A stretch of 64,000 nucleotides of DNA, taken from Rothia halotolerans. GTDB taxonomy: Bacteria; Actinomycetota; Actinomycetes; Actinomycetales; Micrococcaceae. The stretch covers positions 124,001-188,000 of the forward strand of contig NZ_NOIU01000005.1 of the NCBI RefSeq assembly GCF_004136635.1, in the 5' to 3' direction. The notes beneath the pieces were generated by a model. That model was not told the DNA's origin. It did not search any database and saw only the letters and a program-made list of their open reading frames with translations. A program made the translations under genes and the position numbers. Numbering within the stretch: the stretch's first letter is position 1; each line of letters opens with the position of its first letter. Below are positions 1 to 64,000 of the stretch, piece after piece.

Positions 1-566
1 CCCTCGACGTCGGCGGCCGAGACCACCGAGGAGCCGCAGCACACGGCCGTGGCCCCGGCCTCGATGAAGTCCCTGGCGTTCTTCTCGTCGATCCCGCCGC
101 TGGGGACGGTGGACAGTCCGGGGAAGGGCCCCTGGAGGTCCTTGACGAACCGGGGCCCGACGACGCCGGCCGGGAAGATCTTCACGTGCTCCGCCCCGAG
201 TGCCCGGGCCCGGAGGACCTCGGTGGGGGTCATCGCGCCGAGGAGCACCGGGACCCCCGCCTCGCGGGCGACTTCGGCAACCTCCTCGATCACGGCGGGG
301 GTGACCAGGAACCGTGCCCCGGCCTCGACGGCGCCGCGGGCCTGGGCGGCGTCGAGCACTGTGCCGGCGCCCACCAGAGTGCCTGGTGCGCCGGAGCTGA
401 TCGCGCGCAGGTGTGTCTCGACGTCGGGCGTGGTGTAGGTCAGCTCCAGGATGGAGATGCCGCCAGCGGCGAGGGACTCGGCCAGGGCGACGGCGTCGGG
501 GATGCGCTGGGCGCGCACCACGGCGACGACGCGGCTGCTGCGGAGCTGTTCGGTGAACGTGGTCAT
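1..566 (-). CDS. eda: 2-dehydro-3-deoxy-phosphogluconate (KDPG) aldolase, 3' end cut by window edge
   Basis: This is the N-terminal 188 residues of a class I aldolase that splits KDPG (or KDPGal) into pyruvate and glyceraldehyde 3-phosphate. Visible family features are the early VVAVVRA strand, ELTYTTP, the GAGTV loop, the HVKIFPA segment with the Schiff-base lysine, and PSGGI phosphate binding. The ATG at 566 follows AAGGACACC. Family members are about 200-215 residues, so little is missing. It lies on the same strand as the deacylase and dehydratase and would be the last step for the KDG kinase product from the divergent operon. The KDPG versus KDPGal preference cannot be read from the sequence. 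Confidence 0.9.
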   Translation of the reverse strand, partial: MTTFTEQLRSSRVVAVVRAQRIPDAVALAESLAAGGISILELTYTTPDVETHLRAISSGAPGTLVGAGTVLDAAQARGAVEAGARFLVTPAVIEEVAEVAREAGVPVLLGAMTPTEVLRARALGAEHVKIFPAGVVGPRFVKDLQGPFPGLSTVPSGGIDEKNARDFIEAGATAVCCGSSVVSAADVE

Positions 567-796
567 GGGTGGGTGTCCTTGTCTCTCAGGGTCTGTCGGG
601 GCGCCGGAGGGCGCCTGCGGGGTGATGGAAGAGCGGGTGCGGTCGTGTCGGCGGCGTTTGCCGGGACGAGGGTCAGGTGAGGTGGCGCGGGAGGGGCGGG
701 CCGGGCTCGGCAGCGCTGCGGGCCGGGATGAGCCGGGGACAGCCGCCTCGATGGGGAAGGTCCGGGCCCGGCGGGGTGGACGGGAACGGGCCGGGC

Positions 797-2443
797 TCAG
801 CGGCCCGCAGGGGAGAGCCGATGCGGCGTCTCAGCCTCGCGGCGCAGGGCGCGCCCCGCGCGGCGGCCGGTCACCCCGCCCTCCCCGTACGCCAGCGCCC
901 CGTTGACCCACACGGCCCGGATGCCGCGGGCGGGTTGCCGGGGGTCGGCGAAGGTGGAGGCGGCGTCGACCGTGGCCGGGTCCAGGAGCACGAGGTCGGC
1001 GGCCCACCCCTCGCGGATCTCGCCCCGCTCGCGCAGCCGCAGCCGCCGCGCGGGACGTCCGCTCAGGTGGTGCACCATCTCCTCAAGGCTCATGAGCCCC
1101 TCGTCCCGGACGTAGTGGCCGAGGAAGCGGGGGAACGTGCCCCACGCGCGCGGATGCGGTTTGGCGCCGATCAGGATCCCGTCGCTCCCGCCGGTGTGCG
1201 CGGGGTGGGCCATGATGGTGCGCACGTTCTCCTCGTGGCCCACGTGCTGCAGGATGCCGGTGCCGAGCCGGTCGGCGGCCATGATGCGCAGGGCGGCGTC
1301 GAAGGGTTCCTCGCCGGTCTCCTCGGCGATCTCCCGCACCGTCCGGCCGACCAGCCCCGCGAGCTCCGGGTTGCGGACGCCGGAGATCTCCAGCGTCTCG
1401 TACTCCACGGTGACGCCGTGGCAGCCGTCCGATCCGTTGACCTCCATGTCCTCGCGCATCCGTGCGCGGGCGGCGGGGTCCTGGAAGCGGGCGAGGATCG
1501 CCTCGGTGTCCCCGGCGGCGGCCCAGGAGGGGAGCACCGCGGAGAGCGTCGTCGCGCCGGGGAGGTAGGGGTAGGTGTCGAGGGTGATGTCGACGCCGCG
1601 GGCCAGGGCGGCGTCGACCAGCTCCAGCAGCTCGCCGCCGCGTCCCTTGTTCTCGCCGAAGTTCATGGTCGCGTGCGTCAGGTGCAGCGCGCAGCCGCTG
1701 GTCTCCGCGAGGTCGACCATCTCGGCGTAGGCCTCCAGCGCCCCGTGCCCGTAGGAGCGCGTGTGCGGCGAGAGGTAGCCGCCGTGCCGTGCCAGCACGC
1801 CGCACAGCGCGGCCAGCTCGGCCCGGTCGGCGTACATGCCGGGCGTGTAGGTCAGCCCGGTGGACATCCCGGCGGCGCCGTCCAGCAGCCCCTCCTCCAG
1901 GATCGCGCACATGCGCCGGATCTGCTCGGCGTCGGCGGCCCCCTCCTCGAAGCCCATGACCAGGGCGCGGACGACGCCGTGCGGCACCAGGTACGCGGCG
2001 TTGGTCGCGATCCCGGCGGCGTCGAGCTCGTCGAGGTAGGCGCGCACGGTGGGCCAGCCGATCTCCCGGTCCGCCGGGTCGTCGTTCCACCCCGCGATCT
2101 TCTGCCGCACTACGGCCAGCACCTCGGGGGTGATGGGCGCGTAGGAGAGCCCGTCCTGGCCCAGCACCTCGGTGGTGACCCCCTGGCTCAGCTTGGCGGT
2201 GTGCTCGGGGGTCAGGAGGATCTGCAGGTCGGAGTGGGCGTGCATGTCGATGAAGCCCGGCGTCAGGACCAGCCCGGCGGCGTCGAGGTGCCCGGGGTGC
2301 TCCGTCGGGTCCAGCGAGCCGGGGCGCGCGATCGTGCGGATCCGCCCGCCCTCGAGCACGACGTCGGCCTCCCTCCCGGGCGCTCCCGTCCCGTCGACGA
2401 CGACGGCGCGGGAGATGAGGGTGCGTGCGGTGTCCAGGTCCAT
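797..2443 (-). CDS. N-acyl-D-amino-acid deacylase family amidohydrolase
   Basis: A 548-residue metal-dependent amidohydrolase of the D-aminoacylase family, expected to remove an acyl (usually acetyl) group from the nitrogen of a D-configured amino acid. The metal-binding HAHSD motif is at residues 68-72, and GQDGLSYAP is the family's conserved segment. LHLTHA in mid-protein supplies further ligands, and the C-terminal beta domain has GEIREGWAADLVLLDP. AGAGGAGG-like Shine-Dalgarno sequence (AGAGGAGG) precedes the ATG. It starts 27 bp after the stop of the PLP dehydratase, so the two are probably one transcript. With the PLP enzyme, KDG kinase and KDPG aldolase nearby, N-acetyl-D-glucosaminate is an attractive substrate. 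That is inference; N-acyl-D-amino acids in general fit the family equally well. Confidence 0.88.
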   Translation of the reverse strand: MDLDTARTLISRAVVVDGTGAPGREADVVLEGGRIRTIARPGSLDPTEHPGHLDAAGLVLTPGFIDMHAHSDLQILLTPEHTAKLSQGVTTEVLGQDGLSYAPITPEVLAVVRQKIAGWNDDPADREIGWPTVRAYLDELDAAGIATNAAYLVPHGVVRALVMGFEEGAADAEQIRRMCAILEEGLLDGAAGMSTGLTYTPGMYADRAELAALCGVLARHGGYLSPHTRSYGHGALEAYAEMVDLAETSGCALHLTHATMNFGENKGRGGELLELVDAALARGVDITLDTYPYLPGATTLSAVLPSWAAAGDTEAILARFQDPAARARMREDMEVNGSDGCHGVTVEYETLEISGVRNPELAGLVGRTVREIAEETGEEPFDAALRIMAADRLGTGILQHVGHEENVRTIMAHPAHTGGSDGILIGAKPHPRAWGTFPRFLGHYVRDEGLMSLEEMVHHLSGRPARRLRLRERGEIREGWAADLVLLDPATVDAASTFADPRQPARGIRAVWVNGALAYGEGGVTGRRAGRALRREAETPHRLSPAGR

Positions 2444-2470
2444 GGGGTCCTCCTCTGCCGGTCCCGTGCT

Positions 2471-3706
2471 CTAGAAGTAGGTGGTGACGAGGTCGGTCAC
2501 GGTGCCCTCGGCGTCGAGCACCGGCAGCACAGCCCACTTGTCCAGGACGGTGCAGGGGTGGGAGAGGTTCAGCCGGAGCACCTCGCCGACCCGCGGCGGC
2601 TCCTGGTCCTCGCCGTAGCGCACGTACCCGTGCTGGTCGTTGAGCTCGACGACCTCGCCCCGGAACTCCCGCTCCGGCCCGCCGGGGGCCTGGCAGGCGG
2701 CCGCGACCGTGGGCAGCCCGACGTCGAAGGAGACGTCCCGCCGCCCGACGTCCACGATCGCCAGTCCGGGCTCGGGCTGCGAGACGACCCGCGCCCACCC
2801 GGTCATCGCGCTCGCGAACTCGTGCTCGGTTCCGGTCAGCGGGGAGACACCGCGGCAGAAGCCGGCGTCGTGCACCAGGTAGGCGCCGGCGCGGACGATC
2901 ACGTCCGCCCCGGTCTGCTCCGCGGCCGGGCGCAGGACCTCGGCGACGACGTCGAAGAAGGCGCTGCCGCCCGCGCTGAGGAAGGGGCGCTCGACGTCGT
3001 ACAGCCCGGCCGCCGCACGGTGCAGCTCGGCGACCCGGCCGAGGTATTCCCGGGCGATGCCCAGGTCGGCCTCGGTCCTCTCGTGGGCCAGCGCGCCCTC
3101 GTAGCCGCCGACGCCGGACAGCAGCAGGTTGGGCGCGTCGTGGACGGCGCGGGCGACCTCGAGCGCCTCCTCGACGGTCCGGGCGCCGGTGCGGCCGCCG
3201 ACCCCGCCGAGCTCGACCATCACTTCGAGCGGCCCCTGGCCGGCGTGCTGGCGCAGCAGCTCGACGGTTCCCGCGGAGTCGGCCCAGGAGACCAGCCGCA
3301 CGCCCTCGGAGGCCTCGGCCGAGGCCCATGCGATGTCCGCCGGCGAGGTCAGCGAGTTGGCGAGCATCAGCCGCCGGTGCCCGAAGCGGCGGGCGACGCG
3401 CAGCTGCGGCACGTTGGCCAGGGTGATGCCCCAGGCCCCCTCGTCGAGCTGCAGCTGCCACAGCTGCGGGGACATGGTGGTCTTGCCGTGCGGGGCGAGG
3501 AGGACGCCGTGCTCGCGGCACCACTCGGCCATGGTCCGGGCGTTGTGGGTGAGGGCCCGCTCCTCGAGGGTCACCAGGGGCGTGTTGAGCTCGGTGACGG
3601 GGGTGCCGAGGACGTCCCGGTCCCCGGAGGCGAGGTCCCGGCCTCCGAGGGCCTTGTTGGCGCCGTGCGAGGGGCGGTCGAGGGGCTGCTGGGGGATGGG
3701 GAGCAT
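2471..3706 (-). CDS. Fold-type III PLP D-amino-acid dehydratase/deaminase (D-serine dehydratase / D-threonine aldolase-like)
   Basis: A 411-residue alanine-racemase-fold enzyme of the D-threonine aldolase/D-serine dehydratase-like group. The PLP lysine sits in APHGKTTMSP near residue 70, LANVPQLRVA follows, and the C-terminal domain has SHPCT, matching the His-x-Cys metal site of eukaryotic-type D-serine dehydratase. The start at 3706 follows AAGGAACGC; a longer open frame upstream runs through the operator region and is not used. It is first in the leftward operon. In this context, deamination of D-glucosaminate to 2-keto-3-deoxygluconate is proposed. D-serine, D-threonine or another D-amino acid are alternatives. 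The nearby RidA fits a PLP dehydratase that releases enamine/imine intermediates. Confidence 0.82.
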   Translation of the reverse strand: MLPIPQQPLDRPSHGANKALGGRDLASGDRDVLGTPVTELNTPLVTLEERALTHNARTMAEWCREHGVLLAPHGKTTMSPQLWQLQLDEGAWGITLANVPQLRVARRFGHRRLMLANSLTSPADIAWASAEASEGVRLVSWADSAGTVELLRQHAGQGPLEVMVELGGVGGRTGARTVEEALEVARAVHDAPNLLLSGVGGYEGALAHERTEADLGIAREYLGRVAELHRAAAGLYDVERPFLSAGGSAFFDVVAEVLRPAAEQTGADVIVRAGAYLVHDAGFCRGVSPLTGTEHEFASAMTGWARVVSQPEPGLAIVDVGRRDVSFDVGLPTVAAACQAPGGPEREFRGEVVELNDQHGYVRYGEDQEPPRVGEVLRLNLSHPCTVLDKWAVLPVLDAEGTVTDLVTTYF

Positions 3707-3734
3707 GATGCGTTCCTTCACTGCCGATGGGCTT

Positions 3735-3786
3735 CGTTGCACATATTGCAACGCATGTTGCAAAAACCTGTTTCTATGTCTAGTGT
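3735..3786. promoter_or_regulatory. Divergent promoter with IclR-type operator
   Basis: CGTTGCACATATTGCAACG (3735-3753) is a perfect inverted repeat: 7-bp arms, 5-bp spacer. A third half-site, GTTGCA, lies at 3757-3762, so TGCAAC-GCAT-GTTGCA is a second overlapping dyad. Rightwards, TTGCAA (3758-3763) and TAGTGT (3781-3786) are spaced 17 bp as -35/-10 elements, so the third half-site overlaps the -35. The same 7-5-7 palindrome recurs at 16312-16330 beside the paralogous IclR locus, which makes the adjacent IclR regulators the likely ligands. Confidence 0.72.
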
Positions 3787-3830
3787 CACAGGCAGAAGTT
3801 GTCAACGGCTCGAAGAACGGAAGGGACCTC

Positions 3831-4817
3831 ATGCCCCACGCTGTCTGCCTCGGGGAGACGATGGCCGTCATGTCGCCCCGCGACCCGCGGGACGAGTCCG
3901 TCCGCCTGCTCTCCTGCACCGCGGGCGGCGCCGAGTCGAACGTGGCCGCGGGGCTGGAGGCGGCAGGAATACCGACGTCGTGGATCTCCCGCCTGGGGGA
4001 GGACCCGCTGGGCGACCTAATCCTGGAGGAGCTGGGGGCCGCCGGCGTCGACGCCGGGGCCGTGGTCCGCGACCCGGAGCGGCGCACCGGGCTGTACCTG
4101 AAGTCCCGGCGGGGCGAGGCGGGCAAGAGCGAGGTGTTCTACTACCGCGAGGGCTCGGCGGCCTCGGCGATGTCGTCCGGGCTGCTCGAGGAGCCGGAGG
4201 CGGCCCGACGCCTGGCCGAGGCGGACCTGGTGCACACCTCCGGGATCACCGCCTCGCTCTCCCCGGGGTGCTCGGAGCTGCTGGAGGCCCTCTTCTCCCG
4301 GCCGCGCTCCGCGCGCCTCTCCTTCGACGTCAACTACCGTCCCTCGCTGCCGCGGGTCTCGCCCCCCGAGCTCCTCGGGCTGGCGCGCCGGGCCGACGTC
4401 GTGTTCGTCGGCGCCGACGAGGCGCGGGCGGCCTGGGGCGCGGAGGGCGTCGATGCTGTCCTGGCCGCGCTGCCGGACGTCCCGTGCGTGGTGGTCAAGG
4501 ACGATTCCCGGCGGGCGCTGTGCCGCCTCGACGGCGAGCTCAGCGAGGCCCCCTCCCTCTCGGTCCGGGTGGTCGACGCCGTCGGCGCCGGCGACGCCTT
4601 CGCCGCGGGCTTCCTGGCCGGCCTCCTCCGGGGGGACGACGCCGTCCGCTGCCTGCGCCGCGGCCACCTCCATGCCTCCGCCGCGCTGACCACCACGGCC
4701 GACCGTGCTCTGCCGCCCTCCGAGGCGACGTTGGACGCCCTACTCGCCGTGACCGAAGATGAGTGGGAGAGCATCCGCGTCGACGAGTCGGGTGCGCACC
4801 GTGGAGGTCGACTGTGA
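3831..4817 (+). CDS. kdgK: PfkB-family carbohydrate kinase, probable 2-keto-3-deoxygluconate kinase
   Basis: A 328-residue ribokinase-like kinase. The substrate-binding GGAESNVAAGL is near residues 30-40, SFDVNYRPSL is in the middle (typical of KDG kinases), and the anion hole/catalytic base is VVDAVGAGDAFAAG near residue 250. The ATG at 3831 follows GGAAGGGACCTC; the much longer open frame upstream is antisense to the dehydratase. Its TGA overlaps the GTG of the IclR gene, so the two are translationally coupled. With KDPG aldolase encoded on the other arm, phosphorylation of KDG to KDPG is the most economical reading. Another hexulosonate or sugar substrate is possible. Confidence 0.82.
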   Translation: MPHAVCLGETMAVMSPRDPRDESVRLLSCTAGGAESNVAAGLEAAGIPTSWISRLGEDPLGDLILEELGAAGVDAGAVVRDPERRTGLYLKSRRGEAGKSEVFYYREGSAASAMSSGLLEEPEAARRLAEADLVHTSGITASLSPGCSELLEALFSRPRSARLSFDVNYRPSLPRVSPPELLGLARRADVVFVGADEARAAWGAEGVDAVLAALPDVPCVVVKDDSRRALCRLDGELSEAPSLSVRVVDAVGAGDAFAAGFLAGLLRGDDAVRCLRRGHLHASAALTTTADRALPPSEATLDALLAVTEDEWESIRVDESGAHRGGRL

Positions 4818-5599
4818 GCCAAGTCCTGGGCCGTGCGCTGGACATCCTGGACCATCTGGCGAGCGAGCCTGCATCGCTCGCCGAGCTGAGCCGCGCGTTC
4901 GACGTGCACAAGACCACGATCATGCGCCTGCTGCACGCGCTGGAGGAGCGCCACTACGTGGTGAAGCACCCGGACGAGCGGTACCACCTGGGGCACGGGG
5001 CCTACGCGCTGGCCTCGGCGGCCGCTGCGAGCGGCCGGGGCATCCAGTCCGCGGCGCATCCGCACCTGGTGCGGCTGAACATGGACATCGGCCATACCGT
5101 GCACCTCGCCGCGCTGGAGGGCGACGAGGTGGTCTACATCGACAAGATCGAGCCGCGGACCCCGGTCCGCATGTACTCCCGCGTGGGCCTCTCCGCCTCG
5201 CTGAACTCGGCCGCCGTCGCGAAGATCCTGGCGGGCAGCCTGGACCGGCCGGACCGGGAACGCCTGCTCGCGCGCGCCGATCTCACCGAGCGCACGTCCC
5301 ACACGCTGACGACGCCGGAGCAGGTGCTCGCCGCCTGGGACGAGGCCAGCCGCCGCCACTGGGCCGCCGACCGCGAGGAGCACGAGCGGCTGGTGCACTG
5401 CGTCGCGGTGCCGGTCTACGGGGCGGACGGCACGGTGTGGGCGGCGCTCTCCGTCACGGTGCCCACCGTGATCCTGGACTTCGGGCAGCTGACGGCGATG
5501 CTGCCGCGACTGCACGAGACCGCGTGCGCGATCTCGGCGGACCTCGGCTTCCGGGGCGAGGTCCCCGCGCCGGACCTCGCCGAGCGGGCGGCCGGCTAG
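4814..5599 (+). CDS. IclR-family transcriptional regulator (paralogue 1)
   Basis: A 261-residue IclR protein: N-terminal winged helix (LAELSRAFDVHKTTIMRLL, residues about 22-40) and a C-terminal ligand-sensing domain with VVYIDKIEP. The GTG at 4814 follows GGAGG at 4803-4807 and overlaps the kinase stop; a longer reading from 4763 would lie inside the kinase gene. It is strikingly similar to the IclR at 19286-20062, starting VSQVLGRALDILD versus VSQVLSRAMDILD, and even the leader GTGGAGGTCG-CTGTGAGCCAAGT is conserved. It probably controls the divergent promoter at 3735-3786. The effector is unknown; a keto-deoxy or amino-sugar acid is a guess. Confidence 0.9.
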   Translation: MSQVLGRALDILDHLASEPASLAELSRAFDVHKTTIMRLLHALEERHYVVKHPDERYHLGHGAYALASAAAASGRGIQSAAHPHLVRLNMDIGHTVHLAALEGDEVVYIDKIEPRTPVRMYSRVGLSASLNSAAVAKILAGSLDRPDRERLLARADLTERTSHTLTTPEQVLAAWDEASRRHWAADREEHERLVHCVAVPVYGADGTVWAALSVTVPTVILDFGQLTAMLPRLHETACAISADLGFRGEVPAPDLAERAAG

Positions 5600-5656
5600 G
5601 ACCCCGCCCCGACCACAGAGTTTTCCGTCAAACGACATCGACAGAAGGGAGTCGCC

Positions 5657-6061
5657 ATGAGCGACAAGCAGATCGTGACCACCGACCAGGCGCCGGCCCC
5701 GGCCTACGTCTTCTCCCAGGGGATCCGCATCGGCAACATGCTGCAGATCTCGGGGCAGGGCCCGAAGGACCCGAAGAGCAACGAGTACATCGGCGCGGGC
5801 GACGTGAAGGCCCAGACCACGCGGACCCTGGAGAACGTCCGGGCCATCGTGGAGGCCGGCGGCGCCTCGATGGAGGACGTGCTGATGCTGCGCGTCTACC
5901 TGACCAAGCGCGAGGACTTCGCCCCGATGAACGAGGCCTACGCCGAGTTCGTGGAGAAGTACGTGCCCTCCAAGGAGTTCCCGTCCCGCACCACGGTCTT
6001 CGTGGGCCTGCCGGACGAGCCGATGCTGGTGGAGATCGACGCCGTCGCCGTCGTGGCGTAG
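5657..6061 (+). CDS. ridA: RidA/YjgF family enamine/imine deaminase
   Basis: A 134-residue single-domain protein of the RidA (UK114/YER057c) family. These trimeric enzymes speed hydrolysis of reactive enamine/imine intermediates released by PLP dehydratases, giving a keto acid and ammonia. The conserved arginine is in SRTTVFVGLP, followed by VEIDAVAVV. AAGGGAG precedes the ATG. It lies 57 bp after the IclR gene, in the kinase-IclR-RidA transcript, and ends at a strong hairpin. Its presence beside a fold-type III PLP dehydratase supports imine-producing chemistry in this cluster. Confidence 0.92.
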   Translation: MSDKQIVTTDQAPAPAYVFSQGIRIGNMLQISGQGPKDPKSNEYIGAGDVKAQTTRTLENVRAIVEAGGASMEDVLMLRVYLTKREDFAPMNEAYAEFVEKYVPSKEFPSRTTVFVGLPDEPMLVEIDAVAVVA

Positions 6062-6069
6062 GTCCGTGC

Positions 6070-6102
6070 CGACGACGCCGGGGGAGCGCCCCGGCGTCGT
6101 CG
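6070..6102 (+). terminator. Intrinsic-terminator-like hairpin after ridA
   Basis: A perfect 14-bp GC-rich stem (CGACGACGCCGGGG with its complement) closes on a 5-nt loop directly after the ridA stop. There is no long T run, which is common in high-GC actinobacteria. Confidence 0.6.
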
Positions 6103-6231
6103 CCCACCCGACGTCGTCCTTTCCGCTCCGGCGCCCCTCGGGCTCTCCGAGCGCCTCTCTCCGGAACCGCGGCTGCGTTCGCTGGCGCGCTGCGCCGCGT
6201 CGAGCTGACTCCTGTGGATGCGCCGGCCGCC

Positions 6232-6894
6232 CTACAGATGCAGCCTCTTAGCCAGCTCATGCCGCGTCTCAGCTCCCCAGGTGAGCTGCAGCAGCACCAG
6301 GGCCACGACGCCGAGCGCCCCGCAGATGGCCGAGGGCAGCGGGTGCTGCACCCACCCGAGGACGAGGAAGAGGATGGGCGCCAGGCCGAGGATCGCCGTC
6401 AGGCCGCTGTAGACGACGTGCTCCCCCACCTCGATGCTCATCAGGCGCACCGTGATCATGAGGGCGATGATGGAGGACCCGCAGACGATCGGCACCGCGT
6501 ACGTCAGCGACCACTCGTGCCAGCCGGTGAGGTAGTCCCAGTACGTGCAGATCAGCCCGACCAGGATCACCAGGTACACGGTTCCCTTGGCCACGTTGCG
6601 GCGCTTGCGCACCGCCATCAGCACCACCAGCCAGAGGGTGACCACGCCCAGCCACACGGAGCGCAGGGCCCCCAGGTCGCTGAAGCGGCTGAACAGCAGC
6701 TGGGCGAGGAACGAGGCGAGGATGGCCGCGAGCGAGGTGAGGAACAGGGCCCTCAGCACCCGGCGTCGGGAGAACCTGAGCGGCACGGCAGGCAGGGGGC
6801 TGCGGACCGCCTCGCCGCCGAGGGGCTCCCCGCAGAGGGGGCAGCGGGCCCAGTCCCCCTCGACGTCGACGGCGCATCCGGTGCAGCGTCTCAT
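6232..6894 (-). CDS. DUF6320-like zinc-ribbon membrane protein
   Basis: A 220-residue protein starting with a zinc ribbon (CTGC at residues 4-7 and CPLC at about 18-21), then about six hydrophobic helices from residue 48 onwards. No catalytic motif is evident. Its ATG overlaps the acyltransferase stop by 4 bp, so it is the last gene of a tightly coupled three-gene operon (hydrolase, acyltransferase, this protein). The zinc-ribbon-plus-membrane layout matches DUF6320, whose members tend to occur with the same two partners; the function is not established. It may anchor the two soluble enzymes at the membrane (inference). Confidence 0.75.
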   Translation of the reverse strand: MRRCTGCAVDVEGDWARCPLCGEPLGGEAVRSPLPAVPLRFSRRRVLRALFLTSLAAILASFLAQLLFSRFSDLGALRSVWLGVVTLWLVVLMAVRKRRNVAKGTVYLVILVGLICTYWDYLTGWHEWSLTYAVPIVCGSSIIALMITVRLMSIEVGEHVVYSGLTAILGLAPILFLVLGWVQHPLPSAICGALGVVALVLLQLTWGAETRHELAKRLHL

Positions 6895-8468
6895 CGCTCC
6901 CCCTCCGCGATCTCCTCCTCGGTGACGCGCGCAGCGGCCACCGTCACCTCGACGCCGTGGGCAGTGAGCATCCGGGCGAACTCCCTGACGTGCCCCGTCT
7001 CCACGAAGGGCGAGGTGAAGCTGATCGTGAGCAGCCCGGCGTGCGACATGGCGCAGAACTGCGGGCGCACCGCTGAGACGTGGAACAGCATCCTCCCCAC
7101 GCTCGCCTCGGCGGCCCCGGGCAGGACCACGCGGCCCAGGTTCGAGACCGCCACGGTCAGGCCGCGGTTGTTGCCCCAGTTGATCAGCCGCAGGATCGCG
7201 TCCTTGAGGATCCGCGGGACGACCCGCAGCAGAGGGGAGCGCTCGAAGCGGATGAACCGGCGCAGCTTCCTCTCCAGGGACTCGGGGGTGGCCTGCGGGC
7301 GGAACTGGCCCTCGAGGTCCCGGCAGACGGAGCCCAGGTCGTCGGGCCCCTCGCCGTAGGTGTGCTCCACCCGGGCGGTCGCGAAGAAGTTGCGCGCCGA
7401 GGTCGAGGGGAAGAACTGCCGCAGGTTCACCGGGATCGACGCCGCCACGGTGCGGGCCCTGCCCAGACCGCCCGAGGAGGCGCGGAGGGACTCGAAGAAC
7501 AGGGCCGTGAGGTAGACCGTGAGCGAGGCGCCTTCGGCGCGCGCCAGGGCGAGCACTGCGGGGGCGGGCATGGTGAGCTCGACGACGCGCGTGCGGGAGT
7601 CGGGGGTGCGGGTGCCCCTCACCCGGTGCACCCTCTTCCGGGGAGGGCGCGACGGCCGGCCGGGCGTCCGGGCGGTGGGACGAGTCGGCGGGGCGGTGCC
7701 GCTCTTATCGGCGCTGCCGGGTCCGCTTCCGGCTGCGGTCTCTGCGGTCTCGGTGGGCCCGCTGGTTCCGGAGGATCTGCCGGGCCCGCCGGCTCCACCC
7801 TGCCTGCCAGACCCACCCTGCCCGCTGGACCCGCCGGGCAGCGTGGGGCTGCCGAGCTCCGGCACGAGGGGCGGATCGACGCGGTGACGGCGACGGCGTC
7901 GTCGGAAGTAGTGCGCGAAGCTGTCGGTGGTGAGCTCGTGCGTGGTCTCCGCGGCGTCGTGGCCGGCTCGGCCGCCCGTCTCCGTCCGCCCGCCGGCGTG
8001 CCGTGGGGTGGTGGCCGCCTCGATGCTCCCGGCCGGGGACGGCTGCCCGGGGTCCCGCAGGCGGAGGTAGGCGGTCACGAGGTCGGTGAGGAACCAGAGG
8101 GCGCCCGTGCCGTCCGAGAGGGCGTGGAAGATCTCGAGGACGATCCGGCGGCGATGGTGGAGCACGCGGAAGAGCAGGTTGCGCCGGCCCGCCTGGTAGA
8201 GGGGAGCGCAGGTGTGCTGGTCCTCCGCGGAGACGAGCGGGCGCAGGTCGCTGTCCTGCAGGTAGTGCCAGAAGACCCCGCTGCGCAGGACCGCGTGGTA
8301 GAGAGGGTACCTCTCGTACGTCGTGTCCAGGGCCTGCTGCAGAAGGCCGGGGTCGACGTCGTGGCGCAGCTCGGCGCTGATGCGGAACACCTTGGGGTCG
8401 GCGTCGCTGCGGGCGGCGAGGAAGATGTTGGAGGCGTTGTCGAGCCGCACCCAGGCTCGGCGCGTCAC
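6891..8468 (-). CDS. Condensation-domain-like acyltransferase (WES/PapA/alcohol acetyltransferase superfamily)
   Basis: A 525-residue protein of the CoA-dependent acyltransferase/condensation superfamily. The catalytic HxxxDG motif reads HALSDG near residue 114, and the C-terminal half has conserved channel segments such as the VAVSNLGRVVLPG stretch. A low-complexity Gly/Ser/Thr/Arg-rich linker of about 100 residues (roughly 165-280) separates the two halves, which is unusual. It overlaps its neighbours by 4 bp on both sides. A transfer of an acyl group to a hydroxyl or amino acceptor, perhaps a lipid or sugar, is plausible. The substrate cannot be read from the sequence. Confidence 0.75.
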   Translation of the reverse strand: MTRRAWVRLDNASNIFLAARSDADPKVFRISAELRHDVDPGLLQQALDTTYERYPLYHAVLRSGVFWHYLQDSDLRPLVSAEDQHTCAPLYQAGRRNLLFRVLHHRRRIVLEIFHALSDGTGALWFLTDLVTAYLRLRDPGQPSPAGSIEAATTPRHAGGRTETGGRAGHDAAETTHELTTDSFAHYFRRRRRRHRVDPPLVPELGSPTLPGGSSGQGGSGRQGGAGGPGRSSGTSGPTETAETAAGSGPGSADKSGTAPPTRPTARTPGRPSRPPRKRVHRVRGTRTPDSRTRVVELTMPAPAVLALARAEGASLTVYLTALFFESLRASSGGLGRARTVAASIPVNLRQFFPSTSARNFFATARVEHTYGEGPDDLGSVCRDLEGQFRPQATPESLERKLRRFIRFERSPLLRVVPRILKDAILRLINWGNNRGLTVAVSNLGRVVLPGAAEASVGRMLFHVSAVRPQFCAMSHAGLLTISFTSPFVETGHVREFARMLTAHGVEVTVAAARVTEEEIAEGER

Positions 8469-9511
8469 GCGGGGCCCCTCGGCTGGGAAGCAGGGTCCGG
8501 CTCGGAGGCGGAGCCCGGCTCAGGGGCGGGGGCCGGCGCCGAGGTTCGGGGGCCCGCCTCGGGGCGGGGCTCCGCGTCGGAGGCCGAGTCCTCGTCGAGG
8601 AACCGGTTGATCTCCTCGTAGGCCTCCCGGAGCGGCCGGGAGAAGCGGGGCAGGGTGATGAAGCCGTGCAGCGCCCCGTCCACGCGATGGGTCCGCACCG
8701 TGTTCCCCGCCTGCTCCAGGACGCGGGCGTAGGCCTCACCCTCGTCGCACAGCAGGTCCAGCTCCGCGGTGATCACCAGGCTCTTCGGCTGCCCCGAGTG
8801 GTCCGCGGCCTCCAGGGGCGCGACCATCGGGTCCTGCCGCCTCTCCGCGTCGGGCACGTAGAGCTCGAAGTAGTCCTGGACCTCCGTGGTGGTCAGTCGG
8901 TAGCCCTCCCCGTGCTCGCGCACCGAGGCGAAGGGGGAGGTCAGGGGGTCGTGGTCCCAGTGGGCGACCGGATACAGCAGGATCTGCCGGCTCGCCCCGC
9001 GTCGTCCCTCGTCCCGGAGCATCAGGGAGACCACGGCGGCGAGGTTGGCCCCGGCGGAGTCGCCCACCAGGACGATCCGGCCGGCGTCCTCGATCCCGGC
9101 CCGCCCCGGATCCTCCAGCAGGAGCCGGGCCACGCGGCGGCAGTCCTCGAGGCCCGCCGGGAACGGGTGCTCCGGGGCCAGCCGGTAGTCGACGGAGGCG
9201 ACGACGCAGCCGGTGAGGTCCGCCATCGCAGCGCACGCCGGGGTGTAGCTCTCGATGTCGCCGGTGACCCAGCCGCCGCCGTGGAAGAAGAGCAGCACGT
9301 CCTCGCGTCGTCGCTCCTTCGGCTGGAAGACCCGGACGGGGATCCGGTGGGAGCCGTCCTCGGAGACGATCTGCCGGTCCAGCGTCTGATACCGCGACGG
9401 CGGCAGGGCGGCCAGGTGGCGCTGGAAGCGGCGGACCTTCTCGTAGTCCTGGCGCATGTTGACCCGCGGGGCGGAGAACAGTCGCAGGACCGCGCGGAAG
9501 GCCCGGTTCAT
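8465..9511 (-). CDS. Alpha/beta-hydrolase fold-3 esterase (HSL/acetyl-hydrolase-like)
   Basis: A 348-residue hydrolase of the hormone-sensitive-lipase group. The oxyanion motif HGGGW is near residue 75 and the nucleophile elbow GDSAG near residue 152; a DLL-type acid and the GALHGF histidine complete the triad. A Pro/Ala/Glu-rich tail of about 35 residues follows the fold. I start at the ATG at 9511 because the family begins shortly before the RVNMRQDYEKV region. The open frame extends upstream without family sequence, and no strong Shine-Dalgarno sequence is seen. It is the first gene of the hydrolase-acyltransferase-DUF6320 operon. The pairing of an esterase and an acyltransferase suggests acylation and deacylation of one metabolite. 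Confidence 0.82.
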   Translation of the reverse strand: MNRAFRAVLRLFSAPRVNMRQDYEKVRRFQRHLAALPPSRYQTLDRQIVSEDGSHRIPVRVFQPKERRREDVLLFFHGGGWVTGDIESYTPACAAMADLTGCVVASVDYRLAPEHPFPAGLEDCRRVARLLLEDPGRAGIEDAGRIVLVGDSAGANLAAVVSLMLRDEGRRGASRQILLYPVAHWDHDPLTSPFASVREHGEGYRLTTTEVQDYFELYVPDAERRQDPMVAPLEAADHSGQPKSLVITAELDLLCDEGEAYARVLEQAGNTVRTHRVDGALHGFITLPRFSRPLREAYEEINRFLDEDSASDAEPRPEAGPRTSAPAPAPEPGSASEPDPASQPRGPA

Positions 9512-9720
9512 GGGCGGACGGTGGGGTGGGAGGCGGACTGTTCCATGGGCCCAGCCTATCCTGGGGGCCGGCAGGCCGGCGGGCTGCCGGGGCGGCCGCC
9601 TCGGGCGGGACCGTACGGCGGCTCCTGCGCCCGGGGAGACGGAGGCTGCCGATCTCGTCCCGGAGACGAGCGTTCCCGGCAGGCCGTTCTGAGTCCGTCC
9701 GCAGGCGGGGCCCGTCCCTT

Positions 9721-9779
9721 TATCCACAGTTCCGCCGAACCCGTAGACGTACGTCAGCAGCGGCTGACACTGTGGATAC
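9721..9779. repeat. Dyad-symmetric element with paired DnaA-box-like sequences
   Basis: TATCCACAGT (9721-9730) and ACTGTGGATA (9769-9778) form perfect 10-bp inverted arms around a central palindrome GACGTACGTC (9746-9755). The outer arms read as TTATCCACA, a consensus DnaA box, and on the other strand GTATCCACA. The element ends 34 bp before the SDR start, inside the 301-bp gap between the esterase operon and the SDR. It may be an operator for the SDR promoter; nothing else is evident in the gap. Confidence 0.5.
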
Positions 9780-9812
9780 ATCCGAGGCACCCGACGCTGG
9801 AGGCAGAGCACG

Positions 9813-10655
9813 ATGAACGACATCCCCGCACAGCATCAGACCCCGCCAGGCGAGACGGGACGGATGAAGCCCCAGCCGGACCACGGAGAGGACAGCTACC
9901 GCGGCTCCGGCCGCCTCGAGGGCAAGGCCGCGGTCGTCACCGGCGCGGACTCGGGGATCGGGCGGGCCGTCGCGCTCGCCTTCGCCCGGGAGGGCGCCGA
10001 CGTCCTGATCTCCTACCTCGACGAGCACGAGGACGCACGCGAGACCGCCCGCCTGGTCGAGGACGCGGGGCGGAAGGCCGTGGTGCTCGCCGGCGACGTC
10101 GCGGATCCGGCGCACTGCCGCGCGATCATCGACCGCGCTCTCGAAGAGTTCGGCCACCTCGAGGTGCTCGTCAACAACGCCGCCTTCCAGATGACCCACG
10201 AGACGATCGAGGAGATCCCCGACGAGGAGTGGGACCGCACCCTGGCGATCAACCTCAGCGCGTTCTTCCACCTGGCCAAGGCGGCCGTGCCGCACTTGCC
10301 CGCAGGCGGCTCCATCATCGCCTCCACCTCCGTGAACTCCGACGACCCGCCTCCCGCGCTGCTGGCCTACAACGCCACCAAGGCCGGGATCGCCAACATG
10401 GCGGGGGACCTCTCGCAGATGCTCGGCGAACGTGGCATCCGCGTCAACTCCGTGGCCCCCGGTCCCATCTGGACCCCGCTGATCCCCTCCACGATGCCGG
10501 CCGAGCAGGTCGAAGGCTTCGGGCAGCAGGTGCCGCTGGGCCGCGCGGGGCAGCCTGCAGAGCTGGCGCCGGTCTACGTCATGCTCGCCTCCGACGAGTC
10601 GAGCTACGTCTCCGGGGCCAGGATCGCGGTCACGGGCGGAAAGCCCATCCTGTGA
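9813..10655 (+). CDS. SDR-family oxidoreductase (general-stress GSP39/YhdF-like)
   Basis: A 280-residue short-chain dehydrogenase with a 35-residue N-terminal extension. NAD(P) is bound at VVTGADSGIG (near residue 43), NNAAF is the conserved active-site-wall motif, and catalysis uses Ser in ASTSVNS and Tyr/Lys in YNATKAG. The extended N-terminus with PGETGRMKPQPDHGEDSY is typical of stress-induced SDRs such as B. subtilis GSP39 (established family knowledge). It is translationally coupled by a GTGA overlap to the following mannose-6-phosphate-isomerase-like gene. The substrate is unknown. Confidence 0.88.
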   Translation: MNDIPAQHQTPPGETGRMKPQPDHGEDSYRGSGRLEGKAAVVTGADSGIGRAVALAFAREGADVLISYLDEHEDARETARLVEDAGRKAVVLAGDVADPAHCRAIIDRALEEFGHLEVLVNNAAFQMTHETIEEIPDEEWDRTLAINLSAFFHLAKAAVPHLPAGGSIIASTSVNSDDPPPALLAYNATKAGIANMAGDLSQMLGERGIRVNSVAPGPIWTPLIPSTMPAEQVEGFGQQVPLGRAGQPAELAPVYVMLASDESSYVSGARIAVTGGKPIL

Positions 10656-11749
10656 CCGCCGTGAGCGGAGCATGGCACCCGCTGCGCGTCACAGCGCCCG
10701 CGCGCCCGCTGGTGTTCGGCGGGCACTCCATCGCCGGACGGCTGGGCAAGAGCGGGATCCCCGATTGGTCGATCGCCGAGACCTGGGAGGTCAGCGACGT
10801 CGACGGCAACCAGTCGACCGTGACCGAAGGGCCGTGGGCGGGGGCCACCCTCCGGGACCTGGTGGCGCACGACCCCGAAGGGCTGATGGGACGGGGGTGG
10901 AGCGGCGAACACTTCCCCCTCCTGACCAAGTTCATCGATGCGGCGGGGGCCCTGCCGGTGCACCTGCACGCCGCCGACGCCGCCGCCCGGCGGCGGGAGG
11001 GCCAGCCCAACGGCAAGACCGAGGCCTGGCACATCCTCGACGCCGCTCCCGGGGCCACGGCCCTGTGCGGCGTCCGGCAGGGGGTGACGGCGGAGCAGCT
11101 GCACCGGGCGCTCCTGGATCAGGATTTCGACGCCGTGCTGCGGCGCCTGCCGGTGCGGGCCGGTGAGACCATCTACGTCCCCGGCGGCACGCTCCACAGC
11201 TTCGGTCCCGACACGCTGATCTACGAGATCGAGCAGACCTCGGACGTCCAGCAGCATGCGATGCGCTGGAACATGGAGGACGGGTCGGAGGTCCCGGAGG
11301 AGGAATGGCACGCCAACCTCGAGGCCGTCATGGATGAGGTCGACCTCGAGGCGCGGCCGGACTTCCACGCGGGACTGAGGATCCAGGTCGGCGACGGCGT
11401 CGAGAGGGTGTTCTGCTGCGCGGGCCCCCACTTCGCCCTCGAGCGCTGGCGGGCCGGCACGGTCCAGCCCATCCGCCGCTCCTCCGAGACGGCTCAGATC
11501 ATCACCAATGTGGGGGCCGCGGTGACCGTACGCGTCGAGGAGCGCTCGGCGGGCCTGGGACCCGCCGAGACGCTGGTGGTCCCGGCGGCACTGGGCGAGG
11601 TCGAGATCGAGGGGCCGGCGGACGTCCTGGTCGGGTACCTCCCGGACCTGGAGCGCGACGTCGTCGCTCCCCTCATGGAGGCGGGTTACAGCCGCGAGCT
11701 GATCGCCGCTCTGGGAGAGGGGCTGGAGGGGGACGCACCCGCGGGGTGA
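10652..11749 (+). CDS. Mannose-6-phosphate isomerase class I-like cupin enzyme
   Basis: A 365-residue protein resembling type I phosphomannose isomerase. It has the substrate/metal region PVHLHAADAAA (standard family PVQVHPDD), NGKTEAWHILDA, and YVPGGTLHSFG followed by IYEIEQTSD, then a C-terminal cupin lobe. A metal-binding His, Glu and His are visible. The GTG at 10652 overlaps the SDR stop; a second in-frame GTG at 10661 is possible. Interconversion of mannose 6-phosphate and fructose 6-phosphate is the family function. The variant N-terminal motif and the SDR pairing leave room for a related sugar-phosphate isomerase. Confidence 0.78.
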   Translation: MTAVSGAWHPLRVTAPARPLVFGGHSIAGRLGKSGIPDWSIAETWEVSDVDGNQSTVTEGPWAGATLRDLVAHDPEGLMGRGWSGEHFPLLTKFIDAAGALPVHLHAADAAARRREGQPNGKTEAWHILDAAPGATALCGVRQGVTAEQLHRALLDQDFDAVLRRLPVRAGETIYVPGGTLHSFGPDTLIYEIEQTSDVQQHAMRWNMEDGSEVPEEEWHANLEAVMDEVDLEARPDFHAGLRIQVGDGVERVFCCAGPHFALERWRAGTVQPIRRSSETAQIITNVGAAVTVRVEERSAGLGPAETLVVPAALGEVEIEGPADVLVGYLPDLERDVVAPLMEAGYSRELIAALGEGLEGDAPAG

Positions 11750-11919
11750 GTTCTGCCACCGTCCTCGGCGGCGGACCGCCGGTGCGGCCCCGGCGACGGC
11801 TCCCTCCCCCGGGACTTCACCGCAGAGCTCCTCCCGGGGGAAGGGCTCGGATCAGCACGCCCGTGTACCGTGGGAGCCTGTCCACCGCTCGCGGGCCTCG
11901 GCGAAAAGGAACCCCGTCC

Positions 11920-13227
11920 ATGATGAAAGAACAGCTCAAGATCTCTCTGGCTTTCGTGGGGCTCCTCGTCGGAGCCGGGTTCGCGACGGGACTCGAGGTG
12001 ATCCAGTACTTCATCTCCTTCGGCCTGAACGGCCTGTGGGGCGTGCTCATCGCCGGGGTGGTCATGACCACCGCCGGGGCGGTGATCCTCCAGCTGGGGA
12101 GCTACTTCCTGGCCGAGGAGCATCACAGCGTCTTCCGCGAGGTCGCGCATCCGGTGATCTCTCGGAGCCTGGACCTCGCGGTGATCGCCACCCTCTTCTG
12201 CGTCGGCTTCGTCATGCTCGCCGGCGCGGGGTCCAACCTCGAGCAGCAGTTCGGCCTGCCGACCTGGATCGGCTCACTCATCATGCTCGTCCTGGTCGCG
12301 ACGACCGGGCTGCTGGACGTGGACAAGGTCAGCAGCATCATCAGCGCTGTGACGCCTCTGCTGATCGTCGCCGTCCTCACGGCGTTCGTCTACACCCTGT
12401 TCAACCTGCCCGACGGCGTCGGGCGACTCAGCGAGCTGGCGATGCAGGAGGAGTCCCCGGTCAGCCCCTGGTGGCTCTCCGCGCTGAACTACAACGGCCT
12501 GGCTCTGATCCTCGGGGTCTCGATGTCCCTGGTGATCGGGGGCGCGCACAGCAACCTGCGCGCTGCCGGGCGCGGCGGCCTCATCGGCGGCGTCATCTAC
12601 ACGATCCTCCTGGCGATGGCCGCCTTCACCCTGCTGATGAACATCGAGAGGGTCGCGGGGGACAATGTGCCGATGCTGAGCCTCTTCGAATCGATGCATC
12701 CGGTCATGGCCTTCATCATGACCTTCATCATCTTCCTGATGATCTACAACACCGCGATCGGCATGTTCTACGCCCTGGGCAAGCGCGTCACCGCCAAGCA
12801 TCCCCGGAGGTACGTCCCCGTCTTCCTCGGGCTGTGCGCGGTGGGGTACGCGGTGAGCTTCGTCGGCTTCGAGACGCTGATGGTCTACGTCTACCCCGTC
12901 CTCGGCTACCTGGGCCTGGCGATGGTCGTGCTCCTGGTCGGCTGGTGGGCGAAGTCCCGGGGGCGCTTCTCCCGCGAGTCCGAGCGACGGAGCCGGATCC
13001 GAGACCTCGCGGAGCGGCGCGAGGACCCCGAGCGGGACTTCGGGATCCGTGAGCAGTCCGAGCTCGACGCGGAGCTGAAGGGCTCGGACATCGATGGGGA
13101 CCGGCTCGAGCAGGCCGTCACGAGCGAGATCTCGATCAAGGGCACGGCCCTCGACCGGGCGTCCGGGACCGAGCGGGGCCCCGGAACGGGCCAGGAGGAG
13201 GATCCCGGCGTGGACCGGGAGGGGTAG
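11920..13227 (+). CDS. YkvI-like multi-pass membrane transporter with long charged cytoplasmic tail
   Basis: A 435-residue protein with about ten hydrophobic helices up to residue 345. The first, ISLAFVGLLVGAGFATG, carries a glycine-rich unwound segment typical of LeuT-fold amino-acid transporters, and B. subtilis YkvI is the closest type I recognise. The last 90 residues or so are hydrophilic and strongly charged (Arg/Glu, then Gly/Asp), probably cytoplasmic. AAAAGGA precedes ATGATG at 11920. The substrate is unknown. It converges on the dimethylglycine-oxidase-like gene across a terminator hairpin. Confidence 0.72.
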   Translation: MMKEQLKISLAFVGLLVGAGFATGLEVIQYFISFGLNGLWGVLIAGVVMTTAGAVILQLGSYFLAEEHHSVFREVAHPVISRSLDLAVIATLFCVGFVMLAGAGSNLEQQFGLPTWIGSLIMLVLVATTGLLDVDKVSSIISAVTPLLIVAVLTAFVYTLFNLPDGVGRLSELAMQEESPVSPWWLSALNYNGLALILGVSMSLVIGGAHSNLRAAGRGGLIGGVIYTILLAMAAFTLLMNIERVAGDNVPMLSLFESMHPVMAFIMTFIIFLMIYNTAIGMFYALGKRVTAKHPRRYVPVFLGLCAVGYAVSFVGFETLMVYVYPVLGYLGLAMVVLLVGWWAKSRGRFSRESERRSRIRDLAERREDPERDFGIREQSELDAELKGSDIDGDRLEQAVTSEISIKGTALDRASGTERGPGTGQEEDPGVDREG

Positions 13228-13278
13228 CGAGAGCCCAGCTCGCCGGCGTCTCTTCGCGAACCGCGCACGGGAGGACGG

Positions 13279-13319
13279 GAAGAGGGCCCTCGCGGGCTTT
13301 CCCCGCCACGGCCCTCTTC
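13279..13319. terminator. Bidirectional terminator between convergent genes
   Basis: GAAGAGGGCC (13279-13288) pairs with GGCCCTCTTC (13310-13319) across a GC-rich loop. It lies between the YkvI-like gene and the oppositely oriented dimethylglycine-oxidase-like gene, so it can serve both. Confidence 0.6.
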
Positions 13320-13333
13320 TCCGCCGTGCCTCC

Positions 13334-15892
13334 TCAGGCCCGCATCCGCGCCGCCGTGGGGTCGAACAGCGGCTCCTCCGCGACCACGGCCGGGAAGTGC
13401 TCGTCGAAGTAGGCCACCTCCAGCTCCGTCCCCGGCTCCGCCAGCTCGGCGGGCAGCCACGCGTAGGCGATCGACTGGCCGATGACATAGCCCTGATCGG
13501 CACTGGTCACGTAGCCGACCGGGCCCGCCGAGTCCTTTCCGGACCCTGCGGCGTAGACCGGCTCGTGGCCCACCAGGACCCGGGAGGGGTCGCGCAGGGT
13601 CAGGCAGGTCAGGCGGCGCTGAGGGGCTCCCAGCCCCTCCAGCTGCTCGGCCGCCGTCCCCTTGACCGCGAAGGCGATGCCCGCCTCCGCGGCGTTGTGC
13701 TCCCGGTGCATGTCGGTGCCCCACAGGCGCATCCCCTTCTCGAGCCGCAGGCTCTCGAAGGCGCGGCGGCCGACGGGGGCGATGCCGAACTCCGCCCCGG
13801 CGTCCATGATGCTGTCCCACAGGAAGCGCCCGAACTCCGCCGGGGCGTACAGCTCCCAGCCCAGCTCGCCGACGTAGCTCAGGCGCATCGCCAGGACGGG
13901 CACCCCCAGCACGCGGAGCTCGCGGCAGCGGTAGAAGCGGAAGGCCTCGTGGGAGATGTCCTCATCGACCAGCCGGGAGAGGATCTCCCGGGCATTGGGG
14001 CCCCACAGCCCGACGCCGCAGGATCCCGAGCCGGCGTCGGCGACGCGGATCGGGCTCGACCCCGGCTCCTCCCCGCGGTCCGCGGCCAGGTCCTCCAGGA
14101 TCTGCCGCTGGACCCAGGTCTCGTCCTGGTGCCCGTTGACGCCCAGGTGGTAGCTCTCCTGACCCGTGCGGGCGATCGTGATGTCCGAGAGGACGCCGCC
14201 GCCGTCGCTCTGCATCAGGGCGTAGACCACGCCCCCAACGGTCTTCGCCATCGGCCGGCTCAGGCGACCCTTCTCGGCCAGGCCGTTGAGGAAGTCCGTG
14301 GCGCCGGCCCCGGAGACCGTCAGCCGGGGGAGGGAGGACATGTCCACGAGCCCGGCCGAGTCGCGCAGCGCGTGCGCCTCGACCGCCACGGTGGGGCTCC
14401 AGTACTGGGCCGTCCATGCATCGCGCTCGGGCAGGGCCCGATCGCCCAGCTTCGGCTCGGCGCGTCCGGTGTTGGCCTCGTACCAGAGGGGGCGCTCCCA
14501 GCCGTTGGCCGAGCTGAAGACCGCTCCCAGCTCCTTCTGCCGCTCGTAGAACGGCGAGGTCCGGATGCCGCGCAGTCGCAGCGTCGTGGACTTGGGGTGC
14601 ACGATGTCGTACACCTCGTCGTAGGTCTCCTCGCCCTGCTCGCGGGCCCACCGCTGGGAGGTCAGGACGGGATCGAAGCGGGAGAGGTCGAGGTCGTGGG
14701 TGTCGAGGCCGGGCTCGCCGGTGGTGATCCACTCGGCGACCACCTGGCCGACGCCGGCGGACTGGGTGACCCACACCGACTGCGCCATCCAGAGGCCCTC
14801 GAGGCCGGGGACGGGCCCCAGCAGCGGACCGCCGTCGGGGGTGAAGGAGAAGATCCCGTTGAAGCTCATCGACTCGTCCAGCTCGGTGCCGCGCAACTCG
14901 GGCAGCAGCCTCTGCGCCTCGCGCCACGTGGACTCGTAGTCCTCGCGGGTGAACTCGTGGATCGCGGGGTGGACGCCGCTGGCCAGGAACTCGTCCGGCG
15001 CCGCGATCTCCTCGTCCGCGACCGGCAGGGGTCGGTGCTCGTAGGCGCCGATGGCGATGCGGTCCCCCCACTCGCGGAGGTACATGGCGTGGCCCTGGTG
15101 CCTCAGCATCGGCTTGACGACCTCGGTCTGCGGGTCCATGTCTGCGAGCGAGGCGACCGGCTGGCTGAAGCCGAAGCCGTGCTCCACGGGGAGCATCGGG
15201 ATGTCGATCCCCAGCGTCTGACGCGCCAGCTTGGGGCCCCACAGGCCCGCGCAGGAGACCACGACGTCGGCCTCGAGGGTCTCCGCGGGACCGCCGGAGC
15301 CCACCGGGAGCACCTCCACGCCCGTGACCCGGCCGTTCTCGGTGTTCACGGCGGTCACCTGCGTCTCCGCGAGGATCCTGGCACCGCCGGCGACCGCTCG
15401 CTCGGCCTGGAACTGGACGGCGCGGATCCCCTTGACCACCGCGTCGGTGGGGGTGTGCATCCCGCAGATCACCTCGGAGGTGTCCAGGCCGGGCCAGAGG
15501 CGCCCGACCTCCTCGGCGGAGACGATCTCGGAGGGGATGCCCCAGGACTCGGCGAAGCCGTGGCGGCGGTGCAGCTCGCGCGCCCGCTCGGGGGTCGTGG
15601 CGATCTCGAGCCCGCCGACGCGCTTCATGACCCATTCGCCGTCGACCTCCAGGCCGTCCAGCTTGTCCAGCGTCCGCTGCGCGAGCAGGGTCATCGAACG
15701 GCTCGGCGACGTCTGGAAGACGAAGCCGGGCGCGTGCGAGCTGGAGCCGCCGGTCACGTAGAGGGGACCCTGCTCGACGACGGTGACGTCGCGCCACCCC
15801 CGGAGCACGAGCTCGTCCGCGACGGCGGCACCCACCACCCCCAGTCCGATGATGACGACGCGGGCGTCCGCTCCCGACCGAGTACCTGCCAT
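13334..15892 (-). CDS. Dimethylglycine oxidase / sarcosine dehydrogenase-type FAD-GcvT fusion enzyme
   Basis: An 852-residue two-part enzyme. Residues about 1-400 are a DAO-type flavin oxidoreductase: GLGVVGAAVADELVLRG binds FAD, and SSHAPG contains the histidine that carries covalent FAD in Arthrobacter dimethylglycine oxidase. The second half is a GcvT-like tetrahydrofolate-binding domain (RRAFESLRLEKGMRLWG) that captures the released one-carbon unit. Length matches dimethylglycine oxidase (about 830). It is divergent from a Rieske oxygenase operon, so it probably takes the dimethylglycine formed there to sarcosine. Sarcosine or another N-methyl amino acid remains possible. Confidence 0.85.
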   Translation of the reverse strand: MAGTRSGADARVVIIGLGVVGAAVADELVLRGWRDVTVVEQGPLYVTGGSSSHAPGFVFQTSPSRSMTLLAQRTLDKLDGLEVDGEWVMKRVGGLEIATTPERARELHRRHGFAESWGIPSEIVSAEEVGRLWPGLDTSEVICGMHTPTDAVVKGIRAVQFQAERAVAGGARILAETQVTAVNTENGRVTGVEVLPVGSGGPAETLEADVVVSCAGLWGPKLARQTLGIDIPMLPVEHGFGFSQPVASLADMDPQTEVVKPMLRHQGHAMYLREWGDRIAIGAYEHRPLPVADEEIAAPDEFLASGVHPAIHEFTREDYESTWREAQRLLPELRGTELDESMSFNGIFSFTPDGGPLLGPVPGLEGLWMAQSVWVTQSAGVGQVVAEWITTGEPGLDTHDLDLSRFDPVLTSQRWAREQGEETYDEVYDIVHPKSTTLRLRGIRTSPFYERQKELGAVFSSANGWERPLWYEANTGRAEPKLGDRALPERDAWTAQYWSPTVAVEAHALRDSAGLVDMSSLPRLTVSGAGATDFLNGLAEKGRLSRPMAKTVGGVVYALMQSDGGGVLSDITIARTGQESYHLGVNGHQDETWVQRQILEDLAADRGEEPGSSPIRVADAGSGSCGVGLWGPNAREILSRLVDEDISHEAFRFYRCRELRVLGVPVLAMRLSYVGELGWELYAPAEFGRFLWDSIMDAGAEFGIAPVGRRAFESLRLEKGMRLWGTDMHREHNAAEAGIAFAVKGTAAEQLEGLGAPQRRLTCLTLRDPSRVLVGHEPVYAAGSGKDSAGPVGYVTSADQGYVIGQSIAYAWLPAELAEPGTELEVAYFDEHFPAVVAEEPLFDPTAARMRA

Positions 15893-16356
15893 GCCGAATC
15901 CTCCCGTTCCCCGGCCCGCAGCTGCGGGCCCATGTGTGTCTTAGGTAACAACAGTACGGTCATGAAAAAGCCGTGAGCAAGAGTTCCGGCATATCGAGGG
16001 AAAATTAGTGGGAGCATAAACCTCCGCATTTGGTGCCGGGGTAAACAACCAGCAGGCTGATTATATTTTGTAACGGTTTGAACAGCTTGCTGATTGTTTT
16101 CGGAGGCCGATCGCTCCCTCCGGATGGGGCGGACGGGCCGATGCCGTTCCTGCGCCGGGATGGCGAGGTTGAGCGGTGCACACAGTGCACCGCGAGGGCC
16201 CCTCGGTTGTTTCGGCATGATTAATTTCCGGATATGTCCCCCAACCTCTTGACGGGCTATGAATGACCTAGGTCATACTTATGGAACGCACGTGTTGTGC
16301 ATTACAAACGCTGTTGCACCCGTTGCAACACAGGCCCGAATGGTTGGTGACCAAAA
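15893..16356. promoter_or_regulatory. 464-bp divergent control region of the methylamine locus
   Basis: No gene is seen here. The region is AT-rich by local standards (15950-16120) and carries several dyads: GGTGCACACAGTGCACC (16175-16191, arms 7, spacer 3), ATGACCTAGGTCAT (16263-16276, perfect) and the IclR-like palindrome at 16312-16330. TTGACG at 16249-16254 is a plausible -35 for the rightward operon, with the ATGACCTAGGTCAT dyad lying between it and the -10 zone. More than one regulator seems to act here. Confidence 0.6.
16312..16330. promoter_or_regulatory. IclR-type operator (perfect 7-5-7 palindrome)
   Basis: TGTTGCACCCGTTGCAACA has perfect 7-bp arms and a 5-bp spacer, the same architecture and core (GTTGCA-N5-TGCAAC) as 3735-3753. 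It lies 26 bp before the Rieske ferredoxin start, downstream of the likely promoter, where a bound repressor would block transcription. Confidence 0.7.
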
Positions 16357-16701
16357 GTGGCATTTAGAGCATGTTCACTCAACGACCTGACCCCTGGGGA
16401 GGGGTTGCGCATCGACTCGGTGAATCCGCCGATCGCAGTGTTCCTGACGGATGAGGGAGACGTCCACGCGATCGACGACACCTGCACCCATCAGGACGCC
16501 TCGCTGGCGGCAGGGTGGGTCGAGGACTGCCGTGTCGAGTGCCCTCTCCACGAAAGCACCTTCTCGCTCCTCACGGGCGAGGTGGACCAGCCGCCGGCGA
16601 AGCGCGGCGTCCGGGTCCACGAGGTGGAGCTCGAGGGGGACGACGTGCTCGTCGAGCTCTCCGACAAGGCGCCCCAGCTGCCTCCGGGGGTGACCCTCTG
16701 A
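16357..16701 (+). CDS. Rieske-type [2Fe-2S] ferredoxin, electron carrier of the oxygenase
   Basis: A 114-residue small Rieske protein. The cluster ligands are CTH near residue 43 and CPLH near residue 62, in the usual CxH...CxxH pattern. It starts at GTG 16357 with only a weak ribosome-binding site; its TGA overlaps the ATG of the reductase. It carries electrons from the FAD reductase to the terminal oxygenase encoded two genes downstream. The arrangement is that of a three-component ring-hydroxylating-type oxygenase system. Confidence 0.9.
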   Translation: MAFRACSLNDLTPGEGLRIDSVNPPIAVFLTDEGDVHAIDDTCTHQDASLAAGWVEDCRVECPLHESTFSLLTGEVDQPPAKRGVRVHEVELEGDDVLVELSDKAPQLPPGVTL

Positions 16702-17957
16702 TGCCGATCACCCCAGACTGCCGTATCCTCATCGTCGGCGCCGGGCTGGCGGGCTATCATACGGCGCGCGGGCTACGCGCCCACGGCCACACCGGCTCGA
16801 TCACCGTCATCGGCGAGGAGTCCCGGCCGGCCTACGACCGTCCCGCCCTCAGCAAGGCGTACCTCACGGGCGCCGTCTCCGAGGAGGACCTCCACCTCGA
16901 CGACCCGGAGAATCCGCTGGACGTCACGTGGGTCAGCGGCCGCGGCGTCGTGGGCCTCTCGCAGAGCCCGCTGGGCGTCGAGACCAACGACGGAGGGTTC
17001 CACGAGGCGGATGCGGTGGTCATCACCACCGGGGCCTCGGCCTGCACCCTCCCTCCCGCTGAGTCGGATTCCGGCTCCTACGTGCGCCCCTACGTGCTGC
17101 GAAGCATGGAGGACGCCCTCGCCCTCCGCGACGCCAATCTCTACGGCGCCGACGTCGTGGTGGTCGGCGGCGGCTTCCTCGCCCTGGAGGCGGCGGCGAC
17201 CTGCATCGGCCGCGGGGCGGAGTCGGTGACCGTCGCCGCCGGCGAGGAGCTCCCCGGCGCCAAGCGCCTGGGCCGTCCCGTGGGCCAGGCCATCCGCATC
17301 GCCCATGAGGCCCGCGGCATCCAGTTCGCGCCCCCCGGCCGGGCGATGGGACTGCGCAGCAGCTATTCGGGGGAGACGGTCCGCCACGAAGTGGTCCTCG
17401 AAGGCGGGCAGCAGCTGGAGGCGCACGTCGTCATCTGCGCCATCGGGGCCAAGCCCCGCACCGAGTGGCTGCGGGACTCCGGGGTGCCGCTCACCGCGGA
17501 CACCTCCGCCATCCTGTGCGATGACACCGGGGCGACGTCGGTCCCCGGCGTCTACGCCGCGGGCGACTGCGCCCAGTGGGCATCCCATTCCAGCGGGCTG
17601 CGGCCCGTCGGCCACTGGCAGGAGGCCGTGGAGGAGGCCGGCGTCATCGCGGCGACGCTGACCGGCGCGAACCCGGTCTCCCTCCAGGAGCCCTACTTCT
17701 GGTCCGATCAGTTCGACCTGCGGATCCAGGGGGCCGGGCGCATCCACAGCGCCGACCAGCACGAGGTGCTGGAGGGGACGCCGGAGGAGGGCAACCTCCT
17801 GGTCCGCTACCTCCGCGACGGGCAGGAGACCGGGATCCTGGGCATCAACCGCCTCCGGGACGTCAAGTGCTGGCGCAAGAGGCGCCAGATCCGCAGCACC
17901 CCCGCCCAGCAGACATCAGCACCATCGACGGGCCAGATCCCCACCCTGTCCCGCTAA
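16701..17957 (+). CDS. NAD(P)H-dependent FAD ferredoxin reductase (BphA4/rubredoxin-reductase type)
   Basis: A 418-residue pyridine-nucleotide disulfide-fold reductase without redox cysteines. FAD is bound by ILIVGAGLAGYHTARGL at the N-terminus and VYAAGDCAQW near residue 290. NAD(P)H is bound by VVVVGGGFLALEAA near residue 150, where the usual Gly of GxGxxG is Ala. The C-terminal domain ends with a polar tail of about 25 residues. It overlaps the ferredoxin stop (TGATG). It would oxidise NAD(P)H and pass electrons to the adjacent Rieske ferredoxin. Confidence 0.9.
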   Translation: MPITPDCRILIVGAGLAGYHTARGLRAHGHTGSITVIGEESRPAYDRPALSKAYLTGAVSEEDLHLDDPENPLDVTWVSGRGVVGLSQSPLGVETNDGGFHEADAVVITTGASACTLPPAESDSGSYVRPYVLRSMEDALALRDANLYGADVVVVGGGFLALEAAATCIGRGAESVTVAAGEELPGAKRLGRPVGQAIRIAHEARGIQFAPPGRAMGLRSSYSGETVRHEVVLEGGQQLEAHVVICAIGAKPRTEWLRDSGVPLTADTSAILCDDTGATSVPGVYAAGDCAQWASHSSGLRPVGHWQEAVEEAGVIAATLTGANPVSLQEPYFWSDQFDLRIQGAGRIHSADQHEVLEGTPEEGNLLVRYLRDGQETGILGINRLRDVKCWRKRRQIRSTPAQQTSAPSTGQIPTLSR

Positions 17958-17979
17958 AGACTCGACGAGGAGTGTATCC

Positions 17980-19137
17980 ATGATCATTGACCAGCTGAAC
18001 GAACCGGTTCCCGGCTCGTCCCTGCTCTCCACCCCCACGGGGGACGCCTATACAGACCCTACGATCTTCGAGCGTGAGCAGGCGGAGATCTTCGAGAAGA
18101 TGTGGAACTGCGTCATGCGCGAGGACAGCCTCGCCACGGCCGGTGAATGGAAGACCATCACGATCGGACGCGAGGAGATCATCGTCGTCCGCACCCGCAA
18201 GTCCGGCATCAGGGCGTACTACAACGTCTGCCGCCATCGCGGGATGCGGGTCTGCACGTCGGGGGAGGGCAAGAACAAGACCCTCCAGTGCGGCTACCAC
18301 GCGTGGACCTATGCCCTGGAGGGGGACCTGGTCGCGGCGCCGAACCTGACGTCCATGCCCGACGTGGACCGCAAGGAGTACGGGCTCAAGCCCGTCCACG
18401 TCCGCACCTGGCTCGGATACGTCTGGATCAGCCTGGCCGATGATCCGCCGTCGTTCGACGAGACCGTCCTGGGAGAGGTGAAGACGCGCTTCGGCGATGT
18501 GGAGTCCATCGACAACTACGGCGTCGAGAACCTCAAGTGCGGTGAGAGCAAGACGTACGACGTCCAGGCCAACTGGAAGCTCATCATCGAGAACTTCATG
18601 GAGTGCTACCACTGCGCCACGATCCACCCGGAGCTGACCGAGGTCATCCCGGAATTCGCGGACGGCCTGGCCTCGCAGCGCAAGAACGGCGAGGTCCACG
18701 GCGCGAGCTTCGGCGACGACATCCAGGGCTTCACGGTGGACGGCTCCTCGGGGGTCAGCTCGCTGCCCGCGATCGCGCCGGGCCAGGATCGCAAGTACTA
18801 CGCGATCACCGTGAAGCCGCAGGTGTTCATCAACACGGTGCCCGACCACGTCATCATCCACCGGATGTTCCCCGTCTCGGAGTCTCGGACGATCGTGGTG
18901 TGCGACTGGCTCTTCCAGCCGCAGGTCATCGACGAGGGCATGGAGATCGCGAACTCCGTGGAGCTGTTCCACCGGGTCAACCAGCAGGACTTCGAGGCAT
19001 GCGAGCAGACGCAGCCCTCGATGAGCTCCAAGGCCTACGACCACGGCGGCGCGCTCGTCCCCAGCGAGCATCACATCGAGGAGTTCCACCAGTGGTGGGC
19101 CGCGCGCCTCGGCGGGAACGTGCCCGTTCCGGCATAG
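17980..19137 (+). CDS. Rieske non-heme iron oxygenase, probable glycine betaine (or related quaternary amine) demethylase
   Basis: A 385-residue terminal oxygenase. The N-terminal Rieske centre is CRHRGMRVC with CGYHAWTY (residues about 75-110). The mononuclear iron is held by two histidines in ECYHCATIHPEL near residue 210 and a downstream acid. The sequence style (ENFMECYHC, alpha-subunit only) is that of N-demethylating oxygenases such as GbcA and stachydrine demethylase. Standard betaine demethylase uses a single GbcB reductase, whereas this locus has separate ferredoxin and reductase. Divergence from a dimethylglycine oxidase supports glycine betaine as substrate, giving dimethylglycine plus formaldehyde; proline betaine or carnitine are alternatives. 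Confidence 0.82.
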   Translation: MIIDQLNEPVPGSSLLSTPTGDAYTDPTIFEREQAEIFEKMWNCVMREDSLATAGEWKTITIGREEIIVVRTRKSGIRAYYNVCRHRGMRVCTSGEGKNKTLQCGYHAWTYALEGDLVAAPNLTSMPDVDRKEYGLKPVHVRTWLGYVWISLADDPPSFDETVLGEVKTRFGDVESIDNYGVENLKCGESKTYDVQANWKLIIENFMECYHCATIHPELTEVIPEFADGLASQRKNGEVHGASFGDDIQGFTVDGSSGVSSLPAIAPGQDRKYYAITVKPQVFINTVPDHVIIHRMFPVSESRTIVVCDWLFQPQVIDEGMEIANSVELFHRVNQQDFEACEQTQPSMSSKAYDHGGALVPSEHHIEEFHQWWAARLGGNVPVPA

Positions 19138-19154
19138 ACGCCAGGGCATGATGG

Positions 19155-19183
19155 AAGGAGGCCGGTCGTGGGCCGGCCTCCTT
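19155..19183 (+). terminator. Terminator hairpin after the Rieske oxygenase
   Basis: AAGGAGGCCGG and CCGGCCTCCTT form a perfect 11-bp stem with a 7-nt loop, 17 bp after the oxygenase stop. It separates the oxygenase from the IclR gene, which may therefore have its own promoter or rely on readthrough. Confidence 0.7.
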
Positions 19184-19285
19184 CGCGTCTGCCGCACCCC
19201 GGACCAGCCTCCTGTTCCGGTACGGGTCCGGTGCGGATGGATCCGAAACCCCGCGCCCGGGCGCGTGTCGACGTGGAGGTCGCCT

Positions 19286-20062
19286 GTGAGCCAAGTGCTG
19301 AGCCGTGCCATGGACATCCTGGACCGGCTGTCCGAAGGGCCCGCGTCCCTGGCCGAGCTGAGCCGGGCGTTCGCCGTCCACAAGACGACGATCATGCGCT
19401 CGCTGCACACCTTGGAGAAGCGGGGTTACGTGGTGCGCTTTCCCGACGGGCGCTACCACCTCGGGCGCAGCGTCCTCGCCCTGGCCGCTGCTGCGGTGGA
19501 GGACCGCGGGGTGCAGCCCGTCGCGCACCCGCACCTGGTGGCGCTGAACGCCCGGGTCGGGCACACGGTGCTCCTGGCCGTCCTCGAGGGGGAGGACGTC
19601 GTCTACATCGACAAGATCGAGCCCAGCGGCTCCGTGCGCACGCCGTCCCGGAGCGGGCTCCCCGCCTGGCTGGGGGCGACGGCGGTCGCGAAGGTCCTGG
19701 TCGGAAGCCTCGGACCCGAAGGCCGGCAGCGGATGCTCGAGCGCGTCGAGTTCATCGCGCGCGGCCCGAACACCCTGAAGAGCCCTGAGCAGGTGCTCGC
19801 CACCTGGGAGGAGGCCGGCCGCCGCCATTGGGCCGCGGATCGCGAAGAGCACGAGAGCTCGGCGGACTACATCGCCGTCCCCGTGTACGGCCTCGACGGG
19901 GCGGTGTGGGCCGCCCTGTCCGTCGGGGTCCCGACGGCGGCGATGGACTTCCAGCAGCTGACCGCGCTGCTGCCGGCGCTTCACGAGACCTCCTGCGCGA
20001 TCTCGGCCGACCTGGGGTACCGCGGCGAGGTCCCGGCGCCCGAGACGGGCGAGTCGCCCTGA
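19286..20062 (+). CDS. IclR-family transcriptional regulator (paralogue 2)
   Basis: A 258-residue IclR protein with helix-turn-helix LAELSRAFAVHKTTIMRSL and effector domain VVYIDKIEP. The GTG at 19286 follows GGAGG and the same leader as the IclR at 4814. The proteins stay alignable end to end, including the C-terminal ALHETSCAISADLG versus RLHETACAISADLG and RGEVPAPE. It sits directly downstream of the demethylase operon and probably acts at 16312-16330. Because the paralogue's operator is the same palindrome, cross-regulation of the two loci is likely. Its effector is presumably a betaine, dimethylglycine or sarcosine (inference). Confidence 0.9.
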   Translation: MSQVLSRAMDILDRLSEGPASLAELSRAFAVHKTTIMRSLHTLEKRGYVVRFPDGRYHLGRSVLALAAAAVEDRGVQPVAHPHLVALNARVGHTVLLAVLEGEDVVYIDKIEPSGSVRTPSRSGLPAWLGATAVAKVLVGSLGPEGRQRMLERVEFIARGPNTLKSPEQVLATWEEAGRRHWAADREEHESSADYIAVPVYGLDGAVWAALSVGVPTAAMDFQQLTALLPALHETSCAISADLGYRGEVPAPETGESP

Positions 20063-20148
20063 CCGCCCCTCGGCGTCGTGGCTCCTGATCCATCGTCCGG
20101 CTCCGCGACAGGGGAAGGACGAGTGCGGTGAGATGCGACCACTGCATG

Positions 20149-20189
20149 GGAGACCCTCTGACGCCGAGGTGGCACTGCAGAGGGTCTCC
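20149..20189. terminator. Terminator-like inverted repeat between convergent genes
   Basis: GGAGACCCTCTG (20149-20160) pairs perfectly with CAGAGGGTCTCC (20178-20189). It lies between the IclR gene and the oppositely oriented CocE-type hydrolase. Confidence 0.6.
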
Positions 20190-20216
20190 GGCCGCGGGCC
20201 TGCCCGGTAGGACCCG

Positions 20217-22235
20217 TTAGGAGGCCTCCCGTGGGATCGTGTGATGCCATGTCCGGGACCAGAACTCCTCGTCATCGACCCGGCACTCCACCGACGACTC
20301 CGCGTAGAAGTTCTCCGCGTCGCAGGTGATGGTCTGCTCCGTGACCAGGGAGGTGCTCCAGCCCTGGTCGGGACGGGCCAGACCGACCCGCCAGGTGGCC
20401 TCGGCCCGCGCGGAGAGGGGATCGTCCCTTCTGATGACGTATCGCTCCACCGTGTCCTCGTCATAGTGCAGCCCGTCGGGGTACACCCGGGTGCCGCCGT
20501 AGGCGGGATCCACCTCCAGCACCGAGGTGCCGGCGGCGACGTCGTGACTCGCCAGTCGCTCGGGCCGCTGCGCGCCGGCCGTCCCCGCTCCGGGGTACCG
20601 CACGTCCAGTCCCTCCGGCTGGACCGGGGGATCGAACCTCAGCGCCTCGTCCAGCCGTCGCCGCTCACTTCCCGCCGCGACAGCCTCGCGCTGGGGAAGC
20701 GTGAACGAGCTGCCGGCGAGGTCCACGGAGACCGGCGCCGTCCCGGGCTGCGGCCAGATCCACGGCCAGTATGCGTTGGAGAGGGCCAGCCGCAGCACAT
20801 GCCCGGCGGGGAACCGGTAGCCGACGCCGGTCATCGGGAAGCTCACGTCCTCCCATCCGCCGGCGGGGAAGGCGTCCGCTCGGTCTCGGCCGTTCCGCGC
20901 GGAGAGGTTGAGGTTGCCGCGGGTGACCATGGTCGAGGATCCGTCGGGAGCCACATCGCACAGCCGCGCGTAGACCTGCCCGCGCGCGGAGTCGGTGCTC
21001 ACGCGCAGGTTCAGCTCGCCGTTGCCCAGGATCTCGAGGTCCTCGGTCAGGGGGAAGTCGAAGATGACGCTGCGGCCGTCGTCGTCCCGCTGGTCCGCCG
21101 GGAGGTCGGCGGCGTTGCCGTAGGGGAAGTACCGGCCGGCGTCCTTGCCGGTGTCCATGGGGGAGTCCACGAGCACGACGCCGTCGTCCGCCGCTGCGAG
21201 GGGGGATACGTGCGCGTCCTCTAGGCCGAACCGGCGGCCCGGGACGTGGGGGGAGGGCCATTCCGTCTCAGCGACCCACCGCCCCGGCATCTGCTCGTAC
21301 ACCGAGGCGGGGCGTACGCTGTCGGTGATCCAGGCGCGCAGGAGGGGCTCCTCCATGACGTCGTTGTCCTCGTCCTTGAGCCAGTAGTCGAACCAGCGCC
21401 GGGTCTCGCCGAGGAAGTCGATGTGGGGGCCGGGACGCAGATCGCGGTCCGGGTACTGGTGGGCCCACGGCCCGATGAGCCCCTTGACGTTCTTCCCCCG
21501 CGCGGAGAGGTTCTCGCAGAGGCGCAGGACCGTGTCGCGGTAGGGGTCGTACCAGCCGCCGACCGCGAGCACCGCGGCGTCGAGCCGGTCGTAGTCCTCG
21601 CACACGGAGCCGTGGCGCCAGTAGTCGTCACGCGTCTGGTGCCCCATCCACGTCTGGACGAACGGCTCCATCCGGTCGAGGCGGTGCCTCCACTGCTCCT
21701 TCCAGTCCTCCCGGACGCGGATGTCCGGCGGGCGCGACTCGAAGGTCAGCATCGTGGCGGCCCACGCGTGCATGTCGACGCCGAGCATCGAGCCGCCCAT
21801 GTAGTGCACGTCGTTGTCGTATCTGTCGTCGGTCGAGCACACGGTCACGATCGCCTTCAGCGCCTCGGGCCGGAGGTGGGCCAGCTGCAGGGAGTTGAAG
21901 CCGCCCCAGCTGATGCCGAACATGCCGACCTTGCCCGAGCACCACTCCTGGACGGCCAGCCAGTCGATGACCTCGACGCCGTCCCTGAGCTCTTGCTCAT
22001 CGTATTCGTCGCCGGGAACCCCGTCCGAGCTGCCATGGCCGCGGATGTCCACGCGCACCGAGGCGTAGCCATGGCCGGCGTAGTACGGGTGACGTTCGTG
22101 GTCCCGTGGGGCGGTCCAGTCCCCGTGCCGGTATGGGAGGTACTCCAGGATGGCGGGCACCGGCTCGTCGGTCACCGGACGCCACGCCTTCATCCACAGG
22201 CGCGTCCCGTCAGAGAGCGGGATCCAGTCCTCCAC
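20217..22235 (-). CDS. CocE/NonD-family serine hydrolase (X-Pro dipeptidyl-peptidase-like)
   Basis: A hydrolase of at least 672 residues of the CocE/X-Pro dipeptidyl-peptidase S15 group. It starts in the conserved WIPLSDGTRLWMKAW strand and has YRHGDWT and DIRGHGSSDG, the nucleophile elbow GISWGGF near residue 112, and a C-terminal jelly-roll domain. GTG at 22235 is the first standard start, but it leaves the usual FPYDVEIV lead-in untranslated. An in-frame ATA at 22274, 7 nt after AAAGGA, would restore it. It follows the POT peptide transporter, so hydrolysis of an imported (Xaa-Pro?) peptide or amide is likely; an ester substrate is also possible. Confidence 0.8.
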   Translation of the reverse strand: MEDWIPLSDGTRLWMKAWRPVTDEPVPAILEYLPYRHGDWTAPRDHERHPYYAGHGYASVRVDIRGHGSSDGVPGDEYDEQELRDGVEVIDWLAVQEWCSGKVGMFGISWGGFNSLQLAHLRPEALKAIVTVCSTDDRYDNDVHYMGGSMLGVDMHAWAATMLTFESRPPDIRVREDWKEQWRHRLDRMEPFVQTWMGHQTRDDYWRHGSVCEDYDRLDAAVLAVGGWYDPYRDTVLRLCENLSARGKNVKGLIGPWAHQYPDRDLRPGPHIDFLGETRRWFDYWLKDEDNDVMEEPLLRAWITDSVRPASVYEQMPGRWVAETEWPSPHVPGRRFGLEDAHVSPLAAADDGVVLVDSPMDTGKDAGRYFPYGNAADLPADQRDDDGRSVIFDFPLTEDLEILGNGELNLRVSTDSARGQVYARLCDVAPDGSSTMVTRGNLNLSARNGRDRADAFPAGGWEDVSFPMTGVGYRFPAGHVLRLALSNAYWPWIWPQPGTAPVSVDLAGSSFTLPQREAVAAGSERRRLDEALRFDPPVQPEGLDVRYPGAGTAGAQRPERLASHDVAAGTSVLEVDPAYGGTRVYPDGLHYDEDTVERYVIRRDDPLSARAEATWRVGLARPDQGWSTSLVTEQTITCDAENFYAESSVECRVDDEEFWSRTWHHTIPREAS

Positions 22236-22289
22236 GATCTCGACGTCGTAGGGAAAGTCCTTGATGATCTCTATGAGGTTTCCTTTCGA

Positions 22290-23891
22290 CTAGGCGACGG
22301 AGTGCATGCGTCGACGCATCCACGGCGTCAGAAGAATCAGCAGAACACCGTACCCCAGGATGACCAGACCCTGGATTCCGAAGTACGCGGTCATGTTCTC
22401 GTAGGTGAAGAGCTTGACCAGCTGCGCCTGGATGCCCTGGGCAAGGGCCATCGCGGCGAACCACAGCGCCATCGTCTGGGAGGCGAAGGCGCGTGGCGCG
22501 AGCTTGGTGGTCGCGGACATCCCCGAGGTCTGCAGGATCAGGTCTCCCAGCCCCAGGAAGACGTAGCAGCCGATCAGCCAAGCGCTCGCGATCAGGGCGC
22601 CGCCCGGGGTGACCGCCCCGGCCAGTGCTACCAGCAGGAACGCGACGCCGCCGAAGACGGCGCCGAGCCCCACCTTGGTGGCCACGTGCGGCTGGCGCCT
22701 GCCCAGTTTGATCCACAGCCAGGCGAGCACCGGACCCAGGATGATCTCCACGATCGCGGTCAGCGAGATGTACCACGTGGAAGGATAGGCGGCGCCGAAG
22801 AAGACGTTCTCGGTCCGTTCCAGTGCCACGAAGTTCAGGGTGTTGCCGGTCTGGAAGTAGCTGAGGTTGTACACGACCAGCGCGACGAGCAGCAGCGCGA
22901 AGGGTCCGAGGTTGCGCCGCTCCAGGGCGGTGACCTTGGGCGAGCGGTACATCCAGAGCAGGAACACGATCGGGACGATCGCGGTGACCACCGAGATGGC
23001 GTTGACGAAGCCCTCCAGGGTCTGCCCCGAGAGCACGGAGAACAGCACCCCCACGGCGACGACGCCGGCGACGATCCCGACCACCGCCCAGAATTTCCCG
23101 TCCGGCTGGAACGCCGCGCGGATCTCGAGGGCACGAGCCCTCCCTGCCAGGTGCCTCCGGCTGAACGTGAACTGGATCAGGCCCAGGATCATCCCGACGG
23201 CAGCGGCCGCGAACCCGGCGTGCCACTGGACGTTCTGACCGAGCCACCCTGCGACGAGAGGCCCCAGGAAGGCGCCGATGTTGATGCCCGCGTAGTAGAT
23301 CGAGAATCCCGCGTCACGGCGCGTATCGCCCCGCTCATAGAGCTCCCCGACCTTGGTGCTGACGTTCGGCTTCAGCAGGCCGGTGCCGACGACGATCAGG
23401 CCGAGTCCCACCCAGGTGGCGAACTCGGCGGGGAGCCCCATGAAGATGTGTCCCGCCGCGATGATCACGGCGCCCCAGAAGACCGCCCGGAACGTGCCTG
23501 CCATGCGATCCGCCACCCAGGCGCCCGCGATCGAGAGCAGGTACACCAGCGCCCCGTAGGCCGCGACGATCGAGGACGACGTCGTCTGCTCGTAGCCGAG
23601 CCCGCCGTTGGCGATCGAGTCGGCGAAGTACAGGGCCAGGATGGCCTGGAACCCGAGGAACGAGAAGCGCTCCCAGAGCTCGAGGCCAAAGAGGGACATG
23701 AGCCCGCGGGGATGGCCGAACAGCGGAGGGGCCTCACGGACCTCCCGATCCTCCCGTCGGGCCTCATCCCAGCGGGCCCTGAAAGCGGGATCGTCCAGCT
23801 GCCCGGGGGCGATGGCACCGGTGGCAACGGGGTGATCGTCTCCGGAGGGCGGGTCGTGGGGGCGTTTCGGGTCGTCAGCTGCGTGAGACAT
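22290..23891 (-). CDS. POT-family proton-dependent oligopeptide transporter
   Basis: A 533-residue MFS-type symporter with about 14 hydrophobic helices. The POT proton-coupling motif ExxER reads ELWERFSF near residue 71, and the PTR2 signature region TGLLKPNVSTKVGELY is present. The first 55 residues are a polar, Pro/Asp-rich extension. The stop lies 15 nt before the possible ATA start of the CocE-type hydrolase, so both are probably on one mRNA. It imports di- and tripeptides with protons across the cytoplasmic membrane. Confidence 0.9.
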   Translation of the reverse strand: MSHAADDPKRPHDPPSGDDHPVATGAIAPGQLDDPAFRARWDEARREDREVREAPPLFGHPRGLMSLFGLELWERFSFLGFQAILALYFADSIANGGLGYEQTTSSSIVAAYGALVYLLSIAGAWVADRMAGTFRAVFWGAVIIAAGHIFMGLPAEFATWVGLGLIVVGTGLLKPNVSTKVGELYERGDTRRDAGFSIYYAGINIGAFLGPLVAGWLGQNVQWHAGFAAAAVGMILGLIQFTFSRRHLAGRARALEIRAAFQPDGKFWAVVGIVAGVVAVGVLFSVLSGQTLEGFVNAISVVTAIVPIVFLLWMYRSPKVTALERRNLGPFALLLVALVVYNLSYFQTGNTLNFVALERTENVFFGAAYPSTWYISLTAIVEIILGPVLAWLWIKLGRRQPHVATKVGLGAVFGGVAFLLVALAGAVTPGGALIASAWLIGCYVFLGLGDLILQTSGMSATTKLAPRAFASQTMALWFAAMALAQGIQAQLVKLFTYENMTAYFGIQGLVILGYGVLLILLTPWMRRRMHSVA

Positions 23892-24240
23892 GGCGTCCGA
23901 TTCGAGGTGGTGGGCGGTCGGAGGACGGCATCAGCTTAGAGCTGTCCAGCGTCTCGGGAAAACTTCTCTCATAGGACGGGACAGCGCTCAGCCGGTGGCT
24001 TCGTCGCCACGCGTTGCCCCGAACGTCTCATGTGGTGTGGGACACGTCGAGAGGCCTCCGTGAGGCGTGCGCGGACAGGAAAGCAGCGTGCAGGCCGGCC
24101 CAAAGGGCGGTCGGTCGTTCAGCTGCGGGGCGGTCTTGGCGATGCGGCCCTCGGGCGACATACTGGGAGGCGATCAGAGATGAACACCGCTCGCGGAGGC
24201 TCCGGCCTGGCCGGGGCGGCCGATGGCGAGAGGCGAGGCG
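23892..24240. other. 349-bp gap with no recognised gene
   Basis: The gap separates divergent genes (POT transporter, DUF202 protein). Short open frames here look like chance. It should hold both promoters, but no element is clear enough to call. Confidence 0.4.
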
Positions 24241-24615
24241 ATGACTGAGGAATCGGGGCGGGGCCGGCTCGCCTCGCGGCTCTTCCCCGACGGCGAGGAG
24301 CCGGACCCGCGCTTCACGCTGGCCAACGAGCGTACGTTCCTGGCCTGGATCAGGACCTCGCTGGCCTTCCTCGCCGGCGGCATCGCCCTGGAGGCCTTCG
24401 CCGTGCCGATCTTCGACGAGCTCTGGCGTCGGGTCTTCGCCGTCGTCCTGATCGGGGTGGGGGGGCTGATCAGCCTGGGGGCGGCCTCCCGGTGGATCCG
24501 GGTGGAGCGCAGCATGCGCCGTCGCCGCGCTCTGCCGGTGCCGCTGATCGTCCCGCTGCTCAGCTTCAGCTGCGGGGCGGCGATGGTCGTCGTCGTCCTC
24601 GCGATCCTCCTATGA
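24241..24615 (+). CDS. DUF202/YidH-family membrane protein
   Basis: A 124-residue protein with the DUF202 signature LANERTFLAWIRTSLAFL at about residues 28-45 and three hydrophobic helices. The ATG at 24241 follows GAGAGGCGAGG; an in-frame start at 24223 is less well placed. It overlaps the next gene by ATGA. The function of the family is not established. The pair of adjacent DUF202 genes, one long and one short, is common in actinobacteria. Confidence 0.85.
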   Translation: MTEESGRGRLASRLFPDGEEPDPRFTLANERTFLAWIRTSLAFLAGGIALEAFAVPIFDELWRRVFAVVLIGVGGLISLGAASRWIRVERSMRRRRALPVPLIVPLLSFSCGAAMVVVVLAILL

Positions 24616-25007
24616 CCGCCCGCCCGCGCGCCCGCGGCGGCCCGGCCCGAACCGCCGCCGGCCTCGGCCGCCGGCCCGGGAAGGAGCCCGGCCGCCCCCA
24701 GCACCGCGATCCGGGGCTGCAGCCCGAGCGGACCGTGCTGTCCTGGGGCCGTACCCTGCTGCTGTTCGCTACCGTCTCCGCCGTCTTCCTGCGCTGGCTC
24801 CCGCACTACGGGGGGTGGATGGTCGTGCTGGCCTTCCTCGCCGCCTCGACGGCGGCCGGGATCTACCTGAGCCAGCGGCACCGCTACGGGAGGCAGAGCC
24901 GCGGCGTCTCCGCCGGCGTCCTGGAACCCGACGCCGTCGCGGTCCTCGCGACGACGGCGGCCACGTGCGTCCTCGGCGGGCTCGGGGTCTGGGTGGTCCT
25001 GGGATAG
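24612..25007 (+). CDS. DUF202-family membrane protein
   Basis: A 131-residue second DUF202 protein. A basic, Arg/Gly/Pro-rich stretch of about 40 residues precedes PERTVLSWGRTLLLF, the shortened signature, and three hydrophobic segments. The ATG overlaps the upstream TGA. The two may form a heteromeric membrane unit (inference). Confidence 0.8.
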   Translation: MTARPRARGGPARTAAGLGRRPGKEPGRPQHRDPGLQPERTVLSWGRTLLLFATVSAVFLRWLPHYGGWMVVLAFLAASTAAGIYLSQRHRYGRQSRGVSAGVLEPDAVAVLATTAATCVLGGLGVWVVLG

Positions 25008-25161
25008 GAGCGGCCTCGTCGAAGGGTGCGGGCTCGGAGGGCCTCCGCCGTATCGCCGTCAGGGAAACCGCCCCCGGCGACCGTGGACGCCGATTGCCAC
25101 CGCCCGCCCGGTGTGCATAGTCTCGAATCACTCATCCGCCATCAGTGATAGGAGACACAGT

Positions 25162-25596
25162 ATGCCCACACGCACTTCCCGCACCGCCTGGAAGGGATCG
25201 CTGGAGGAGGGCTCCGGCCGGGTCGAGCTGAGCAGCTCCGGGGCCGGCGCCTTCGACGTGTCCTTCCCCAAGCGCTCCGCCGAGAAGGCCGAGGGCACCA
25301 CCAGCCCCGAGGAGCTCATCGCCGCGGCCCACTCGTCCTGCTACGCCATGCAGTTCTCCGCGCTGGTCGGCGAGGCCGGCGGGACCGTGGAGTCCCTCGA
25401 CGTGTCCGCCGACGTCTCCCTCGGCCCGGAGCAGGGCGGCGGCTTCAAGCTGACCGGCATCGTCCTGAACGTCTCGGGCGACATCTCCGGTATAGACGCC
25501 GACGCCGCCCGCAAGGCCGCGGAGGATGCCAAGGCGACCTGCCCCGTCAGCAAGGCGCTGAGCGGCGTCGAGATCTCGCTGAAGGCCGGCTTCTAG
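25162..25596 (+). CDS. osmC: OsmC-family peroxiredoxin
   Basis: A 144-residue OsmC/Ohr-type thiol peroxidase that reduces organic hydroperoxides. The peroxidatic cysteine is in HSSCYAMQF near residue 60 and the resolving cysteine in ATCPVSKAL near residue 125. The OsmC subgroup is suggested by the W-x-G-S opening and EGTTSPEELIAAAHSSC. GGAG lies 8 nt before the ATG at 25162; the frame extends to 25111 but without a ribosome-binding site. It stands alone. Confidence 0.9.
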   Translation: MPTRTSRTAWKGSLEEGSGRVELSSSGAGAFDVSFPKRSAEKAEGTTSPEELIAAAHSSCYAMQFSALVGEAGGTVESLDVSADVSLGPEQGGGFKLTGIVLNVSGDISGIDADAARKAAEDAKATCPVSKALSGVEISLKAGF

Positions 25597-25742
25597 GCTC
25601 CTCGGCCTCTCCCGAGCGGCGTGCCCGCCGGCGAGCTGCCCCTCCCCGGAGCGGTCTCGTCGGCGGGCGCGTCTCTCCGGCCGCACCGGTCGTCTCGACC
25701 GTCCGCGTCCTCACCCGCGGACCGCTCTCCGCCCGGCCCCTT

Positions 25743-26240
25743 CTACGCCCGTTCCGCCGCACCGATCCGGGAGCGGATCTCCTCGACGACGTCGTCCGGC
25801 CGGCGGACGGAGACGCGGTAGCGCCCGCTCCGCACGGTGATGAGGACGGAGTCCCCGCCGATCAGGTAGCCCGTGGTCCCTCCCCGCAGCCGGCGCAGGC
25901 CCATGCCGGCCAGCAGCCCGGTGGGCGCCGCGCGCTCGACGTCCTCGATGCTCTCCCACGGGATCCCCGCGCGGAAGATCCCGTACACGGAAACGACCAG
26001 CCCCTCCCGCGGATGCGCCGTCATCGTGGCGCGGCCCAGGGCGAGGCCGGCGAAGAGGGCGAGGGTGGGGACGCCGATCCAGATCGCCGTCGGCTCCCCG
26101 CCGAGGAGGCCGCCCAGCACGGTGCCCCCGCCGGCCAGGGCCCCGATTCCCACCAGGATCAGCAGATACCGCCGCGGCATGCGGACGGAGGAGATGACGC
26201 GCCGGTCGCCGGGACGGGGAGCTTCGGATCCTCTTGCCAT
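25743..26240 (-). CDS. PH-like-domain membrane protein
   Basis: A 165-residue protein with two hydrophobic helices (residues about 24-62) followed by a beta-rich domain resembling bacterial PH (bPH2/YdbS-like) domains: VVSVYGIFRAGIPWESIEDVE and a YRVSVRRPDDVVEEI end. I start at MARGSEAP (26240); the frame continues 12 codons upstream. No function can be assigned. It is convergent with osmC. Confidence 0.6.
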   Translation of the reverse strand: MARGSEAPRPGDRRVISSVRMPRRYLLILVGIGALAGGGTVLGGLLGGEPTAIWIGVPTLALFAGLALGRATMTAHPREGLVVSVYGIFRAGIPWESIEDVERAAPTGLLAGMGLRRLRGGTTGYLIGGDSVLITVRSGRYRVSVRRPDDVVEEIRSRIGAAERA

Positions 26241-26393
26241 GGCTCCCACGCTAGGGAACGACGACGCCGCGGGCACTTCGTGACGCCGGTTTGCGGCTCC
26301 GCCCGCGCCGGTCGTCCGCTGCCGCGCCCCGGTCCGGCGTCATGCCTCCGGCCCGGCAGCCCGGCCGTCCCGCGGCGTCCGCCCCCCCCCGCC

Positions 26394-26774
26394 TCACTCC
26401 GCGTCGTACCGATCCCGCGCCGAGAGCACCGCCTCGGCGTGCTCCTGGGCCCAGCTCCGCAGCGTCTGGATGGGGCCGGCGAGGGTGGCCCCCAGCTCCG
26501 TCAGCTCGTAGTCGACGCGGGGCGGGGAGGTCGGCCCCACGGTCCGCAGCACCAGCCCGTCCCGCTCGAGCGAGCGCAGCGTCTCGGTGAGCACCTTGGG
26601 CGTGATGCCGCCGACGCGCTCGCGGAGCCGCCCGAACCGCAGCGGCCCCTCCTCCAGCGCGGAGACGATCAGCGGGGTCCAGCGGTCCGTGACGTGCCGC
26701 AGCACGGTCCGGGAGGGGCACTGCGGGCTCAGCACGTCGAAGGCGGGCGGGGGCGGGGTCGTGAGCGTGTGCAT
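26394..26774 (-). CDS. HxlR-family winged-helix regulator
   Basis: A 126-residue MarR-like regulator of the HxlR family. The N-terminal cysteine is in SPQCPSRTVL, followed by the diagnostic DRWTPLIVSAL and GGITPKVLTETLRSLERDGLV. HxlR regulators often sense reactive electrophiles or redox state through such a cysteine (family knowledge). It is divergent from an NAD(P)H-binding reductase, the usual target arrangement, across an operator at 26804-26818. Confidence 0.9.
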   Translation of the reverse strand: MHTLTTPPPPAFDVLSPQCPSRTVLRHVTDRWTPLIVSALEEGPLRFGRLRERVGGITPKVLTETLRSLERDGLVLRTVGPTSPPRVDYELTELGATLAGPIQTLRSWAQEHAEAVLSARDRYDAE

Positions 26775-26803
26775 CGGCTTCCTCGGTTACGTTGAGGTAT
26801 CTG

Positions 26804-26818
26804 GTATCCGATGGATAC
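26804..26818. promoter_or_regulatory. HxlR-type operator
   Basis: GTATCC-GAT-GGATAC is a perfect 6-3-6 palindrome in the 98-bp divergent gap, flanked by further GTATC copies (GGTATCT upstream, TGTATCT downstream). Spacing and position suit autoregulation by the HxlR protein and control of the reductase. Confidence 0.7.
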
Positions 26819-26872
26819 TGTATCTTGTGCGGGGCCGGAACGCCGGTCCCGCCTCAGGACCGAGGAGGAATC

Positions 26873-27478
26873 ATGAAGATCGCAGTCATCGGAGCCACCG
26901 GAATGGTCGGCTCCCGGGTGGTGTCCGAGGCCTCGAAGCGCGGGCACGTCGTCGACGCCTACAGCCGCTCCGGCAAGACGGTGGAGGGCGCCGAGACCGC
27001 CCTGCCGCTGGACCTGGGGGACACCGCCGGCGTCGCCGAGGCCATCGGCTCCCACGACGCCACGGTGATCACCGCGGTCAGCGGGCGCACCGGCAGCTAC
27101 GCCGACGACGTCGCGAACCACCGCGGCCTCATCGCAGCCGCCCCGAGCGGGCGCTTCCTGGTGGTCGGCGGGGCGGGCGCCCTGCAGGCCGACGAGGAGA
27201 CCCGGCTCAAGGACACCCCGGACTTCCCCGCCGCGTACAAGGCCGAGGCCGACGCCTTCTCGGAGATCTACGACGCCTACCGCACCTCGAGCGGCCTGGA
27301 GTGGACCATGCTGGCGCCTGCCCCCGCCATCGCGCCGGGCGAGCGCACGGGGCGGTACTCCACCGAGCTGGACCGCCCGGCCGGCGAGGCGATCTCCGCG
27401 GAGGACTTCGCCGTGGCCCTGGTGGACGAGCTCGAGGAGCCCGCCCACGCGGGCCGCCGCTTCACCGCCGCCAACTAG
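26873..27478 (+). CDS. NAD(P)-binding NmrA/YwnB-like reductase
   Basis: A 201-residue atypical SDR with the dinucleotide motif IGATGMVGSRV at the N-terminus and VVGGAGAL in the middle. It has no canonical YxxxK catalytic pair, as in NmrA-like NAD(P)H-flavin reductase-type proteins. GAGGAGG precedes the ATG. It is controlled with, and probably by, the divergent HxlR regulator, which suggests a role against electrophile or oxidant stress. The substrate is unknown. Confidence 0.82.
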   Translation: MKIAVIGATGMVGSRVVSEASKRGHVVDAYSRSGKTVEGAETALPLDLGDTAGVAEAIGSHDATVITAVSGRTGSYADDVANHRGLIAAAPSGRFLVVGGAGALQADEETRLKDTPDFPAAYKAEADAFSEIYDAYRTSSGLEWTMLAPAPAIAPGERTGRYSTELDRPAGEAISAEDFAVALVDELEEPAHAGRRFTAAN

Positions 27479-27488
27479 CCCCTGCGGC

Positions 27489-27540
27489 GACGCCGCGCGG
27501 TCCGGGCGGGAGGAGAAACCCGCCCGGACCGCGCGGCGTC
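27489..27540. terminator. Very strong bidirectional terminator (22-bp perfect stem)
   Basis: Positions 27489-27510 pair perfectly with 27519-27540 around the loop AGGAGAAA. It lies between the convergent reductase and sugar-transporter genes. Confidence 0.8.
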
Positions 27541-27569
27541 GTGCCTCCGATGCCCGGCGCGTCCGCGGC

Positions 27570-29021
27570 CTACCTCCGCTGCTCCCGCCCCACGGTGTAG
27601 ATCGCGCCGGTGGTCACGCCCTCCTCGACCTCCTCGAGCGTGCGCCCGCGGGTCTCCGGCAGTCCCCAGGCCATCACGACGATGGCGATGGCGTTGACGA
27701 CCGCGAAACCGAAGAAGGACCCGGTCAGCCCGATGAGCTCCACCAGCGTCGGGAACGTGAGGCTCAGCAGCCCGTTGGCGATCCACATGCAGAACACGGA
27801 GATGCCCATGCCCACCGCGCGCATGTGCAGCGGGAAGATCTCGCTGAGCAGCACCCAGGTGGCGATGTTCAGGAACGTCTGCATGGAGCCGACGAACGCG
27901 ACGATCAGCACCAGGATCACGAAGGGCCGGGCCGCGCTGTCTTCGGGCAGCAGCAGGGCGGCGGAGCCGATCAGCACGTGGCAGATGGTCGTCAGGATGT
28001 AGCCGGTGATGACCACGGTCCGGCGGTTGACCCGCTCCATCATCCACAGGGCGATGAAGGCGCCGACGACGCCGATCACCCCGGGCGCGATGTTGGCGAT
28101 CAGCGCCGCCTGCGACTCGAAGCCCGACTCCGTCAGGATGACCTGGCCGTAGTACATCATCGAGTTGATGCCGGTCAGCTGCTGGAAGACGCCCAGGGCG
28201 ATGCCGACCAGCAGGATGCGCAGCAGCCACCGGTTGCTCAGGACCGCCTTCCAGCCGGTGTGCTCGGCATGGTCCTCCTCGGCGACGGCGCTGCGGATGG
28301 ACTCCGTCTCGGCCTGCGCGCGCTCCGGCGAGCGCACGGTGCTCAGGACCTGCAGGGCCTCCTCGTCCCGGCCCTTGGACAGCAGCCAGCGCGGGGACTC
28401 CGGCATCCGCAGCATCCCGAAGAAGAGGAAAATGGCCGGCAGCGCGGAGACGGCCAGCATGATGCGCCAGACGCCGTCGATGTGCCCCAGGGTGTTGCCG
28501 ATGATGGCGTTGATAACGAAGGCGGCGAGCTGCCCGGTGACGACCATCATCTCGTTGCGCCCGGAGAGCGAGCCGCGGATCTCGTAGGGCGCGAGCTCGG
28601 CCAGGAAGACCGGCACCACGGTCGAGGCCCCGCCCACGGCCAGCCCCAGGAGGATGCGCCCGGCCACGAGGACCGAGATGCCGGGAGCCACCACGCAGAG
28701 CACGGCTCCTGCGAAGAACATGACCGCGAGCAGGAGGATGGTCTTGCGCCGTCCCCACCCGTCCGAGAGGCGCCCGCCCAGCATCGCCCCGACGGCCGCG
28801 CCGAAGAGCAGGGAGCTGGTGACGACGCCCTCGGTGAAGGCCGTCAGCCCGAGCTCCTCGCTCATCGGCAGCAGGGCGCCGTTGATGACGCCGGTGTCGT
28901 AGCCGAAGAGCAGCCCGCCCAGGGTGGCGACCAGGGCCACCAGGCCGAGCCTGCGGGTGTGGGGACCCTTGGTGAGGGGCGGCATCGTGCTGCCGGAGGT
29001 CGGGTTCGTGGTGTCTGGCAA
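27570..29021 (-). CDS. Sugar:proton symporter, MFS SP family (XylE/GalP-like)
   Basis: A 483-residue twelve-helix transporter. Sugar-porter motifs are GGLLFGYDTGVINGAL in helix 1, DGWGRRKT, PESPRWLLSKGR, QQLTGINSMMYY in helix 7 and PETRGRTLEEVEE at the C-terminus. I prefer TTG at 29021, which follows AAGGAG by 5 nt; ATG at 28985 would shorten the tail by 12 residues but has no ribosome-binding site. The next upstream gene is a TIM-barrel sugar isomerase, so an imported pentose, hexose or inositol is likely the shared substrate. Confidence 0.88.
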   Translation of the reverse strand: MPDTTNPTSGSTMPPLTKGPHTRRLGLVALVATLGGLLFGYDTGVINGALLPMSEELGLTAFTEGVVTSSLLFGAAVGAMLGGRLSDGWGRRKTILLLAVMFFAGAVLCVVAPGISVLVAGRILLGLAVGGASTVVPVFLAELAPYEIRGSLSGRNEMMVVTGQLAAFVINAIIGNTLGHIDGVWRIMLAVSALPAIFLFFGMLRMPESPRWLLSKGRDEEALQVLSTVRSPERAQAETESIRSAVAEEDHAEHTGWKAVLSNRWLLRILLVGIALGVFQQLTGINSMMYYGQVILTESGFESQAALIANIAPGVIGVVGAFIALWMMERVNRRTVVITGYILTTICHVLIGSAALLLPEDSAARPFVILVLIVAFVGSMQTFLNIATWVLLSEIFPLHMRAVGMGISVFCMWIANGLLSLTFPTLVELIGLTGSFFGFAVVNAIAIVVMAWGLPETRGRTLEEVEEGVTTGAIYTVGREQRR

Positions 29022-29104
29022 GGAGACTCCTTCGTCGTGGGGCGCGCCGGCGGCGCGCGGTGGTGTTCTCGTGTGCCGCGTCGTGGCGGGGAGGTCCTCC
29101 GGCA

Positions 29105-30043
29105 TCACGCCGGGGTGACGGCGAGCGCCCGGCTGAGCACCCCCGCCGCCTCCGCGACGCCGTCCGGCCCTCCGACCTCGACGTCCTCGTGCTCGATGGA
29201 CAGCGCGCCGTCGTACCCGACGCCGCGCAGCGCCTGCACGAAGTCGGCCCAGAACCGCTCGCCGTCGGCCCCGCGGCCGACCGTGACGAAGTTCCAGGCG
29301 CGCTCGGCCGGGTGGTCCAGGGTGAGGTACTCGAGGCGGCTGCGGACCTGCGCGGCCTCCTCGACCCGGGTGTCCTTGGCGTGCACGTGCTGGATCGCCG
29401 AGCCCAGCGCCGGGATCGCCCGGAGCGGGTCGGCGCCCATCCAGAGGAGGTGGCTGGGGTCGAAGTTCACGCCCACGGTCTCGCCGATCTCCTCGCGCAG
29501 CCGCAGCGCGGAGGGGACGTTGTAGACCAGCTGGTTGCCGTGCATCTCCACGGCCAGGCGGCTCACGCCCGCCCGGCGGGCGAACTCGGCGAGGTCGGCC
29601 CAGTAGGGCAGGGCGACGTCGTTCCACTGGTGCTCCAGCATCTGCGTGGTCTCCGGCGGCCAGGAGGTGGTGATCCAGTTGGGCATGAGGTCGCCCTCGC
29701 GGCCGGCCGGCAGCCCGGACATGAGGACCACGGTCTCGACGCCGAGCTCCCCGGCCAGGCGGATCGCGTCCCGGGTGACGCCGTCGTTGCCCGGCTCGCC
29801 CGGGTGCAGGGGGTTGCCGCTGGCGTTGATCGCGGAGATCCCCAGGCCCTCCCCCTCGACGCGCCGCTTCAGGTCCGCCCGCGCGCTCTGGGAGGCCAGC
29901 AGGTCCGGGGCGCTGACGTGCGGCGTGGGGGACCAGGGGCCGGCCCCGAACTCGACCGTCTCGGCGCCGACGGCGCGCGCGTGGGCGAGGGCCTCGTCCA
30001 GCGTCAGGTCCGCCAGGCTGTCCGTCAGGACACCGATGTGCAT
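29105..30043 (-). CDS. Sugar phosphate isomerase/epimerase (AP-endonuclease-2 TIM barrel)
   Basis: A 312-residue xylose-isomerase-like TIM barrel. Metal ligands are visible in AVEMHG, NFDPSHLLW, HVHAKDT and SIEHED, a complete set. AAGGAGTCACC precedes the ATG at 30043; the frame upstream runs through the promoter. Together with the symporter downstream and the divergent Gfo/Idh dehydrogenase, it forms a sugar or inositol catabolic module. The exact substrate cannot be told. Confidence 0.85.
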   Translation of the reverse strand: MHIGVLTDSLADLTLDEALAHARAVGAETVEFGAGPWSPTPHVSAPDLLASQSARADLKRRVEGEGLGISAINASGNPLHPGEPGNDGVTRDAIRLAGELGVETVVLMSGLPAGREGDLMPNWITTSWPPETTQMLEHQWNDVALPYWADLAEFARRAGVSRLAVEMHGNQLVYNVPSALRLREEIGETVGVNFDPSHLLWMGADPLRAIPALGSAIQHVHAKDTRVEEAAQVRSRLEYLTLDHPAERAWNFVTVGRGADGERFWADFVQALRGVGYDGALSIEHEDVEVGGPDGVAEAAGVLSRALAVTPA

Positions 30044-30181
30044 GGTGACTCCTTCGTCTTTGACACATTGACAGCACAAAATAGTGCGCCCTACCGTGGA
30101 ACGTAGCACACATCACAGGCTCTGCACCATGCCGCGGGACTCGTGCCCGGTGGGGGAGCCGGCCGCGTCGAGGAGGAGCGC

Positions 30182-31204
30182 ATGAGTGCACAGGGCATGC
30201 CCGCATCGAGGATCCCGGACCCCATGGACGCCCCGGCGCTCCGGTGGGGCGTCATCGGCCCCGGCAACATCGCGGGCTCCTTCGCGGAGTCGCTGCGCCG
30301 GCACACGCGCCAGTGGCTCACGGCCGTGGCCTCTCGCTCGCGGGGCCGGGCGGAGGGCTTCGCCGAGCGCTTCGGCGTCGAGCGCTACTTCGCCGACTAC
30401 GCGGACCTGGCAGCGTCCCCGGACGTCGACGTCGTCTACATCAGCACGCCCCACACCGCGCACGCCGAGTGCGCCGAGCTGTGCCTCGAGGCGGGCAAGC
30501 ACGTGCTGATCGAGAAGCCGGTGGGAGCCACGGCCGCCGAGGCCGACGCCGTCCGCAACCTCGCCGAGCGCAAGGGCCTGTTCGCGATGGAGGCGATGTG
30601 GTCCCGGTTCCTGCCGGCCTTCGACGTCGTGCGCCAGATCCTCGAGTGCGGTGACCTCGGGGAGGTCCGCTACCTCCGCGCGGACCTGGGGGAGCACTTC
30701 ACCCCGGAGGGGAGCGCCCGCCTCTTCGACCCGGCGCTGGGCGGCGGGGCCCTGCTGGACATCGGCGTCTACCTGACCTCCTTCGCCGCGCAGGTCTTCG
30801 GCGAGGCGCCCCGGGTGCTCGGCGCCCGCGGCCGCCGGGCGGAGACCGGGGTGACCTCCGACGCCGCCTTCGACCTCGGCTTCTCCTCCGGCTTCGCCCA
30901 GCTCTACACGACGATGGGCACCCGGACGCCCACCACCGCCTTCGTCCAGGGCAGCCGGGGCAGGCTCGCCTTCGACGCCCCGTTCTACGCGCCGGGACGC
31001 ATCGAGCTGGCCTCGGCCGACGGGACGCTGACCGAGGAGGCGACCTTCGCGGCGAGGACCCAGGAGGACGGGCTCTGCTACGAGGCCGCGGAGGCGGCCC
31101 GCCGGATCGCGGCCGGGGAGACATCCAGCCCTCTGCACCCGATGGGCGCCGCGGTGGACGTGCTGCGGGCGCTCGACGAGGTGGAGGAGCTGATCCCGCG
31201 CTAA
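30182..31204 (+). CDS. Gfo/Idh/MocA-family oxidoreductase
   Basis: A 340-residue NAD(P)-dependent dehydrogenase: N-terminal Rossmann fold (WGVIGPGNIAGSF), EKPVG with the conserved lysine near residue 115, and a C-terminal alpha/beta domain with GGGALLDIGVY. GAGGAGGAG precedes the ATG at 30182. It diverges from the isomerase-symporter genes, and such pairs oxidise or epimerise sugars and inositols. A terminator follows directly. Confidence 0.88.
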   Translation: MSAQGMPASRIPDPMDAPALRWGVIGPGNIAGSFAESLRRHTRQWLTAVASRSRGRAEGFAERFGVERYFADYADLAASPDVDVVYISTPHTAHAECAELCLEAGKHVLIEKPVGATAAEADAVRNLAERKGLFAMEAMWSRFLPAFDVVRQILECGDLGEVRYLRADLGEHFTPEGSARLFDPALGGGALLDIGVYLTSFAAQVFGEAPRVLGARGRRAETGVTSDAAFDLGFSSGFAQLYTTMGTRTPTTAFVQGSRGRLAFDAPFYAPGRIELASADGTLTEEATFAARTQEDGLCYEAAEAARRIAAGETSSPLHPMGAAVDVLRALDEVEELIPR

Positions 31205-31219
31205 CCTCCGCGGACGGCG

Positions 31220-31252
31220 AAGGCGCCCCGGGCCGAGGGTCCGGGGCGCCTT
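31220..31252 (+). terminator. Intrinsic terminator of the Gfo/Idh gene
   Basis: AAGGCGCCCCGG pairs perfectly with CCGGGGCGCCTT over a 9-nt loop and is followed by TTTCT. Confidence 0.75.
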
Positions 31253-31474
31253 TCTCACCGGAGGGGACGGAGGCTGGTTTCTCGTCGGAGGGGCGAAGAC
31301 GGGCGCCTACCGCGGGACGGTGCGGATGGCCCCGGTGGCACGTCCTCCTCCCGCTCCTCGGCGGCGGCGATCGGGGTGATGAGTCCGAATCGCTTCTTGC
31401 GGGGTCCTGCGGTCAGCGGTGGCGGGGACGAGGCTCTCGCTGAGGGCAAAGCGGCCGAGCTTACGTGATGAGAC

Positions 31475-31493
31475 TATGGTTAGGCTAACCTTG
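31475..31493 (+). promoter_or_regulatory. IdeR/DtxR iron box
   Basis: TATGGTTAGGCTAACCTTG has the perfect core GGTTAG-G-CTAACC of the actinobacterial iron box. It lies 112 bp before the siderophore-interacting protein gene and overlaps a possible -10 (TATGGT), so iron-dependent repression is expected. Apart from the terminator, the rest of the 400-bp gap shows nothing else. Confidence 0.85.
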
Positions 31494-31604
31494 CCCCTTG
31501 TCAGGTCCGCGTCTAGATTGGGAGCAGGTCGTCTGTCCGTCCCGCCTCCACCGGCGGGCCGGGCCGCGCCTCGGCCCCTGGCGTCCGTCTCCGAAGGAGT
31601 CCCC

Positions 31605-32354
31605 ATGTCCCGTGGATGGCAAGGTCTGGTGCTGCGAGCCCTGGGGGCCAAGGAGCATCTCATCACCCTCGTCTCCAAACGCTTCTTCACGGACCACTAC
31701 GTCCGGCTGGAGTTCGAGGCGCCGACGCTGTTCAGCGACGTCGAGCCCCGCCCTGCCGCCTGGCTGCGGCTGTGGTTCCCCGACCCAGCCGGCGGGAGGA
31801 GGCAGTACCAGCGCGGCTACACCATCGCCGAGGCGGATCCGGAGGCCGGGCGTCTGATCATGGAGTTCGTCCTCCACGAGCCGGCCGGGCCCGCCTCCGC
31901 CTGGGCGCTCGGAACGGAGGCGGGGGATCAGCTGATCGCCCAGTCCCTCGGCTCGGTGCCGTTCCAGGCGCACGCCGAATCGGACCGCCTCGTGCTGCTG
32001 GCGGACCTCGCCGCCGTGCCCGCCGTCAACGCCGTCCTCCGCGAGCTCCCCGCCGAGCGCGACGTCGTCCTCCTCCTGGAGCAGGCCCACGCCGACGACG
32101 CCGGGGTCCCCCTGACGGAGCACCCCCGCCTGCGGGTCCACCGCTTCGATCGCGAGGGGCCGGCGACGATGGCCCGGCAGCTCGCGGAACAGGTCCCGGA
32201 CCTCGACGGCGCGCAGGTCTGGGCCGCGGGGGAGAGCGGCTCCCTCAAGGGGATCCGGAAGGCGGCGAGCGGCCGCGCCGGAGGCTCGAAGGCCAACACG
32301 CACATCCAGGCCTACTGGATCGCGGGGCGCGCGATGGGGACCGCGCGGGACTAG
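31605..32354 (+). CDS. Siderophore-interacting protein (FAD ferric-siderophore reductase)
   Basis: A 249-residue SIP/ViuB-family flavoprotein that reduces Fe(III)-siderophores in the cytoplasm to release Fe(II). The FAD domain holds the RGYTIAEADPE region and the C-terminal domain ends WAAGESGSLKGIR, both family hallmarks. GAAGGAG precedes the ATG at 31605; the upstream frame runs into the iron box. Iron-box control fits with the siderophore operon at 36-41 kb. Confidence 0.9.
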   Translation: MSRGWQGLVLRALGAKEHLITLVSKRFFTDHYVRLEFEAPTLFSDVEPRPAAWLRLWFPDPAGGRRQYQRGYTIAEADPEAGRLIMEFVLHEPAGPASAWALGTEAGDQLIAQSLGSVPFQAHAESDRLVLLADLAAVPAVNAVLRELPAERDVVLLLEQAHADDAGVPLTEHPRLRVHRFDREGPATMARQLAEQVPDLDGAQVWAAGESGSLKGIRKAASGRAGGSKANTHIQAYWIAGRAMGTARD

Positions 32355-32386
32355 CGGGGTATGAGGGGCGTCCCCTCCCTGGATGC

Positions 32387-33535
32387 CTACGCGGCCGCGG
32401 TCTCGAAGGTGGCCCGGACGCTCCAGCCGCCCGCGATGGGTCCTGTCTCGATGTTCCCCCCATAGACCGAGGCGCGCTCGCGCAGCCCCACCAAGCCGAA
32501 GCCGGAGGAGGGGAATTCGAGGTGGGAGCGCCGGGCCGGCTCGGCGTTGCTGATGGTCAGGCTGAGGCGGCGCTCGTCGGACTCCACCACGTAGCGGGCC
32601 CACGGGGCGCCCTGGGCGTGCTTGAGGATGTTCGTGGTCGCCTCCTGCGCGATCCTGATCAGCGTCAGTTCGAGCGAGCGGGGAAGCACGAGGTCCGCCG
32701 GGATCTCGATCTTCACCCCGATGCCCTGGGCGCGCAGGAGGGCGGCGAACTCCTGGATGCGAAGGCTCAGCCCGCCGGTGGTCTCCTCGCCGTCGGGCAC
32801 CGCGCCGGGGGCGTCCGGCCCGTACAGGACCCCGAGCATGCGACGCATGTCCTTCAACGCCTGGCGCGAGGCGTCGCCGATGGCCTGTCTGGCCTCCGCC
32901 CGGTCCTCCGGGTCAGTCGCTGTATCCAGGACGCGCGCCTGCATCGCGATGATCGTGAGATCGTGCGCGACGACATCGTGCAGCTCCCCCGCGATGCGCT
33001 TGCGCTCATCGGTGATCGCCTGTTCCCGGGTCTCCTCCTGGATGCGGACTTCCTGGCTCAGACGCATATTGCGTAATGCGGCCAGCCGTAGGGATAGGCC
33101 GAGTCCGGCTCCGAAAACCACGAGAACGCCGATGAGCAGGCATTCGTACCAGAAGTAGTTCTCGACCATGATCATGACGACGAGCCACACCACAGTGAGA
33201 GCGCCCGCCACAATGCAGAAACGACCGGTGCATGCTCGGGCCACCAGGGCGGCCATGGGCACGATCGCCATGGGGAAGGCAGTGGGATCGAAGGCGGCGT
33301 ATGAAACGATGGCGACGACGAGGAAGACCAGGGCACCCGCGGCAGGCCATCGACTGGTGAGAGCTACAAGAATTCCGACCGCAAGGACCGAGAACGCGTC
33401 CAGATATGAGGTGTCCGGCAGCTTTACCCCGGTCGCAATGAATTCCAGGATGACGACGCAGCCGACGCAGATTGCAACCGCCGCGCTTACCCAGCGCGGC
33501 AGCGGCAGAGATCTGAAGAATTCGGCTGATCTCAT
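32387..33535 (-). CDS. NarL/DesK-type sensor histidine kinase
   Basis: A 382-residue membrane kinase. About five hydrophobic helices (residues 15-150) are followed by a short coiled linker, a HisKA_3 domain with the phospho-accepting histidine in ELHDVVAHDL, and an HATPase domain ending in SSGFGLVGLRERA. I start at ATG 33535; the frame opens further upstream at a TTG (33586). There is no extracytoplasmic sensor domain, as in peptide- or membrane-sensing DesK-type kinases. The cognate regulator is encoded divergently, and a small secreted peptide gene lies between them. Confidence 0.85.
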   Translation of the reverse strand: MRSAEFFRSLPLPRWVSAAVAICVGCVVILEFIATGVKLPDTSYLDAFSVLAVGILVALTSRWPAAGALVFLVVAIVSYAAFDPTAFPMAIVPMAALVARACTGRFCIVAGALTVVWLVVMIMVENYFWYECLLIGVLVVFGAGLGLSLRLAALRNMRLSQEVRIQEETREQAITDERKRIAGELHDVVAHDLTIIAMQARVLDTATDPEDRAEARQAIGDASRQALKDMRRMLGVLYGPDAPGAVPDGEETTGGLSLRIQEFAALLRAQGIGVKIEIPADLVLPRSLELTLIRIAQEATTNILKHAQGAPWARYVVESDERRLSLTISNAEPARRSHLEFPSSGFGLVGLRERASVYGGNIETGPIAGGWSVRATFETAAA

Positions 33536-33614
33536 GGTAGGTCGGGATCTCTCTACGGGTTCATTGTCTCTGGGAAAGGCTCTCAATCGATAATACGAAC
33601 GGGTTCAGCCCGGA

Positions 33615-33779
33615 TTAGCGGCAGAGCCTCAGCACCGAGCACACCCACGAGTACGTGGTGACGGAGCCGTAGGAGGCGGTCGACGATGTCGAAGCGGCCT
33701 GAGCGGGCGCAGCCGAGGCGGCTCCCATCGGGACGGTCGCGAAGACGGCAAGGACGGCGATGGCGGCGAGACGACGCAT
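33615..33779 (-). CDS. Small secreted peptide, candidate signal of the adjacent two-component system
   Basis: A 54-residue protein with a clear Sec signal peptide: MRRLAAIAVL, a hydrophobic core and ASAAPAQAAS cleavage region near residue 28. The predicted mature part is only about 25 residues, Ser/Thr-rich, ending in VCSVLRLCR. The two cysteines, five residues apart, could form a disulfide or other ring. GAGGAG lies 8 nt before ATG 33779. The gene sits between the kinase and regulator genes, transcribed with the kinase. I know no family for it; a pheromone, a bacteriocin-like peptide or an envelope-stress reporter are all possible. Confidence 0.7.
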   Translation of the reverse strand: MRRLAAIAVLAVFATVPMGAASAAPAQAASTSSTASYGSVTTYSWVCSVLRLCR

Positions 33780-33819
33780 GGTGTACTCCTCAGTACTCAT
33801 TGCTACACACTTAAGTAGA

Positions 33820-33867
33820 TGGTAACCAGTTTCGTGTAAAATCCTATGCATTGGTTACAACTTTCGT
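33820..33867. promoter_or_regulatory. Direct repeats in the divergent peptide/regulator promoter
   Basis: GGTAACCAGTTTCGT (33821-33835) and GGTTACAACTTTCGT (33853-33867) match at 12 of 15 positions and start 32 bp apart, three helical turns. They lie between the secreted-peptide start and the response-regulator start in an AT-rich stretch. They are good candidates for binding sites of the regulator. Confidence 0.65.
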
Positions 33868-33932
33868 ATCGTTTTTGTCGATCGAACGGGGATTTCCCCA
33901 GAGGGCGGCGCACGCAACAAGGAGGTCACATC

Positions 33933-34592
33933 GTGATTGAGGTTCTCATCGTCGATGACCAGCCGCTCATGGCCAAAGCCCTGAAGGTATTCGTCGACGG
34001 CTCCGAAGGTATGACGGTGGTGGGCGAGGCCTCCGACGGCGCCGAGGCGATCCGGCAGGCGGAGATCCTCTCCCCGGACGTCGTCGTGATGGACATGCAG
34101 ATGCCGGTGATGGACGGCGTGGAGGCCACCCGGATCATCACCCGGGACCTCCCGAAGGCGCGCGTGCTGGCGGTCACCACCTTCTCCTCGGAGCAGTACC
34201 TCGTCCCCGCGCTGCGCGCCGGCGCCTCCGGCTACCTGGTCAAGGACGCGGAGCCGGAGGAGGTCGTCGCGGCGATCCGCGGCGTGTACGAGGGCAGCGG
34301 CGTCATCGCGCCGCAGGTGGCCTCGGACCTCATCGACGCCGTCCGGGAGGTCTCCACCGGACCGCTCCAGCCGGGCGGCCTCGTCGAGCACGGGCTGACG
34401 GAGCGGGAGCTCGCCGTCGTGCTCTCCTTGGCGCGGGGGAACTCGAACTCCGAGATCGCGGCCGAGCTGTTCCTCGCCGAGGCCACGGTGAAGACCCACA
34501 TGGGTCGGATCATGGACAAGTGGGGCGTGCGGGACCGGGTGCAGGTCCTGATCCACGCGGCTCAGCTCGGCCTGGTGAGGATCGGGGTCTAG
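33933..34592 (+). CDS. NarL/LuxR-family response regulator
   Basis: A 219-residue regulator: receiver domain with acidic pocket IVDDQ, phospho-Asp in VVMDMQMP, Thr in AVTTFS and Lys in YLVKDAE, then a LuxR-type helix-turn-helix (LTERELAVVLSLARGNSNSEIAAEL). The GTG at 33933 follows AAGGAGG. It is the partner of the kinase on the other strand. Direct repeats upstream of its own gene suggest autoregulation together with the peptide gene. Confidence 0.92.
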   Translation: MIEVLIVDDQPLMAKALKVFVDGSEGMTVVGEASDGAEAIRQAEILSPDVVVMDMQMPVMDGVEATRIITRDLPKARVLAVTTFSSEQYLVPALRAGASGYLVKDAEPEEVVAAIRGVYEGSGVIAPQVASDLIDAVREVSTGPLQPGGLVEHGLTERELAVVLSLARGNSNSEIAAELFLAEATVKTHMGRIMDKWGVRDRVQVLIHAAQLGLVRIGV

Positions 34593-34622
34593 GACTCCCG
34601 CGGAAGACCTCGCCGGGGCCCG

Positions 34623-35495
34623 TCACCCCGCGAACGGTCGTACCGGCTGTCCGGTCGTTCCCGGCTCGGCCACGAAGACCGCGCCGGCTTCCGGCTGCTC
34701 TCCCTCGGGCACGTTCTCGCGGCTCGTCGTGATGAACAGGCGCTCGAGCCCCGGGCCGCCGAAGGTGCAGGCCGAGACGTTGGTGACCGGCAGCTCGACC
34801 ACCTCGACCAGCCGCCCCCGGGGATCCCGGCACTCCACCCGGGAACCGCCGTAGATCGCCGTCCAGACGTTGCCCTCGGCGTCGACGCAGAGCCCGTCGG
34901 GACCCGCTGCGTCGGCGTCGTCGAGGGCGAACAGCGGGCGCGGGTCGTGCAGACCGGCCTCGGGGTCCCAGGAGTAGACGGTCGTCCGGTGGGACGGGGT
35001 GTCGTTGTAGTAGGCGAGGGCTCCATCCGGGCTCCAGCCGATCCCGTTCGAGACGGTGACGTCTGCGCGTATCGTGCGGCGGCTGCCGTCCGCGGAGACC
35101 TCGACGAGCACTGCGCCGCCGGTCTCCTGGTCGTAGCGCGTGGAGCCGACGAGGAGGGTGCCGGCGGGGGAGCAGCCGCCCTCGTTGAGCCGCGCGGCCG
35201 GGTCCTCGAGCACGGTCGAGAAAGGCCGCAGGCCGCCGAGGGCCGGATCCTCGGTCACGCTCAGGCCGTGCTCCGTGGCCACGACGGCACCGCCTCCGGC
35301 GCGGGGCCGCAGCATCGCGGCGATCGGGCTCCCCACCTCCGCGACGGCGATGCCCGCCGCGCTCTCGGTGAGCACGCGTCCGTTCGTCATGTCGACCCAT
35401 CGCAGCGTGTTCGCGACGGGAGAGCCGTCATCGGGCCACCAGACGGGGCCTTCGGCGTGGAACGCCACGGGGTCGGTGTGCTGCGCGGCATGCAT
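34623..35495 (-). CDS. SMP-30/gluconolactonase-like beta-propeller protein
   Basis: A 290-residue six-bladed propeller of the SMP-30/regucalcin family. Metal and active-site positions are seen in AEGPVWW (Glu), RLNEGG, SNGIGWSPDG (Asn) and GPDGLCVDAEGNVW (Asp), enough for lactonase activity. The start at 35495 begins just before the conserved AEGP region. It converges on the response regulator with a 30-bp gap. Hydrolysis of a sugar lactone is the family function; the substrate is unknown. Confidence 0.85.
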   Translation of the reverse strand: MHAAQHTDPVAFHAEGPVWWPDDGSPVANTLRWVDMTNGRVLTESAAGIAVAEVGSPIAAMLRPRAGGGAVVATEHGLSVTEDPALGGLRPFSTVLEDPAARLNEGGCSPAGTLLVGSTRYDQETGGAVLVEVSADGSRRTIRADVTVSNGIGWSPDGALAYYNDTPSHRTTVYSWDPEAGLHDPRPLFALDDADAAGPDGLCVDAEGNVWTAIYGGSRVECRDPRGRLVEVVELPVTNVSACTFGGPGLERLFITTSRENVPEGEQPEAGAVFVAEPGTTGQPVRPFAG

Positions 35496-35595
35496 ACTTC
35501 TTATTCTATGGATCCGCCTGCGCCTTCGTATAGTCGGGTTGTGAGCGTCAGCCGGAAGCCGGAGCAGACGGACACGTCGAGGGATGCGGGGCACG

Positions 35596-36249
35596 ATGAA
35601 CGGACACAGCGGAAAAGACTTCTGGGTGCGTGTGGGATATGCGCTCCTCGGGGTCGCGGTGATCGGGCTCGGGGCCTCGATCCTCCAGGTCGGCGGCGTC
35701 GGCGTGGACCCCTACACCGCGCTCAACATCGGCGTCAGCGACCAGCTGGGATGGACGCTGGGAAGCTACCAGCTCCTGAGCAACATCGTGCTCTTCATCC
35801 CGGTGCTGATCTGGGGGAGGCAGTACATCGGCTGGGGGAGCGTCATCAACATGGTGATGACGGGGTTCTTCATCGACCTCTTCTCCGCGGTCCTCGAGCT
35901 CTTCGTCCCCGATGAGCGCTCCCTGCTCGTCATGACGGTGTTCTTCGTGCTCGGCAGCATCACCTTCGCGTTCGGAGCGAGCGCATACATGACCGCGGGG
36001 CTGGGCACGGCGCCGTACGACGCGATCGCGCCCATGATCGTGGACCACACCCGGTGGGAGTACCAGAAGGTGCGTGTCCCCCAGGACGTCCTCGTGGTGG
36101 CGTCCGCTGTGCTCTTCCGCGGCCCGGTGGGCTTCGGCACGGTCATGACGGCGTTCTTCAACGGCCCGCTGATCCAGTTCTTCACGAAGCGGGTGCACCA
36201 GCCCGTGCTGGCGAAGCTGACGGGGTCCCCCGTGGAGGAGGCCGGCTGA
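35596..36249 (+). CDS. YczE/YyaS/YitT-family integral membrane protein
   Basis: A 217-residue membrane protein with five hydrophobic helices and the family segments LGASILQVGGVGVDPYTALN and TAGLGTAPYDAI. ATG 35596 is chosen over the in-frame ATG at 35584. The function is not established for the family; some members lie near siderophore or antibiotic genes. Confidence 0.82.
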   Translation: MNGHSGKDFWVRVGYALLGVAVIGLGASILQVGGVGVDPYTALNIGVSDQLGWTLGSYQLLSNIVLFIPVLIWGRQYIGWGSVINMVMTGFFIDLFSAVLELFVPDERSLLVMTVFFVLGSITFAFGASAYMTAGLGTAPYDAIAPMIVDHTRWEYQKVRVPQDVLVVASAVLFRGPVGFGTVMTAFFNGPLIQFFTKRVHQPVLAKLTGSPVEEAG

Positions 36250-36355
36250 CGGGTTGCCCCCGGTCAGGCACGCGCCTGGAGCTCGCGAACCCCTCGGAGG
36301 CTCTCGGCCGGCGCTCCTCCGCCGCTCCTCGCACCCGGGCCACCGGGTCCGGCCG

Positions 36356-36404
36356 CCGCGGAGGCGTCGGCTTACGCCCCTTTGCGGGGCCGGCGCCTCC
36401 GCGG
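36356..36404. terminator. Bidirectional terminator
   Basis: A 16-bp stem with one mismatch (36356-36371 with 36389-36404) encloses a second small GCCCC/GGGGC hairpin. It lies between convergent genes, the YczE-like protein and the siderophore operon end. Confidence 0.7.
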
Positions 36405-36414
36405 GCCCGCGCGC

Positions 36415-37434
36415 TCAGCGGCGGAGGGTCAGCGTCGTGCAGCGGATGTAGCCCCCGCCCTTGGCAAGCTCGCTGATCCGGGGCGTGTGGGTCCGGAGCC
36501 CCCGCTCCTCCAGCGCCGCCCGCAGCCGGGGCGCGCTCGCGCTCATCACGACGTCGTGCCCGGTGGAGACCAGGTTGCACGCGAAGTGCTCGCGGGCCTC
36601 CCGCTCGTCCACCTCGATGAGGTCGACGCCCTCCAGGCTGCGCAGCGCCTCCCGGCTGGGGGCGTCGAAGGCCTCGGGGCAGTAGGCGATCAGTCCGGGG
36701 GAGCCCTCGGAGGGCTCGGCGACGACCGCCAGGGCGAGGTCGATGTCGTAGTAGAAGCTGTCCTCCCAGCCGGTGACGCCGTTGACCACCGGGGCGCCGG
36801 CGTCGTCGAGCTGGGGCACGGTGCGCAGCTGCACGCGCTCCAGGCCGAGGGCCTCACAGGCGAAGGCCTGGGCCTCGGCGTCGGACCGGTAGCCCTGGCC
36901 GCAGAGGGCGTAGCGGCCGCAGACCAGCGCGTCGCCCTGGCCGGAGAACCTCGTCCCGGCGGGGGCCTCGAGCGTGGCGAATCCGAGGCCCTCGAGGAGC
37001 TGGCGGGCGTGCTCCTCCTCGGCCCGGCGGGCGTGCGGCAGCCGGGCCATCACCGCGGTCCCGCCGTGCAGCAGCGCCCAGTTGGCGGTGTACACCCCGT
37101 CCTGGCTCTCCTCCGGCGGATCCACCGAGACCACCTCGACGCCGACCCGCTCCAGGGTCTGCCGGATCTCCCGGTGCTCCTCGACGGCGGCGTCCCGGTC
37201 CAGGGCGGCTTCCGAGTAGTACGGGTTGAGCGCATCGGTGGTGCGGAAGTGCTCGGGCGAGGACATCAGCACCACGGGGTTGAACGGCGGGGTCCCGGCG
37301 GAGCGCTCGGCGGCGTCGCGAGCCGAGGCCCCGGGACGGGCCGCGGGCGCGGGGCGTGCCGACGTGCCGGTGCGGATCGACGCCTCGGGGCGGGCCGATG
37401 CCCCTGCGGGAGCCGGCGCGGCGGTCCGGCTCAT
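36415..37434 (-). CDS. Dimethylargininase/arginine-deiminase-like amidinohydrolase
   Basis: A 339-residue pentein-fold protein (DDAH/arginine deiminase superfamily) with a Ser/Ala/Arg-rich N-terminal stretch of about 45 residues. The nucleophile cysteine is near the C-terminus in GGGYIRCTTL, and GTRFSGQGDALV and STGHDVVMSA are conserved. The catalytic histidine normally found in a HxD motif reads DID (FYYDIDLAL), so the chemistry may differ. Its ATG overlaps the N-hydroxylase stop (ATGA), making it the last gene of the siderophore precursor operon. Supplying ornithine or modifying a guanidino group of the siderophore are possible roles. Confidence 0.72.
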   Translation of the reverse strand: MSRTAAPAPAGASARPEASIRTGTSARPAPAARPGASARDAAERSAGTPPFNPVVLMSSPEHFRTTDALNPYYSEAALDRDAAVEEHREIRQTLERVGVEVVSVDPPEESQDGVYTANWALLHGGTAVMARLPHARRAEEEHARQLLEGLGFATLEAPAGTRFSGQGDALVCGRYALCGQGYRSDAEAQAFACEALGLERVQLRTVPQLDDAGAPVVNGVTGWEDSFYYDIDLALAVVAEPSEGSPGLIAYCPEAFDAPSREALRSLEGVDLIEVDEREAREHFACNLVSTGHDVVMSASAPRLRAALEERGLRTHTPRISELAKGGGYIRCTTLTLRR

Positions 37435-38864
37435 CGGGCGGCGCCGGCGCGCTCGCCGGTGAGGGAGGCGAGGATCTCGCCGGCCCGCAGCGCGATGTTG
37501 GACAGCAGCGTCGCGGAGACCCCGTGCTGGTGCTGGGTGATCCCGACCGCCACCAGGCGCCCCTCGGCGGGGGCCTGCCAGCGCACCGAGTAGTCGCGCT
37601 CGGCGACCACGCGGCCCTCGGCGTCGCGGGCCAGCAGGTCGGCGTCCTCGCCCAGCAGCGCCCGCAGGTCCAGCGGCCGGTAGCCGGTACCCAGCGCCAG
37701 GACGTCGCTGCGCAGGTGCTCGACGTCGCCGTCCAGGTCGTTGCGCACCGCCACGTCCAGGCCGTCCTCGCTCGGCTCGACGCCGGCGATCCGCGAGGCG
37801 TCGTGGAAGACGATCCGCTCCCGCCCGGCCCACGAATCCGCGTACCAGGCGTCGTAGAGAGCCTGGATGGTGCTCTCGTGGACCACCGAGTTGTTGGTGT
37901 TCGCGTGGATGCGGCCCAGGCGCTCGCGGACCTCCTCGGGCGCCTCGTAGAGCCGGTCGATCGAGGTGTTGTCGAAGATCCGGTTGGCGAACGGCGTGGA
38001 GTCGGCCGGCACGATGCCGAAGCGCGAGTGCACCAAGTGGACCCGCGCGTCGGGGAAGCGGGAGCGCAGGTCCAGGGCCACCTCGGCCGCGCTCTGCCCG
38101 CCGCCGAGCACGACGGCGGAGCGCACCTCGCCCAGCCCCTCGACCCGGTGCAGGTACCGCGAGGTGTGCAGCACCCGCTCGTCCTCGGGCAGCCCCTCGG
38201 GCACGTTCGGCTGCAGTCCCGCGGCGACGACGACGTGGCGCGCCAGCACGGTCGAGACCCCCTCGGGCCCCTCCACGGTGACGCGGTAGCCGGTGATCGT
38301 CTCCCCGGAGCGCTGCGGCTGAACGGCGGTCACGCGGTGGCGGTACCGCACGTACTCGGCGAGCCGCTCCGCCGCCCACCGGAGGTAGGCGAAGAACTCC
38401 ACGCGCAGCGGCGCCGAGGACCCGCGGTTGAAGAAGTCGTGGATCCGGCCCCGCTCCACCAGGAAGTTGAGGAAGCTCAGGGAGGAGGTCGGGTTCCGGA
38501 ACGTCACGAGGTCCTTGGCGAAGGAGACCTGGAGGCCGGCGTCGGGCAGCAGCATCCCCTCGTGCCAGGAGGGGCCCTCCGCGGCGTCGAAGAACACGGC
38601 GTGCTGGGCGCCGGGGTCCTCCGAGCAGGCGGCGGCCAGCGCCATGTTGGAGGGGCCGAAGCCGACGCCGACGATGTCGTACCGCTCCTCGCCCTCGCCG
38701 GACGCGGGGCCGGCGGCGCCGCCGCCGGGGGAGGCCGTGCGGGCGGGAGACCCGGCGTCGAGGCCGGCCGGACGGGCGGGGGGGCCCTCCGCCCGGGGGC
38801 CGCGGTCCGTCGCGAGGCCGTCGTCCGTGCGGGCGGGGAGCCGGAGGTCCGAGGTGGCGGTCAT
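37431..38864 (-). CDS. L-lysine/L-ornithine N-monooxygenase (siderophore amine hydroxylase)
   Basis: A 477-residue flavin N-hydroxylase of the IucD/SidA/PvdA group. After a 60-residue low-complexity N-terminus come the FAD motif VGVGFGPSNMALA, FLNFLVERGR, the NADPH motif VLGGGQSAAEVA and the C-terminal LGTGYRPL. It makes the N-hydroxy diamine that becomes a hydroxamate iron ligand. GGAAGGAC precedes the ATG, which overlaps the upstream stop. Lysine versus ornithine preference cannot be decided. It is in one operon with catechol (DHB) genes, implying a mixed catecholate-hydroxamate siderophore. Confidence 0.88.
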   Translation of the reverse strand: MTATSDLRLPARTDDGLATDRGPRAEGPPARPAGLDAGSPARTASPGGGAAGPASGEGEERYDIVGVGFGPSNMALAAACSEDPGAQHAVFFDAAEGPSWHEGMLLPDAGLQVSFAKDLVTFRNPTSSLSFLNFLVERGRIHDFFNRGSSAPLRVEFFAYLRWAAERLAEYVRYRHRVTAVQPQRSGETITGYRVTVEGPEGVSTVLARHVVVAAGLQPNVPEGLPEDERVLHTSRYLHRVEGLGEVRSAVVLGGGQSAAEVALDLRSRFPDARVHLVHSRFGIVPADSTPFANRIFDNTSIDRLYEAPEEVRERLGRIHANTNNSVVHESTIQALYDAWYADSWAGRERIVFHDASRIAGVEPSEDGLDVAVRNDLDGDVEHLRSDVLALGTGYRPLDLRALLGEDADLLARDAEGRVVAERDYSVRWQAPAEGRLVAVGITQHQHGVSATLLSNIALRAGEILASLTGERAGAAR

Positions 38865-40015
38865 AGAAGTCCTTCCAGAGTGCGGAGCATGGTGCTGAAT
38901 TTCGCGCCGGTCTCCTCGTGTTCGCCGGCCGGGGTGGAGCCGGAGACGACGCCGGCCCCCGCGTAGAGGGTCAGCGCCTCCCCCCGGCTGCTGGCGCAGC
39001 GCAGGACGAGCGACCAGCGGCCGTTGCCGCTGGAGTCGGTCCATCCCACCAGCCCCGAGTAGAAGCCGCGCGAGGCGCCCTCCAGCTCGCGGATCATGCG
39101 CAGCGCGGGAGCGGCCGGGGTCCCGCCCACGGCGGGGGTGGGGTGCAGCGCCAGGGCGGCCTCCAGGGCGGAGACCTCCGGATGCAGCCGGCCGGTGATC
39201 CGGGTGCCCAGGTGCCACATGGCGTCGGTGCCGAACAGCTCGGGCTCCTCCGGGAGGCTGAGCTCCTCGGCCAGCGGCGCGAGGGCCTCGGCGATGTGCC
39301 GGGTGACGAACCGGTGCTCGTGGAGGTCCTTCGCCGAGGCGGAGAGCCGCTCGGCGGCGGTCTCGGCGTCGAGCCCTCCCGGCGTGCGCGGCAGGGAGCC
39401 GGCGAGCGGATGGGTCAGGAACCGGGAGTCGCTGACGTCGGCGATGATCTCGGGGCTGGCGCCCACCCAGGTCTCGCCCTCGGCCCGGCGGACCCGGAAC
39501 ACGTCGGCGCGGCGGCTCGAGGCGGCCAGGCGCTCGGCGATGAGGCGGGAGGCCTCCGGGAGGCGGGCGGCGTCGAGGGCCAGCGTCATGGTGCGGGAGA
39601 GCACCGCCTTCTCCGCCTCGCCCGCCTCGATCCGGCGCAGCGCCTCCGCCACGATGGCCCGGTAGGCGGGGGAGTCGGCCGGCGGGCGGGCATCGCCCTC
39701 GGCGCCGAGCGAGGTCGCCTCCACGGTGCGGGGGCGCCACGCGGCGCGGTCGGCCACGTGCAGGTCGGCGGGCTCGGTGAGGTCGAAGGGGATGAGGCCG
39801 TACAGGAGCTGGGTGCGCCCGGTGGCACGCTCGCGGTCCCGCAGCCGCTCGAGGAGGTCCCGGGCGGCCTCGGGGGAGGAGAGGACAGGGGTGAGACGGT
39901 CCCCGCCTTCGGCGCGCAGGGTCCAGCGGCCCGAGGTCATGGTGAAGTCCGGGTCCAGGCGGGCGGGGTCCGCGGGCGCGGGGGAGGATCCGGTGCGGAG
40001 GGTCTCGAGGCTCAT
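38861..40015 (-). CDS. dhbC: Isochorismate synthase
   Basis: A 384-residue chorismate-utilising enzyme (EntC/DhbC type), converting chorismate to isochorismate with Mg2+. Typical segments are EKAVLSRTMTLAL, THPLAGSLPRTP, FVTRHIAEAL, HLGTRITGRLHPEVSAL and GFYSGLVGW. The start at 40015 overlaps the upstream dehydrogenase stop (ATGA). It is the first committed step of 2,3-dihydroxybenzoate synthesis; the other two enzymes are the upstream genes of this operon. Confidence 0.92.
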   Translation of the reverse strand: MSLETLRTGSSPAPADPARLDPDFTMTSGRWTLRAEGGDRLTPVLSSPEAARDLLERLRDRERATGRTQLLYGLIPFDLTEPADLHVADRAAWRPRTVEATSLGAEGDARPPADSPAYRAIVAEALRRIEAGEAEKAVLSRTMTLALDAARLPEASRLIAERLAASSRRADVFRVRRAEGETWVGASPEIIADVSDSRFLTHPLAGSLPRTPGGLDAETAAERLSASAKDLHEHRFVTRHIAEALAPLAEELSLPEEPELFGTDAMWHLGTRITGRLHPEVSALEAALALHPTPAVGGTPAAPALRMIRELEGASRGFYSGLVGWTDSSGNGRWSLVLRCASSRGEALTLYAGAGVVSGSTPAGEHEETGAKFSTMLRTLEGLL

Positions 40016-40797
40016 CGCTGGGTCGCACCCCCGTCCACGCTGATCTCGGCCAGCGCCACGTGCGCGGCGCGCGGGGAGACGAGGAACTCGACGACCTCGG
40101 CGACGTCGTGCGCCTCGGCGACCCGGCCGAGCGGGATGCCGGGGCGGAACACGCTCGGGTCCCCGGCCACGGCCTCCGCGGAGCGATCGGCGCCGCCCCA
40201 CAGCGTCTCGACCATCGGCGTCCGGGTGGTCCCCGGGTTCACGACGTTGCAGCGGATCCCGTGCTCCGCGACCTCCAGGCCGAGGCTGCGGGTGTAGTGG
40301 GAGGCGAAGGCCTTGCTCGCGCCGTAGGCGGAGAAGCCGGCCCGCGGCCCGTTGCCCGCGTTGGAGGCGATGGTCACGATGGCCCGCTCGGGGCGCTCGC
40401 CGGGGACGTGCCCGCCCTGCTCCGCCATGATGCGCGCGGCCTCGGCGCTGACGTGGGCCACGCCCAGGGCGTTGACCTCGACCATGCGCCGCAGCTCCGC
40501 GTCGGGGGTCTCCAGGGCGGGGACGGAGGCCAGGACGCCGGCGGCGTTGACGACGGCGCGCAGACGGTAGCGGGAGGCCAGGCCGCACAGTGCCGCCCGG
40601 ACGGCGCCGGCGTCGGAGACGTCGAGGGCCAGGCGCTCGACGCCGGCCGCCTCCTCGCCGGAGGCGGCCGCGACGTCGGCGGCGATCACCACCGCGTCGC
40701 CGTGGTCCCCCGCCCGCCGGGCCAGCAGCTCGACGACGGCACGCCCGATCCCTCCGGAGGCCCCCGTGACGAGGATGGCCGTGGGTTCCGGGCTCAT
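40012..40797 (-). CDS. dhbA: 2,3-dihydro-2,3-dihydroxybenzoate dehydrogenase
   Basis: A 261-residue SDR of the EntA/DhbA type. NAD is bound at VTGASGGIGRAV; catalysis uses Ser in TIASNAG and Tyr/Lys in YGASKAF. It oxidises dihydro-DHB, formed by the isochorismatase, to 2,3-dihydroxybenzoate. Both ends overlap neighbours by 4 bp. The family assignment as a DHB dehydrogenase rests on operon context as well as length. Confidence 0.88.
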   Translation of the reverse strand: MSPEPTAILVTGASGGIGRAVVELLARRAGDHGDAVVIAADVAAASGEEAAGVERLALDVSDAGAVRAALCGLASRYRLRAVVNAAGVLASVPALETPDAELRRMVEVNALGVAHVSAEAARIMAEQGGHVPGERPERAIVTIASNAGNGPRAGFSAYGASKAFASHYTRSLGLEVAEHGIRCNVVNPGTTRTPMVETLWGGADRSAEAVAGDPSVFRPGIPLGRVAEAHDVAEVVEFLVSPRAAHVALAEISVDGGATQR

Positions 40798-41474
40798 GCG
40801 GTCAGGACCCCGCCGGCGGCGCCCGCGCCCACGGCCGCGCCGCGGGCCAGGTCGGCCTTGACGTCGGCGCTCAGGCAGGTCTGGCCGCACCGGGAGGCCA
40901 CGTAGTCGAGGGCCATGCGGTGGTCCTCCTCGGTGAAGTCCGCCTGGGCGTCGGCGACGAAGAACACCTGGAAGCCGAGCATGAAGGCGGCCAGCGCGGT
41001 GGTCATGCAGCCGATGTGGGAGTAGACGCCGGTGATGATCAGCTGGTCGCGGCCGTGGTTGCGCATGCGGTGCTCGAGGTCGCTGCGGAAGAAGGCGCTG
41101 TAGCGCCACTTGGTGAGCACGATGTCGCGCTCGGTCGGGGCGAGCCGGTCGATGATCGCGGCGGCCCGCTCGTCGTCGAGCCCGGGGCCCCAGAACTCGG
41201 TCAGCAGCTGGCGGTCGGCCGGGTCCTGCGAGGGCGGCTGGGCCGTGTAGATGGCGGGCACGCCGGCCTCGGCGCAGGCGGCCCGGATCGAGGCGATCTC
41301 CTCGACGGCGAGGCTGATCTGAGCGTCAGGGCCGCCGTCGAAGGCGTCCACGAAGTGGTTCTGCATGTCGTGGACCAGCAGCATGGCGCGACGCGGGTCC
41401 AGGGTCCAGGAGGTGCGGTTCTTCCACCGCTCGCCGGGATCCAGTCGGTACGGCGTGATGAGTGGCAGGCTCAC
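40794..41474 (-). CDS. dhbB: Isochorismatase without aryl-carrier domain
   Basis: A 226-residue isochorismatase with the catalytic triad Asp (LLVHDMQNHF), Lys (VLTKWRYSAF) and Cys (GVYSHIGCMTTAL). EntB and DhbB are usually about 285-310 residues with a C-terminal aryl-carrier domain carrying a pantetheine serine; here the protein stops after the hydrolase domain. A carrier protein must be encoded elsewhere. The start is GTG 41474, with AGGAG inside an iron-box-like palindrome. It is the first gene of the five-gene operon. Confidence 0.88.
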   Translation of the reverse strand: MSLPLITPYRLDPGERWKNRTSWTLDPRRAMLLVHDMQNHFVDAFDGGPDAQISLAVEEIASIRAACAEAGVPAIYTAQPPSQDPADRQLLTEFWGPGLDDERAAAIIDRLAPTERDIVLTKWRYSAFFRSDLEHRMRNHGRDQLIITGVYSHIGCMTTALAAFMLGFQVFFVADAQADFTEEDHRMALDYVASRCGQTCLSADVKADLARGAAVGAGAAGGVLTA

Positions 41475-41520
41475 TTAGGCTCTCCTAAATTCGGGGTGAA
41501 CTTGAATTAAGCTACACCAA
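41470..41520 (-). promoter_or_regulatory. Two iron-box-like sites at the siderophore operon start
   Basis: On the minus strand TTAGGAGAGCCTAAG (from 41488 down) matches the IdeR/DtxR consensus at 12 of its first 14 positions and contains the AGGAG ribosome-binding site. It runs into the GTG start. A second, weaker match, TTGGTGTAGCTTAATTCAA (41520-41502), lies just upstream with 12 of 19 matches. Iron repression of the operon is expected. Confidence 0.65.
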
Positions 41521-41644
41521 GCTGTCTTTATTGAAAACGGGTCGAAGTGACTGTAGCGCAGGCGGCTGGGGCGTTGACTGAACGGTCACGTGGGTGTATC
41601 CGGGGTCGGCGTGCGGGCTGATGGGAGGCGTGATTCCGCGGAAG

Positions 41645-41663
41645 TTTACTAAGCCTTACCTTA
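41645..41663 (+). promoter_or_regulatory. Possible third iron box
   Basis: TTTACTAAGCCTTACCTTA matches the iron-box consensus at about 13 of 19 positions. It lies in the 335-bp divergent gap between the siderophore operon and the YdeI-like gene, 147 bp before the latter. No gene is seen in the gap. Confidence 0.45.
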
Positions 41664-41809
41664 TTCCTCCCGCGCGCGGAGGGCGGCGGCATGTGGGAAG
41701 TTCCACTCCGCGATCCTCCGCAGGGCCTCCGCGGGGCCTCCGCGGGACCTGGCCCGGGCCTCCCTGTGGGAGACTGATCAGCACATACGACGACGCGACA
41801 GGGGCGGTC

Positions 41810-42376
41810 ATGGGCGAGGAGCCGGAGCTGATCGTGGCGGACGTCCTCGCCTGGCGGGACTGGCTGGACCGGCACGAGCACGCCTCCGAGGGCGTATGGC
41901 TGGTCCTGGCCAAGAAGGGCGTCCTGGGGCCGACGTCGCTGACCTACGCACAGGCCCTCGAGGAGGCCCTGTGCAGCGGCTGGATCGACGGGCAGAAGAG
42001 GGGCCGCGACGCCGCGACCTTCCTCCAGCGCTTCACCCCGCGGCGTCGGCGCTCCCTGTGGTCCCTGCGGAACATCGGGATCGTCGAGCGGCTGATCGAG
42101 GAGGGCCGCATGCGGGAGCGGGGTCATGCCGAGGTCGCCGCGGCCCGGGCCGACGGGCGGTGGGAGCGGGCCTATCCCGGGGCCGTCGCCGCGCAGGCCC
42201 CGCCGGACCTCCTCGAGGCCCTGGCCGCCTCTCCCGCCGCGCTCGCCCGCTTTGAGTCCCTCGGCTCGCAGGGCCGGTACTCGGTGCTCTTCCCCCTCAT
42301 GACGGCCCCCGACGACGCCGTCCGGCGGCGCAGGCTGGAGCGGGCCGTGGAGGCGCTCGAGCGCGGCGAGGGGTGA
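41810..42376 (+). CDS. YdeI/OmpD-associated family protein
   Basis: A 188-residue protein of the YdeI family, recognised by VWLVLAKKG, LTYAQALEEALCSGWIDGQKRG and FTPRRRRSLWS. Members are small soluble proteins reported in connection with resistance to antimicrobials, but no activity is established. ATG 41810 is used; the frame extends upstream without family sequence. The C-terminus has the usual LARFESLGSQGRYSVLFPL region. Confidence 0.85.
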   Translation: MGEEPELIVADVLAWRDWLDRHEHASEGVWLVLAKKGVLGPTSLTYAQALEEALCSGWIDGQKRGRDAATFLQRFTPRRRRSLWSLRNIGIVERLIEEGRMRERGHAEVAAARADGRWERAYPGAVAAQAPPDLLEALAASPAALARFESLGSQGRYSVLFPLMTAPDDAVRRRRLERAVEALERGEG

Positions 42377-42392
42377 CGGGGCCGCTCGCCGT

Positions 42393-42432
42393 CGTCATCC
42401 GTCGCCTCCCGCGGAGGAGACGACGGATGACG
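42393..42432 (+). terminator. Terminator hairpin
   Basis: CGTCATCCGTCG (42393-42404) pairs perfectly with CGACGGATGACG (42421-42432); the loop contains a further CCTCC/GGAGG pair. It follows the YdeI-like gene. Confidence 0.7.
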
Positions 42433-42474
42433 CCGGTCGCCCTCCCCGGCGCCGGCTCCCACTAGGCTTGGCCT

Positions 42475-43845
42475 ATGGCTCCGAATGCAGAATCCGCCCG
42501 TCCCGCGGCCGGCGTCGAGCGGCTCACCGCCACCGTGCTGCCCACCGTCCACGGCGTCTTCGACATGATCGGGTACCGGTGCGGGGAGGGGGCCGAGCAC
42601 ATCGCGCTGGTCTACGGCGACCCCGCCGCGGTGGGCGGCCGCGGCCCGCTGGTCAGGATCCACTCCGAGTGCCTCACCGGCGACGCCTTCGGCTCCCTGC
42701 GCTGCGACTGCGGGGAGCAGCTGGCGGCCGCCCTGAGCGTCATCAGCGCCGAGGGGGCCGGCGTCGTCATCTACGCGCGCGGGCACGAGGGGCGCGGCAT
42801 CGGGCTGCTCAACAAGCTCCGGGCCTACGCGCTGCAGGACGGCGGGCTGGACACGGTCGACGCGAACTCCCACCTGGGCCTGCCGGTCGAGGCCCGCGAC
42901 TACTCCCAGAGCGCGGAGATCCTGCGCGACCTCGGGATACGGCGTCTGCGGCTGCTCTCCTCCAACCCCGCCAAGCAGGAGGAGCTGACGAGGCTGGGAA
43001 TCGAGGTCACCGAGCGGGTCCGCCTCCCCGTGGCCGACCGCGCGGAGAACTCCCGCTACCTGGACGCCAAGCGGACCCGGATGGGGCACGACCACCTCCC
43101 GGCCGGCGACGCCTGGGCCGAGCTGACCGCGGGACGGGTCCCGGAGGCGCCGCTGACGGCCTCGGATCGCGAGCTGGTCGAGCGCTACGGGCCGCTCGTG
43201 GCGCGCGGGGAGCGGGCCGCGGTCGCCCAGCTGGGGCAGAGCCTGGACGGCTTCATCGCCTCCCGCACCGGCGACGCCGAGTTCGTGACAGGCGAGGAGG
43301 ACCGGACCCACCTGCACCGGCTGCGCGCGCTGGTCGACGCCGTCCTGCTCGGCTGGCGGACCGTCGCCTCCGACGACCCGCGGCTGACCGTGCGCGCCGT
43401 GGAGGGGGAGAATCCGGTGCGGGTGATCCTGGACCCCGGCGCCCGCTCCCCGCGCGCGTCCGCCGTGCTCAGCGACGGCTCCTCGCCCACGCTGTGGCTG
43501 GTCGACGCCGCGACGCCGACGCCGCAGGCCCCCTCCCCGCACGTGACGGTGCTGCCCGTGACCGGACTGCGGGAGCTGGAGCCCGCCGCGCTGCTGGAGC
43601 TGCTGGCCGGCCGCGGTCTGGGCCGGGTCCTGGTGGAGGGCGGCGGGCGGACCGTCTCGCGCTTCGTCCGGGCGGGCGCGGTTGACCGGCTGTACCTGAC
43701 CACGGCCTCGCTGCTGATCGGCGACGGCGTGCCGGGCCTGCGCTTCGCCGGCTCGGACGCCCTTGCCGACGCGCTGCGGGTCCCGGCCCGGAAGTTCATG
43801 CTCGGTGAGGACGTGTGCACGGTGCTGGACTTCTCGGGGGAGTGA
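42475..43845 (+). CDS. GTP cyclohydrolase II fused to RibD C-terminal reductase domain
   Basis: A 456-residue fusion. Residues about 15-205 are GTP cyclohydrolase II: zinc ligands in CLTGDAFGSLRCDCGEQL and the catalytic YARGHEGRGIGL. Residues about 235-456 are a RibD_C/dihydrofolate-reductase-like domain (AQLGQSLDGFIA, GWRTVASDDPRL, VEGGGRTVSRF). The deaminase and DHBP synthase domains of normal riboflavin enzymes are absent. It has no strong ribosome-binding site and may be leaderless (TAGGCT about 7 bp upstream). It stands outside any rib operon and near a divergent PTPS, glycosyltransferase and methyltransferase. A specialised pyrimidine or pterin product is more likely than riboflavin. 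Confidence 0.85.
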   Translation: MAPNAESARPAAGVERLTATVLPTVHGVFDMIGYRCGEGAEHIALVYGDPAAVGGRGPLVRIHSECLTGDAFGSLRCDCGEQLAAALSVISAEGAGVVIYARGHEGRGIGLLNKLRAYALQDGGLDTVDANSHLGLPVEARDYSQSAEILRDLGIRRLRLLSSNPAKQEELTRLGIEVTERVRLPVADRAENSRYLDAKRTRMGHDHLPAGDAWAELTAGRVPEAPLTASDRELVERYGPLVARGERAAVAQLGQSLDGFIASRTGDAEFVTGEEDRTHLHRLRALVDAVLLGWRTVASDDPRLTVRAVEGENPVRVILDPGARSPRASAVLSDGSSPTLWLVDAATPTPQAPSPHVTVLPVTGLRELEPAALLELLAGRGLGRVLVEGGGRTVSRFVRAGAVDRLYLTTASLLIGDGVPGLRFAGSDALADALRVPARKFMLGEDVCTVLDFSGE

Positions 43846-44064
43846 GGGGGCGGGGCGCTTTTGCCGACGTCATCACCTGAGTGCACTGTTTATCGGCCGT
43901 GGGGCGCCCCTGCGTCCTCGCTGTGCTCGGTCATGGCGTTGGTGCCATCGAGACTCTTCCCTCTACCGAGAATGAGAGACGACCGGGTGGAATTTGCCGC
44001 CTCCGGTCTCTTGCAGCTCGCTTACTCTATGCGCTCGCCGAGCCAGATCTGTGTCGTGAGACAA

Positions 44065-44163
44065 AGACCGCCTGATCAGATCGCCCGCCGCCAGGCGAAG
44101 GGATCGGCTAGCGGGCGTCCGCCTGGTTTCGATCGCGAGGAATGCAAGCGTCGGAATCTGGTG
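44065..44163 (+). pseudogene. IS5-type transposase remnant (upstream part)
   Basis: In frame, this stretch encodes PPDQIARRQAKG, SASGRPPGFDREE and CKRRNLV. It matches the segment that precedes VERxFNRLKQWR in IS5-type DDE transposases. The frame then loses similarity at 44164, and the matching downstream segment resumes at about 45305, after the HEPN-MNT genes. The 219 bp before it, down to the RibA fusion, shows no gene. Confidence 0.7.
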
Positions 44164-44196
44164 GGGTTCCGGTTCAACGTCTGAGTCCTCACCCTC

Positions 44197-44226
44197 TTGA
44201 CCTTTCCTATAACTGGAAGATATATT
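44197..44226 (+). promoter_or_regulatory. Promoter/operator of the HEPN-MNT operon
   Basis: TTGACC (44197-44202) and TATATT (44221-44226) are spaced 18 bp. The palindrome GGAA-GATATA-TTCC (44215-44228) covers the -10, as expected for an autoregulated toxin-antitoxin promoter. The predicted transcript starts within a few bases of ATG 44235, so the message would be nearly leaderless. Confidence 0.6.
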
Positions 44227-44234
44227 CCTGTTTT

Positions 44235-44828
44235 ATGAAGACTATAGCGCCGCAGCTGACGCCGTTCGTGCGTTCGGATGCAGCTGGGGCGATCCTGGCC
44301 GAGACGCTCGGGCATCCCGATCGGGAGTTCACGCTGGCTGAACTCGGGCGGCGAACCGGCGCGAGTGGGCCAGTCGTGCATCGCGAGGCGGGGCGACTCG
44401 TCGACTCGGACGTGCTTCGCGACCGCTACGAGGGCCGGAACCGACTCGTGAGCGCAAACGTCGATCATCCGCTGTTCGCTCTCATGCGGGATCTGATCGC
44501 GGCGACTTACGGGCCGGTGCCGGTGCTGCGCGACCTGTTCGAGGGGGTCGACGGGGTCGAGCAGCTGCTGATCTACGGATCCTGGGCCGCGCGCCGGGCG
44601 GGGGAGAGCGGCGCGTTCCCGAACGACATCGACGTGCTCGTCATCGGCGACGCTCCGCGGAGGAGGCTCGCGACTCTCGCTTCGGAGGCCGGTGGCCAGC
44701 TCGATATTCCCGTGAACATCACACGGCTCGCCCCGGGAGACTGGGAGGCTGAAGAGCCATCGGCGTTCGTTGCGACGATTCGCTCGCGTCCTATGGTCGA
44801 GGTGATGTCCGGTGAGCTCCGTGCCTGA
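44235..44828 (+). CDS. Winged-helix plus MNT nucleotidyltransferase (antitoxin-like)
   Basis: A 197-residue protein: an N-terminal winged helix (FTLAELGRRTGASGPVVHREA, residues about 30-50) and a C-terminal minimal nucleotidyltransferase domain with GSWAARRAG, and NDIDVLVIG in the place of the metal-binding SDIDLLV. It overlaps the HEPN gene by 17 bp. In HEPN-MNT (type VII) toxin-antitoxin systems the MNT protein neutralises the HEPN RNase by adding AMP (family knowledge). The fused DNA-binding domain probably lets it repress its own promoter. GC content is lower than that of its neighbours, a sign of transfer. Confidence 0.82.
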   Translation: MKTIAPQLTPFVRSDAAGAILAETLGHPDREFTLAELGRRTGASGPVVHREAGRLVDSDVLRDRYEGRNRLVSANVDHPLFALMRDLIAATYGPVPVLRDLFEGVDGVEQLLIYGSWAARRAGESGAFPNDIDVLVIGDAPRRRLATLASEAGGQLDIPVNITRLAPGDWEAEEPSAFVATIRSRPMVEVMSGELRA

Positions 44829-45261
44829 GATCATCGACCAGATGATCGTCAATCGGAGGCTGGAACGTGTCGGTGCGAATCGCGAGCACGCATTGGCCGT
44901 GATCGAGACCGCCGAGCGTCATGTCCGTACGGCGGAGATGCTGATTCGGACCGATGATCATGCGATGGCGTTCACCGCAGCGTATGACGGCACACGCAAG
45001 GCGCTCGTCGCTGTCCTCGCTGTCGAAGGATTGCGTGTCCGTCCCCTCGGGGGAGCGCATCACAACACGGGGATCGCGGCAGGGGCATTCGTCGAGGACA
45101 GCGCCTTGGGCGAGTTCGATTGGATGCGCCAGGTGCGCAACGCGACGGAGTATCCGGATGGTGATCGACCGACGGCGACGAGGCAGGACGTCGGTGAAGC
45201 GATTGATGCGGCGACGCGGATCGTCGAAGTCTGCGCTGCATACATCCGCCGCGGTGCATAG
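44812..45261 (+). CDS. HEPN-domain protein (toxin-like partner of MNT)
   Basis: A 149-residue all-helical HEPN protein. The region where HEPN RNases have Rx4-6H reads RNATEYPDG, with tyrosine at the usual histidine place. It starts at GTG 44812 after GAGGTG; GTG 44821 is also possible. It is encoded downstream of, and overlapping, the MNT gene, the usual HEPN-MNT pairing. Whether it is an active RNase without the histidine is uncertain. Confidence 0.8.
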   Translation: MSSVPEIIDQMIVNRRLERVGANREHALAVIETAERHVRTAEMLIRTDDHAMAFTAAYDGTRKALVAVLAVEGLRVRPLGGAHHNTGIAAGAFVEDSALGEFDWMRQVRNATEYPDGDRPTATRQDVGEAIDAATRIVEVCAAYIRRGA

Positions 45262-45289
45262 CTGAATAGGCGAGCGCCCAGACGTTGCT

Positions 45290-45445
45290 GTGCGACCGAA
45301 CCCGGTCGAGCGGTGTCTCAATCGGATCAAGCAGCTCCGTGATCTGGCCACTCGCTGCGCCAAGCGCGCCGCCTACTGCACCAGTGAGATCGTCATCGCC
45401 AGCATCATCCTCCGCCTCAGGCCACACCTACAGGACACGTGCTAG
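45290..45445 (+). pseudogene. IS5-type transposase remnant (downstream part)
   Basis: The frame VERCLNRIKQLRDLATR, CAKRAAYCTSEIVIAS, IILRL to a TAG at 45443 is the C-terminal end of an IS5-type transposase (family ERCFNRLKQWRGLATRYDK). It continues what is left at 44065-44163: NLV upstream meets VERC here. The 1.1 kb between them carries the HEPN-MNT operon. Confidence 0.75.
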
Positions 45446-46245
45446 GCGGCCTCGGTCAGCGCGAGGATGTCCGCGTGGCCCACGGTCACCCGGAGCTCGC
45501 CGCGCTCCAGCTGGGCCAGGCGCTCCGCGAGCCAGGCGGAGGCCTCCGGTTCGGCGTCGGGCGCGTGCTCGACGACGACGCCGGCCCGGTCCCGCAGGTA
45601 TCTCTCGACCAGGGGCGCCTGCTCGGGTCCCAGCTCCCAGTCGGTGGGGCCGACGGTGACCCGGGAGCCCGCCTCGCGCAGGAGCTCGGCCACCGTGCCC
45701 GCGGCGTCGGGCCCGAGGAGGCCGTCCCGGCGCTGGTGCGCGTTGAAGGTCTCCGCGACCATGGCGTCCCGGGGATCCTCGGGGCTCATGCCGACCTCGC
45801 CGGTCACGGTGAGGCTCAGCAGGGCGGGGAGGCGGCGTGAGGCGATGACCCGGGCGAGCTGGCGCGCCTGGTCCAGGGTCAGCAGGTCCAGGACGGCCGA
45901 GCAGGTGATGACGGGGGACGACTCGTCGTCGAGCATCTCGTCCAGCTGGCCGATGCCGGCGACCACGCGGCGGGTCGCCAGCACCCGGGGGTGGCCCTGG
46001 GCGGCGGTGGCCTGGCCGATCAGCCCGGCGTCGTGGTCGAGCAGGGTCCAGGTCTGGGTGAGGGGCAGGCGCGGGGCCAGCCACGCCTGGTTGGAGCCGG
46101 TGCCCGCGCCGATGTCCACGATCTCCACAGGCTCGCGATGGCCCAGGCTCTCCACGAGTGCGTCGACGAGGGGCAGGGAGTGCTCGCGGGCGCGGTGGTC
46201 GGCCTCGCGGCGAAGGGTCAGCCACGAGGCGCGGATCGGTCTCAC
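45442..46245 (-). CDS. Class I SAM-dependent methyltransferase
   Basis: A 267-residue methyltransferase with SAM motif I VDIGAGTGSNQAWL near residue 40, motif II LLDHD and ITCSAVLDLLT as motif IV-like. GTG 46245 overlaps the glycosyltransferase stop (GTGA) and places the start just before the conserved ASWLTLRREAD; the longer open frame would overlap the glycosyltransferase by 67 bp. It is third in the PTPS-glycosyltransferase-methyltransferase operon. The acceptor is unknown. Confidence 0.85.
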   Translation of the reverse strand: MRPIRASWLTLRREADHRAREHSLPLVDALVESLGHREPVEIVDIGAGTGSNQAWLAPRLPLTQTWTLLDHDAGLIGQATAAQGHPRVLATRRVVAGIGQLDEMLDDESSPVITCSAVLDLLTLDQARQLARVIASRRLPALLSLTVTGEVGMSPEDPRDAMVAETFNAHQRRDGLLGPDAAGTVAELLREAGSRVTVGPTDWELGPEQAPLVERYLRDRAGVVVEHAPDAEPEASAWLAERLAQLERGELRVTVGHADILALTEAA

Positions 46246-47489
46246 GACCGGTTCCGGGGCCGCGGCCGGCTCAGGTAGGCGGCCAGGGTCTGCGCTGTCT
46301 GCTCCCACGATCGGAGGTTACCACGGCGCTGTCGGGCGGCTTCCCGCCACGCGTGGCGCAGAGCGGGGTCGGTCAGCCAGCGTCGCAGGGCGGCCGCCAC
46401 GGCGGCCTCGTCGTCGGGCGGGACGGCGGCGCCCGGCTGTCCGGTCCTACCGGGCTTACCGAGCCCATCGAGTTCGTCGGCGCTCATCCGCCCGGCCCCT
46501 TCGCCGTCCGTCTCCTCAGAGCCGCCGGTCTCCTCCCGCCCGAGGGTGCCGCGGCCCGTCCGGCCGACCCCGTCGGCCCGCGGCCCGCCCCGCAGCACCT
46601 CCTCCGCCGCCGTGCCCGCCCCGACGAGGGCCGGGACGCCGTGCGCGTGCGCCTCCGCCACGACCATCCCGTAGGTCTCCGCTCTCGAGGCCAGGACCAG
46701 CAGGTCGGTGCGCGCCCAGACCTCCTCGAGCGCCGCGCCGGTGAGCGGGCCGGTGACCTCCGCCCGGCCGGGGCCGAGTGCACTGGCGGCCTCGAGGACC
46801 CGGCGGACGTAGGGCGACGAGTCGTCATACGGTCCGGTGACCGAGACCCGCCACGGGAGATCGACGAGTCGTCGCAGCGCGCGCAACACCGTCAGCGGGT
46901 TCTTGCGCGGCGTGACCGAGCCGAGCAGCAGGAGGAGCGGCGGGTCGCTGCCTCGCGCCGTCGCGGCGGGGTCCACGCCGGGCTCCAGCACGACGGCGTC
47001 GCGCACTCCGTAGCGCTCCCCGAGGTCGCGCGCCGCCCATCGGCTCGTGCAGATCACGCCGGATGCGGCGGAGAGGGCCTCGCGCTCACTCGCGGCGAGC
47101 CTCGCCCCCTCCTCGGCGGACAACCCCGTCTCGGCGGGCAGCGGCAGGTGCACCAGCACGACGACGTCCGCCCCCGCCGCCCGGGCGCTCCGCACCTGTG
47201 CGGGAGCCGCGGAGGCGACGATGCCGTCGACGAGGATCGTGGGGCGCCCGGGCGGGTCTGAGGCTTCGCCCAGCGTCCGCTCCAGTGCGCGGAGATCCTC
47301 CTCGGCAGGCCGCGGCCAGGCACCGGGGACGCGCCGCACCTCGACGTCGTGCCCGGCCCCGCGCAGCGCCCGGACGAGGGAGGCGTTGAAGACCAGCCCG
47401 CCGCTGGGCCCGGGGAGGTCGGCGGGCTCCACCAGGACGAGGCGGACGGGCGGGACCGGCCCAGGGCCTCTACTCGAAGGGGAGGTCAT
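46242..47489 (-). CDS. GT4-type glycosyltransferase
   Basis: A 415-residue GT-B glycosyltransferase. The N-terminal domain begins with PSGGLVFNASLVRAL; the C-terminal nucleotide-sugar domain has GSVTPRKNPLTVLRAL, RAETYGMVVAEAHAHGVPAL (E-x7-E motif) and a Glu/Gly-rich insertion near residue 330. The ATG at 47489 overlaps the PTPS gene by 20 bp. It probably glycosylates a small molecule or prenyl/lipid acceptor made by this cluster, not cell wall, because its partners are pterin-type enzymes. Confidence 0.82.
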   Translation of the reverse strand: MTSPSSRGPGPVPPVRLVLVEPADLPGPSGGLVFNASLVRALRGAGHDVEVRRVPGAWPRPAEEDLRALERTLGEASDPPGRPTILVDGIVASAAPAQVRSARAAGADVVVLVHLPLPAETGLSAEEGARLAASEREALSAASGVICTSRWAARDLGERYGVRDAVVLEPGVDPAATARGSDPPLLLLLGSVTPRKNPLTVLRALRRLVDLPWRVSVTGPYDDSSPYVRRVLEAASALGPGRAEVTGPLTGAALEEVWARTDLLVLASRAETYGMVVAEAHAHGVPALVGAGTAAEEVLRGGPRADGVGRTGRGTLGREETGGSEETDGEGAGRMSADELDGLGKPGRTGQPGAAVPPDDEAAVAAALRRWLTDPALRHAWREAARQRRGNLRSWEQTAQTLAAYLSRPRPRNRS

Positions 47490-47850
47490 AGGCGACCCAC
47501 GCGTCCGGGTTCTCCCGGATGACGATCTCAAGGCCCGAGAAGTCGCTCGTGTCGAAGCGCCCGGCCAGGTCCCGGCCGATGTGCTCCGCGATGGCCTCGG
47601 TGGTGCTCAGCCGGCCGTGGAAGGCGGGGTGCTCGTCGAGGTTCCGGTAGCGCAGGGGCTCCAGGGCGGCGTCGAGCATCTCGGTGGCGGCGCCGATGTC
47701 CATGACCACCGAGTGGGGGCCCAGCTCGCGACGCCGCCAGGTCGCCTCGACCTCCAGCGTCGCGCCGTGCATGCCCTGGGCCGGCCCGAAGAAGGCCTCC
47801 GGCAGGGTGTGGGCGATCATGATGTGGTTCCGGACCGTCAGACGAAACAC
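47470..47850 (-). CDS. Divergent 6-pyruvoyl-tetrahydropterin synthase / QueD-like protein
   Basis: A 126-residue T-fold protein. The N-terminal AHTL histidine is present, but the family's HGH zinc motif reads HGA (GMHGATLEVE) and the preceding catalytic Cys is absent. The later LDEHPAF and STTEAIAEHI (Glu, His) are conserved. GTG 47850 is preceded by GAGAGGTG. It is first in the operon with the glycosyltransferase and methyltransferase. With altered ligands it may act on a product of the RibA-like cyclohydrolase, not on dihydroneopterin triphosphate. Confidence 0.8.
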   Translation of the reverse strand: MFRLTVRNHIMIAHTLPEAFFGPAQGMHGATLEVEATWRRRELGPHSVVMDIGAATEMLDAALEPLRYRNLDEHPAFHGRLSTTEAIAEHIGRDLAGRFDTSDFSGLEIVIRENPDAWVAYDLPFE

Positions 47851-47975
47851 GCGGGCACCTCTCGGGAGTCGGGGGGCGCGCCCGGACAGGTGGCGGCGCG
47901 CACCACTCACCCTAGTTCAGGAACAGGGCTCGGGAGCCTGAGCTGCTGCCTCGGAGCCGGGGCGCGGGCCCGTGC

Positions 47976-48680
47976 TCACCAGTGGCGTCGAGCTTCGCCG
48001 TCGCTCCCGGGCACACGTCTGAACGTTGCGCGGAGCCGTTCGGTCTCGGCTGGGGCTCCACGGCCCGGCGGTCGCGCGGAAGCCTGGGCCACCATCAGGT
48101 CGAACATGCGCCGCAGAGGTGCGAGGTCCCGGTCCTCCGACGCCGCCCTGCACGCGGAGTCGTTGGCGGCGCCGGAGACGAGGCGCCAGTCGAGGGTCCA
48201 TCCGGCGTCCCGGGCTACACGGGTCCAGAAGACACGCTGCGTACGGCCGTTTCCCTCTCGGAAGGGATGGATGTAGTTGAGCTGGTCGTAGTGGAAGGCC
48301 AGGCGCTCGACGAAACGCCCACGCGGCAGTGAGCGGAGGAGATCGTCGGAAGCCAGAGCCTCTACGACGTGCGTGGAAGCCCGGAGGATCATCGAGAAGG
48401 GGAGAAAGGGCTCAGCGTCCTCGACGTTCTTGCGGAGCTCGACAAGCCGCAGTTCCCCGGCCCAGGCGTACACGTCCTGGAACAGCTGACGATGGATTGC
48501 CTGCAGCTCCGCCAGATCGCCGGTGGGCTCGGGCGGATGCTCGGCCAGCTGCACCATTCGGGCGAAGACGAGGTCCCCCTCGGCACCGGCGAGTTCTGCC
48601 GGGGTCCTCGCCCCGACGAGATTGCGGAGGGTGCCGGTCTCCGGGTCTATGTACGGGTCGGCAGCATTATGCGAGACCAT
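47976..48680 (-). CDS. Fic-domain AMP-transferase toxin (VbhT/FicT-like)
   Basis: A 234-residue Fic protein. The catalytic motif HPFREGNGRTQR is complete (HxFx(D/E)GNGRxxR), near residue 147, with a helical bundle around it. Such enzymes transfer AMP from ATP to target proteins, e.g. gyrase and topoisomerase IV for FicT toxins (family knowledge). The start at 48680 overlaps the end of the antitoxin gene by 14 bp. There is no internal inhibitory helix, in line with a separate VbhA-type antitoxin (class I Fic). Confidence 0.9.
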   Translation of the reverse strand: MVSHNAADPYIDPETGTLRNLVGARTPAELAGAEGDLVFARMVQLAEHPPEPTGDLAELQAIHRQLFQDVYAWAGELRLVELRKNVEDAEPFLPFSMILRASTHVVEALASDDLLRSLPRGRFVERLAFHYDQLNYIHPFREGNGRTQRVFWTRVARDAGWTLDWRLVSGAANDSACRAASEDRDLAPLRRMFDLMVAQASARPPGRGAPAETERLRATFRRVPGSDGEARRHW

Positions 48681-48861
48681 GCCGTGCCCGGGCACGGGTC
48701 ACGAGGTCGTCTGCGTCAATGCGGCCAGCGGCATAGGCCTCGGCCTCCTCGTATCCACTCGGTGAAAGGGTCAGTCCCTCCATCTCGCCGTTGTGGATGG
48801 CCTCCAGGACGAGCTGCTCCCGTTGGAGCTGGTCCTCGGCGGTGATGGTACGCGTCGTCAC
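48667..48861 (-). CDS. VbhA-type antitoxin of the Fic protein
   Basis: A 64-residue, mostly helical protein encoded directly upstream of, and overlapping, the fic gene. The VbhA inhibitory-helix pattern (S/T)xxxE(G/N) is approximated by NGEMEG, with Asn at the first position; LSPSGYEEAEAYAAGRID follows, typical of VbhA-family proteins. It would block ATP binding in the Fic protein. Confidence 0.8.
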   Translation of the reverse strand: MTTRTITAEDQLQREQLVLEAIHNGEMEGLTLSPSGYEEAEAYAAGRIDADDLVTRARARHGLA

Positions 48862-48988
48862 TTTCGCTGCCCCCTCTGCTGCCTCGACGGTCTTCCAGCA
48901 TCATACCGCTGGAGCACCAGCGTCGGCTCGGATATCCACAGGGCCTGACGTCCGCAGCGGGGCTCTCCCTCCCCACCTGCTGGCGGCT

Positions 48989-50071
48989 TCAGATGAGCTC
49001 CCGCTCGGCCCCCGGGTACGCGATCGCGTGGCACCCCGAGGGCAGTCGCCCGTCCTCGAGCGCCGTCAGCGCCCCTTCGATCTCGGCGAAGGCGGTCTCC
49101 CCGGTGATCAGGGCGTCGAAGGCTGGGTCCGCCAGGAGCCGGAACACGAACTCGAACCGCTCGGCGTGGTCCCTGCGGTGGCGCCGGGCCCGCCCGATCC
49201 GGGAGACCTGCGTGGCGACGATGCTCAGCCGCCTGGCGTGGAAGTCGGCGCCGAGCGGAACTCGCGGGGAGCGCGTGCCGTACCAGGACAGCTCCACGAG
49301 CTCGCCCTCGTCCCCGAGGAGCGAGAGTCCCAGGTCCAGGCCCTCCTGCGTCGCGGAGGCGTGGAAGACGAGGTCGCACTCCCCGGCGGCGTCGTCGACG
49401 TCGACGGCGTCCACCCCCAGCCGGCCGGCCCGGGCGCGCTGGGCGGGGTCCGGGTCCACCACCTGCAGCCGCCCCAGCGGGAACCGGCTGAGCAGCCGGG
49501 CGAGCGCGGCGCCGATCAGCCCCGCCCCGACCACCGCGATCCGGTCCCCGGCGCAGGGCGGGGCGTCCCACGCGGCGTTGACCACGGTCTCCACCGTGCC
49601 GGCGAGGACGGCGCGGCGGCTGGGGACGTCGTCGGGAATGGGGGTCAGCTGATCCGCCGGGACCACGTAGCGGTCCTGGTGCGGGTAGAGGCAGAAGACC
49701 CGGCGCCCCACCCACTCTGCGGGGCCCTCCTCCACGACGCCGACCGAGAGGTACCCGTACTTGACGGGGAAGTCGAAGGAGCCCTCCTGGTGCGGGGCGC
49801 GCATGCGCTCGGCGACGGCGTCGGGGATCCGGCCGCCACGCACCAGCAGCTCCGTGCCGCGGCTGATGCCGGAGTACAGCGCGCGGACCAGGGCGTCGCC
49901 GGGACCGAGGGCGGGCAGCTCGGCGCCGCGCAGCTCGCCCCTGCCCGGAGCGGTAACCCAGTACGCCGTGCAGCCGCCGGGGGACCCGGCCGGCTCGTCC
50001 GTCCGATCCGGTCCGTTCGGCCGGTCCGGTCCGTCGGGCTGGGAGGGGACGTGGGGGAGGTGTGCATCCAT
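48989..50071 (-). CDS. Zinc-binding-dehydrogenase-type oxidoreductase (MDR family)
   Basis: A 360-residue medium-chain dehydrogenase-like protein after a Pro/Asp-rich N-terminus of about 30 residues. SGISRGTELLV, SVGVVEEG and the NAD(P)-binding VVGAGLIGAALARLL are seen. Cysteines of the structural and catalytic zinc sites are largely missing, as in the bacteriochlorophyllide-dehydrogenase-like branch. The same gene type tends to accompany PTPS, glycosyltransferase and methyltransferase genes (recollection, not checked). Here the FicTA module separates it from them. Confidence 0.8.
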   Translation of the reverse strand: MDAHLPHVPSQPDGPDRPNGPDRTDEPAGSPGGCTAYWVTAPGRGELRGAELPALGPGDALVRALYSGISRGTELLVRGGRIPDAVAERMRAPHQEGSFDFPVKYGYLSVGVVEEGPAEWVGRRVFCLYPHQDRYVVPADQLTPIPDDVPSRRAVLAGTVETVVNAAWDAPPCAGDRIAVVGAGLIGAALARLLSRFPLGRLQVVDPDPAQRARAGRLGVDAVDVDDAAGECDLVFHASATQEGLDLGLSLLGDEGELVELSWYGTRSPRVPLGADFHARRLSIVATQVSRIGRARRHRRDHAERFEFVFRLLADPAFDALITGETAFAEIEGALTALEDGRLPSGCHAIAYPGAERELI

Positions 50072-50184
50072 GCGGGCGCTCCTGGGGTCGGGAGACGGGT
50101 TGCTTCTCCCCTCCTACGGTAGCCGCGGCCGCCGCACGTGGAGACCGCGGGGCGGCCGCGGGGAACGGCGGGCGCGTCACCCGG

Positions 50185-50982
50185 TCACTGGCCGATGGTC
50201 CACTCCCACCCGTCGTCGATGAGCGGCTGGGTGTAGATCAGCGTCCCCGAGGCGGAGGGCAGGTCCAGCACGATGGAGCCGCGGATGCGCTCGTGGGGCC
50301 CGATGTCGACCGGGAACTGCTCGCTGGTGTCGAGGCACATCCAGGAGGCCACGGTGTCGGTGGTGTTGGCGCGGACGCCCTCGGAGTCGACGAACTTCCA
50401 GTCGGAGGAGGAGAGGTAGTAGGAGTCGCTGTAGAGGACCTCCTCGAGGGACTCCGCGCTGCCGGTCTCGAGGTCGATGTCCAGGCGCACCAGATGGCCG
50501 TTCTCGGAGGCCTCCGCATACGGGGCGCTGCACACCGGGTCCGCGACGACGTCGGTGAGGGCGAAGGAGACGGCCGGGGTTCCGGTGGAGTCGTTGATGT
50601 AGCTCTCCTCGCCGATCTCCTTCATCAGGTAGCCCCGGTCGGAGCGCTCGGCCTGGCCGCCGCCCGGATCCGAGGACGCGGCGGAGGAGCGCTCCGGCCC
50701 CTCCGAGGAGGGCTCGGGGGAGGGGGACCGCGGGGCCCGCGACTCGGCGGGCTCGGTGGGCGAGGCGCTCGCGGAGGAGGGTTCAGTCTCCGAGGGGGAA
50801 CTCGCGTCGTCTCCCGAGGGAGTGGCCTCGGAGGAGGAGGAGCCGGAGACGGACGAGGCCGCCGGGGAGGCGGACGACGTCCCGGCGGAGGACTCCGGCG
50901 AGTCGTCACCGTCCCCGCACGCGCTCATGAGGAGGGCCGCGGCGGCGACGCCGGTCAGGCAGCAGAACTGTCGGATGCTCAC
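50185..50982 (-). CDS. Secreted lipoprotein with Ser-rich linker
   Basis: A 265-residue lipoprotein. The signal peptide ends in lipobox LMSAC (Cys22), then about 100 residues rich in Ser, Glu and Pro, then a beta-type domain resembling DUF4352/telokin-like extracellular domains. Four cysteines in the precursor beyond the lipobox region could pair. GTG 50982 follows AAGGACCTTC. The protein is anchored outside the membrane; the linker probably spans the wall. Function unknown. Confidence 0.78.
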   Translation of the reverse strand: MSIRQFCCLTGVAAAALLMSACGDGDDSPESSAGTSSASPAASSVSGSSSSEATPSGDDASSPSETEPSSASASPTEPAESRAPRSPSPEPSSEGPERSSAASSDPGGGQAERSDRGYLMKEIGEESYINDSTGTPAVSFALTDVVADPVCSAPYAEASENGHLVRLDIDLETGSAESLEEVLYSDSYYLSSSDWKFVDSEGVRANTTDTVASWMCLDTSEQFPVDIGPHERIRGSIVLDLPSASGTLIYTQPLIDDGWEWTIGQ

Positions 50983-51182
50983 GGGAAGGTCCTTTCGGCG
51001 GGGGCGGCGGCGGGGCGGGGACCCGGCCCGCGATCGTCCTCGGCCGCGGGACCTCCTTCGCACCGACTTCCGCGCGATGAGCGCCGCTGCCCGGTTGATC
51101 CACAGAATACTCCCAGGCAGTGCCCGGGTCAGTGGGTGAGACGCCCGCCGGGGGCCGTGTCCGGCCCGATAGGCTGGAGGAC

Positions 51183-51719
51183 ATGGCTGAGACGACGTAT
51201 GGCACCCGGCCCGCCGAGGAGAAGGACCGCGCCTTCCTGCGCGAGATGTTCGTGCTCACCGAGACGTGGCGCGAGCCGGGCGCCGACCTGCCGGAGAACT
51301 TCCCGGCCGACATGGAGCGGTACGTGGACCGCTGGAGCCCCGAGGAGGGCGGCGTCGTGCTGGAGGAGACCGTCCCGGAGGACGCCGGCGCCGCTGGGCG
51401 CCCGGTGGGCGCCGCGTGGCTGCGGCGGCTGACGGACGACGACCCCGGCTACGGGTACGTCGCCGACGAGTACCCCGAGGTGGCCATCGCCGTGGTCACC
51501 GGGCACGAGGGCCGCGGGCTCGGCTCCCGCCTCCTGACGGCGCTCCTCGCGGAGGCCCGCCACCTGGGCTACCCCGGCGTCAGCCTCTCCGTTGAGGTCG
51601 GCAACGACCGCGCCCACCGCGCCTACGAGAAGGCGGGCTTCACCGACCTCGGCCCCGACGACCTCGGCGGGCACACCATGCTCCACCGGTTCGACGTCGA
51701 GGGGGCGGTGGCCGACTGA
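51183..51719 (+). CDS. GNAT-family N-acetyltransferase
   Basis: A 178-residue acetyltransferase. The acetyl-CoA motif is GHEGRGLGSRLLTAL near residue 110 and motif B is SVEVGNDRAHRAYEKAGF. The ATG at 51183 fits the family start. The substrate cannot be predicted. It diverges from the lipoprotein gene. Confidence 0.88.
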   Translation: MAETTYGTRPAEEKDRAFLREMFVLTETWREPGADLPENFPADMERYVDRWSPEEGGVVLEETVPEDAGAAGRPVGAAWLRRLTDDDPGYGYVADEYPEVAIAVVTGHEGRGLGSRLLTALLAEARHLGYPGVSLSVEVGNDRAHRAYEKAGFTDLGPDDLGGHTMLHRFDVEGAVAD

Positions 51720-51748
51720 CGAGTCGTCAGTGCGGGTGACGAGTCGTC
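51717..51748. repeat. Tandem palindromic element at the GNAT stop codon
   Basis: TGACGAGTCGTC occurs at 51717-51728 and 51737-51748, 20 bp apart. Each copy contains the palindrome GACGAGTCGTC. The first overlaps the GNAT stop codon. Operator or small terminator element; undecided. Confidence 0.45.
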
Positions 51749-51833
51749 GGGGTGGTGGCCTCTCGCCGTTTCTTGGATGACTTCTCGCCGCTTTTTTGAG
51801 GGCTCGCTCCGGTGATCTCCCCGCTTCATCCCT

Positions 51834-51876
51834 CCGACATATGACGTAGCACCGCCCGCATGACCGACATATGACG
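51834..51876. promoter_or_regulatory. Direct repeat CCGACATATGACG upstream of the riboswitch
   Basis: Two identical 13-bp copies (51834-51846 and 51864-51876) start 30 bp apart, each with a CATATG core. They lie about 65 bp before the SAM-IV-like aptamer and are likely activator or repressor sites for the methionine operon. Confidence 0.5.
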
Positions 51877-51940
51877 GTCCCCCGCGCACCGGATGTCATG
51901 TGCTTCCCGCGTCCCCGCCGGGCTGTTAGGTTCGGAGGCA

Positions 51941-52028
51941 GGATCACGAGCACCGGTCTCTTTCAGCTCTGGCTGGCCGGTCGGCAACCCTTCTCCGCTG
52001 TGATGGGGTGCCCCAGATGACGATCCGG
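51941..52028 (+). promoter_or_regulatory. SAM-IV-like riboswitch
   Basis: The leader has GGATC (51941-51945) closing with GATCC (52022-52026) as P1, the ATCACGAG opening, CGGCAACCC and GGGGTGCCCC characteristic of SAM-I/SAM-IV aptamers, and extra pairing sequence after P1 as in SAM-IV, the actinobacterial form. It precedes metY by about 80 bp. Binding of S-adenosylmethionine should shut off the methionine genes, probably at translation. Confidence 0.82.
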
Positions 52029-52107
52029 CCGTGGGCACGTAACCGCCCAGCGGCAAGCACGGCGCTTCGAGATCACCCTGGCGCCCCACCTTTTCGAGGG
52101 GGACACT

Positions 52108-53568
52108 ATGTCTGCTGAGCCCTATCCGCAGCCGGAACACTCCGGCATCGGCACGCTCCAGGTGCACGGTGGGACGGCCCAGCCGCCCACCGCCCGCCCG
52201 GTGCACCCGCCGGTCTACCTGACGGCCTCCTACGAGTTCGATTCCCTGCGCGACGCCCGCGAGTGCTTCGCCCAGCGGGAGCCCGGCTTCACCTACTCCC
52301 GCACGGGCAGCCCCACCGTCGCGCTGCTGGAGCGGCGGCTCGCCGCGCTCGAGGGCGGCGTCGGGGCTGTCGCCACCGCCTCCGGGCAGGCCGCCGTCAC
52401 CCTGGCCGTCCTGGCGCTGGCGGGCCGCTCCGGGCAGAGTCCCGACGGCGAGCCGCACCCGGAGGTCCCGGCGGGCCACGTCGTCGCCTCCAACCGGATC
52501 TACGGCGGCACCGCCGACCTGCTCAACGACACCCTGGCCGAGGCCGGCATCGGCGTCACCTGGGTGGACCCCCACGACTCCGGGACCTGGGAGGCCGCCG
52601 TCACCGAGCGCACCCGCGCCTTCCTCCTCGAGTCCATCGGGAACCCGCACGCCGACCTGCCGGACATCCCCGCCGTCGCGGAGGTCGCGCACCGCCGCGG
52701 CGCCGCGCTGATCGTGGACAACACGCTGGCCACGCCCTACCTGCTGCAGCCCGGCACGCTGGGGGCCGACGTCGTGGTGCACTCGGTGACCAAGTACCTG
52801 ACCGGCAACGGCACCTCGCTGGCCGGCGCCGTCGTCGACACGGGGCGCTTCACCCCCAGCGCGGACCCCGCCCGGTGGCCGCAGCTCACCGCCCCGCGGC
52901 GGCGCTTCGGCGGCCGTTCGCTGGTCGAGGGGCATGGGGACCGGGGCGCGCTGCTGCACCTCGTCCGCGCCCAGCTGCTCAACGACCTCGGACCCAGCCT
53001 GGCCCCGCTCAACGCCCAGCAGGCGCTGGAGGGGATCGAGACGCTGGACATCCGCGTCGAGCGCCACTGCCGGGTCGCCGAGGAGATCGCGCGACGACTC
53101 GTCACCCACCCGGGCGTGCGAGTCGTCAGGCACCCCAGCGTCCCCGGCTCGCGGGACGCCGCGATCGCGGAGCGCGACTTCCCGCGGGGCACCGGCGCCG
53201 TGCTCTCCTTCGAGATCGAGGGGAGCACGGACGACGTCGAGCGCTTCTTCGACTCGCTCCGGCTGTTCAAGCTGGCCGCCAACATCGGCGACGGCCGCTC
53301 GATGGCCACTCACCCCGCGTGGACCACCCACTGCCGCCTCACCCCCGAGCTCCGCGAGGCCGGCGAGATCACCGAGCGGACCGTCCGGCTCTCGCTGGGC
53401 CGCGAGGACGTCGAGGACCTGTGGGGCGACCTGGCCCGCGCCCTCGACGCCGCGACCCTCCGCCAGGGCCCCGCCGGCGGCACCCGGGGAACCGCCCGGA
53501 AGCCTGCCCCGCAGCCCGCGCAGAAGCCCGCCCCGCAGACCGCCCAGAAGGAGGCCGTCCGAGCATGA
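52108..53568 (+). CDS. metY: O-acetylhomoserine sulfhydrylase
   Basis: A 486-residue Cys/Met-metabolism PLP enzyme. The PLP lysine is in HSVTKYLTG near residue 232, and TYSRTGSPTVALLERR is conserved. Length above 430 residues and the long insertion before the lysine fit MetY and not MetB. The last 30 residues are a Pro/Ala/Gln/Lys tail with near-repeats (PAPQPAQK, PAPQTAQK). It makes homocysteine from O-acetylhomoserine and sulfide. Riboswitch control precedes it and metB follows with an ATGA overlap. Confidence 0.9.
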   Translation: MSAEPYPQPEHSGIGTLQVHGGTAQPPTARPVHPPVYLTASYEFDSLRDARECFAQREPGFTYSRTGSPTVALLERRLAALEGGVGAVATASGQAAVTLAVLALAGRSGQSPDGEPHPEVPAGHVVASNRIYGGTADLLNDTLAEAGIGVTWVDPHDSGTWEAAVTERTRAFLLESIGNPHADLPDIPAVAEVAHRRGAALIVDNTLATPYLLQPGTLGADVVVHSVTKYLTGNGTSLAGAVVDTGRFTPSADPARWPQLTAPRRRFGGRSLVEGHGDRGALLHLVRAQLLNDLGPSLAPLNAQQALEGIETLDIRVERHCRVAEEIARRLVTHPGVRVVRHPSVPGSRDAAIAERDFPRGTGAVLSFEIEGSTDDVERFFDSLRLFKLAANIGDGRSMATHPAWTTHCRLTPELREAGEITERTVRLSLGREDVEDLWGDLARALDAATLRQGPAGGTRGTARKPAPQPAQKPAPQTAQKEAVRA

Positions 53569-54782
53569 CCGTCACCGAGAACCTCAGCCCCCGTCCCGAC
53601 GTCGCCCGGCCCACCGTCCGCCCCGGCTTCCGGACCGCCGCGGTGCACGCCGGGCAGGAGCCCGACCCGCTGACCGGCGCCGTCATCCCGCCGATCTACC
53701 AGACCTCCACCTTCACCCAGCCCGGCGTCGAGACCCTGCGCGGCGGGTACGAGTACTCCCGCGGCGGCAACCCCACCCGGAACGCCCTCGAGGTCCAGCT
53801 CGCGGCGCTGGAGGGCGGCGCCCACGGCTTCGCCTTCGCCTCCGGCATCGCCGCGGAGGACGCCCTGCTGCGCTCCACCCTGCACCCGGGCGACCGCGTG
53901 GTCTCCGTCGGCGAGACCTATGGGGGTACGCACCGGCTGCTCAGCCAGCTCTACTCCCGCTGGGACGTGGAGACCGTGTTCGTGGCGACCGACGACGTCG
54001 CCGCCCGGGACGCCGCCCTCGCGGACCCCGCGGCCAGGATCGTGTGGCTGGAGTCGCCGACCAACCCGCTGCTGACCGTCGTCGACATCGAGGAGTGGGC
54101 GCGCGCCGCGCACGCGAACGGCGCGCTGCTCGTCGTGGACAACACCTTCGCATCGCCCGCCCTGCAGACCCCGCTCGCGCTCGGCGCCGACGCGGTGGTC
54201 CACTCGACCACCAAGTACATCGGCGGCCACTCCGACGTCCTGGGCGGCGCCCTGGTGATCGACGACGCCGTCTGGGAGGACGGCCCCCTGGCCGAGCTGA
54301 TCCGCTTCCAGCAGTTCGCCGGCGGCGCCGTGGCCGGGCCGCAGGACGCGTTCCTGACGACCCGCGGGCTCAAGACGCTCGGGGTCCGGATCCGCCAGCA
54401 CTGCGAGAACGCGCAGGCGATCGCCGAGTGGCTGACCGGGCAGGACGACGTCGCCCGCGTCTTCTACCCGGGCCTGCCGGAGCACCCGACCCACGAGCTG
54501 GCCTGCCGGCAGATGTCCGGATTCGGCGGGATCGTGACCTTCCAGCTCGAGGGCGGGGAGGCGGCGGCGCGGACGGTCGCCGAGTCCACGGAGGTCTTCG
54601 GGCTCTCGGTGAGCCTGGGCGGCGTCGAGTCGCTGATCTCGCACCCGGCCACCATGACGCACGGGTCGACGCGGGGGACCCCGGAGGCCCCGCCGCGGGA
54701 CGTCGTGCGGCTCTCCGCCGGGATCGAGGACGCGGAGGATCTGATCGAGGATCTGGACCGCGCTCTCCGGCGGCTGCGCTGA
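53565..54782 (+). CDS. metB: Cystathionine gamma-synthase (or gamma-lyase)
   Basis: A 405-residue PLP enzyme of the same superfamily. The lysine is in HSTTKYIGGHSD near residue 217, with YSRGGNPTRNALE and SLGGVESLISHPATMTH. The ATG overlaps the metY stop. With metY and a SAM riboswitch, trans-sulfuration in the synthetic direction (O-acetyl- or O-succinylhomoserine plus cysteine to cystathionine) is expected; sequence alone does not exclude gamma-lyase activity. Confidence 0.88.
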   Translation: MTVTENLSPRPDVARPTVRPGFRTAAVHAGQEPDPLTGAVIPPIYQTSTFTQPGVETLRGGYEYSRGGNPTRNALEVQLAALEGGAHGFAFASGIAAEDALLRSTLHPGDRVVSVGETYGGTHRLLSQLYSRWDVETVFVATDDVAARDAALADPAARIVWLESPTNPLLTVVDIEEWARAAHANGALLVVDNTFASPALQTPLALGADAVVHSTTKYIGGHSDVLGGALVIDDAVWEDGPLAELIRFQQFAGGAVAGPQDAFLTTRGLKTLGVRIRQHCENAQAIAEWLTGQDDVARVFYPGLPEHPTHELACRQMSGFGGIVTFQLEGGEAAARTVAESTEVFGLSVSLGGVESLISHPATMTHGSTRGTPEAPPRDVVRLSAGIEDAEDLIEDLDRALRRLR

Positions 54783-54849
54783 GAGCCACTGGCATCGGGC
54801 GCGCCGAGGCCGGCTGACGTCTGCCGGCGGGCGCGCTGCTCCCGACCCC

Positions 54850-54873
54850 GGCGGTGCGAGGTATCTCACCGCC
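54850..54873 (+). terminator. Hairpin after metB
   Basis: GGCGGTG (54850-54856) pairs with CACCGCC (54867-54873), with a GAG/CTC extension inside. It lies 68 bp after metB and may end that operon. Confidence 0.45.
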
Positions 54874-55008
54874 GATCCCTCCTCTCGCGGGGAATAGCGT
54901 CCGGGCCCCTCCGGTTGACCCGGGGGTGCCCGCATCGGCCCGGTTTCCCCGGGCTGCGGTGACGCGGCACGGCCCCGACACCGACTTCTGGAGAGGAGGG
55001 CAGGCAGC

Positions 55009-56250
55009 GTGACGCTCAACAGCCCGATCACGGAGGAAATGACCCGGCAGCTCCCCGTTGTCGACCGATCCCAGCGCAAGAGCACCCATCTGGGAGCAGC
55101 CATCCTGGCCCTCGCCCTCGGCAGCTTCGCCATCGGCATCACCGAGTTCTCCATGATGGGGCTGCTCCAGGAGGCCGTGACGGATCTGGGCATCGACCTC
55201 TCGCAGGGCGGCAACCTGGTGAGCGCGTACGCGCTCGGCGCCGTGGTCGGCGGGCCGCTGCTCTCGGTCGTGGCGGCGCGCTTCGAGCGGCGCGCCCTCG
55301 TCATCTCCCTGCTGGGGCTCTTCGTCCTCGGGCACGCGGTGTCCCTGCTCTCGCCGACCTACGGCATGCTGCTGGCCGGCCGGTTCCTCTCCGGGCTGCC
55401 GCACGGGGCGTACCTGGCCGGTGCGAGCCTCCTGGCCGCAGGCCTCGTCGGCCCGGCCAAGCGGGCCCGGGCGGCCTCCTGGGTCATGGTCGGGCTCTCG
55501 GTGGCCAACGTCGTCGGCGTCCCGGTGGTCACCTGGCTGGGGCAGAACTTCGGCTGGCGGTGGATGCTCGGCGTCGCGCTGGCGGCCGCTGTCGTCACCG
55601 GCGTCATGATCCGCGCCGTGATCCCCGCCCAGAAGGTGGAGGCCTCGGTCTCCATGGGCAACGAGCTCTCCGCGCTGAAGTCCCCGCGGCTGTGGCTGGG
55701 GCTGCTGCTGGCCATCGTCGGGTTCTCCGGAATGTTCGCCCTCTACGCCTACATCTCACCGGTGCTCACCGAGACCGCCGGACTCGCGCCTGCGATGCTG
55801 CCCTTCGCGCTGGCGATCTACGGCCTCGGCATGGTCGTGGGCAACATGCTGGGCGGGCGCCTGGCCGACATCTCGGTCCTCGGCACCGTCTGCGGCGCCC
55901 TGATCACCCTGATGGCCTCCCTGCTGCTGTTCTCCATGACCTCCGACGTGCTGCCCCTGGCCCTGCTGTTCATGACGATGGTGGGCATCAGCGGGCAGGC
56001 GCTGGCCCCGGCGCTGCAGATGCACCTGATCGACTGCGCCCCGCACGCCCCGCAGATCTCCTCCGCGCTGACCCATTCGGCGTTCAACCTGGCCAACGCC
56101 TTCGGCGCGTGGTTCGGCGGCGCGGTCATCGGGATCGGCTGGGGTCTGAAGGCCCCCTCGCTGCTGGGCGGGATCGCCGCTCTGCTGGGTGCCGGGATGG
56201 CCGCGGCCATGCTCCTCGCGCAGCGGTCGCGGAAGGCCGCCCGAGCCTGA
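55009..56250 (+). CDS. MFS transporter of the AraJ/PbuE/Cmx efflux type
   Basis: A 413-residue twelve-helix transporter. A polar 25-residue N-terminus is followed by GITEFSMMGLLQ, typical of DHA1-type efflux proteins of the AraJ/PbuE/chloramphenicol-exporter group, and the motif-C region WVMVGLSVANVVGVPVVTWL. GAGGAGG precedes GTG 55009. The substrate is unknown; drugs, arabinose-like sugars or purines are known for relatives. Confidence 0.88.
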   Translation: MTLNSPITEEMTRQLPVVDRSQRKSTHLGAAILALALGSFAIGITEFSMMGLLQEAVTDLGIDLSQGGNLVSAYALGAVVGGPLLSVVAARFERRALVISLLGLFVLGHAVSLLSPTYGMLLAGRFLSGLPHGAYLAGASLLAAGLVGPAKRARAASWVMVGLSVANVVGVPVVTWLGQNFGWRWMLGVALAAAVVTGVMIRAVIPAQKVEASVSMGNELSALKSPRLWLGLLLAIVGFSGMFALYAYISPVLTETAGLAPAMLPFALAIYGLGMVVGNMLGGRLADISVLGTVCGALITLMASLLLFSMTSDVLPLALLFMTMVGISGQALAPALQMHLIDCAPHAPQISSALTHSAFNLANAFGAWFGGAVIGIGWGLKAPSLLGGIAALLGAGMAAAMLLAQRSRKAARA

Positions 56251-56281
56251 CCCCAGGCGCCCGGCGGCGCCTCCTTCTCCC

Positions 56282-56331
56282 ACGACGTCGCCCGTCCCGC
56301 CCGGAAGCCCGGGTGGGGCGGGCGACGTCGT
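56282..56331 (+). terminator. Strong terminator after the MFS gene
   Basis: ACGACGTCGCCCG (56282-56294) pairs perfectly with CGGGCGACGTCGT (56319-56331); the interior adds a CCCGCCC/GGGTGGGG pairing. Confidence 0.75.
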
Positions 56332-56488
56332 CGTATCGGAGCTCCTCGGCGCGGGGCATCCTCGGGTTCGCAGGATTCGGTACGTGTTCCGCGATCCTGA
56401 ATGCTGTCTCGGACGTCGGACAGGCTTCCCTCCCGTTCCTCCCTCTGCGCCTATCGGCAGCCGTGGTGGCCGGGAGGGGATAAGAGAC

Positions 56489-56674
56489 ATGATGCATACG
56501 GGATCGATATATCGGACTGACGCTCCGGCGTGGATGAGGAGCGTGCTCCGGGCGTCCGGAGTGAGTGACGAGTCGATAGCGTACGGGGTACGGAGCGTCA
56601 TCACCGGGGCATGCGATGAATATGCGCGAGCACTGCCGGGCGGAGCGGGTTTTAACGCTGAGCGCTGGCTGTGA
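56489..56674 (+). CDS. Small hypothetical protein
   Basis: A 61-residue open frame beginning ATGATG after GGAGGGG (11 nt away). The protein looks foldable: RTDAPAWMRSVLRAS and a helical SDESIAYGVRSVITGAC, ending in AERWL. Third-position GC is about two thirds, lower than neighbouring genes, which suggests either a chance frame or acquired DNA. I recognise no family. It borders the AT-rich island. Confidence 0.35.
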   Translation: MMHTGSIYRTDAPAWMRSVLRASGVSDESIAYGVRSVITGACDEYARALPGGAGFNAERWL

Positions 56675-57565
56675 GACCTATCTAACAAATGTTCAGGAAG
56701 AATGTTCTCCTCCTCGAGAACACGGGCGGGAGGGACATCGGGCCCGCGCCGTCGGCAGCGGCCCGGAGTTGGACGACGCCGCTCGATGACGCTGCGAACC
56801 CCGGCCTCCGCGGAGGTGCAGGGATTATGGGAGCTCCGGCCGACGCCGTCCATCGGCTTTCTCGAAACATGAGATCGAGCTGTCTTCCGCAGGCGTGAGG
56901 CTACGGCCGCCGGACGTCATGAGGTGGAGACGAGCGAAGCATGTTCACACACCGATAAAACATTGTTCGGTATGTCTTATGTTATGCGACCTGAAGCCTC
57001 TTATGTTTTATTTACGTGAATGTTGTTCCCACCCCGCTCGCAATGAAATATATGCATTAAGCGTTTCTTGAGGACGCTCGGATTGTTCGATATCCCTACT
57101 GAGGGTGACCGTGAAAATCGGAGGATCCTTCAACTTTGTTGAGTCTCCAGCCGTCAACTTCTCACCGTGAGTCGATCCACGAAGCGTCGCTCCGCCTGCG
57201 CTGACCCTCCTGTCATCCCATTCCTCCTAGTGAGAGCAGCCCCAGTTCAATGCAGAGGGCGACGGGTGCCACCCCTGCTCGCTCCGGTAAGTCGAGAGGC
57301 CGACTCTTTTCCCGCGTTACCGCATCGAAACAAACGACGTCTACGCTTCTGAGGCGTGGCCGGTTCAGTCACTGCTCGGTCAGGGGCCTCGTGCCGCACG
57401 CCATACGAATCCGAAGGTCGGCGCATGGCTCTCCTCGTCGCCCTTGCGTAGTCCACCTCACAATGCAGTACTATTGATTACCTGTGACCGCGATCACCGG
57501 GTATTCTCGGCGGTCACCGAGCATCCTCACCCATCAATCCACTCGTGAGAAGACGGAGATCCTCG
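56675..57565. other. AT-rich, gene-poor island before the oligopeptide transporter
   Basis: Almost 900 bp without a convincing gene. The part at about 56940-57160 is markedly AT-rich for this genome (runs such as ATGTTTTATTTACG, and TCTTATGTT twice). A small palindrome, GTTCTC-N6-GAGAAC, lies at 56704-56721, and CTTCAACTTTGTTGAG at 57128-57143 can form a hairpin. The transporter promoter must lie in the right part. The composition suggests a remnant of acquired DNA. Confidence 0.5.
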
Positions 57566-59191
57566 ATGCGAACGAGAAGAATTATGACGATCACGGCCGG
57601 CGTCAGCGCCGCCGCCCTGCTGCTCTCAGGATGCGGCGGCGGAGGCGACGACGGCGGCGGCAGCGGTGGCGGAGACGGCGACATGATCATCAACGCCCGC
57701 GGCCTCGAGCCTCAGAACCCACTGATCCCCACCTCCACCAACGAGGTCGGCGGCGGACGCATCGTGGACCTGCTCTACGCCGGCCTGGTCTCCTACACCT
57801 CCGAGGGCGAGACCGAGATGGAGGTCGCCGACTCGATCGAGTCCGAGGACAACAAGACCTGGACCGTCAAGCTCAAGGACGGCTGGACCTTCTCCGACGG
57901 CTCGGCCGTGACCGCGAACTCCTTCGTCGACGCCTGGAACTACGGCGCGGATCCCGAGAACGCGCAGCTCGGCGCGTACTTCTTCTACCCCATCGAGGGC
58001 ACCACCGACGACGGCACCTTCGAGGAGGGCGCCGACGGCATCTCCGGCCTGAACGTCGAGGACGACTCGACCTTCACCGTCACGCTGAAGGACCCCGCCT
58101 CCGACTTCCCGGACCGCCTGGGCTACTCCAGCTACTTCCCGCTCCCCGAGGCCGCCTTCGACGACCCCGAGGCATTCGGCGAGGCGCCGATCGGCAACGG
58201 CCCCTACACCCTGGACGGCTGGGACCACGACACCGAGGCCCGCCTGCTGGCCAACGACGACTACGACGGCAACCGCGACCCCCAGAACGACGGCGTGACC
58301 TTCAAGTTCTACACGGACCCCGACGCCGCCTACACCGACGTCCAGTCCGGCGTCCTCGACGTCCTGGACGAGGTCCCCACCAGCGCGATCTCCACCTTCA
58401 CCACCGACGACCAGCTCCAGGCCTTCAACGACCCGGGCCCCATCAGCACCAACGTCACCATCCCGGACTCGCTCGAGCACTTCGGCGACGACGAGGAGGG
58501 CAAGCTGCGCCGCCAGGCGATCTCGCACGCCATCGACCGCGGCGAGATCACCTCGCAGATCTTCGACGACACCTACTCCCCGGCCACCGACTTCTCCTCC
58601 CCGGTGATGCCCGACTACTCGGACGACATCGAGGGCAGCGACGTCCTGGACTTCGATCCCGAGAAGGCCCGTGACCTGTGGAACCAGGCCAATCAGATCA
58701 GCGACTTCGACGGCACCTTCGAGGTCTCCTTCAACGCCGACGGCTCGGGCAACGCCGAGTGGGTCGAGGCCGTGACCAACCAGCTGCGCGAGAACCTCCA
58801 GATCAGCGCCGAGCCCAAGCCCTTCGCGACCTTCGGCGAGTACCGCGAGCTGATCACCAACCGGAGCATCGGCACCGCCTTCCGCTCCGGCTGGCAGCCC
58901 GACTACCCCTCCGTGTACAACTACCTGGCCGCGGTCTTCGGCACCGGCGCCGGATCCAACGACGGCGACTACTCCAACCCGGACTTCGACGCCGCCCTGG
59001 TCCGCGCCGCCAGCTCCCAGGACGAGGACGAGCGGAAGGACGCCCTGAACGAGGCGCAGACCATCCTCTTCGAGGACCTGCCGGCCATCCCGCTGTGGGA
59101 CCGCAACTCCTACGGCGTCGCCGCCCAGGGCATCGAGGGCGTGGAGATGAACTGGCAGGCCCAGCCGACGTACCACACCATCACCAAGTAA
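57566..59191 (+). CDS. oppA: Oligopeptide ABC transporter substrate-binding lipoprotein
   Basis: A 541-residue SBP_bac_5 (OppA/DppA) protein. The signal peptide ends with lipobox LLLSGC (Cys23), then a Gly/Asp-rich linker, then family segments TWTVKLKDGWTFSDGSAVTANSFVDAW and PIGNGPYTLDGW. ATG 57566 follows CGGAG; an upstream GTG (57545) is less likely. Anchored outside the membrane, it captures peptides for the permeases encoded downstream. An attenuating hairpin follows. Confidence 0.92.
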   Translation: MRTRRIMTITAGVSAAALLLSGCGGGGDDGGGSGGGDGDMIINARGLEPQNPLIPTSTNEVGGGRIVDLLYAGLVSYTSEGETEMEVADSIESEDNKTWTVKLKDGWTFSDGSAVTANSFVDAWNYGADPENAQLGAYFFYPIEGTTDDGTFEEGADGISGLNVEDDSTFTVTLKDPASDFPDRLGYSSYFPLPEAAFDDPEAFGEAPIGNGPYTLDGWDHDTEARLLANDDYDGNRDPQNDGVTFKFYTDPDAAYTDVQSGVLDVLDEVPTSAISTFTTDDQLQAFNDPGPISTNVTIPDSLEHFGDDEEGKLRRQAISHAIDRGEITSQIFDDTYSPATDFSSPVMPDYSDDIEGSDVLDFDPEKARDLWNQANQISDFDGTFEVSFNADGSGNAEWVEAVTNQLRENLQISAEPKPFATFGEYRELITNRSIGTAFRSGWQPDYPSVYNYLAAVFGTGAGSNDGDYSNPDFDAALVRAASSQDEDERKDALNEAQTILFEDLPAIPLWDRNSYGVAAQGIEGVEMNWQAQPTYHTITK

Positions 59192-59205
59192 CGCCCGACC
59201 CAGGG

Positions 59206-59237
59206 GCCCGCGGCCGGGGCTTTCCCCGGCCGCGGGC
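59206..59237 (+). terminator. Attenuator hairpin between SBP and permease genes
   Basis: A perfect 14-bp stem (GCCCGCGGCCGGGG with its complement) with loop CTTT lies 14 bp after oppA. Such hairpins let the binding-protein mRNA be more abundant than the permease mRNA. Confidence 0.7.
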
Positions 59238-59323
59238 TCCCTCCCCGCTCTCCGGCGCCGCGGCCCGAGCCGCATCCGCTCGCTCCGGCCCGCCCCGCCG
59301 CTCCTCACGGAGGTTCATCAACT

Positions 59324-60250
59324 GTGTGGCGCTACATTGCCCGAAGGCTGCTCCAGACCATCCCCGTGGTCCTGGGCTCCACTCTCCTCATCTACGCGAT
59401 GGTCTTCCTCCAGCCCGGAGACCCCATCGTCGCCCTCTTCGGCGAGAAGCCGGTGTCCGAGGCCACCCGCGCGCAGCTCATGGCGCAGTACAACCTCGAC
59501 CAGCCGTTCATCGTCCAGTGGTTGCTCTTCCTCAAGGGCGCGCTCGTCGGGGATTTCGGCATCGCCTACTCCGGCCAGCCCGTCTCCGAGCTGATCGCAC
59601 GGGCCCTGCCGGTCACCTTCCAGCTCGCGGTGATGGCCCTGATCTTCGAGGCCGTCCTGGGCGTCGTCGCCGGCTTCTACGCCGGCCTGCGCCGCGGCAA
59701 GATCTTCGACTCGACCATGCTGGTGGTCTCGCTGATCGTGATCGCGGTCCCGATCTTCGTCCTCGGCTTCATGATGCAGCTGGTCTTCGGCATCCAGCTC
59801 CAATGGGTGCCGGCCACGGTGGGCAGCAACACCTCGTTCACCAACATGATCCTGCCGGCCCTGGTGCTGGGCCTGGTCTCCTTCGCCTACGTGCTGAGGC
59901 TGACCCGCACCTCCGTCATCGAGAACCTGACCGCCGACCACGTCCGCACGGCCCGCGCCCACGGCGTCCCGGACGGCATGGTCAACCGGCGGCACGTGCT
60001 GCGCAACTCGATGATCCCCGTGGTGACCTTCCTGGGCGCCGACCTGGGCGCGCTCATGGCGGGCGCGGTGGTCACGGAGGGCATCTTCAACATCAACGGC
60101 ATCGGGAACCTGGCGTACCAGGCGATCCTGCGCGGTGAGAACCCCACCGTCGTCTCCGTGGTGACGGTCATGGTGATCATCTACGTGGTGACCAGCCTGC
60201 TCGTCGACCTGCTCTACGCCGTGCTCGACCCGAGGATTCGTTATGCCTGA
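59324..60250 (+). CDS. oppB: Oligopeptide ABC transporter permease (OppB/DppB)
   Basis: A 308-residue permease with six helices. The opening MWRYIARRLLQTIPVVLG and the cytoplasmic EAA loop (DHVRTARAHGVPDG) are typical of OppB. GTG 59324 follows GGAGG. It overlaps oppC by 8 bp. Confidence 0.92.
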   Translation: MWRYIARRLLQTIPVVLGSTLLIYAMVFLQPGDPIVALFGEKPVSEATRAQLMAQYNLDQPFIVQWLLFLKGALVGDFGIAYSGQPVSELIARALPVTFQLAVMALIFEAVLGVVAGFYAGLRRGKIFDSTMLVVSLIVIAVPIFVLGFMMQLVFGIQLQWVPATVGSNTSFTNMILPALVLGLVSFAYVLRLTRTSVIENLTADHVRTARAHGVPDGMVNRRHVLRNSMIPVVTFLGADLGALMAGAVVTEGIFNINGIGNLAYQAILRGENPTVVSVVTVMVIIYVVTSLLVDLLYAVLDPRIRYA

Positions 60251-61217
60251 GACCACCTCACTCCCGGGGCAGACGCACTTCGTCGCCCCCTCCTCCGAGA
60301 CGCCGCTGCAGGCCACCGGCATGGTGGACACCAGCGCCCCGCCCGAAGGCCAGTGGAAGGAGGCGTGGAAGGTCCTGCGCCGCAACTGGCTCTTCTGGGT
60401 CTCCGCCATCCTGCTGCTGTTCATCCTCGTGGTGGTGTGCTTCCCCGGCCTGTTCACCGGCGTCGACCCGCGCCAGTCGATGCTCTCGAAGAGCCTCCAG
60501 GGGCCGCAGTCCGGGCACCCGTTCGGCTTCGACAAGCAGGGGTACGACGTGTACTCCCGCGTGGTCTACGGGGCTCGCGCCTCCGTCGTCGTCGGCCTGC
60601 TGACCACCGTCATCGTGACCGTCATCGGGCTGTTCACGGGCGCCGTCGCCGGCTTCTTCGGACGCTGGGTGGACGCGCTGGTCTCCCGCATCGCGGACAT
60701 CTTCTTCGCGATCCCGCTGCTGCTGGCCGCGATCGTCGGGCTCTCCGCGCTGAACAACGTCTGGCCGGACCGGGGCTACTGGGGCGGCGTGCTCGCGGTG
60801 GTCTTCGCCCTGGCGGCGTTCGGCTGGCCGCAGGTCACCAGGATCGCCCGCGGCGCCGTGCTGGAGATCCGGGGGCTGGAGTTCGTCGACGCCTCGCGGG
60901 CCATCGGGGCCTCGAAGTGGCGGAACCTGTTCTCCCACATCATCCCGAACTCGCTGGCGCCGGTGATCGTCACGGCCACCGTCTCCCTGGGCGTCTACAT
61001 CGTCGCCGAGGCGACCCTGTCCTTCCTGGGCATCGGCCTGCCGCCGAGCATCGTCTCCTGGGGCAACGACATCGCCGCGGCCCAGAGCCAGGTGCGCTCC
61101 GGCGACAACCTCCACGTCCTGTTCGCCCCCGCCGGCGCGCTCGCCGTCACCGTCCTGAGCTTCATGCTCCTGGGCGACGCCGTGCGCGATGCGCTCGACC
61201 CGAAAGCGAGGAAGTGA
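60243..61217 (+). CDS. oppC: Oligopeptide ABC transporter permease (OppC/DppC)
   Basis: A 324-residue permease. A soluble N-terminal stretch of about 45 residues precedes the first helix; the EAA loop reads EFVDASRAIGASKWRN, and TLSFLGIGLPPSIVSWG is the OppC signature. Its stop overlaps the ATPase start (TGATGA). It forms the channel with OppB. Confidence 0.92.
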   Translation: MPETTSLPGQTHFVAPSSETPLQATGMVDTSAPPEGQWKEAWKVLRRNWLFWVSAILLLFILVVVCFPGLFTGVDPRQSMLSKSLQGPQSGHPFGFDKQGYDVYSRVVYGARASVVVGLLTTVIVTVIGLFTGAVAGFFGRWVDALVSRIADIFFAIPLLLAAIVGLSALNNVWPDRGYWGGVLAVVFALAAFGWPQVTRIARGAVLEIRGLEFVDASRAIGASKWRNLFSHIIPNSLAPVIVTATVSLGVYIVAEATLSFLGIGLPPSIVSWGNDIAAAQSQVRSGDNLHVLFAPAGALAVTVLSFMLLGDAVRDALDPKARK

Positions 61218-62920
61218 TGACACAGCCTCTCCTGCAGATCAGGGATCTGCACATCGCCTTCACCTCCGGCAAGAAGGACGTCCCCGCCGTGCGCGGCGTC
61301 GACCTCACCGTCTACCCCGGCCAGACCGTGGCCATCGTGGGGGAGTCGGGCTCGGGGAAGTCGACGACGGCGCACGCCGTCATCGACCTGTTGCCCGGCA
61401 CCGGTCACGTCACCGCAGGCTCCATTGAGTTCGACGGCGTCGACCTCATGAAGCTCGGCGGCCGCAGGCGCCGCTCCTACCGGGGCGACCGGATCGGCCT
61501 GGTGCCCCAGGACCCGATGTCCAACCTCAACCCGCTGTACCGGGTCGGGGCGCAGATCAAGGAGGTCCTGGAGGTCAACGACGTCGCGCGGGGCAAGGCC
61601 GCGGACCGCCGCGTCGTCGAGCTGCTGGAGGAGGCGGGACTGGGTGACGCCGAGGCCCGCGCCAAGCAGTACCCGCACGAGTACTCCGGCGGCATGCGCC
61701 AGCGCGCGCTGATCGCCGCCGGCCTGGCGGCCCGGCCCCAGCTGCTGATCGCGGACGAGCCGACCTCGGCGCTGGACGTGACGGTGCAGAAGCAGATCCT
61801 GGACCACCTGGACGGGCTGACGGACGAGCTCGGCGTCGCGGTCCTGCTCATCACGCACGACCTCGGCCTGGCCGCCGAGCGCGCGGACCACCTGGTGGTC
61901 ATGTACAAGGGTCAGGTCGTCGAGTCGGGACCCGCGCTGCAGATCCTCCGGGACCCGCAGCACCCGTACTCGCAGCGGCTCATCAGCTCCGCGCCCTCCC
62001 TGCGCTCCCGCCGGCTGGCGGCCAGCGAGCGGGCCGAGGTGCGGGAGGAGGCAACGGAGGCCGCGCTGGAGGTCGCCGAGGATACCATCGCGGAGGCCTC
62101 CGAGTTCGGCGGCGAGGCCACCGGCCCGGTGATCCGCGCGACGGACCTGACCAAGGTCTTCAAGCTGCCGGGCAAGGGGTTCTCCAAACGGGACTTCACG
62201 GCGGTGGACTCGGTGTCCTTCGCGCTCGAGCGCGGCACCACCACCGCGATCGTGGGCGAGTCGGGGTCGGGGAAGTCGACGGTCGCGCGCATGGTCCTGG
62301 ACCTGCTGGAACCGACCTCCGGGACGGTGGAGTTCGACGGCGTCGACGTCGGCTCCATCCGCACCCGCGCCCAGCAGCTGGACTTCCGGCGCCGGGTGCA
62401 GCCCGTCTTCCAGAACCCGTACGCCTCACTGGACCCCATGTACTCCATCTACCGGTCCATCGAGGAGCCGCTGCGGCTGCACGGCGTCGGCACGGGCAAG
62501 GAGCGGGAACGGAAGATCAGGGACCTGCTGGACAAGGTCTCGCTGCCGGGCGCGGTGATGTCGAGGTACCCGAACGAGCTGTCCGGCGGGCAGCGCCAGC
62601 GCGTGGCGATCGCCCGCGCCCTGGCGCTGGACCCGGAGGTCGTGGTGCTGGACGAGGCGGTCTCCGCGCTGGACGTGCTGGTGCAGGCGCAGATCCTCAA
62701 GCTGCTCAACGACCTGCAGGCCGAGCTGGGGCTGAGCTACCTGTTCATCACGCACGACCTCGCGGTGGTACGGCAGATCGCGGACCAGGTGCTGGTGATG
62801 CAGAAGGGCCGCGTCGTCGAGCAGGCGGGCAGCCTCGAGGTCTTCGACCATCCGCGCGAGGAGTACACCAAGCGGCTGCTGGCGGCGATCCCGGGGCGGA
62901 GCGTAGAGCCGGCGTCCTGA
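61217..62920 (+). CDS. Fused double ATPase of the oligopeptide transporter (OppD-OppF)
   Basis: A 567-residue protein with two complete ABC modules in one chain. Module 1: Walker A GESGSGKSTT, signature YSGGMRQR, Walker B LLIADEP. Module 2: GESGSGKSTV, LSGGQRQR, VVLDEA. Each has its own HPYSQRLISSAP or REEYTKRLLAAIP oligopeptide-type end. A linker of about 50 charged residues joins them. Module 2's Walker B reads DEA where DEP is usual. It powers peptide import through OppBC. The fused format is common in actinobacteria. Confidence 0.92.
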   Translation: MTQPLLQIRDLHIAFTSGKKDVPAVRGVDLTVYPGQTVAIVGESGSGKSTTAHAVIDLLPGTGHVTAGSIEFDGVDLMKLGGRRRRSYRGDRIGLVPQDPMSNLNPLYRVGAQIKEVLEVNDVARGKAADRRVVELLEEAGLGDAEARAKQYPHEYSGGMRQRALIAAGLAARPQLLIADEPTSALDVTVQKQILDHLDGLTDELGVAVLLITHDLGLAAERADHLVVMYKGQVVESGPALQILRDPQHPYSQRLISSAPSLRSRRLAASERAEVREEATEAALEVAEDTIAEASEFGGEATGPVIRATDLTKVFKLPGKGFSKRDFTAVDSVSFALERGTTTAIVGESGSGKSTVARMVLDLLEPTSGTVEFDGVDVGSIRTRAQQLDFRRRVQPVFQNPYASLDPMYSIYRSIEEPLRLHGVGTGKERERKIRDLLDKVSLPGAVMSRYPNELSGGQRQRVAIARALALDPEVVVLDEAVSALDVLVQAQILKLLNDLQAELGLSYLFITHDLAVVRQIADQVLVMQKGRVVEQAGSLEVFDHPREEYTKRLLAAIPGRSVEPAS

Positions 62921-62940
62921 GGGATGCGGAGACGAGGATC

Positions 62941-62975
62941 GGGGCACGACGTCGCATCGGGCGGCGTCGTGCCCC
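62941..62975 (+). terminator. Terminator of the opp operon
   Basis: GGGGCACGACG (62941-62951) pairs perfectly with CGTCGTGCCCC (62965-62975), 20 bp after the ATPase stop. Confidence 0.75.
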
Positions 62976-63032
62976 GGCTTGCGTCACGCCGCAGCTCGTA
63001 GGGCGGGGCCCCGGCTGAGGCTTGAGGGCGGG

Positions 63033-63055
63033 TTTTCGCGTGCAACACGCGAAAA
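63033..63055. terminator. Bidirectional terminator-like hairpin before the CRISPR leader
   Basis: TTTTCGCGTG-CAA-CACGCGAAAA is a perfect 10-bp stem with 3-nt loop, with T on one side and A on the other, 37 bp before the first repeat. It insulates the array from the opp operon. Confidence 0.65.
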
Positions 63056-63091
63056 AACAGTCCTCATCCAGATAAAATACCTAGTCAGTTG

Positions 63092-63303
63092 GCTCTTCCC
63101 CGTACACGCGGGGGTATTTCCTATGGACACAACGAACCCCGGAACCGCCTAAGCTCTTCCCCGTACACATGGGGGTATTTCCAAGGTGTACGTCCAGCAG
63201 CGGACCGTGGCCACCTCTTCCCCGTACACACGGGGTATTTTCTACAACGGGTCCGGACCGCGCTTGAACGCCAGCTCTTCCCCGCACATATAGGGGTATC
63301 TCC
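63092..63303 (+). CRISPR. Short CRISPR array, type I-E-like repeats, four repeats and three spacers
   Basis: Repeats lie at 63092-63121, 63153-63182, 63214-63242 and 63274-63303 with 60-61 bp periodicity. The repeat CTCTTCCCCGTACACGCGGG... has the CCCCG-N6-CGGGG hairpin of type I-E repeats (29-bp repeat plus 32-bp spacer). Repeats 1 and 2 differ by two bases, repeat 3 has lost a G, and repeat 4 is degenerate, as expected at the leader-distal end. An AT-rich stretch (GATAAAATACCTAGTCAG) directly before repeat 1 looks like the leader. No cas gene is in the window to the left; the right side is cut off after 700 bp. Confidence 0.85.
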
Positions 63304-63397
63304 CTCACCGGAAGGGCACGACTTATCCCCTGCGGCTTCAGGGGGCGTGCATGTTGTACAGAAGGCACCATAACCTGATGAGTCGGCGTCCACAATT

Positions 63398-63436
63398 GTC
63401 TATCCCTCTTGCCTTGATTAGGCAAGGGGGGATAGA
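63398..63436. promoter_or_regulatory. Long inverted repeat before the HicA-like gene
   Basis: GTCTATCCC at 63398-63406 and GGGATAGAC at 63428-63436 form the outer arms; CTTGCC and GGCAAG continue the stem around a short TTGATTA loop. It ends 8 bp before ATG 63445. It may be the operator of the HicAB-like promoter or a terminator for transcription out of the CRISPR array. Confidence 0.55.
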
Positions 63437-63444
63437 CGATACTC

Positions 63445-63621
63445 ATGAAGAGAACCGCAGTGCTCAAGAAGCTCAAACGGCAGGCCAAGGCCCGCGGCCT
63501 GGGATACGGAACCCGTGAGGGAACCCGCCACGCCATCGTCACCATCGGATCGACCAGCAGGACGCTGGGTCGGCACTCCGAGATCGCCGAGGAACTAGGG
63601 AAGGGATGGTGGCGCCGATGA
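63445..63621 (+). CDS. HicA-like toxin (58 residues)
   Basis: A 58-residue basic protein of HicA type (mRNA interferase). It has the small double-stranded-RNA-binding-like fold pattern KKLKRQAKARG, GTREGTRHAIVTIG (with the histidine expected at the catalytic site) and GRHSEIAEELGKG. It is too short for many gene finders. ATG 63445 follows a G-rich stretch; the TGA overlaps the next ATG. It would cleave mRNA until blocked by the HicB partner. Confidence 0.75.
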   Translation: MKRTAVLKKLKRQAKARGLGYGTREGTRHAIVTIGSTSRTLGRHSEIAEELGKGWWRR

Positions 63622-63998
63622 GCACCGCATACACCGTTGAAGCGACCCCGCTGGCCCGCGGGGGGTGGACCCTGGTCGTCGAGGGCGTCGGGGTCAGCCA
63701 GGTCCGTCGCCTGGACCAGGCGGAGGATGAGATGCGCGCCGCGATCGCCGACCTCACGGGCCAGGCGCCGGAGGCCATCACCGTGGCCCTCCACACGAAC
63801 ATCTCCGAGGACGTCAGCTCGAGCCTCGACGAGATAGAGACTCTCCAGAGCCGGGCCGACCAACTGGCCCAGGAGGCCTCGGCCAAGCGGCGCGAACTCG
63901 CGCGGCATCTGCGCGAGGAGGAGCACCGTTCTCTTCGGGAGACCGGGTCCATCATGAAGCTCTCCCACCAGCGGGTCAGCCAGCTGATGGCCGAATAG
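63618..63998 (+). CDS. HicB-like antitoxin
   Basis: A 126-residue protein. The N-terminal half has the HicB pattern (YTVEATPLARGGWTLVVEG, VSQVRRLDQAEDEMRAAIAD). A coiled-coil-like charged helix (residues about 70-105) leads to a C-terminal SIMKLSHQRVSQLMAE, resembling the recognition part of a DNA-binding helix-turn-helix. It overlaps the HicA-like gene (ATGA). It should neutralise the toxin and repress the promoter. The stop codon lies 2 bases before the window edge. Confidence 0.75.
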   Translation: MSTAYTVEATPLARGGWTLVVEGVGVSQVRRLDQAEDEMRAAIADLTGQAPEAITVALHTNISEDVSSSLDEIETLQSRADQLAQEASAKRRELARHLREEEHRSLRETGSIMKLSHQRVSQLMAE

Positions 63999-64000
63999 CG

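Follow-up and report, generated by a model that had tools for sequence, protein, structure and literature searches.

A small secreted peptide with a putative cysteine ring, encoded between a kinase and its regulator in Rothia, as a probable signalling family in related bacteria

Does a 54-residue peptide gene lying between a DesK-type membrane kinase and a divergent NarL-type regulator encode a signal sensed by the adjacent kinase? We addressed this question in a stretch of DNA of 64,000 nucleotides (the window) from Rothia halotolerans (GCF_004136635.1, NZ_NOIU01000005.1, positions 124,001 to 188,000), for which the original prediction had proposed a candidate peptide-sensing system. The gene structure was confirmed, and the comparative expectation that variable peptides would be found beside orthologous kinases was borne out.

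Gene organization of the Rothia locus

The gene of the peptide MRRLAAIAVLAVFATVPMGAASAAPAQAASTSSTASYGSVTTYSWVCSVLRLCR lies 5' of the kinase gene and is divergent from the regulator gene (Table 1). In-frame upstream ATG codons would give products of 61 or 78 residues, but the Shine-Dalgarno sequence, 6 nt before the ATG, serves the inner start. Two possible AXA cleavage sites leave 31 or 26 mature residues, compared with the approximately 25 originally predicted. Profile searches with Pfam identified HisKA_3 (1.8e-17) in the kinase, and Response_reg (4.4e-29) and GerE (5.7e-17) in the regulator; the HATPase_c match of the kinase (0.0056) is below its cut-off, but solved DesK structures are the nearest by both sequence and fold. 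An AlphaFold2 model of the kinase (mean pLDDT 77, pTM 0.42) shows a membrane bundle with short loops. The peptide matched no family.

Table 1. Features of the peptide-kinase-regulator locus (window coordinates)
Feature	Coordinates	Strand	Description and basis
Sensor histidine kinase	32387-33535	-	ATG start, 382 aa, DesK/HisKA_3 type; six predicted membrane helices (about 14-36, 44-62, 64-79, 87-101, 104-123, 129-155; hydropathy) joined by loops of up to 7 residues, then dimerisation and ATPase domains
Precursor of the secreted peptide	33615-33779	-	54 aa, ending W-V-C-x5-C-R; orthologue in Rothia santali
Sec-type signal peptide	33711-33779	-	Residues 1-23 (alternative cleavage after residue 28); MRR, hydrophobic core, ASA/AQA; cleavage site inferred
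Conserved segment before the ring	33645-33668	-	GSVTTYSW; 8 of 8 residues identical in R. santali
C-x5-C segment, putative disulphide ring	33621-33641	-	CSVLRLC (CHAFYFC in R. santali); 0 of 5 interior residues identical; ring closure inferred
Shine-Dalgarno sequence of the peptide gene	33786-33791	-	GAGGAG; identical in R. santali
Shared divergent promoter region	33780-33932		Strongly conserved between the two Rothia species
Candidate regulator site	33822-33858		Inverted half-sites GTAACCA (33822-33828) and TGGTTAC (33852-33858), read by eye; AACCA/TGGTT core kept in R. santali; function inferred
Response regulator	33933-34592	+	GTG start, 219 aa, NarL/LuxR type (REC + GerE); AGGAGG 7 nt upstream

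Comparison with R. santali, which has the same layout, shows that the ORF, its start and its termini are conserved (73% identity, E 5.7e-17), with 25 of 29 leader residues identical. At the DNA level, conservation extends over the leader (72 of 87 nt identical), the GSVTTYSW codons (21 of 24) and the final CR codons (6 of 6), but not the ring codons (4 of 15). The membrane part of the kinase is 48% identical between the two species and the catalytic part 74%. A 20-base core of the shared promoter was found once in each of the two Rothia genomes with up to 3 mismatches permitted, hence no regulon is visible, and a scan for the sigma-70 consensus found nothing. The unit lies between a gene for a siderophore-interacting protein and siderophore-type biosynthesis genes in the window; control of these genes was considered, but the interacting-protein gene was not seen next to the kinase of R. 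santali in a simple gene list, and this reading was not adopted.

Recurrence of ring peptides beside related kinases

The unit is rare in the genus: the peptide was found in 2 of 35 genomes, and of the 34 genomes with a kinase match at E 1e-40 or better in a family-wide search that included all 35 members, only the same two are of the genus. Searches led by the peptide reached only R. santali; in 395 family genomes everything below the two Rothia hits was at E 0.001 or weaker, and the 13 such loci inspected were chance or signal-peptide matches. In contrast, kinase-led searches enabled the curation by eye of 47 loci (39 genomes, 39 ring sequences, six GTDB families of one order, including Micrococcus) with a C-terminal C-x4-9-C peptide 5' of the kinase, of which 37 have the Rothia layout. 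(Loci are denoted below by L numbers; a ring peptide at L227 and a doubtful one at L256 were left out of the 47.) Eight of the 39 genomes have two such systems with different rings. None of the 5 other kinase-profile matches in the window's own genome has a comparable exported ring peptide, although a kinase was recovered in only 4 of the 5.

A strict automatic filter found such ORFs at 31 of 108 fetched kinase loci (8 of 30, 9 of 30, 4 of 22 and 10 of 26), compared with 0 of 108 reversed stretches and 0 of 79 other HisKA_3 loci. The 108 loci are not independent, since some places were fetched more than once and the window's own locus is in both the family and order sets; the order-level count of 9 of 30 includes one (L198) that we regard as a false positive, and the 79 control kinases are mainly from other families. 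In 40 longer stretches, about half of which had been chosen because a peptide was already seen, there were 15 candidates in 132 kb near kinases and 3 in 481 kb elsewhere, two of those 3 being system peptides beyond the regulator. By eye, a ring peptide is present at only 14 of 30 family-level, 14 of 30 order-level and 8 of 22 Micrococcus loci, and at 17 of 26 loci in a further set (g5); none was seen in the rest, some of which run into a contig end (e.g. L142). Ten of the 47 curated peptides are short (18–36 aa) with no full signal peptide by eye, three of them with TTG or GTG starts (L276, L289 and L281), and some relatives have 15-residue linear ORFs instead; these do not fit simple Sec export.

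Peptide-ring distance correlates with the distance between kinase membrane parts (Mantel r 0.52; 44 systems), and still does after removal of catalytic-part distance (partial r 0.21, permutation p 0.0005), although relatedness is controlled for only through the catalytic part.

Bacteriocin-type or YcaO genes lie in 6 of 46 stretches from peptide-positive places (L201, L203, L204, L209, L219 and L220) and in 0 of 11 stretches without a ring peptide, although L201, L203 and L219 supplied the queries. The labels leaderless-bacteriocin-like (L201, with a similar ORF at L209) and circular-bacteriocin-like (L219) rest on apparent resemblance plus neighbours (bPH_2, SpoIIM): the L201 and L219 ORFs match nothing in Pfam or NCBIfam at E 0.01, and a PDB search with the L209 ORF gave nothing meaningful. 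No bacteriocin-type gene was seen near the Rothia unit. ABC-transporter matches are as common beside kinases without a ring peptide (5 of 11) as beside those with one (17 of 46), and hence provide no support.

The only class-wide search, at a strict cut-off (1e-70), matched 4 of 345 genomes, all of the same order, and therefore does not show absence elsewhere. A tblastn search of plasmids found 38 records (30 listed), all under 60% identity and mostly catalytic-part matches, in Streptomycetaceae and a few others. The 12 peptides scanned match no Pfam or NCBIfam family above cut-off, and searches of an open-access literature library listed no description, which does not contradict the original remark that no described actinobacterial system has this layout.

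Proposed function and relation to known systems

Although there are no expression, export or binding data, these observations make it likely that the locus is a three-gene peptide-signalling unit. We propose that the precursor is exported by Sec and trimmed by signal peptidase, that its two cysteines close a C-terminal ring of seven residues outside the cell, and that the small, hydrophobic peptide is sensed by the neighbouring kinase through its six-helix membrane domain, which has no large outside domain. The kinase would then control phosphorylation of the divergent regulator, which may act on the shared promoter (autoinduction) and on other targets; in some relatives bacteriocin or RiPP genes are possible outputs. 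The ring is proposed to set the specificity and to change fast. It is somewhat more likely than not that the relatives form a large, undescribed family of actinobacterial pherotypes, each hypervariable ring paired with its own DesK-type kinase and NarL-type regulator, spread over several families of one order, sometimes two per genome, and controlling bacteriocin production; this would be an agr-like communication system built from unrelated parts and needing no dedicated exporter or cyclase. Such a family, readable from genome sequence and present in the easily grown genus Micrococcus, would make peptide signalling in this phylum directly testable, predict peptide sequences for synthesis, and offer orthogonal signal-receptor pairs for engineering.

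Other explanations appear unlikely. The peptide may itself be an antimicrobial, i.e. a short bacteriocin with a C-terminal disulphide ring, with the kinase-regulator pair controlling its expression or sensing envelope damage caused by it or by rivals' peptides. The amphipathic, aromatic-rich rings (36 of 47 hold W, F or Y), the variable sequence, which would also fit an arms race, and the bacteriocin-type neighbours in some loci are consistent with this. However, where a bacteriocin-like gene is seen it is a separate gene near the ring peptide (L219, L220, L201 and L209), no immunity or transport gene was seen beside the Rothia peptide, and the peptide and kinase membrane part vary together beyond the catalytic part. 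A slightly less probable alternative is that the exported peptide is an inhibitory or stabilising accessory subunit of the kinase in the same cell, rather than a signal between cells: tight genetic linkage and co-variation fit any direct contact, and the streptomycete kinase SenS has a secreted partner, HbpS (PMC4991794). Nevertheless, the complete replacement of rings while the flanks are kept, the very short peptides, and the coexistence of two systems with different rings in 8 of the 39 genomes all point to specificity rather than structure.

A role for the small ORF as a leader or attenuator tuning translation or transcription of the kinase gene is very unlikely. The ORF lies on the same strand as the kinase in 41 of 47 curated loci, 0–237 nt from the matched kinase stretch, but is on the opposite strand in the other 6; all 37 curated precursors of 40 aa or more have an AXA-type motif in residues 16–40 (a weak test), most begin with a basic, then hydrophobic stretch by eye, and the leader and GSVTTYSW are kept at the protein level while the ring is not. 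High-GC DNA is full of spurious ORFs (80 of at least 30 aa over 12 kb here), but the R. santali orthologue with its shared start, Shine-Dalgarno sequence and motif, together with the filter controls, makes a chance ORF the least probable reading.

The pairing of a peptide pheromone with a cognate two-component system is already known. In the agr system of staphylococci (AgrD-AgrB-AgrC-AgrA) a small, hydrophobic peptide with a hypervariable ring appears to be sensed in a comparable manner by a kinase with a six-helix membrane domain and no large outside domain, whose membrane part diverges together with the peptide. However, the Rothia unit has a Sec signal peptide in place of AgrB export and cyclisation, two cysteines, for which a disulphide is a simpler inference than a thiolactone, and a HisKA_3/NarL-type pair rather than HPK10/LytTR; no AgrB-like gene was seen among the window neighbours (gene list by eye, and a Pfam scan of seven neighbours; the rest of the genome was not searched). 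The same seven-gene scan and gene list revealed no modification enzyme of the kind expected for a lanthipeptide or other enzyme-modified RiPP, and there is no YcaO match in the window. The three-component regulation of class II bacteriocins (PlnABCD, Blp, ComCDE) likewise seems to place a peptide gene next to kinase and regulator, in some genomes as two such units, and bacteriocin-type genes lie beside a few relatives; in contrast, the Rothia peptide has a Sec leader with AXA sites rather than a double-glycine leader and dedicated exporter, its partners are of DesK/NarL type, and the hosts are actinobacteria. The kinase catalytic core and regulator are those of DesK-DesR and other HisKA_3/NarL-type systems, but DesK probably senses membrane fluidity without a partner peptide, whereas the membrane part here co-varies with a linked secreted peptide. 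Rgg/SHP and RRNPP systems also appear to have very short peptide genes beside their receptors, comparable to the 15–29 aa leaderless forms in some relatives, but those receptors are likely cytoplasmic regulators fed by peptide import, whereas the partner here is a membrane kinase.

The peptide-kinase-regulator unit and its conservation in Rothia

The original prediction described a DesK/NarL-type kinase, a 54-residue exported peptide and a divergent regulator, and all three genes are present at the predicted positions in the 3.04 Mb genome. The peptide ORF has a proper start, with GAGGAG six bases before its ATG, and encodes MRRLAAIAVLAVFATVPMGAASAAPAQAASTSSTASYGSVTTYSWVCSVLRLCR, while the regulator starts at a GTG behind AGGAGG. 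Pfam assigns HisKA_3 to the kinase and Response_reg plus GerE to the regulator, but nothing to the peptide; NCBIfam gives nothing for the peptide and nothing above cut-off for the kinase.

A search of 35 genomes of the genus identified a convincing peptide match in two, that of the window and that of Rothia santali AR01. Among the 34 genomes with a kinase match (E 1e-40 or better) in the family search, the scope of which includes all 35 members of the genus, only the same two are of the genus. In R. santali the three genes have the same layout, and the shared promoter region is strongly conserved. Comparison of the two peptides is the most telling result: 25 of 29 leader residues, 8 of 8 residues of GSVTTYSW and 2 of 2 residues of the terminal CR are identical, but the five residues between the cysteines are 0 of 5 identical (SVLRL against HAFYF; 4 of 15 nucleotides). 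The kinases show the matching asymmetry, with the membrane part 48% identical and the catalytic part 74% identical.

Coordinates of the unit and of features noted at related loci (L numbers denote individual loci retrieved from relatives; all other positions are in the window)
Location	Coordinates	Feature
Window	32387-34592	Kinase, 54-residue exported peptide and divergent regulator
Window	33779	ATG start of the peptide ORF
Window	33933	GTG start of the regulator
Window	31605-41474	Siderophore-type genes around the unit: siderophore-interacting protein, lysine/ornithine N-oxygenase, chorismate-binding enzyme, isochorismatase, with an SMP-30-like, a YitT-like and a DDAH-like gene between
Window	60251-62920	Distant ABC gene
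L174, L175, L242, L234	L174:1389-1436, L175:2693-2740, L242:1361-1408, L234:7196-7243	15-residue linear hydrophobic ORFs with Shine-Dalgarno sequences (MGIFYVFGKMIGIFR, MGIFYIFGKMIGIFR, MPFWQQVGKFFGLVR, MTFWQQLCWILGITR)
L219, L220	L219:3974-7190, L220:8417-11662	Circular-bacteriocin-like precursor followed by membrane, ABC and SpoIIM proteins
L209, L201	L209:4418-4843, L201:6014-6238	Short basic ORFs that appear to resemble leaderless bacteriocins, near bPH_2 genes
L203, L204	L203:8975-12424, L204:3464-6806	YcaO (SagD-like, below the NCBIfam cut-off for the one tested) and ABC transporter genes near ring-peptide units
L227	10031-10279	Ring peptide ending FVPCDWMGFRLC, beyond the regulator

Ring peptides beside related kinases

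Kinase-led searches of 395 family genomes, 396 order genomes, 11 genomes of Micrococcus (the genus being assigned because titled Micrococcus loci are identical to loci of two of its genomes) and 27 genomes of one genus, here termed g5, gave loci that we scanned for short ORFs ending in a cysteine pair. By eye, ring peptides were counted beside the kinase at 14 of 30 family-search loci, 14 of 30 order-search loci (one on the far side of the regulator), 8 of 22 Micrococcus loci (one of them seen first in the order search) and 17 of 26 g5 loci; the first two counts include the window's own locus. The curated set, which was compiled by eye from searches whose loci overlap, comprises 47 loci in 39 genomes with 39 different rings, in six GTDB families. 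In 41 of 47 the peptide is upstream on the kinase's strand, and in 37 of 47 this is accompanied by a divergent regulator as in Rothia. The ring interior has 6 residues in 23 cases, 5 in 16, 4 in 3, 7 in 3 and 9 in 2. Eight of the 39 genomes have two systems with different rings. In seven g5 loci, similar leaders (with an MKKKLTTA-like start, and ending APANA or APATA) carry rings such as CGWFPVFC, CYYVPFWC and CKWWPVFC. The ten relatives' peptides tested have no Pfam or NCBIfam family above cut-off, and the weak hits listed lie mostly in the signal-peptide part. At L227 the ring peptide is placed beyond the regulator instead of between the genes. Because a cysteine-pair pattern was required, peptides of another kind would be missed; indeed, some relatives of one other family carry 15-residue linear ORFs (MGIFYIFGKMIGIFR and similar) where the ring peptide would be, upstream of related kinases, and ten of the curated peptides lack a full signal sequence.

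With one strict automatic filter (Shine-Dalgarno sequence, length 26-100, hydrophobic N-part, basic residue near the start, terminal C-x3-8-C, within 1 kb upstream of the kinase), the counts are 8 of 30, 9 of 30, 4 of 22 and 10 of 26 (31 of 108). In contrast, 0 of 108 were obtained for the same stretches read backwards, and 0 of 79 for other HisKA_3 kinases, mainly of streptomycetes and relatives (Fisher p 6e-9, although the loci are not all independent). In 40 longer stretches, about half of them chosen because a peptide had been seen, the filter passes 15 ORFs in 132 kb near kinases and 3 in 481 kb elsewhere, 2 of the 3 being system peptides just beyond the regulator. In the window's own genome, the five other stretches matched by the kinase profile have no such exported peptide; a kinase was recovered in 4 of the 5, and two pattern matches, of 16 and 72 residues, looked unrelated.

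Over 44 non-redundant systems, ring-segment distance correlates with kinase membrane-part distance (r 0.52) and with catalytic-part distance (r 0.51). After regressing out the catalytic part, the correlation with the membrane part remains (partial r 0.21, 2000 permutations, p 0.0005). This is what a ligand and its receptor would show, although relatedness is only partly controlled.

Proposed mechanism and possible outputs

The kinase has no outside sensor domain, so a ligand would have to act on the membrane bundle or the short loops, and a small ringed hydrophobic peptide suits that. The divergent promoter carries inverted GTAACCA/TGGTTAC half-sites, the core of which is kept in R. santali, and is a plausible place for autoregulation; the 20-base core was found only there in either genome.

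Genes near some relatives' units suggest possible outputs. At L219 and L220, a 114-residue ORF that appears to resemble circular bacteriocin precursors lies directly downstream of the kinase and is followed by membrane, ABC and SpoIIM (PF01944) proteins; the L219 precursor has no Pfam or NCBIfam match. ORFs of 57-59 residues, with a likely resemblance to leaderless bacteriocins, lie near bPH_2 (PF03703) genes at L201 and at L209, the latter from Micrococcus and the former from another genus. YcaO (PF02624) occurs with ABC genes at L203 and L204, in two genera. Such neighbors are present in 6 of 46 stretches from peptide-positive places, against 0 of 11 stretches without a ring peptide, although L201, L203 and L219 supplied the queries. 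ABC genes alone are not telling, being found in 17 of 46 against 5 of 11. The two stretches of R. santali matched none of the queries, and the window matched only the distant ABC gene; the window neighbors are siderophore-type genes and an SMP-30-like protein. Bacteriocin control is therefore a possible output of the family, not shown for this member.

The predicted arrangement is confirmed, and its interpretation as a candidate peptide-sensing system is supported, albeit without biochemical data. No paper describing such a system was listed in the open-access literature searched, which did not cover subscription papers and preprints (among the papers consulted, PMC4748050; PMC8467076). Compared with known peptide-pheromone signaling, the unit would represent a variant in which the peptide, inferred to be exported and closed into a variable ring by its cysteine pair, is encoded beside a DesK/NarL-type kinase and a divergent regulator.
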